Assembly (NCBI GenBank): GCA_012520695.1
Contig: JAAYNU010000132.1
Coordinates: 1-20,253 of the forward strand
Source: Erysipelothrix sp.
Lineage (GTDB): Bacteria; Bacillota_I; Bacilli_A; Erysipelotrichales; Erysipelotrichaceae
Reading direction: 5' to 3'
DNA: 20,253 bases
The position numbers and the translations under genes were made by a program. This document shows positions 1 through 20,253 of the stretch, one piece after another. Numbering within the stretch: position 1 is the first letter of the stretch; each line of letters opens with the position of its first letter. Below the pieces are notes generated by a model that was not told the origin of the DNA, made no database searches, and saw only the letters and a program-made list of their open reading frames with translations.

Positions 1-1400
1 ATATTTCGGACATCAACTAGGATTGCACCTTGTTTCAATTCATTTTTAACTTCGTGCCATTGAACCATGGTCGTAATCTTATGAATGATATTGAATCCAA
101 CATAACCCGCCATATTCACAATGTCCTTTGCGGAACCATAAGGCGGTGCGTATGTGAATTCAAGTTCTTGAAGTTCATCAATTGTTATCTTCGCCTTAAT
201 GGCAGTCGCAATGATATCGATGCGCTTATCGACACCTTTTTGTCCCACTGCTTGTGCACCGAGAATTAAATGAGTATCTGCATCAAAGATGACTTTCAGG
301 TGGATTGGAGTTGCCCCCGGGAAGTATCCAGCATTACTTTTCCCAAGTAGGTGCATTATTTCAATATTTTGGTTTCCTTTTAGCTGCCGCTCATTCAAAC
401 CAGTACTTGCGAAGGATAAATTAAAAATCCTGACAATCGCAGTACCAATACTTCCCTTATTAGTGTTTATAAGACCACTGAGATTATCCGCAAGTTGACG
501 TCCTTGTCTGTTCGCTGGTGAAGCGAGTGATATTAAGGCATCTTGATTATTAATTTGATTGCGAACAATGATCGCGTCCCCCACAGCATAGATATCATCC
601 TGTGATGTCTTATAAGCTTCATCAACAACAATACCGCCGCGCATCCTCTTTTCAACACAGTCAATAAACCCTGTCGCAGGCGCAACACCTACGGAAAGAA
701 TCACAATGTCTGCTTCAATTTCAGTGTTGTCTTCAAGGAATACCGATTGATCACTCATGCGAGTTACAGAAGCACTTGTATAAACATTAATACCGTTTCT
801 CACGAGTTCATTATGAGCAAGCACAGCCAACTCTTCATCAAAAGGTCCTAAGACATGGGATTCACGTTCAATGATACTGACGCGTAAGCCACGATTATGA
901 AGACTCTCAGCCATTTCCAATCCAATGAATCCAGCACCGATTACAACAACGTGCTTAGCACTGGGTAAACTTGTCATGATCGCATCAACATCAGGAATGT
1001 TGCGAACCGTATAAACACTTGGATGAAGATTCATACCCTCTATGTCCGGGATAAAAGGATTCGCTCCTGGTGAGAGTACAAGACTGTCATAAGCGACTTT
1101 AGACTCTATCCCTTCATGAAGCACGGTTAGCTCTTTTAATTCTGGATCAACATGAATTACTTCATGATTCACTCGAATATCAAGTTGAAATCTATTTTGT
1201 AACATCGTTTGATCAGCAACCAATAAATCAGAACGCTCTTCTATTTCACCTGATATATGATACGGTAAACCACAGTTCGCAAAAGATACGTAAGGTCCTT
1301 TGTCTAAGACAATAATATGATCATCTTCATTTAAGCGTCGATACCGTGTCGCAAAACTCATACCACCCGCAACGCCTCCAACTACAACAATTCGTTTCAT
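1..1400 (-). CDS. cdr: CoA-disulfide reductase with C-terminal rhodanese domain (3' end cut by window edge)
   Basis: Open reading frame of 466 codons starting at the ATG at 1400 and running off the left edge without a stop. It is a pyridine nucleotide-disulfide oxidoreductase of the CoA-disulfide / CoA-persulfide reductase type. An FAD-binding GGVAGG loop lies at residues 8-13. The single redox cysteine is Cys43 in SFANCGLPY, as in CoADR and NADH oxidases. A second dinucleotide fold (VVIGAGFIGLEMAE) lies near residue 155, and a second FAD contact (YAVGDA) comes later. The conserved dimerisation domain follows with TYAPPYGSAKDIVNMAGYV. The last visible residues (WHEVKNE...ILVDVRN) are the start of a rhodanese domain, so this is probably the CoADR-RHD fusion; the rhodanese cysteine lies outside the window. 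Family members reduce CoA disulfide or CoA persulfide with NAD(P)H. The gene starts 2 nt after the upstream membrane-protein gene, with a GTGAGGG ribosome site inside that gene, so the two form one operon. Substrate preference is inferred. Confidence 0.9.
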   Translation of the reverse strand, partial: MKRIVVVGGVAGGMSFATRYRRLNEDDHIIVLDKGPYVSFANCGLPYHISGEIEERSDLLVADQTMLQNRFQLDIRVNHEVIHVDPELKELTVLHEGIESKVAYDSLVLSPGANPFIPDIEGMNLHPSVYTVRNIPDVDAIMTSLPSAKHVVVIGAGFIGLEMAESLHNRGLRVSIIERESHVLGPFDEELAVLAHNELVRNGINVYTSASVTRMSDQSVFLEDNTEIEADIVILSVGVAPATGFIDCVEKRMRGGIVVDEAYKTSQDDIYAVGDAIIVRNQINNQDALISLASPANRQGRQLADNLSGLINTNKGSIGTAIVRIFNLSFASTGLNERQLKGNQNIEIMHLLGKSNAGYFPGATPIHLKVIFDADTHLILGAQAVGQKGVDKRIDIIATAIKAKITIDELQELEFTYAPPYGSAKDIVNMAGYVGFNIIHKITTMVQWHEVKNELKQGAILVDVRN

Positions 1401-1402
1401 AA

Positions 1403-1837
1403 TTAAACCCTCACTTTACATGACTCTTTATTAGCCCAGTAAATTCCAATCAGTATGAGCACTAAAGAGATTATTTTATATGGCATCCCTGCCAGTGGTA
1501 ATACCATGACCGAAAATGAAATTCCGATACTCGCAAAAAATGCGATAACACAAGGCGTACAACCATAGGTTAAAATTCCAAATAGAATTGCGACGAACGA
1601 TAAGTTCTCACCCTTGGGATTGAATCCATGCACCTTAAACATCCAGTGACTTAAACTAATTAAGTAGGCACTGAGTACTGCCATAGTTAAGCTGAGAATA
1701 GTATTAATGATCACAAACCCAATGCCATAAGTATCAATGAACTGTCTCATGGGCATATTTAAATGATCAATCACTAAGAATATTACTGAATACGCAATAA
1801 AATATAAACTAAAGTATTTCTTATTAATGTCTTTCAT
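1403..1837 (-). CDS. Four-helix membrane protein with CTPC motif, unknown function
   Basis: I do not recognise a named family. The predicted protein has 144 residues and four hydrophobic segments, at about 9-27, 38-63, 80-106 and 110-134. Segment three carries Cys-Thr-Pro-Cys (residues 93-96, in YGCTPCVIAFFASIG); a third cysteine (140) lies in the short polar C-terminal tail. A proline-framed CxxC inside a membrane helix suggests thiol chemistry or binding of a soft metal or sulfur species. The frame is open further up to an ATG at 1894, but I chose the ATG at 1837. It has an AAGGGAG ribosome site 9 nt upstream, and the longer start would lie upstream of the -10 and operator of its own promoter. 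The gene is first in an operon with CoA-disulfide reductase behind a CsoR/CstR-like operator. A role in sulfur or metal handling is therefore inferred from context only. Confidence 0.8.
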   Translation of the reverse strand: MKDINKKYFSLYFIAYSVIFLVIDHLNMPMRQFIDTYGIGFVIINTILSLTMAVLSAYLISLSHWMFKVHGFNPKGENLSFVAILFGILTYGCTPCVIAFFASIGISFSVMVLPLAGMPYKIISLVLILIGIYWANKESCKVRV

Positions 1838-1846
1838 GGTATCAAT

Positions 1847-1853
1847 CTCCCTT
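1847..1853 (-). promoter_or_regulatory. Ribosome binding site that fixes the start of the CTPC membrane protein
   Basis: The minus strand reads AAGGGAG, 9 nt before the ATG at 1837. No comparable site precedes the in-frame ATG at 1894. Confidence 0.75.
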
Positions 1854-1860
1854 ATGAAAT

Positions 1861-1890
1861 AGTATACCCCATGGGGTATATGGATATCAA
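1861..1890 (-). promoter_or_regulatory. Sigma-A-type promoter of the CTPC/CoADR operon
   Basis: On the minus strand, a -35 TTGATA (1885-1890), an 18-nt spacer and a -10 TATACT (1861-1866). Expected transcription start is near 1853, giving a leader of about 15 nt that is mostly the ribosome binding site. The palindromic operator fills the spacer and overlaps the -10. Confidence 0.75.
1863..1880. promoter_or_regulatory. Perfect 18-bp palindromic operator, CsoR/CstR type
   Basis: TATACCCCATGGGGTATA is identical to its own reverse complement over all 18 bases. AT-flanked TACCCC/GGGGTA arms match the known operator style of the CsoR family (copper-sensing CsoR, persulfide-sensing CstR). It sits between -35 and -10, so a bound repressor would block RNA polymerase. 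The neighbouring CoADR-rhodanese gene favours a persulfide sensor over a copper sensor, but the sequence alone does not decide this. No regulator gene lies in the window. Confidence 0.8.
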
Positions 1891-1910
1891 TCAAAATGAT
1901 TGGCGCGGAA

Positions 1911-1941
1911 AAAATAAAAAAAGTCTCGATTAAGAGACTTT
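1911..1941 (-). terminator. Intrinsic terminator of the phn operon
   Basis: Minus strand: stem AAAGTCTC (1941-1934), loop TTAATC, stem GAGACTTT (1927-1920), then a T-rich run TTTTTATTTT (1920-1911). It lies 6 nt after the second phnE stop and insulates the next operon's promoter. Confidence 0.85.
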
Positions 1942-1946
1942 AGATT

Positions 1947-2753
1947 TTAACCAGCAACCTTCGCACGCAGTGCAGAAGATAACCATTCAACAAACACAAC
2001 AAGAATAATAAGGCCCCATAGGATCGCTCCTACATCAGCCCATCTGAATGCACTCATTGCCATTACCAACGGTGTACCAATACCACCTGCGTCCACTAAT
2101 CCAAGGATTGTGGCGTTTTTAACGTTAATTTCAAATCGATAAATTGCGATGGATAGAAAGTTTCCAAACAGTTGCGGAATGATTCCGAAACGAATCTTTT
2201 GGAAGTTTGAACTACCAGAAGCATCCAGTGATTCAATGATGCCTACATCAAGATCTTCAATCGCTTCGATGAAGAGTTTTGATATCATCCCAATTGAGGT
2301 TAGTGCCAGCGTTAATACACCCGCAAACGGCCCTGCCCCAGTAACTACGATAATCAGTAACCCGTATACAAATGGCGGGAATGTTCTGATTACAGTAATA
2401 ATAAAGATTCCAATTGCTGAGAACCATTTCGGAACGATGTTACGCGCTGATAGAAACGAGAATGGAATCGCAAGAATCATTCCAAGAAGTGTTCCTAGAA
2501 ATGCGATCGTGACTGTTTCAAGTACGAGTTGTGGAATACTACCACGCCCAAAACTAAAGAGCATTTTTTGGTTGGGTTTAATCAACCCTGAAAAAATAGA
2601 TTGAATGACTCGAAGTCCGTTCTCTTCAATACCGTTATAGTCAACATAAGACCATGACCACGCGAGAATTAAAAATAATGGAATTCCAATGATTAATATT
2701 TTCTTAAGTCTACGAGGTCTTTGTTCAAAGACTAATTGTACATTTTCATTCAT
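1947..2753 (-). CDS. phnE: Phosphonate-type ABC transporter permease PhnE (second copy)
   Basis: Predicted 268-residue inner-membrane permease with about six hydrophobic segments, the first near residues 18-33. The cytoplasmic EAA-type coupling loop that docks on the ATPase is seen at about 173-194 (ESLDASGSSNFQKIRFGIIPQ). The family's C-terminal motif follows as NVKNATILGLVDAGGIG (210-226). Last gene of the phnDCEE operon; its ATG shares a base with the stop of the first phnE (TAATG), so translation is probably coupled. The two permeases are clearly related but not near-identical, which suggests they pair as a heterodimer. It ends next to a strong terminator. Confidence 0.92.
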   Translation of the reverse strand: MNENVQLVFEQRPRRLKKILIIGIPLFLILAWSWSYVDYNGIEENGLRVIQSIFSGLIKPNQKMLFSFGRGSIPQLVLETVTIAFLGTLLGMILAIPFSFLSARNIVPKWFSAIGIFIITVIRTFPPFVYGLLIIVVTGAGPFAGVLTLALTSIGMISKLFIEAIEDLDVGIIESLDASGSSNFQKIRFGIIPQLFGNFLSIAIYRFEINVKNATILGLVDAGGIGTPLVMAMSAFRWADVGAILWGLIILVVFVEWLSSALRAKVAG

Positions 2754-3574
2754 TAGACTAACCTCTTTCTAATCACTCGTGAAAGGGTTTCGATAATCAC
2801 AACAGTTACAAGTAAGAGAATCAAGACAACCGACAAGTCGGCGTACATACGCAAACTGATGCGGTCATTCATCAAGATTCCGATTCCCCCCGCTCCAACG
2901 TATCCAAGGATCGCCGCTGAACGGATATTCATTTCGAGATTATAAAGTAAGTTTGAGATATAGAAACCTGATATTTGAGGTACGATTGATACTACAAATG
3001 CTTTCATACGACTTGTCCCTGCTGAAAGTGATGCTTCGAAAGGCCCCATATCAACAAGTTCAATTTGCTCATACGTCATCTTCGCAAGAATAGACGTTGT
3101 GAATAAGAATAAAGCCATCGTTCCTGTGAATGTTCCAATTCCAAAGATATACGTAAGTATTAATGCAAGCATTAATACTGGAACTGTTCTGAAGATACTC
3201 ATAAAAAAGCGGAACAGTGTTCTCATGATTCTATTATCATTCATATTAACTGCGGAATAGTATGCCAGTGGCAAACCAAAGAGTCCTGCTAAGAATGTAC
3301 CGAAGATACTCATACCAATTGTTTGAAACATTGGGTCCCATACTTTTGGTAAATAGTCCCAGTTTGGTGGAACCATTTTTCTTAAGATGACTAAGAATTT
3401 GTCGCCTCGTCTAATCAACAGACCGATATCAAAATTTGCGACATCCATAGAGATTCCTACGAGCACAAGCATAATAATGCTGGCAAGTAAACCACTACGA
3501 AACGGTCTCTTAACTTCTTTACCGTTATCGAGGACCAAGGGTTTCGGAAAGAAGATTGATTTAATCTCTTTCAT
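2753..3574 (-). CDS. phnE: Phosphonate-type ABC transporter permease PhnE (first copy)
   Basis: Predicted 273-residue permease. The cytoplasmic N-terminus is unusually long (about 28 polar residues), followed by about six membrane segments. The EAA loop lies at 180-200 (EASLSAGTSRMKAFVVSIVPQ) and the family motif NIRSAAILGYVGAGGIG near 216-232. Start and stop both overlap neighbouring genes by one base (TAATG), so the ATPase, this permease and the next are likely made in fixed proportion. Together with the second PhnE it should form the membrane channel of the importer. Confidence 0.92.
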   Translation of the reverse strand: MKEIKSIFFPKPLVLDNGKEVKRPFRSGLLASIIMLVLVGISMDVANFDIGLLIRRGDKFLVILRKMVPPNWDYLPKVWDPMFQTIGMSIFGTFLAGLFGLPLAYYSAVNMNDNRIMRTLFRFFMSIFRTVPVLMLALILTYIFGIGTFTGTMALFLFTTSILAKMTYEQIELVDMGPFEASLSAGTSRMKAFVVSIVPQISGFYISNLLYNLEMNIRSAAILGYVGAGGIGILMNDRISLRMYADLSVVLILLLVTVVIIETLSRVIRKRLV

Positions 3575-4341
3575 TATTTCGATACCATGATTTCATCGTC
3601 GCTCAGTTCACGTCCGTATACTTTTTGAAGTACAGACTCATCAACTGAATCAGCAGGTCCATCAAAGACAATTTCTCCTGCTTTTATACCGATAACACGT
3701 TTTGCATATTTAAGTGCAAGATCCACGTGATGAATGTTGATGATTACAGTAATGTTGAGGTCTCCATTGATGCGAACAAAATCATCCATGACTTGTTCTG
3801 CAGTAACCGGGTCAAGTGATGCTACTGGTTCATCCGCAAGAATAATTTGCGGATTTTGTGCGAGGCATCGCGCCAAAGCAACACGTTGTTGTTGCCCACC
3901 AGATAACTGGTCCGCTCGTGAATATGCTTTATCTAAGATACCTACTTGATCAAGAGCACTCAGACTTGAGAGTACATCCTCTTTGGAATATATTCCAAGG
4001 ATTGATTTCCATAATGGCATATCAGCAACTTTTGCAGTGAGAACATTTTTTAGTACTGTTGTTCTTTTTACAAGGTTAAAGGATTGAAACACCATCCCTA
4101 TGTTGCGTCTGAATAGGCGCAGGGACTTCCCTTTCAATTGAGATACGTTTTGCGAGTTTACAAGGAGTTCACCTGAAGTAATTGGGTGCATTTGGTTGAT
4201 TGCACGCAACAGTGTTGATTTACCGGCTCCTGAAAGTCCGATGATCGCCACAAATTCCCCTTGTTCAATTGTGAGGCTGGCATTTTTAAGTGCCTCTGTT
4301 CCATTTGGGTATATTTTCCCAACTTCTTTAAATTCAATCAT
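3574..4341 (-). CDS. phnC: Phosphonate-type ABC transporter ATPase PhnC
   Basis: Predicted 255-residue ABC ATPase with every key motif present: Walker A GLSGAGKST (35-43), Q-loop Gln86, signature LSGGQQQRVALARCL (146-160), Walker B IILADEP (166-172) and switch His204 (INIHHVDLA). The H-loop context and overall length are typical of PhnC rather than of amino acid or lipoprotein ATPases. It would power uptake by the two PhnE subunits. The ATG at 4341 has an AAGGGA site 7 nt upstream. It is separated from phnD by 52 nt that contain a terminator-like hairpin, so it may be expressed below phnD. Confidence 0.93.
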   Translation of the reverse strand: MIEFKEVGKIYPNGTEALKNASLTIEQGEFVAIIGLSGAGKSTLLRAINQMHPITSGELLVNSQNVSQLKGKSLRLFRRNIGMVFQSFNLVKRTTVLKNVLTAKVADMPLWKSILGIYSKEDVLSSLSALDQVGILDKAYSRADQLSGGQQQRVALARCLAQNPQIILADEPVASLDPVTAEQVMDDFVRINGDLNITVIINIHHVDLALKYAKRVIGIKAGEIVFDGPADSVDESVLQKVYGRELSDDEIMVSK

Positions 4342-4355
4342 ATGATTTCCCTTCT

Positions 4356-4383
4356 AAAAAGAGGGCGAACCCTTTGCTCGCCC
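4356..4383 (-). terminator. Hairpin between phnD and phnC, probable partial terminator (attenuator)
   Basis: Minus strand: stem GGGCGA (4383-4378), 9-nt loop, stem TCGCCC (4368-4363), then TCTTTTT (4362-4356). It looks like a moderate intrinsic terminator or RNA-stabilising hairpin inside the operon. This is a common way to make more binding protein than transporter. Confidence 0.7.
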
Positions 4384-4393
4384 ACTGTTTCAA

Positions 4394-5404
4394 TTATTTA
4401 ACTAATTCTAAACTCTTACGAGCTGGCTCATAGTCTGCATCCGTAGCGATCATATAACCATCATGGCTATAAATAGCGATTGCTTCTTTTCCAGCTTCTG
4501 TTTTAGCTAGTTCAATAAATACTGTTTGTAGTGCTTTCTTTAGATCTGCATCAACAAGTTCATTTGATACTGAAATCGTATCGTTCATGATACCTTCTGT
4601 TACTCCAAGAATTGAAGTTTCAGTGAAGATGTCTGTTTTGCCCCAGTCGTTTACCCATTGTTCTGCGTAATCACGACGGATGTCTGCATAACCAACACCT
4701 ACATCACATTGACCATTTGATAGGCGTGCTGCGACGTCAGTATAGCTTGTTGCTAGAACCTTGTTTGAAAGATCAGCCACTGTTTTTCCTTCGTAGCGTT
4801 CTGCTAACCAAAGTGAAGGATAAATGTATCCTGCTGATGACGATGAGTTCATGTGACACCAGTTTGCTGAATCAAAGTCTTCCCAAGTTAATTCAACACC
4901 TGAGTTTACTTTTTCTGTTAATTCTTTCGCTTTTGCGGTTGTTCCACCATAGATTAATGAACGGTAGAATGTTACTTGCTCATCTGTTGGAAGAGTTGGT
5001 AAACCATCATTCCAATCTTTTGCGTCTACGGAGTCTTTGTTAAGACCATCGCGCGTTGATGCTAAAATAACATCAATTTCTTGATTTTCTGAATACAGTG
5101 CATAGGTTCCCCCTGGGATAAATCCTATATGTGCTGAGCCGTTAGCAAGTGCTTCTCCCGCACCTTCGTATGAATTCGATACACGAATATCAACGTTTCC
5201 GACTGTGTAACCTTCTAATTTCAAACCATCAATAACTAATTGCTTGATTGGTTCAATACGAGTCTCGATTTGTTCTGCATCGCGACTTGGTACGAAGAAT
5301 ATTACAAGTTCATCGATTTCTTTTGAGCCTACGCCCTCAGATCCCTTTGAACAACCACTGAGAACTAAAAATAATGCTAAAGATAAAACTAAAAGTTTCT
5401 TCAT
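4394..5404 (-). CDS. phnD: Phosphonate/phosphite-type substrate-binding lipoprotein PhnD
   Basis: Predicted 336 residues. The N-terminus is a lipoprotein signal (MKKLLVLSLALFLVLSGC, lipobox LSGC with Cys18 as lipid anchor), so the mature protein sits on the outer face of the membrane. The body has PhnD-family features: an early VIFFVPSRDAE strand, GSAHIGFIPGGTYAL, the substrate-pocket-like SSSSAGYIYP, and CDVGVGYAD. The ATG at 5404 was chosen, because GGGAG lies 7 nt upstream; a TTG one codon earlier would be too close. First gene of the operon, about 26 nt behind its promoter. Family members bind phosphonates, phosphite, methylphosphonate or related anions. No C-P lyase or phosphonatase is in view, so the actual ligand is unknown. 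Confidence 0.9.
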   Translation of the reverse strand: MKKLLVLSLALFLVLSGCSKGSEGVGSKEIDELVIFFVPSRDAEQIETRIEPIKQLVIDGLKLEGYTVGNVDIRVSNSYEGAGEALANGSAHIGFIPGGTYALYSENQEIDVILASTRDGLNKDSVDAKDWNDGLPTLPTDEQVTFYRSLIYGGTTAKAKELTEKVNSGVELTWEDFDSANWCHMNSSSSAGYIYPSLWLAERYEGKTVADLSNKVLATSYTDVAARLSNGQCDVGVGYADIRRDYAEQWVNDWGKTDIFTETSILGVTEGIMNDTISVSNELVDADLKKALQTVFIELAKTEAGKEAIAIYSHDGYMIATDADYEPARKSLELVK

Positions 5405-5436
5405 CAAATATCTCCCTTTGTCCTTATGACACTTGA

Positions 5437-5465
5437 ATTATGCCATACTATTTGTGGGTTTTCAA
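5437..5465 (-). promoter_or_regulatory. phnD: Promoter of the phnDCEE operon
   Basis: Minus strand: -35 TTGAAA (5460-5465), 17-nt spacer, -10 CATAAT (5437-5442). The heptamer AAATAGT occurs twice around the -35 and spacer (5465-5471 and 5447-5453), an 18-nt direct repeat that could be a regulator site. Confidence 0.75.
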
Positions 5466-5499
5466 CTATTTTTCACAATTAAAAAAGCAAGCGTTTTCA

Positions 5500-6162
5500 C
5501 TAATAATCGTCAGTACTAGCCTGCCCCTGCATCAGAAGCACACCAGATGAAGCCCCAATGCGCGTTGCACCCGCTTCTACTAAGGTGTCGAAATCATCTT
5601 TAGAGCGAATTCCGCCCGATGCTTTCACTTCTGCTTTATTTCCAACCGTCTTTTTCATCAGTGCAACATGATGCGCTGTAGCGCCACCTGTACTGAATCC
5701 TGTTGATGTTTTTACGAAGTTTGCTCCAGCAGCAACACTGAGTTCACATGCCTTCACAATCTCTTCATCGCTTAATAAGCATGTTTCTAAAATCACTTTT
5801 AATGTACGTGTTCCACAAGCGTCTTTAATAGCCTTGATTTCTTGTTCAATAACGTCATATTTCTTATCTTTAAGATTCGAAACATTGATAACCATGTCAA
5901 TTTCATCGGCACCGTTAGTGATCGCATCTTTTGTTTCAAAAACTTTAGTAGCTGTCGTGGACGCGCCCAATGGGAACCCAATAACTGTACATACAAGAAC
6001 ATCGCTGTCCTTTAAGAGTTCTTTAGACGTACTTACAAAACCAGGATTAACACACACACATTTGAAGTCGTATTGTTTTGCTTCTTCGCATAGTGTTTCA
6101 ATTTGTGCTTGAGTCGCATCTTGTTTCAGTAATGTATGATCAATATATTTATTCATGTTCAT
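5500..6162 (-). CDS. deoC: Deoxyribose-phosphate aldolase DeoC
   Basis: Class I aldolase that cleaves 2-deoxyribose-5-phosphate to acetaldehyde and glyceraldehyde-3-phosphate. Predicted 220 residues, normal for the bacterial short form. The Schiff-base lysine is Lys151 ([14 protein letters not shown]), with Lys180 (VKASGGIR) and Asp89 (EIDMVIN) as the other active-site residues. The chain ends in tyrosine (STDDY), as expected for the catalytic C-terminal Tyr of this family. The first ATG overlaps the stop of the murE-like gene (TAATG) and has AAGGAG 7 nt upstream; a second ATG lies two codons on. It is the last gene of the long operon beginning at thyA. I see no clear intrinsic terminator after it, only a T6 run with no good stem. 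Confidence 0.96.
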
Positions 6163-7601
6163 TAGAGTTCTCCTTTTAGTATTTTAGATGCCGCAACTTC
6201 GTCGCCCATCCAATCTTCTTTTCCAAATGCACGGTAGATGAATTTTTCTTCACCTTTTCCATTTAGTACAACACTGTCACCAGGCTGTGCCATTTCGATT
6301 GCTTTACGGATCGCATCAATTCTAATCGGAACAAATTCCCAATTATCACCAACGACACCCGAAACAATATCTTTTGTGATATCCACAACTTCTTCATTAC
6401 GATTATCGTGTTCTGTAATAATCACGTGATCGCACATTTCAGTTGCGACTTTACCCATCTTTGGACGTTTTAATGTATCGCGAGCACCGGCTGCACCAAA
6501 GACACAAATCATTTTGTTTTCTTTAGGTGTAATACTTCGTACATATTTAAAGACATTGGCCATACTATCAGGTGCATGTCCAAAATCCACAAACACTTTG
6601 AAGTCTTGTCCTTCATCAACGCGGTTCAATCTTCCATCAACGTGTTCGATATCCACAAGTTCTGGAAGAATACGGTCGAAACCATATCCCTTTTCATGAA
6701 GAATCGCAATCACATTTAATACGTTGTATACATTAAAATCAGCGATAAAGTTTGTTTCAACGGGATACTCTTGTCCTTCATGAACCAGCGTAAACTGAGT
6801 TCCAAACTCACCAATCACAAGATCTTTTGCGCGATAATCTGCGGATTGTGCAATACCATAAGTTTTAAGATGTGGGTAGCCTTCTTCTATCAAGCGTCTA
6901 CCGTATTCATCATCCGCATTAATAATTGTGAATGCTTCGTCATCTAAACGGTCAAATAATATTTTCTTTGCCTTAAAGTACTCTTCCATTGATTTGTGAT
7001 AATCCAAATGATCATGACTGAGGTTGGTAAATGATGCATCATCAAAATGAATCGCATCCACGCGTCGCAGTGACAATCCTTGTGAACTAACCTCTAGACA
7101 CACTTCTTCAACGCCTTCGTTAACCATGTCGTTAAGAATCCCTTGGAGTTCAACGATATCAGGTGTTGTGAGTGAAGGTGAAAAGATATAGTCATTGTAT
7201 TCAACCGAAATGGTTCCAATATAACCAGCATTAACTCCGAGTCTTAATAAGATATTTCTGAGGGTCTTCATAACCGTAGATTTCCCGTTTGTACCGGTAA
7301 TCGTATTCATTACCATTTTACGAGATGGCGTATCAAAGAACACGTTACTGACACGGTGGAGTTCGTCCATAGTGTCATCGACTAAAATATACTCAATTCC
7401 CTCTTGGTATGAATCAAGTTCTTTATGGTGAACAATTGCGACGCAGCCGTTATCAATCGCACTTTGTGTATATTTATGTCCATCCACAGTCAATCCTTCC
7501 AAACAGAAGAATAGCCCTTGTTCTGTTTGTGTTCTTGAATCAAGAATAAGATGGCTTATTTCTTTTTCACTATCAATTCCAAATAAACGATTTAATTTCA
7601 T
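6162..7601 (-). CDS. murE: UDP-N-acetylmuramyl-tripeptide synthetase (MurE-like Mur ligase)
   Basis: Predicted 479 residues, about normal for MurE. Order: N-terminal UDP-MurNAc domain with DSRT (21-24); ATP-binding P-loop TGTNGKST (102-109); SLTTPD (143-148); a lysine in FKAKKILFD (209-217), where the carbamylated residue is expected; SHDHLDYH (195-202); and a C-terminal domain with GAAGARD (369-375). It adds residue three to UDP-MurNAc-L-Ala-D-Glu in the cytoplasm. The residue-three recognition loop reads HDNR (398-401) where meso-diaminopimelate enzymes have DNPR, and the later GKGHE motif reads GKGEE (448-452). The amino acid added is therefore probably not meso-DAP. ATG 7601 overlaps the upstream stop (TGATG); GTG 7604 is a less likely start. 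Specificity is inference. Confidence 0.9.
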
Positions 7602-8305
7602 CACTTATGTCTCCTCATGAGTTTTGGACTTAAAATTTTATAGTATTTAGCTTTGTCTAATATGCCTTTATCATCACCTGATAAAATCAAATCAGCCATG
7701 ACTTCTTGCATTTCTTTGGTTAATGAACTCTTAATATAAAATGGGAATATTTGAACCTTATTGTTTTCAAATACATAGAATGTACGGTTTTTTGGATAAT
7801 AGACAACCATACGATCATCTTGTTTCGTGATATATTCCATTTCACTCATTTTATGTTTTAATGGTAAATCACCATACACACCCATATCGATGATTGAAGC
7901 ATTAAAGTCTTTGTATAATTTAAAGAACTGCGGTAATTCAAGAATTGCGGTTTTGCGCTCGTATAAATTATTCATTAATACATCAAAAAACGGGATGAAA
8001 ATAGTCGAACCCTCAAACGTAAATTGAGTTAGACTCTCCTTCATAGGATCAAGTTCATGCATCAATAAGAGATTTCTCTCGTTGAATTCCATGTTCTCCC
8101 ACATATCAAGATGGTTGTTTCTGAAACGTTCAAATGTTTTTTCGATTTGTTGTTTATTGTAAAGACCTTCTTTAAAAATCATGATTGAAATATATGATGA
8201 GACATTCTTTTTGAACTTTAGGTCATACCGTTTGTTCAAACTCATCAATTGTTTACGCACCTCTTTAGGAAAGCCTTGTTTATGATACCTCGTTAATTTT
8301 TTCAT
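7601..8305 (-). CDS. Conserved-looking hypothetical protein, unknown function
   Basis: I do not recognise this protein. It is 234 residues, rich in Lys, Phe and Tyr, has no cysteine, no signal peptide and no membrane segment, and its ends are basic (MKKLTRYHKQ..., ...SPKLMRRHK). The middle has an aromatic hydrophobic stretch (GSTIFIPFFDVLMNNLY) and a short strand-rich portion (RMVVYYPKNRTFYVFENNKVQIFPFYI), so it should be a folded soluble protein. Its start overlaps the rsmE stop by 4 nt (ATGA) and its stop overlaps the murE-like start, so it is cotranslated with both. The position hints at a housekeeping role near cell wall or rRNA modification, but nothing in the residues supports a specific function. 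Confidence 0.85.
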   Translation of the reverse strand: MKKLTRYHKQGFPKEVRKQLMSLNKRYDLKFKKNVSSYISIMIFKEGLYNKQQIEKTFERFRNNHLDMWENMEFNERNLLLMHELDPMKESLTQFTFEGSTIFIPFFDVLMNNLYERKTAILELPQFFKLYKDFNASIIDMGVYGDLPLKHKMSEMEYITKQDDRMVVYYPKNRTFYVFENNKVQIFPFYIKSSLTKEMQEVMADLILSGDDKGILDKAKYYKILSPKLMRRHK

Positions 8306-9003
8306 GCTATTGCCTCACTTGCTCTCACGAGTGCACAGGCAATGATTGATGCTGTCTCTGCACGCAATACACTTTTCCCTAAACTGATTTGTGCGAATTC
8401 TTTTGAATTAAAATACTTTACTTCTGATTCGGAAAAACCACCTTCAGGACCGATGACGATGGTCATTGATTCATGATGAGGTAATTTCGCATTCATAATA
8501 TGGTCTCCTGGACCCAAATCCGCGAATACATTCAAATCACTTCGATATTTTTCGAGGTCTTCTTTTGTAATCACGCCTTCAATTGTGACTGGAGTGCTTA
8601 AATAGGCTTGTTCTGAAGCTTCTTTTGCGATTAGGTTCCATCGCTCCAACTTGCGTTGAATGCGGTCTCCAAAATCTCGAACCACGCCATGATCGGCTTG
8701 CATTAAAACAATTCGATTTGCACCCACTTCACATGCTTTTTGAATCATCCACTCTAAACGTTCAGGACGAATTAAAGAAGCAATCAAAGTGATGTGTGTT
8801 TTCTGAGTTTCAAACGTAATCGTATCAATCTCTATTAATTCAAGAGGGTTCATATTTGTAAGTTCTGCAATTACGCCACTTCCACTGCCATCCACAAGGC
8901 GAATTTTATCGCCCGCTCTCATACGGAGCACTTTAGTACATTGGCGTTCTTGTTCCTTGGATAGTTTAAGCTCTTTAAGGGATTCAATAAAAAATTGTTG
9001 CAT
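8302..9003 (-). CDS. rsmE: 16S rRNA (uracil-1498-N3)-methyltransferase RsmE
   Basis: SPOUT-class methyltransferase that makes m3U1498 in 16S rRNA from S-adenosylmethionine. Predicted 233 residues, normal length. An N-terminal PUA-like barrel (about 1-65) precedes the knotted domain. Diagnostic motifs are IGPEGGFSESEV (184-195) and LGKSVLRAETA (208-218), which form the trefoil-knot cofactor pocket. The ATG follows directly on the rluB stop (TAAATG), with GGGAGG upstream. In many Firmicutes rsmE follows prmA; here it follows the pseudouridine synthase gene rluB, giving a small rRNA-modification pair within the operon. Confidence 0.95.
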   Translation of the reverse strand: MQQFFIESLKELKLSKEQERQCTKVLRMRAGDKIRLVDGSGSGVIAELTNMNPLELIEIDTITFETQKTHITLIASLIRPERLEWMIQKACEVGANRIVLMQADHGVVRDFGDRIQRKLERWNLIAKEASEQAYLSTPVTIEGVITKEDLEKYRSDLNVFADLGPGDHIMNAKLPHHESMTIVIGPEGGFSESEVKYFNSKEFAQISLGKSVLRAETASIIACALVRASEAIA

Positions 9004-9747
9004 TTATTTTCCTCCCTTAGCGACGCTTAATAGTTTCTTAACTTCAAATGGTTTCAGTGCTCGATACGTTCCTATTCCCATGTCTTCAATCATTAAAGGA
9101 CCAATCGCATAGCGGTGTAGTTTTTGAACAGGTAGACCAAAATGAGCGAACATTTTACGGATTTGTCTGTTCTTCCCTTCATACAGAGTGATTGAAAATT
9201 GTGAACGGTCTTTCTTTGGATCGTATTTCACTTTATGGATTTCAACACCTTGATATGAAACGCCTTCGATTGTTACACCTTCACTTAATGCAATTGTGAC
9301 TTCACATCCTAATTTACCACTGACGCTGACGCGATACATTTTTGGCATATCGTAGCGCGGGTGAGTTAGAAAGTTTGCGAAAGCACCATCATTAGTAAGA
9401 ATAAGGGCTCCAGTTGTTTCATAGTCCAGTCTTCCTACAGGAAAAATACGATTCTTTTCAGGAATCATATCGACGACGCAAGGTCGTTCGCGATCATCAC
9501 TGACGGATGAAAGGACCCCTTTTGGTTTATTCACAATATAGTAAACTTGTGTACGCTCTAGTTCAATGAGTTTTCCGTTGATGCGAACATTGTCACCATC
9601 GTATACTTGAACCCCTTGTTCTGAGATGCGTTTTCCATTGACGCTAACTTTTCCCTGATCAATCAGTTCTTCTGCTTTGCGTCGTGAACAGTATCCACTC
9701 ATTGCGATGTATTTTTGTAATCGTGTACCATTATTTGAAGAAGTCAT
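9004..9747 (-). CDS. rluB: 23S rRNA pseudouridine synthase of the RluB family
   Basis: Predicted 247 residues: an S4 RNA-binding domain (about 8-65, RLQKYIAMSGYCSRRKAEELI), then the RsuA/RluB catalytic domain with GRLDYETTGALILTNDG (105-121), whose Asp108 is the catalytic aspartate. ENRQIRKMF-type sequence (KNRQIRKMFAHFG) near the C-terminus is also typical. The position directly after scpA-scpB is the classic Firmicute arrangement for rluB (target U2605-equivalent in 23S rRNA by family knowledge). Its start overlaps the scpB end by 17 nt, with only a weak GGAAC site, so translation may depend on coupling. Confidence 0.93.
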   Translation of the reverse strand: MTSSNNGTRLQKYIAMSGYCSRRKAEELIDQGKVSVNGKRISEQGVQVYDGDNVRINGKLIELERTQVYYIVNKPKGVLSSVSDDRERPCVVDMIPEKNRIFPVGRLDYETTGALILTNDGAFANFLTHPRYDMPKMYRVSVSGKLGCEVTIALSEGVTIEGVSYQGVEIHKVKYDPKKDRSQFSITLYEGKNRQIRKMFAHFGLPVQKLHRYAIGPLMIEDMGIGTYRALKPFEVKKLLSVAKGGK

Positions 9748-10267
9748 TCGTTTGTTCCAACATTTCTAGCTTAATTTCCGGTAATTCGTCAAGGCTTGTA
9801 AGTTTAAAAACATCCATAAACGATTCGGTAATATTATATAATATCGGGCGTCCAACAGCATCGGATCGTCCCACTTCTTTTATTAGATCAAGTGCTTCCA
9901 GTCGGCGGCACATCATATCTGAGTTCACACCACGAATCTCTTCTATCTCAACACGTGTAATTGGTTGTTTATAAGCAATGATTGCGAGTGTTTCCAGTGC
10001 AGCTTGTGATAGTTGACGGTTTTTATTGAATTCAAGCATATCTGATATTGTCTCATGAAGTTCAGTCTTAGTAATGAGTTTTACTAATCCACCAAATTCA
10101 ACGAGTTCAACTCCACGATGCGATTCATTCAAGGATTCACTGTAGCTTTTTAAATCTTCATTCAAGGCATCTTCGTCAGTTCCTAAGGCAAGTGCGAGTT
10201 GATCACGCGCGACTCCTTCTTCTCCAAATGCGAAAAGAATCCCCTCAATTAGTGCATGTTTTTCCAT
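9731..10267 (-). CDS. scpB: Segregation and condensation protein B (ScpB)
   Basis: Predicted 178 residues forming two winged-helix domains, the kleisin-associated subunit of the SMC-ScpA-ScpB condensin that helps separate replication origins. The start ALIEGILFAFGEEGV and the middle stretch LSQAALETLAIIAYKQPITRVEIEEIRGV (about 93-121) are hallmarks, as is the C-terminal GRPILYNITESF. It lies one nucleotide after scpA (TAGGATG), as expected for partners made together. The smc gene is not in this window. Confidence 0.95.
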   Translation of the reverse strand: MEKHALIEGILFAFGEEGVARDQLALALGTDEDALNEDLKSYSESLNESHRGVELVEFGGLVKLITKTELHETISDMLEFNKNRQLSQAALETLAIIAYKQPITRVEIEEIRGVNSDMMCRRLEALDLIKEVGRSDAVGRPILYNITESFMDVFKLTSLDELPEIKLEMLEQTNDFFK

Positions 10268-10268
10268 C

Positions 10269-10994
10269 CTATACCGTGCCTTTCAAATAAATATCGTCGC
10301 CTTGATAACTCAAACCTAATTCTCCCATACGAATGAGGTCAAGGACTGCTAAAAACGTTACAATCGCGTGTTGTATGGTACGCGAATGATTCAATACATC
10401 ATCCAAACTCATGAGTTTGAAGTTTGTAAAACGTGATCTTAAATCATCAATCACATCATCAATTGCGAGTTCCTTTGATTCAAATGAAACATCAAGTGGA
10501 TTACTCAACTTGAATCGTGCCATGACCTTTGCCATCGCATTCATTAAATCATACGGAGTTTGTTCGTAAGTGATTGTTTCATTGAGCTGTGATTTAATTG
10601 ATTTAAATAAGTTTGTCGATACGGGAGAACTGAACTGTTTTGATCGCTCTTCGAATCGCTGGGCGAGTTCAATACTTACCTCTTTATAGCGTTGGTATTC
10701 AATGAGTCGTCGAACTAAGTCTTGTTCCTCATCATCCACGTCCTGAGCATCCAATAAGGATGTATCACGCGGAAGCAGTCGCTTCGACTTGTATTCAATC
10801 AATCCCGCAAGTTCACTTAAATATTCCGTTGCGATTTCGAGTTTACTTTCACTCGCACTGTGAATATAGGCAATGTACTGATCCGCCAATAAATCTATGT
10901 TCAAATCAAAAAGATCAAGTTTATGATCCTTGATTAAAAACAACATAAGGTCGAGCGGACCTGAAAACTGTTCAAATGACACTTCAAAATTCAT
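10269..10994 (-). CDS. scpA: Segregation and condensation protein A (ScpA, kleisin)
   Basis: Predicted 241-residue kleisin that bridges the two SMC heads and binds ScpB. The N-terminal domain reads FEQFSGPLDLMLFLIKDHKLDLFDLNI (8-34), the strongest ScpA signature. An acidic central linker (DAQDVDDEEQDLVRRLIEYQRYKEV) follows, and the C-terminal winged helix includes VVTFLAVLDLIRMGEL-like sequence. The ATG at 10994 has an AGGTG site 7 nt upstream. The gap from pdp is only 25 nt and shows no promoter or terminator. Confidence 0.95.
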   Translation of the reverse strand: MNFEVSFEQFSGPLDLMLFLIKDHKLDLFDLNIDLLADQYIAYIHSASESKLEIATEYLSELAGLIEYKSKRLLPRDTSLLDAQDVDDEEQDLVRRLIEYQRYKEVSIELAQRFEERSKQFSSPVSTNLFKSIKSQLNETITYEQTPYDLMNAMAKVMARFKLSNPLDVSFESKELAIDDVIDDLRSRFTNFKLMSLDDVLNHSRTIQHAIVTFLAVLDLIRMGELGLSYQGDDIYLKGTV

Positions 10995-11019
10995 ACAATC
11001 ACCTAATTTCTAAGAAAAA

Positions 11020-12318
11020 TTATAACACATCCGCAATCAATTGTGGTCTTTCGCTTATTTCATCGCGAATGATAAAGCATGATTGAGCTTCCTCATTCAT
11101 TGATTCCACAATTGGACTGCTTGAATACAGGGTACAAAGTAAGTCGCCGACTTCAACTTTATCACCCAATGATTTGTTTAAGACGATACCTGCTTTCATA
11201 TCGATGACATCTTCAGTTGTCTTGCGCCCCGCTCCTAAGTGCATGGATACAATCCCTAATTCCATTGCCATGAGGTCATGAAGATAACCTGATTGTGTTG
11301 ATACGATTGGTAGTTCGTATTGTGCGTGCGTAAATGCGTCTAAATCATCAAACACACTTATGTCGCCTCCTTGAGCTGAAATCCACTTCAAGAATGTTTC
11401 ATAAGCTGCACCACTTCTCAGTGTTTCAAGTGCAAGTTCATTACCCAGTTCAACGCTTTGTGCAAGTCCTGCTTGATAGAGCATCATTCCAGCGGCTCTT
11501 ACACAGAGTGTTTCAAGATCTTGTGGACCTTGATTCTTAAGTGTTAAAACAGCTTCTTTTACTTCTAAAGCATTCCCAATCGTATTTCCGAGTGGTTGGT
11601 TCATATTCGTTAACATCGCATTCATGTCTTTTCCTAATGATGTCCCAATGTTAATCATTGTTTGTGCTAGAGTACGCGCGTCTTCAATTGTTTTCATGAA
11701 GGCCCCTTCTCCGTATTTCACATCCAGAAGAATGCAATCAGCACCTCCCGCAAGTTTTTTTGACATGATTGAAGAAGCAATTAATGGAATTGAATTCACG
11801 GTTCCACTGACATCTCGAAGTGAATAAAGGACTTTATCAGCATAAACTAAGTTCCCTGTCTGTCCAACAACCGCAAGATTCAGCTCATTCACTTGTTTAA
11901 TAAAGTCTTCTGATGAAAGAGAAATATTGAATCCAGGAATGGATTCTAATTTATCCAGTGTTCCACCCGTATGGCCTAAACCACGACCGGACATCTTCGC
12001 AACTTTTGCACCTGCTGCTGCCACAAGTGGGCTTAGGATGATGGTTGTTTTATCTCCAACGCCTCCTGTGGAGTGCTTATCAACTTTTTTACCGTCGATT
12101 GCGGATAAATCAATCACATCACCAGAGTGCATCATGCATTCTGTTAAGTATGTTGTTTCTTCATCATTCATTCCGTTTAATACAATGGCCATTAAGAGGG
12201 CTGTTGTTTGGTATTCTTCAACACTGCCATCCACAACGCCATCAATCCAGAATTTAATTTCTTCGTTTGTGAGTACTTTATCGTCTCGTTTTTTCTCAAT
12301 AATTGTTATGATATTCAT
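11020..12318 (-). CDS. pdp: Pyrimidine-nucleoside phosphorylase
   Basis: Phosphorolysis of thymidine, deoxyuridine and uridine to free base plus (deoxy)ribose-1-phosphate. Predicted 432 residues, about the normal length. The phosphate loop KHSTGGVGD lies at 81-89. The family signature SGRGLGHTGGTLDKLES (110-126) and the pyrimidine-contact region LRDVSGTVNSIPLIASSIMSKK follow. The frame extends upstream into folA, but the start is the ATG at 12318, one base after the folA stop, where homology begins (MNIITIIEKKR). Its product deoxyribose-1-phosphate, after isomerisation by a mutase not seen here, would feed DeoC at the other end of the same operon. Confidence 0.95.
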   Translation of the reverse strand: MNIITIIEKKRDDKVLTNEEIKFWIDGVVDGSVEEYQTTALLMAIVLNGMNDEETTYLTECMMHSGDVIDLSAIDGKKVDKHSTGGVGDKTTIILSPLVAAAGAKVAKMSGRGLGHTGGTLDKLESIPGFNISLSSEDFIKQVNELNLAVVGQTGNLVYADKVLYSLRDVSGTVNSIPLIASSIMSKKLAGGADCILLDVKYGEGAFMKTIEDARTLAQTMINIGTSLGKDMNAMLTNMNQPLGNTIGNALEVKEAVLTLKNQGPQDLETLCVRAAGMMLYQAGLAQSVELGNELALETLRSGAAYETFLKWISAQGGDISVFDDLDAFTHAQYELPIVSTQSGYLHDLMAMELGIVSMHLGAGRKTTEDVIDMKAGIVLNKSLGDKVEVGDLLCTLYSSSPIVESMNEEAQSCFIIRDEISERPQLIADVL

Positions 12319-12319
12319 A

Positions 12320-12769
12320 TTATTTACCAATCCTTTCGTATATCTGTAATGTAAAGGTTTCAAAGGCAACGGTGTCGCTTAAGCTATATTCTGATGCTTC
12401 AATCTCTGGGAAGAATGTATCCCCAAGTGTTTCATCCTTAATAATTGATAGGTATATTTTTTGAGCATAAGGCATTGATGCTTTATAGACTTCGCCACCA
12501 CCCGCAACAAAAATCGTTTCAGAACTTGTCTCGTTGTCTTTCAAGTATTGAGTGAGGTCGTTAATGTCCCCTTCACTGCGACTCACTTTAAGTATGTTGC
12601 GTCCTTTAAGAACTTTGGGTAAACCATCGTAGGTTTTTCGTCCCATGATGAGTGTTTCTCCCATCGTAATACGCTTGAAAAACTTTAAGTCTTCCGGACA
12701 ATGCCAAGGCATTGATCCATTCAGTCCTAAAGTACGTTTTTGATTCATCGCAGCGATCATTACTAACAT
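12320..12769 (-). CDS. folA: Dihydrofolate reductase
   Basis: NADPH-dependent reduction of dihydrofolate to tetrahydrofolate, recycling the folate oxidised by ThyA. Predicted 149 residues, slightly short for the family (about 160). Motifs: MPWHCPEDLKFFK with catalytic acid Asp27, GRKTYDGLP (43-51) for the cofactor, and AGGGEVYKASMP (89-100). The ATG shares a base with the thyA stop (TAATG), with AAGGTGA upstream in thyA, so the two enzymes of the thymidylate cycle are coupled. Nothing suggests an antifolate-resistant plasmid type. Confidence 0.95.
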   Translation of the reverse strand: MLVMIAAMNQKRTLGLNGSMPWHCPEDLKFFKRITMGETLIMGRKTYDGLPKVLKGRNILKVSRSEGDINDLTQYLKDNETSSETIFVAGGGEVYKASMPYAQKIYLSIIKDETLGDTFFPEIEASEYSLSDTVAFETFTLQIYERIGK

Positions 12770-13638
12770 TAAACACTCACCTTAGCTTTAATTAAGGGGT
12801 GCGGGTCGTATCCAACGATTTCAAAATCATCGAAATTAAAATCATCGATTGATTTTTGGTCGCCATGGATTACAAGTTTCGGTAGTACTTTGGGTTCGCG
12901 GCTTAATTGTTCATTTACGGCATCGAAATGATCATTGTAAATGTGAAGGTCGCCAAACGTATGGACAAACTCCCCAACTTCAAGATCAGTTAGCTTCGCA
13001 ATCATGTGCACAAGTAAGGCATAAGACGCAATATTAAAAGGCACTCCTAGGAATAAATCAGCGGATCGTTGGTACAGTTGAAGGCTCAACTTACCATCAG
13101 CACTGACATAAAACTGCATGAATGCATGGCATGGCGGTAAAGCCATTTGGTCCACATAGGGTGGATTCCATGCTGAAAGAATGATGCGTCGTGAGTATGG
13201 ATTGGTTTTAATGGTATCCACAACATTTTGAAGTTGATCAACACCACCAAAATCTCTCCATTGTTTTCCGTAGACGGGGCCTAAATCACCGTACTTCAAA
13301 GCAAACTCGTCATCTTCGATAATGCGCTCAACGAATTCTTTCATCGTCTCGCCATTATAGTCATCAGATGCTTTAAAGGTTTGATAAGGCCATTCATTCC
13401 ATATACGAACTTTTTCTTTAACTAAGGGTCTAATATTTGTATCCCCTGAAATAAACCAAATCAACTCTTTCGCAAGCGATGCGAAATGTGTTTTCTTTGT
13501 CGTTAGTAAAGGAAATCCCTCATTTAAATCAAAGCGTGTTTGATAACCAAAAACACCGTGTGTTCCGGTTCCTGTTCGATCCGGACGAGTTTGTCCGTTT
13601 TCTAATACGTATTTCGCCATTTCTAAATAGTTTTTCAT
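12769..13638 (-). CDS. thyA: Thymidylate synthase ThyA
   Basis: Methylates dUMP to dTMP using methylene-tetrahydrofolate. Predicted 289 residues, between the E. coli (264) and L. casei (316) forms. Motifs: RPDRTGTGT with Arg21 (phosphate binding), the Arg150-Arg151 pair ([14 protein letters not shown]), nucleophile Cys170 in [13 protein letters not shown], and [16 protein letters not shown] (194-209). I chose the ATG at 13638: an AGGTG site lies just upstream, the sequence [15 protein letters not shown] is the normal start, and the in-frame ATG at 13653 would fall within or upstream of the predicted transcription start. First gene of the ten-gene operon. Confidence 0.96.
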
Positions 13639-13654
13639 GTTATCACCTGACATT

Positions 13655-13683
13655 ATTATACAAAATTTACGGACACTTTGATA
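13655..13683 (-). promoter_or_regulatory. thyA: Promoter of the thyA operon
   Basis: Minus strand: consensus -10 TATAAT (13655-13660) about 17 nt before the ATG at 13638. With a 17-nt spacer the -35 would be TATCAA (13678-13683), a poor match. A near-palindrome at 13679-13692 covers that position, so an activator or repressor may act here. Confidence 0.6.
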
Positions 13684-13787
13684 GTACTGTCAGCCTTGTA
13701 TCAAGCAATCGAACAGAAATCTGCTTACCAGTTATTTATAAGCACTAAATTGCACCTTTAATAACATACTAAATAATAAATTTTCAA

Positions 13788-13814
13788 GTAAAAAGAGCTG
13801 TGATGGGCAGCTCT
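13788..13814 (-). terminator. Intrinsic terminator after the SSB-like gene
   Basis: Minus strand: stem AGAGCTG (13814-13808), 7-nt loop, stem CAGCTCT (13800-13794), then TTTTTACTT. It separates this unit from the thyA promoter. Confidence 0.85.
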
Positions 13815-13823
13815 ACCGTATCT

Positions 13824-14111
13824 CTATGGAAATAATACTTCTAAATGCTCAGCAACAATGACGAACTTTTCATCTTCGACTTCAACGCGACCCTTGATTG
13901 ATACCAAGCGACCCTCTTTGAATGCCCCTATTACATCTTGATTAATTCCCCGCCATAAGCGAACCGGAAACAAATCATGACGATATTCACCACTAAACTC
14001 TAAAAAGTTTGATGTGACCGATAATATCATTTTCGAATACTTCGCATTCGTATTTGTCACCAACTTCTCAGGTGACTCAACAATCCTACCAACCAGTTGT
14101 ATAAAATTCAA
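13824..14111 (-). CDS. Short single-stranded DNA-binding (SSB-like) OB-fold protein, TTG start
   Basis: Predicted 95 residues with an SSB-type OB fold: NFIQLVGRIVESPE at the start, a YSKMILSV strand, FSGEYRHDLFPVRLW where SSB has GE..DFF.V..W, EGRLVSIKGRVE, and a final FVIVAEHLEVLFP strand. It lacks the flexible linker and acidic tail that canonical SSB uses to recruit partners, so it may be a secondary or specialised paralogue. The frame is open to an ATG at 14204. The family similarity begins only at 14111, where a TTG codon follows the site AGAGGGGG (14120-14127) by 8 nt, so I take the TTG. It could alternatively be a PriB-like primosome factor. Own promoter and terminator suggest independent expression. 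Confidence 0.72.
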   Translation of the reverse strand: MNFIQLVGRIVESPEKLVTNTNAKYSKMILSVTSNFLEFSGEYRHDLFPVRLWRGINQDVIGAFKEGRLVSIKGRVEVEDEKFVIVAEHLEVLFP

Positions 14112-14119
14112 TTCTATTA

Positions 14120-14127
14120 CCCCCTCT
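14120..14127 (-). promoter_or_regulatory. Ribosome binding site supporting a TTG start
   Basis: Minus strand AGAGGGGG, 8 nt before the TTG at 14111. No ATG or GTG lies at a suitable distance. Confidence 0.6.
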
Positions 14128-14137
14128 TTGTGCCGTA

Positions 14138-14146
14138 ATTGTATCA
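14138..14146 (-). promoter_or_regulatory. Extended -10 promoter of the SSB-like gene
   Basis: Minus strand TGATACAAT: a TGn extension plus -10 TACAAT. The -35 region is poor. Expected start near 14131, just upstream of the ribosome site. The palindrome at 14167-14184 would be centred about 45 bases upstream of that start. Confidence 0.5.
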
Positions 14147-14166
14147 AATAAACAGAGAGATCATGG

Positions 14167-14217
14167 TCTTTGCATATGCAAAGAACTTGTGAAAGTGCAT
14201 ACATTTGAAATTATGCA
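14167..14217. promoter_or_regulatory. Cluster of TGCATA/TATGCA half-sites, candidate operator
   Basis: A perfect 18-bp palindrome TCTTTGCATATGCAAAGA (14167-14184) is followed by a second inverted pair, TGCATA (14196-14201) and TATGCA (14212-14217), 10 bases apart. It has no T-run after it, so it is not a terminator. It lies between the ymfH-like stop and the SSB-like promoter. Regulator unknown. Confidence 0.55.
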
Positions 14218-14235
14218 ATTAAAATATCAACTTTG

Positions 14236-15489
14236 TTAGAAAGGCGTCATTAATAACGAAGTTTTAGATACATCAGAGAAGTAAGATCTTACTGAATCCA
14301 GGTCCTCATAAGTTAGTTCATTCACCATCTCAAGATAATCATAGTAATTAATACCATCAAAATGAGCACGAGCAAATGTAATACCAATACGAGATATGTT
14401 TGAAAGTGAGAAAATCATCTCACCATAGTAACGCTTCTTAAGTTGAGTGAATAGGAGTTCATCTAAGTTCAACTGTGCCATCATCGTATCAATCGCTACA
14501 ATGAACTTCTCAAATTCATTCGATTCATTGAAGAAGTAAATAACACCTAAGTCATCTCTCAAATCAACATCAAAGCCAAAGGCATTTGTGAAGATTCCAG
14601 AATCAAGTAATGTCTGATATTCTGGGTTCAGTTCAGAGAAGTTCATCTCTAGAATTATTTTTAATAAGAATTCATCTCTTAGACGATTTCCCTGTCCATA
14701 CTTAAACTTGAAAGCATAAGACATTTTAGGAGTTGTGATATCACCTTTAATTTCTCTGTGAGCATGTTTTACAACCGTTGGTTCTTCTGGATAAACATCT
14801 TGTACGTTTAAATCCTCTTTAGAATGATCCTTACAAGCTTCATCCACGATGTCTTTAATATCTTCGAGGGATTCACCACTCACGATGACTAAGACCATAC
14901 GATGATCTGCGTAGTTAAGGCGGTAAGCCTCTTCTAGATCTTCAAGGGTTGTCGCATTGACACTTTCTTCAGTACCTGCAATATCATAAATGAATGGATA
15001 ATTGTGGAATACGTTTCGATATGTTTCCATAAGAAGATTCATATCAGGCATTTGTTCATACATCTTTATCTCTTCAACAATAATCCCCTTCTCCTTCTCA
15101 ACTGAAACAGTCGAGATATCGAATTGTGATACAAAGTTAATAAGTAACTTTAAAGGTTCCGCAATTGGACCGTTGTGATTGAAATAGTACATTGTTTGAT
15201 CATATGAAGTAAACGCATTTCCGCTTGCCCCAATTTGCGCAAACAAACTTAAGACATCAACCGCATCATCTTCAAAAAGTTTATGTTCTAAAAAGTGAGC
15301 AAGACCTGACTTATGTTCGACTTGTGTTTCACCATTAATCGTTTGGCTTAGGTTTAATGCACCAAACGGAGTTCCGTAGACTGCCGAAGATTGTTTGAAC
15401 CCAGGACGGTGAATTAAATATGTATTAAGACCTGATTCACTGACATAGTGATAGGCTGTTTCATTGAATATATTTTTAATTTTCTTCAT
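14236..15489 (-). CDS. ymfH: M16-family zinc metallopeptidase (YmfH-like)
   Basis: Predicted 417 residues, one half of the typical M16 fold pair. The inverted zinc motif HFLEH is at 65-69, and the third ligand is probably Glu139 or Glu140 in IIVEEIKMYEQMPD. The GNAFTSYDQTMYYF stretch (90-103) also matches the family. No signal peptide, so cytoplasmic. I chose the ATG at 15489, where GAGGAG lies about 8 nt upstream, over the in-frame ATG at 15510. It overlaps the end of the preceding M16 gene by 14 nt. In Bacillus the equivalent YmfF-YmfH pair is linked by annotation to EF-P modification; whether that holds here is unknown, and the natural substrate is not known to me. Confidence 0.88.
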   Translation of the reverse strand: MKKIKNIFNETAYHYVSESGLNTYLIHRPGFKQSSAVYGTPFGALNLSQTINGETQVEHKSGLAHFLEHKLFEDDAVDVLSLFAQIGASGNAFTSYDQTMYYFNHNGPIAEPLKLLINFVSQFDISTVSVEKEKGIIVEEIKMYEQMPDMNLLMETYRNVFHNYPFIYDIAGTEESVNATTLEDLEEAYRLNYADHRMVLVIVSGESLEDIKDIVDEACKDHSKEDLNVQDVYPEEPTVVKHAHREIKGDITTPKMSYAFKFKYGQGNRLRDEFLLKIILEMNFSELNPEYQTLLDSGIFTNAFGFDVDLRDDLGVIYFFNESNEFEKFIVAIDTMMAQLNLDELLFTQLKKRYYGEMIFSLSNISRIGITFARAHFDGINYYDYLEMVNELTYEDLDSVRSYFSDVSKTSLLMTPF

Positions 15490-16702
15490 TGTGTTCTCCT
15501 CGGTATGCATAGACGAATCCTGGTTTTACAGATTTCGCAACGCGCTGTACATCTTCTGCACTCACCTTCGCGATGGCTTCTTGAATTTCTTCGACACTGT
15601 TTTCAATGCCTAACATAGCATTTCTAAAAATGTGACTTGTGTATGATTTTTGATTCTCATTCACACCTTCCATCTGCATGATTAAGTATTGTCTTGCAGC
15701 AGAAACATCATGGACATCTGTTTTCATGATTTCGATTTGTTCATTAATCAGGTCCAATGCTTTATCTTTATTTGAATCATTCACACCCGTTGCTATGTAA
15801 AAGATACCATCAAAGATTTGGCGCGAAGAATAGATTGAATAACATAAACTATGTTGTTCTCGCACCACTTGGAATAAGAGTGACGAAGGCAATTGTCCTA
15901 AATGAGCAATATACACTAAGTAAGCTGCATAATCTTCACTGAGCGGTGTAATATCTGTTTCAAAGACAAGTACCAGTTCCGTTTGTTTCCCTCGATACAT
16001 TACTTCTTCGGTAGCGGGTGTTATATTCGTTTTTAGAAGCGCATCGCTGACACTTGCGCTGTTTCCTATTTCAAATCTTGTATAGTCTGCATTATCAGGA
16101 ATCGGACCAACAGTATATATCTCTTTATTAAAGTCATTAATGCACAATTGGTGAAGATCCTTAACATCTTGTAATGTAACTGAATCAAGATCCTCTAAGT
16201 TACCAAGCGCAGTTAGTGAGAAGGTTTGGCCCGCACCCGCTGATTTAAACGCTTCAACGATTGCGTATTGAGATGGGTTTTCTTTAATACGACTGTGGTT
16301 TAAGCGCATGTTCTTAAGAGCTTCACTGAATGTTTCTTCATTAAGTAGTGGTTCATAGAGCATATCCGCTAGAAGGTTTAATTGTTCCTGGAATAAATCC
16401 GTATCCACAAAGTGCTCCGCAATCGCGACAACAGACAAATCAATGACTTGGTATGAGCCCATTGAATACGTTGTTGATCCGATCTTTGCACCATAAAGCA
16501 TGTCGAGTCGCTGTGCGATGGACGCTTTACTTGAATTCGTTGTGAGACGATCACTCATCATTTGAGCTAATAAATTCGCAGTGGTATTTTGAAATGCTTT
16601 CATTTTGAATACAATCTTCAATGAAGCATAGACTGATTGAAATTTGTCATCTTTAATTTGATGAATTTTAACGCTGTTCTTGAGTACGATGTTTTCTTTC
16701 AT
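15476..16702 (-). CDS. ymfF: M16-family protein without zinc motif (YmfF-like)
   Basis: Predicted 408 residues with M16 fold features (a central ...NEETFSEALKNMRLNHSRIKENPSQYA region and C-terminal LGQLPSSLLFQVVREQHSLCYSIYSS). The HxxEH zinc site is missing: the equivalent helix reads NLLAQMMSDR (43-52). It should be the non-catalytic partner of the next gene, as in other two-chain M16 enzymes where one half shapes the chamber. The ATG at 16702 is preceded by a near-perfect GGAGGA site 7 nt away; an upstream in-frame start at 16726 would lie in the promoter. First gene of the ymfF-ymfH unit, divergent from pncB. Confidence 0.88.
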   Translation of the reverse strand: MKENIVLKNSVKIHQIKDDKFQSVYASLKIVFKMKAFQNTTANLLAQMMSDRLTTNSSKASIAQRLDMLYGAKIGSTTYSMGSYQVIDLSVVAIAEHFVDTDLFQEQLNLLADMLYEPLLNEETFSEALKNMRLNHSRIKENPSQYAIVEAFKSAGAGQTFSLTALGNLEDLDSVTLQDVKDLHQLCINDFNKEIYTVGPIPDNADYTRFEIGNSASVSDALLKTNITPATEEVMYRGKQTELVLVFETDITPLSEDYAAYLVYIAHLGQLPSSLLFQVVREQHSLCYSIYSSRQIFDGIFYIATGVNDSNKDKALDLINEQIEIMKTDVHDVSAARQYLIMQMEGVNENQKSYTSHIFRNAMLGIENSVEEIQEAIAKVSAEDVQRVAKSVKPGFVYAYRGEHNEEN

Positions 16703-16725
16703 AATTTTCCTCCAAAAGTGATACA

Positions 16726-16755
16726 ATAGTAGTACAATTGTACATCATCGTACAA
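16726..16755 (-). promoter_or_regulatory. ymfF: Promoter of the ymfF-ymfH unit
   Basis: Minus strand: -35 TTGTAC (16750-16755), 18-nt spacer, -10 TACTAT (16726-16731). The -35 is itself one of three GTACAA-type half-sites, so a bound regulator would cover the whole promoter. A pncB promoter on the plus strand is not clear to me. Confidence 0.55.
16732..16755. promoter_or_regulatory. GTACAA/TTGTAC half-site cluster, candidate operator between ymfF and pncB
   Basis: Three hexamers: GTACAA (16732-16737), TTGTAC (16738-16743), GTACAA (16750-16755). The first two make a perfect 12-bp palindrome GTACAATTGTAC. The last two make an inverted repeat with a 6-base gap, TTGTACATCATCGTACAA. The site lies in the 76-bp gap between divergent genes, 24 bases before the pncB start codon, and could control both. 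Regulator unknown. Confidence 0.6.
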
Positions 16756-16778
16756 CAAATAGAAAGATTGGTAACTCA

Positions 16779-18221
16779 ATGATTAAAACAGATGACTTAG
16801 TATTCCTTACGGACCTTTATGAGTATTCCATGGCATACACCTATTTCAAACAAAAGCGTCATGAAGATATCGTTTACTTCGATATGTTCACCCGAAAAAT
16901 CCCTGACAAGGGAGGATATTTAATCTTCAATGGCCTTCGAAAACTGATTGAATCAATTCAAAACTTTAAATTCAATCAATCACACATCGACTATCTTCGA
17001 GAATGCGGATTTGACGATGAAGACTTCTTAGATTATCTACTAAAGATGGACCTTCGCATTGATATGTGGGCAGTTGAAGATGGAACGGTAGTCTTTGCGA
17101 ATGAACCCCTCGTTACAGTACGAGGAACAGTCATTGAAGCACAGATTATCGAAACACTCTTATTACTTTCAATTAACTATTCAACACTCGTTACGACTAA
17201 AGCAAGTCGCATTGTGAATGCTGCACGTGGACGCGCAGTGCTTGAATTTGGAGCACGTCGAGCCCATGGTTATGATTCATCCCTAGACGGTGCACGCGGT
17301 GCAGTCATTGCAGGATGTGTTGGTACTTCACACACACTTGCAGGGTACGAATACGGAGCCTATGTTTCCGGTACAATGGCACACTCCTACATTCAGTTAC
17401 ACGATACTGAACTGGAAGCATTTACTGAATATGCAACACACAACCCAACAAATTCAATTTTCTTAGTTGATACATACGATACTTTATTATCGGGTGTTCC
17501 TAACGCAATTAAAGTCGCAAAAGAAGTCCTTGAACCAAAGGGAAATCGCTTAAAAGCCATTCGCCTTGATTCAGGTGACCTTGCGTACCTTTCAAAAGAA
17601 GCGCGTAAACAACTGGATGCTGCAGGACTTCATGATTGTAAGATCATGGCCTCAAACTCACTTGATGAGTACATCATTGATGATTTAATTTATCAAGGAG
17701 CAGCAATCGACCAATTTGGTGTTGGCGAAAACTTAATCACATCAAAATCTGAACCCGTTCTTGGTGGTGTTTATAAGCTTGTCGCTGAAGAGCGCGGTGA
17801 TGAAATTATTCCAAAAATTAAGGTTTCTGATAACATTGAGAAAATCACAAACCCTGGATATAAACGCCTCTACCGTTTCTATGACAACAATACAAACAAA
17901 GCACTTGCGGACTATATTGCGCTTGCGGATGAAGTCATTCCAACGGATACGATCACGATTTTTGATCCAAGTGCTACTTGGAAAAAGAAAACACTCACCA
18001 ATTACCAAATACGTGAACTTCAAGTTCCAGTATTCGTAGAAGGTCAGTGTGTGTACGAACTTCCAAATCTTCATGAAGTTCAAATATATTCCAAGAAAGA
18101 AATGGAAACAATGTGGGACGAAGTGAAGCGTCTTCACTACCCTCATAACTACTATGTGGATTTATCACAGAAACTTTATGATATGAAGATCAGTCTTCTC
18201 CATGATTTAACTGAAAACTAG
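16779..18221 (+). CDS. pncB: Nicotinate phosphoribosyltransferase
   Basis: NAD salvage: nicotinate plus PRPP (with ATP) gives nicotinate mononucleotide. Predicted 480 residues, normal for the Gram-positive form. It begins with the typical LTDLYEYSMAYTYF (10-23) and has EFGARRAHG (156-164), SGTMAHSYIQ (197-206) with catalytic His202, LVDTYDTL (229-236), RLDSGDLAYL near 264, and FGVGENLIT later. It is the only plus-strand gene here. It is divergent from ymfF and convergent with thrS, so it is a single-gene unit. Its ribosome site is weak (AAAGATTGG), which fits low expression. The half-site cluster just upstream may link it to a regulator. Confidence 0.96.
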   Translation: MIKTDDLVFLTDLYEYSMAYTYFKQKRHEDIVYFDMFTRKIPDKGGYLIFNGLRKLIESIQNFKFNQSHIDYLRECGFDDEDFLDYLLKMDLRIDMWAVEDGTVVFANEPLVTVRGTVIEAQIIETLLLLSINYSTLVTTKASRIVNAARGRAVLEFGARRAHGYDSSLDGARGAVIAGCVGTSHTLAGYEYGAYVSGTMAHSYIQLHDTELEAFTEYATHNPTNSIFLVDTYDTLLSGVPNAIKVAKEVLEPKGNRLKAIRLDSGDLAYLSKEARKQLDAAGLHDCKIMASNSLDEYIIDDLIYQGAAIDQFGVGENLITSKSEPVLGGVYKLVAEERGDEIIPKIKVSDNIEKITNPGYKRLYRFYDNNTNKALADYIALADEVIPTDTITIFDPSATWKKKTLTNYQIRELQVPVFVEGQCVYELPNLHEVQIYSKKEMETMWDEVKRLHYPHNYYVDLSQKLYDMKISLLHDLTEN

Positions 18222-18222
18222 T

Positions 18223-18260
18223 AAAATGGTCTCACTTCTAAATTGAAGTGAGACCATTTT
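18223..18260. terminator. Bidirectional intrinsic terminator between pncB and thrS
   Basis: A perfect 16-bp stem AAAATGGTCTCACTTC (18223-18238) with its complement at 18245-18260 and a 6-base loop. The plus strand continues as T-rich sequence and the minus stem also ends in TTTT, so it can stop both convergent genes. It begins 1 base after the pncB stop and touches the thrS stop at 18261. Confidence 0.92.
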
Positions 18261-20006
18261 TTATAACTGATGAATTGTTTTTTCTTTGATTTCTTTCAAT
18301 GCGAGTTCAACGAATTCATTGAGGTCCATTGAATTTTGATCACGTTCACCATAACGGCGAAGGTTAACAGATTTATCTTCAATTTCCTTCTCCCCAATGA
18401 TTAATTGAAGCGGAGTTTTATTCTTTTGTGCTTCTCTTAAACGGTAACCAAGTTTTTCATTTCGACCATCAACGTGTGCTCTAATTCCCACAGCATTTAG
18501 TTTTTCCAGAACCTCATTCGCATAGTCCATATGGAATTCTGTGTTAACTGGAATTACTTCAACTTGAAGTGGTGATAACCAAACTGGGAATGCCCCTCCG
18601 AAGTGCTCAATTAGAATTCCAATGAATCGTTCAATGGATCCAAAGATTGCGCGGTGAAGCATGACAGGACGTTTCTTTTCGCCCTTCTCGTCTACATAGA
18701 CAAGGTCAAATCGTTCTGGTAGGTTATTGTCAAGTTGAACAGTACCACATTGCCAGATACGGTTTAGTGAGTCACGAACCTTGAAGTCAAGCTTCGGACC
18801 ATAGAATGCTCCGTCGCCTGGATTGATTTTATATGGTTTTCCAGCTGCATCCATCGCATCCTTCAATGCTTGTTCTGATGCATCCCAGATTTCAACTGTA
18901 CCAATATAATTAGCTTCTGGTCGAGTTGATAGTTCAATTGTATACTCTAGTCCGAAGATTGAGTAGATTTCATCAATGAAGTCTAAAATCTCAATGATTT
19001 CAGATTGAAGTTGTTCTTGTGTCATGAATAAGTGAGCATCATCTTGTGTAAATGATCGAACTCTGAATAGACCATTCAATGCGCCACTTGCTTCATAACG
19101 GTGAACATGGCCCATCTCTGCTAAACGCATTGGTAAATCACGATATGAGTGTAAGCCGTTCTTATAAACAAGCATACCACCCGGACAGTTCATGGGTTTA
19201 ATCGCAAATTCACGATCTTCGATTGTTGATGTATACATGTTGTCCTTATAGTTACCCCAGTGACCTGAGATTTCCCAAAGTTCTTTTGAAAGCATTGTTG
19301 GTGTTTCACAGAAAACATAGCCACGATTTAAATGCATCTTACGATAAACATCTTCAAGTGCATGGCGCAGTGTCATTCCATTAGGTAACCAAAATGGCAT
19401 CCCTGGACCGTATTCACTCAACATGAATAAACCAAGTTCTTTACCAAGCTTTTTGTGATCGCGTGCTTTCGCAGCTTCGAGCCATGCTTCGTATTTTTCT
19501 AGGTCTTCTTGTGTTTCAAATGTGATTCCGTAAACGCGTTGCAACATTTGATTGTTGGCATCGCCCTTCCAGTATGCACCCGAAACTTTTAATAGTTTAA
19601 AGAATTTAATCTTCTTTGTTGTTTCAACGTGTGGTCCTCGGCAAAGATCAATGAACTCTGCTTGACGGTATGCACTGATAACTTCATCTTCGCCCAAACG
19701 GTTGATAAGATCAAGTTTATATAAGTCGTCTTTAAACTCTTCAAGTGCTTCTTCTTTTGTGAGTTCCACTCGTGTAATGCGCTTGTCTTCTTTTGAAATC
19801 TTGCGCATCATTTGTTCAATCTTAGGGAAGTCCTCTTCTGAGATTGAAGCATCTCCTAAATCCATATCATAGTAAAACCCGTCTTCAATAACCGGTCCTA
19901 CCCAAAACTGTGCTTGTGGATACAAGCGTTTGACTGCATGAGCCAGTAAATGTGCACTGGAGTGATTTAAAACATTGAGTTTTTCATCTTCTTTAATATT
20001 AATCAT
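18261..20006 (-). CDS. thrS: Threonyl-tRNA synthetase lacking the TGS domain
   Basis: Charges tRNA-Thr. Predicted 581 residues against about 640 in E. coli. The editing domain comes almost at once: His15 and His19 (NHSSAHLLAHAV), then Cys122 and His126 (CRGPH). The catalytic core has Cys274 (MNCPGG), motif 2 GHVHRYEASGALNGLFRVRSFTQ, His325 (DDAHLF) and motif 3 LHRAIFGSIERFIGILIEHFGG; the anticodon-binding domain follows. Each of these is 58-60 residues earlier than its E. coli counterpart, so exactly the N-terminal TGS domain is absent and nothing else. The start is firm: AGAAGGA lies 8-9 nt before the ATG at 20006, and a T-box terminator ends just upstream. Last on the minus strand before the convergent pncB. 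Confidence 0.96.
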   Translation of the reverse strand: MINIKEDEKLNVLNHSSAHLLAHAVKRLYPQAQFWVGPVIEDGFYYDMDLGDASISEEDFPKIEQMMRKISKEDKRITRVELTKEEALEEFKDDLYKLDLINRLGEDEVISAYRQAEFIDLCRGPHVETTKKIKFFKLLKVSGAYWKGDANNQMLQRVYGITFETQEDLEKYEAWLEAAKARDHKKLGKELGLFMLSEYGPGMPFWLPNGMTLRHALEDVYRKMHLNRGYVFCETPTMLSKELWEISGHWGNYKDNMYTSTIEDREFAIKPMNCPGGMLVYKNGLHSYRDLPMRLAEMGHVHRYEASGALNGLFRVRSFTQDDAHLFMTQEQLQSEIIEILDFIDEIYSIFGLEYTIELSTRPEANYIGTVEIWDASEQALKDAMDAAGKPYKINPGDGAFYGPKLDFKVRDSLNRIWQCGTVQLDNNLPERFDLVYVDEKGEKKRPVMLHRAIFGSIERFIGILIEHFGGAFPVWLSPLQVEVIPVNTEFHMDYANEVLEKLNAVGIRAHVDGRNEKLGYRLREAQKNKTPLQLIIGEKEIEDKSVNLRRYGERDQNSMDLNEFVELALKEIKEKTIHQL

Positions 20007-20033
20007 GTGTGTTCCTTCTTTCTTTTTGTAAAT

Positions 20034-20076
20034 AAAAAAATACCACGAAAATCATCCAAGGACGAATAATCGCGGT
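20034..20076 (-). terminator. thrS: T-box-controlled terminator of thrS
   Basis: Minus strand: ACCGCGA (20076-20070) pairs with TCGTGGT (20048-20042); inside, after a small internal loop, TCGTCC pairs with GGATGA. A run of seven T follows (20040-20034). The alternative antiterminator pairs AAGG and GCGA of the T-box with CCTT and TCGT, sharing bases with this stem. Confidence 0.88.
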
Positions 20077-20235
20077 ACCACCTTAATTCTCTAAAATAGA
20101 GCTCTTCATTATCTGTTAACGCCAGCGACGGAACTGTTTCTAAAGTTCGCTCAAAGGTGGTAAACAACAGGATCTACGAGAAGTTTTCACCAAGCACTTC
20201 ACTCTCTAATTCAATCACTCTTATTCATGTCCTTA
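20034..20235 (-). promoter_or_regulatory. thrS: Threonine T-box riboswitch (leader of thrS)
   Basis: Minus strand carries the canonical T-box AAGGTGGTACCGCG (20084-20071). In its UGGU bulge the U pairs with discriminator base A of uncharged tRNA. Upstream lie Stem I with the GGTG apical element (in CTTGGTGAAAA) and TTTACCACCTTTGAGC, where the first ACC (20161-20159) is the likely specifier codon for threonine. A further stem, AGCGAACT with AGTTCCGTCGCT, follows. Uncharged tRNA-Thr binding would favour the antiterminator and turn thrS on. The promoter is not clearly seen and may lie beyond the right edge. Confidence 0.92.
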
Positions 20236-20253
20236 TCAAAGCTTATGATGTTA

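Follow-up and report, generated by a model that had tools for sequence, protein, structure and literature searches.

The window, i.e., the whole stretch of 20,253 nucleotides of an Erysipelothrix sp. contig (C23) that was analysed, opens with an incomplete operon on the minus strand, the features of which are collected in Table 1. A perfect 18-bp palindrome, TATACCCCATGGGGTATA, precedes the gene of a predicted membrane protein, here called MEM, which is followed after 2 bases by the gene of a flavoprotein resembling CoA-disulfide and CoA-persulfide reductases (CoADR/CoAPR). The palindrome, a candidate operator, is unique in the window when up to 3 mismatches are allowed, none of 100 shuffles yields a match, and the exact 18-mer occurs once in the genome. 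A minus-strand promoter of sigma-70-like form (1890-1861) is overlapped by it; in this promoter, TTGATA and TATACT are separated by 18 nt and 10 of 12 positions agree with the consensus, in a stretch where promoter-like matches as such are at chance level (2 found versus 2.7 expected). In several relatives, the right operator half-site merges into TATAAT. The start of MEM was taken to be the ATG, whereas the mechanical list of open reading frames instead begins at a TTG, at 1894.

Table 1. Features of the operon at the left edge of the window
Feature	Position	Strand	Basis
Operator palindrome TATACCCCATGGGGTATA (candidate)	1863..1880	-	Pattern and shuffles; sites of the same form ahead of orthologous operons
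-35-like hexamer TTGATA	1885..1890	-	Consensus match only
-10-like hexamer TATACT	1861..1866	-	Consensus match; overlapped by the operator
Shine-Dalgarno-like AGGGAG, 9 nt ahead of the MEM ATG	1847..1852	-	Read off the sequence
MEM, 144 aa, predicted four-helix membrane protein	1403..1837	-	Open reading frame, structure model, alignment
CoADR/CoAPR-like flavoprotein with Cys43; its C-terminal rhodanese domain begins here but is truncated by the contig end	3..1400	-	Open reading frame, profile and structure-sequence matches

Directly upstream of the operon, a phosphonate-type ABC transporter set (two PhnE, PhnC and PhnD-like) occupies positions 1947-5407 and is closed by a terminator-like hairpin at 1920-1941. 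An apparently similar set, judged by sequence starts only, adjoins the genes TR-PDO-MEM-CstR, where TR stands for a thioredoxin-reductase-like gene, in another genome (G009, locus L073).

The CoADR part of the flavoprotein aligns with its best solved relative, the CoA-persulfide reductase 8a56, over 466 of 466 residues (E 1.2e-164) and retains the active-site Cys43; with the rhodanese piece on contig C261 described below, the combination of a CoADR core and a rhodanese domain that is typical of CoAPR is present. Its score against the CoA-disulfide reductase family TIGR03385 of NCBIfam (432.6 bits versus a cut-off of 578.8) was obtained on a protein cut by the contig end. The left edge of the window is indeed the end of contig C23, which breaks the gene inside the rhodanese domain. 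A second contig, C261, opens with a C-terminal rhodanese piece (PF00581, 32.9 bits, L061:1-234), which appears to be the remainder of the last gene of the window. Its frame stops at base 234, right where a CstR-like regulator gene has already started at base 224 (L061:224-460). Estimated from the tails of related full-length CoAPRs, about 8-9 rhodanese residues are absent between C23 and C261, which remain unjoined in an assembly that is 88% complete. The longest contig listed for the MEM protein P0009 (98%) measures 61,278 bases, as does that for the CstR protein P0195 (100%), an agreement suggesting that one metagenome contig carries both genes. Farther along C261 lie genes which we take, from their sequence by eye, to be S21-like and PhoH-like. 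As reconstructed over the two contigs, the order of the operon thus reads operator, MEM, CoAPR/rhodanese and CstR-like regulator. An earlier note, made from the letters of this stretch, had pointed to a perfect palindrome in the promoter of a membrane protein that it could assign to no family and of a CoA-disulfide reductase with a rhodanese extension, all of which holds, and had suggested that the regulator might lie beyond the left edge, which is where a CsoR-family gene now appears to be, directly behind a rhodanese piece of the kind that the window gene lacks.

A PF02583 profile search of the same genome (88% complete) returned one CsoR-family gene, G000:C261:236-424 (E 3.2e-20). The regulator scores 74 bits to PF02583, as expected for the CsoR/DUF156 fold, and among solved structures its sequence is closest to 7mq1, the CstR of Streptococcus pneumoniae. 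Its cysteine pattern, which the earlier note had left to be looked up, consists of Cys3, in an MKC start, and Cys31, with Asn56 and Ala60 at the positions of the HxxxC copper motif of CsoR, so that Cys31 is all that is present of the CsoR Cu(I) site. Because Asn56 and Ala60 replace HxxxC, copper sensing by this regulator is considered unlikely. A broader version of that idea, in which the regulator senses copper, or another metal bound by Cys3 and Cys31, and the operon responds to that metal, draws on a fold family common to CsoR and InrS, on the contribution of the N-terminal region to metal binding in RcnR and InrS, mentioned in a study on FrmR (PMC5016687), and on the existence of copper-type ATPases in the same genome. 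It is nonetheless very improbable, given the residues at the HxxxC positions, the location of these P-ATPases on other contigs (in the one genome searched for them) and operon partners consisting of CoAPR, rhodanese, thioredoxin (Trx), TR, PDO and MEM.

The features expected of CstR are divided. Cys31 stands at the start of helix 2 and the copper histidine is absent, as in CstR, but Cys60 is missing. The regulator also has no Pro2, the N-terminal residue of FrmR, and reaches 45.5 bits against the NCBIfam FrmR family, with a cut-off of 133. As Ala60 is found together with Cys3 instead, the protein was therefore named "CstR-like, Cys3 type" rather than a canonical CstR. In the predicted monomer of the 99% identical P0186, helix 1 begins at residue 5 and Cys31 opens helix 2, which would put Cys3 at the unattached end of helix 1. 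From hairpin geometry, this end would lie close to the distal part of helix 2, in the place of Cys60. In a sequence comparison with FrmR, Cys3 comes roughly one helical turn after Pro2. A thiol switch between Cys3 and Cys31 of another subunit (Cys31') is the likely reading of this arrangement.

The exchange of cysteines was followed in 230 distinct CstR-clade proteins, taken as the best 120 from each of two profile searches (of 1265 and 6478 passing), where the two profiles represented the two cysteine types and the sampling follows them. Cys3 alone is found in 84 proteins, Cys3 with Cys60 in 24, Cys60 alone in 119 and neither in 3 (P0201, P0348 with Tyr3 and Ser60, and P0167, which has a truncated start; one of the three has Trp3). 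When Cys60 is the only one of the two, residue 3 is Tyr (117 proteins) or His (2). Cys31 and Asn56 are present in all 230 sampled proteins, Cys31 being the only universal cysteine among them. This universality, together with P0201 and P0348, which have neither Cys3 nor Cys60, would fit a persulfide-sensing CstR unit operated by Cys31 alone, as a persulfide or a mixed disulfide with CoA, in which Cys3 is incidental. Such a switch is unlikely, as Cys3 or Cys60 is retained in 227 of the 230 proteins and as the CstR of Staphylococcus aureus makes C31-C60' bridges between subunits (PMC5480029). A Cys3-Cys31' pair stays the preferred reading. In the set of loci collected at family level, 21 of 21 regulators have Cys3 and Cys31, with Cys60 in addition in five (G129, G143, G108, G190 and G203), three of which are the same protein. 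At class level, all 16 further strong matches carry Cys3 and none carries Cys60, a count which excludes five weaker matches (L263-L267) devoid of Cys3.

On a tree of 93 of 231 rows, kept after the removal of near-identical ones (P0167 and P0348 among those removed), the Cys3-only state requires at least three changes. The tree relies on 84 columns, both trait columns being kept in, leaves many forks unresolved and is rooted for drawing only, with the direction unset; the cysteine exchange is backed by few independent changes. An extra Cys14 is seen in P0189, P0194, P0198 and P0213, i.e., four of the eight proteins of a Cys3-only branch that includes Breznakia.

The 21 family-level loci come from 19 genomes of the window's family, its own included, with two Acholeplasmataceae loci. 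The CstR-like gene accompanies CoAPR-rhodanese (CoAPR-Rhd), separate rhodaneses, thioredoxin, TR-PDO or MEM in these loci, in which only chosen families were labelled and other partners may be missed. A site of the form TACC...GGTA with at most 2 mismatches to TACCCCNNGGGGTA is present in 18 of the 21 loci; for the genome of the window, it lies in the window and not on C261. The contig of L062 begins inside TR and no site is seen. By the same definition, there is no site in L168, in L249, which encodes the same protein, or at the Trx-CstR operon of G203 (L206), a genome whose sites precede MEM and Rhd-CoAPR-Rhd; within L206 itself, MEM has the one site present. The arrangement characteristic of CstR, in which a palindrome with G-tracts precedes an operon for persulfide or sulfur-transfer enzymes, is therefore found with the exceptions of L062, L168, L249 and the Trx-CstR operon of G203. 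Among the 16 strong class-level matches (E <=4.7e-29), to which L249 belongs, TR is a neighbour in 12, with PDO also visible in 11, the rest being CoAPR-Rhd-Rhd-CstR (3) and Rhd-CstR opposite MEM (1), and the site is present in 12 of the 16 loci. One PDO that was scanned (L116) scores above the cut-off of TIGR02187.

In other families of the class (L250-L256 and L258-L262), a Cys3-type CstR heads an operon with a TR-like gene behind the same kind of operator. PDO joins these TR operons where visible, and TR and PDO are candidate reactive-sulfur genes.

Some of these neighbours would also suit a regulator whose signal is not persulfide but a different oxidant of thiols or an electrophile (peroxide, HOCl or a formaldehyde-like compound). 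Thioredoxin, TR/PDO and MsrB are compatible with general thiol stress, an ORF read by eye as glutathione-peroxidase-like lies near CstR in L073 (4202-4705), and formaldehyde is sensed by FrmR at the same N-terminal corner (PMC5016687). Set against this, CoAPR and rhodaneses, which recur in these operons among the chosen families labelled, are sulfur-transfer enzymes, and a non-persulfide signal is accordingly held to be improbable. Persulfide sensing is preferred.

Of the 13 Erysipelothrix genomes, 12 contain TATACC-N6-GGTATA, with 20 sites in all, compared with 3 matches to the reversed control pattern. Nineteen of the 20 precede CstR operons, MEM, Rhd-Rhd (G199 and G213, the latter judged from the same gene start as in G199) or Rhd-CoAPR-Rhd (G203). 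The twentieth (G000:C222:3840-3857, L242) has no G-tract, lies between ORFs read by eye as ChbG-like and peptidyl-prolyl isomerase-like, and is probably a chance occurrence; it was not counted as part of the regulon. The remaining genome, G082, has no such site, one match to a looser pattern, and neither CstR nor MEM was found there. CstR and MEM are both present in 11 of the 13 genomes, and G188 has CstR and a site with no MEM found. MEM is preceded by TACC-N6-GGTA, 24-54 bp from its start, in 10 of these 11 genomes, including cases in which it is not linked to CstR; in G193, for example, MEM is located about 617 kb away from the CstR gene. The MEM sites of G199 and G213 show 3 differences from TACCCCNNGGGGTA, and the MEM of G256, located behind TR-PDO, has no operator. 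Sites are found at separate loci of one genome in G199, G203, G213 and G193. These sites suggest that, within this genus, MEM belongs to the CstR regulon even when unlinked.

Two other patterns were discarded. The first operator pattern, with N4 between the tracts, had the wrong spacing, and the looser 14-base pattern TACCCCNNGGGGTA with 1 mismatch was unselective (19 matches in 13 genomes versus 24 for the reversed control).

MEM matched no family of Pfam or NCBIfam at E up to 1. Over 65 members, Pfam gave scattered weak matches, the best at 0.0032 (DUF2162, 4 members), and a fold search with the model (pLDDT 76.7) gave no significant match. No clear resemblance to membrane families known from sulfur or thiol systems (TauE, YeeE/YedE, DsbD/CcdA, DsbB/VKOR) emerged from these comparisons. 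In all, 451 MEM proteins were found, with no Pfam domain among the 120 listed. MEM is, as far as sequence comparison goes, a separate and widespread family of no recognised affiliation. The CTPC motif occupies residues 93-96 (Cys93 and Cys96) of the third helix and Cys140 is close to the C-terminus. Residues invariant in the 65 aligned proteins include D24, N27, F86, G87, T90-T94 (TYGCT), C96, P114, G117, P119-K121 and C140. In the model, the chain forms four long helical segments and is interrupted at 90-93, where CTPC starts and where confidence is low. Positive charges suggest that both ends of the protein are inside.

A labelled redox or sulfur gene (CoAPR, CsoR, rhodanese, TR, PDO, Trx, MsrB, NifX-like or MinD-ferredoxin) lies within three ORFs of MEM at 22 of 79 named loci and none does at the other 57. 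Such labels fall on 36 of 429 near ORFs versus 2 of 596 far ORFs, a contrast biased upwards as the labels were picked after viewing the neighbourhoods. One of the 7 CsoR neighbours in this census (L152) is of copper type, beside an apparent metal ATPase, and not a CstR. A site with at most 1 mismatch lies upstream of 5 of 76 MEM genes versus 3 of 955 other ORFs, and even when 2 mismatches are allowed, 70 of these 76 genes, all from named loci, lack an operator. Together with the 57 loci devoid of a labelled neighbour, this indicates that MEM is not confined to the CstR system. The recurrent orders TR-PDO-MEM (L062, L073, L148 and L244), MEM-TR-PDO (L116 and L141) and MEM-CoAPR (the window, L131, L137, L143 and L151) make a role in thiol redox or with sulfane sulfur the best guess, and MEM is probably a thiol or sulfane-sulfur relay.

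Further MEM loci were also noted (L094, L099, L100, L105 and L110; L125, L149, L161 and L164). In several of Acholeplasmataceae type, the genes after MEM encode a TetR regulator and an ABC transporter, and none of those nearby carries a sulfur label; in others, DUF5320, NifX-like and MinD-ferredoxin genes are ahead of MEM.

With an operator, a gene order (over two contigs), regulon sites and a cysteine exchange that can be read in the DNA, it is fairly probable that the window operon is a CstR-type reactive-sulfur response unit, including the Cys3-Cys31' switch and MEM as proposed here. As its family would predict, the CsoR-family repressor, whose gene closes the operon on C261, would bind the palindrome overlapping the -10 box and block transcription. 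Rising persulfides or polysulfides, a signal likewise taken from the family, would modify Cys31 of the regulator. In this subfamily, Cys3, at the tip of helix 1, would act as the resolving thiol in place of a Cys60 towards the end of helix 2, and a conjectural Cys3-Sn-Cys31' bridge between subunits would release the DNA. The CoADR-rhodanese protein, if it follows the chemistry of CoAPR enzymes, would pass sulfane sulfur through its rhodanese domain and reduce CoA persulfide with NAD(P)H. MEM, with CTxC in helix 3 and a cysteine at the end of helix 4, would most likely handle thiol reducing equivalents, or sulfane sulfur or sulfide, at the membrane, an action we infer. A wider proposal is tentative and put at slightly less than an even chance: a CstR subfamily of Erysipelotrichia and related Bacilli would, in the absence of Cys60, sense persulfide with a Cys3/Cys31' dithiol, the thiol counterpart of the N-terminal corner of FrmR, and its regulon would include a new family of small CTxC membrane proteins that, alongside CoAPR or TR/PDO, carry sulfane sulfur or electrons from thiols through the membrane or along it.

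The earlier note had suggested a variant reactive-sulfur response unit, which the regulator family, the operon partners and the regulon sites support. It would have abandoned the idea had the genome contained no CsoR-family gene or had the palindrome been absent at orthologous operons; the gene exists, and palindromes of the same kind stand ahead of such operons in related genomes. The note had also envisaged a second operator copy ahead of the regulator gene; in this genome, the exact 18-mer was found once, in the window and not on C261. Beyond what the note had foreseen, the regulator seems to be a Cys3-type variant and MEM a separate, widespread family that joins the regulon in this genus. 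By all the sequence evidence, this is a real reactive-sulfur response unit. Members of the CsoR family sense copper, nickel, formaldehyde or persulfide on nearly one scaffold. If the resolving cysteine has naturally moved between the end of helix 2 and the tip of helix 1, and some relatives have both cysteines, this would show which corner of the scaffold lends itself to re-use, and the Cys3/Cys60 variants are a ready natural set for probing the specificity of persulfide sensors. In an operon without TauE and SQR, the conserved MEM is a candidate for the membrane-side handling of thiol redox or sulfane sulfur.

Units of this class are already known. In the portion of the literature searched, the cysteine arrangement of the sensor and the membrane partner are undescribed, and no report of an Erysipelothrix CstR or of a CstR with an N-terminal cysteine was found. 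In Enterococcus faecalis, a cst-like operon comprises CstR, RhdA, RhdB and CoAPR, and CstR is a di-thiol protein with C31 and C62 (PMC9405070). The window shares with it a CsoR-family repressor accompanied by a CoAPR-rhodanese, and its relatives L084, L086, L200 and L201 have separate rhodaneses before and after CoAPR. It differs by the Cys3 and Cys31 of its regulator, by the addition of MEM and, in the visible part, by having no separate rhodanese gene. In S. aureus, tauE, cstA, cstB and sqr are under the control of CstR (PMC5480029), which bridges C31 to C60' and of which the C31A/C60A variant is called inactive (PMC5480029, PMC9774590). The repressor is of the same family, and a membrane protein also stands alongside sulfur-transfer enzymes, but the window has MEM and CoAPR in place of TauE, CstA, CstB and SQR. 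Furthermore, S. aureus CstR probably regulates one operon directly (PMC5480029), whereas sites occur at separate loci in G199, G203, G213 and G193. The CstR of S. pneumoniae (7mq1, 7mq2 and 7mq3) has a cysteine where the window regulator has Ala60, and its third cysteine (C9, Ala in the crystals) aligns with residue 10 of the window regulator and not with Cys3. TTHA1953 of Thermus (PMC10318464) and YrkD of Bacillus licheniformis (PMC9918477) likewise belong to the CsoR family, control sulfur genes and need cysteines for their binding to DNA; they differ in that TTHA1953 has C39/C68 and YrkD reportedly has both cysteines conserved in CstR. A parallel to the proposed position of Cys3 is offered by FrmR, which has the same fold and in which the conserved cysteine, Cys35, is paired with an N-terminal residue of another subunit, Pro2, at 3.0-3.2 A. 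In FrmR, however, this residue is a proline that reacts with formaldehyde, and the operon is a different one (PMC5016687).
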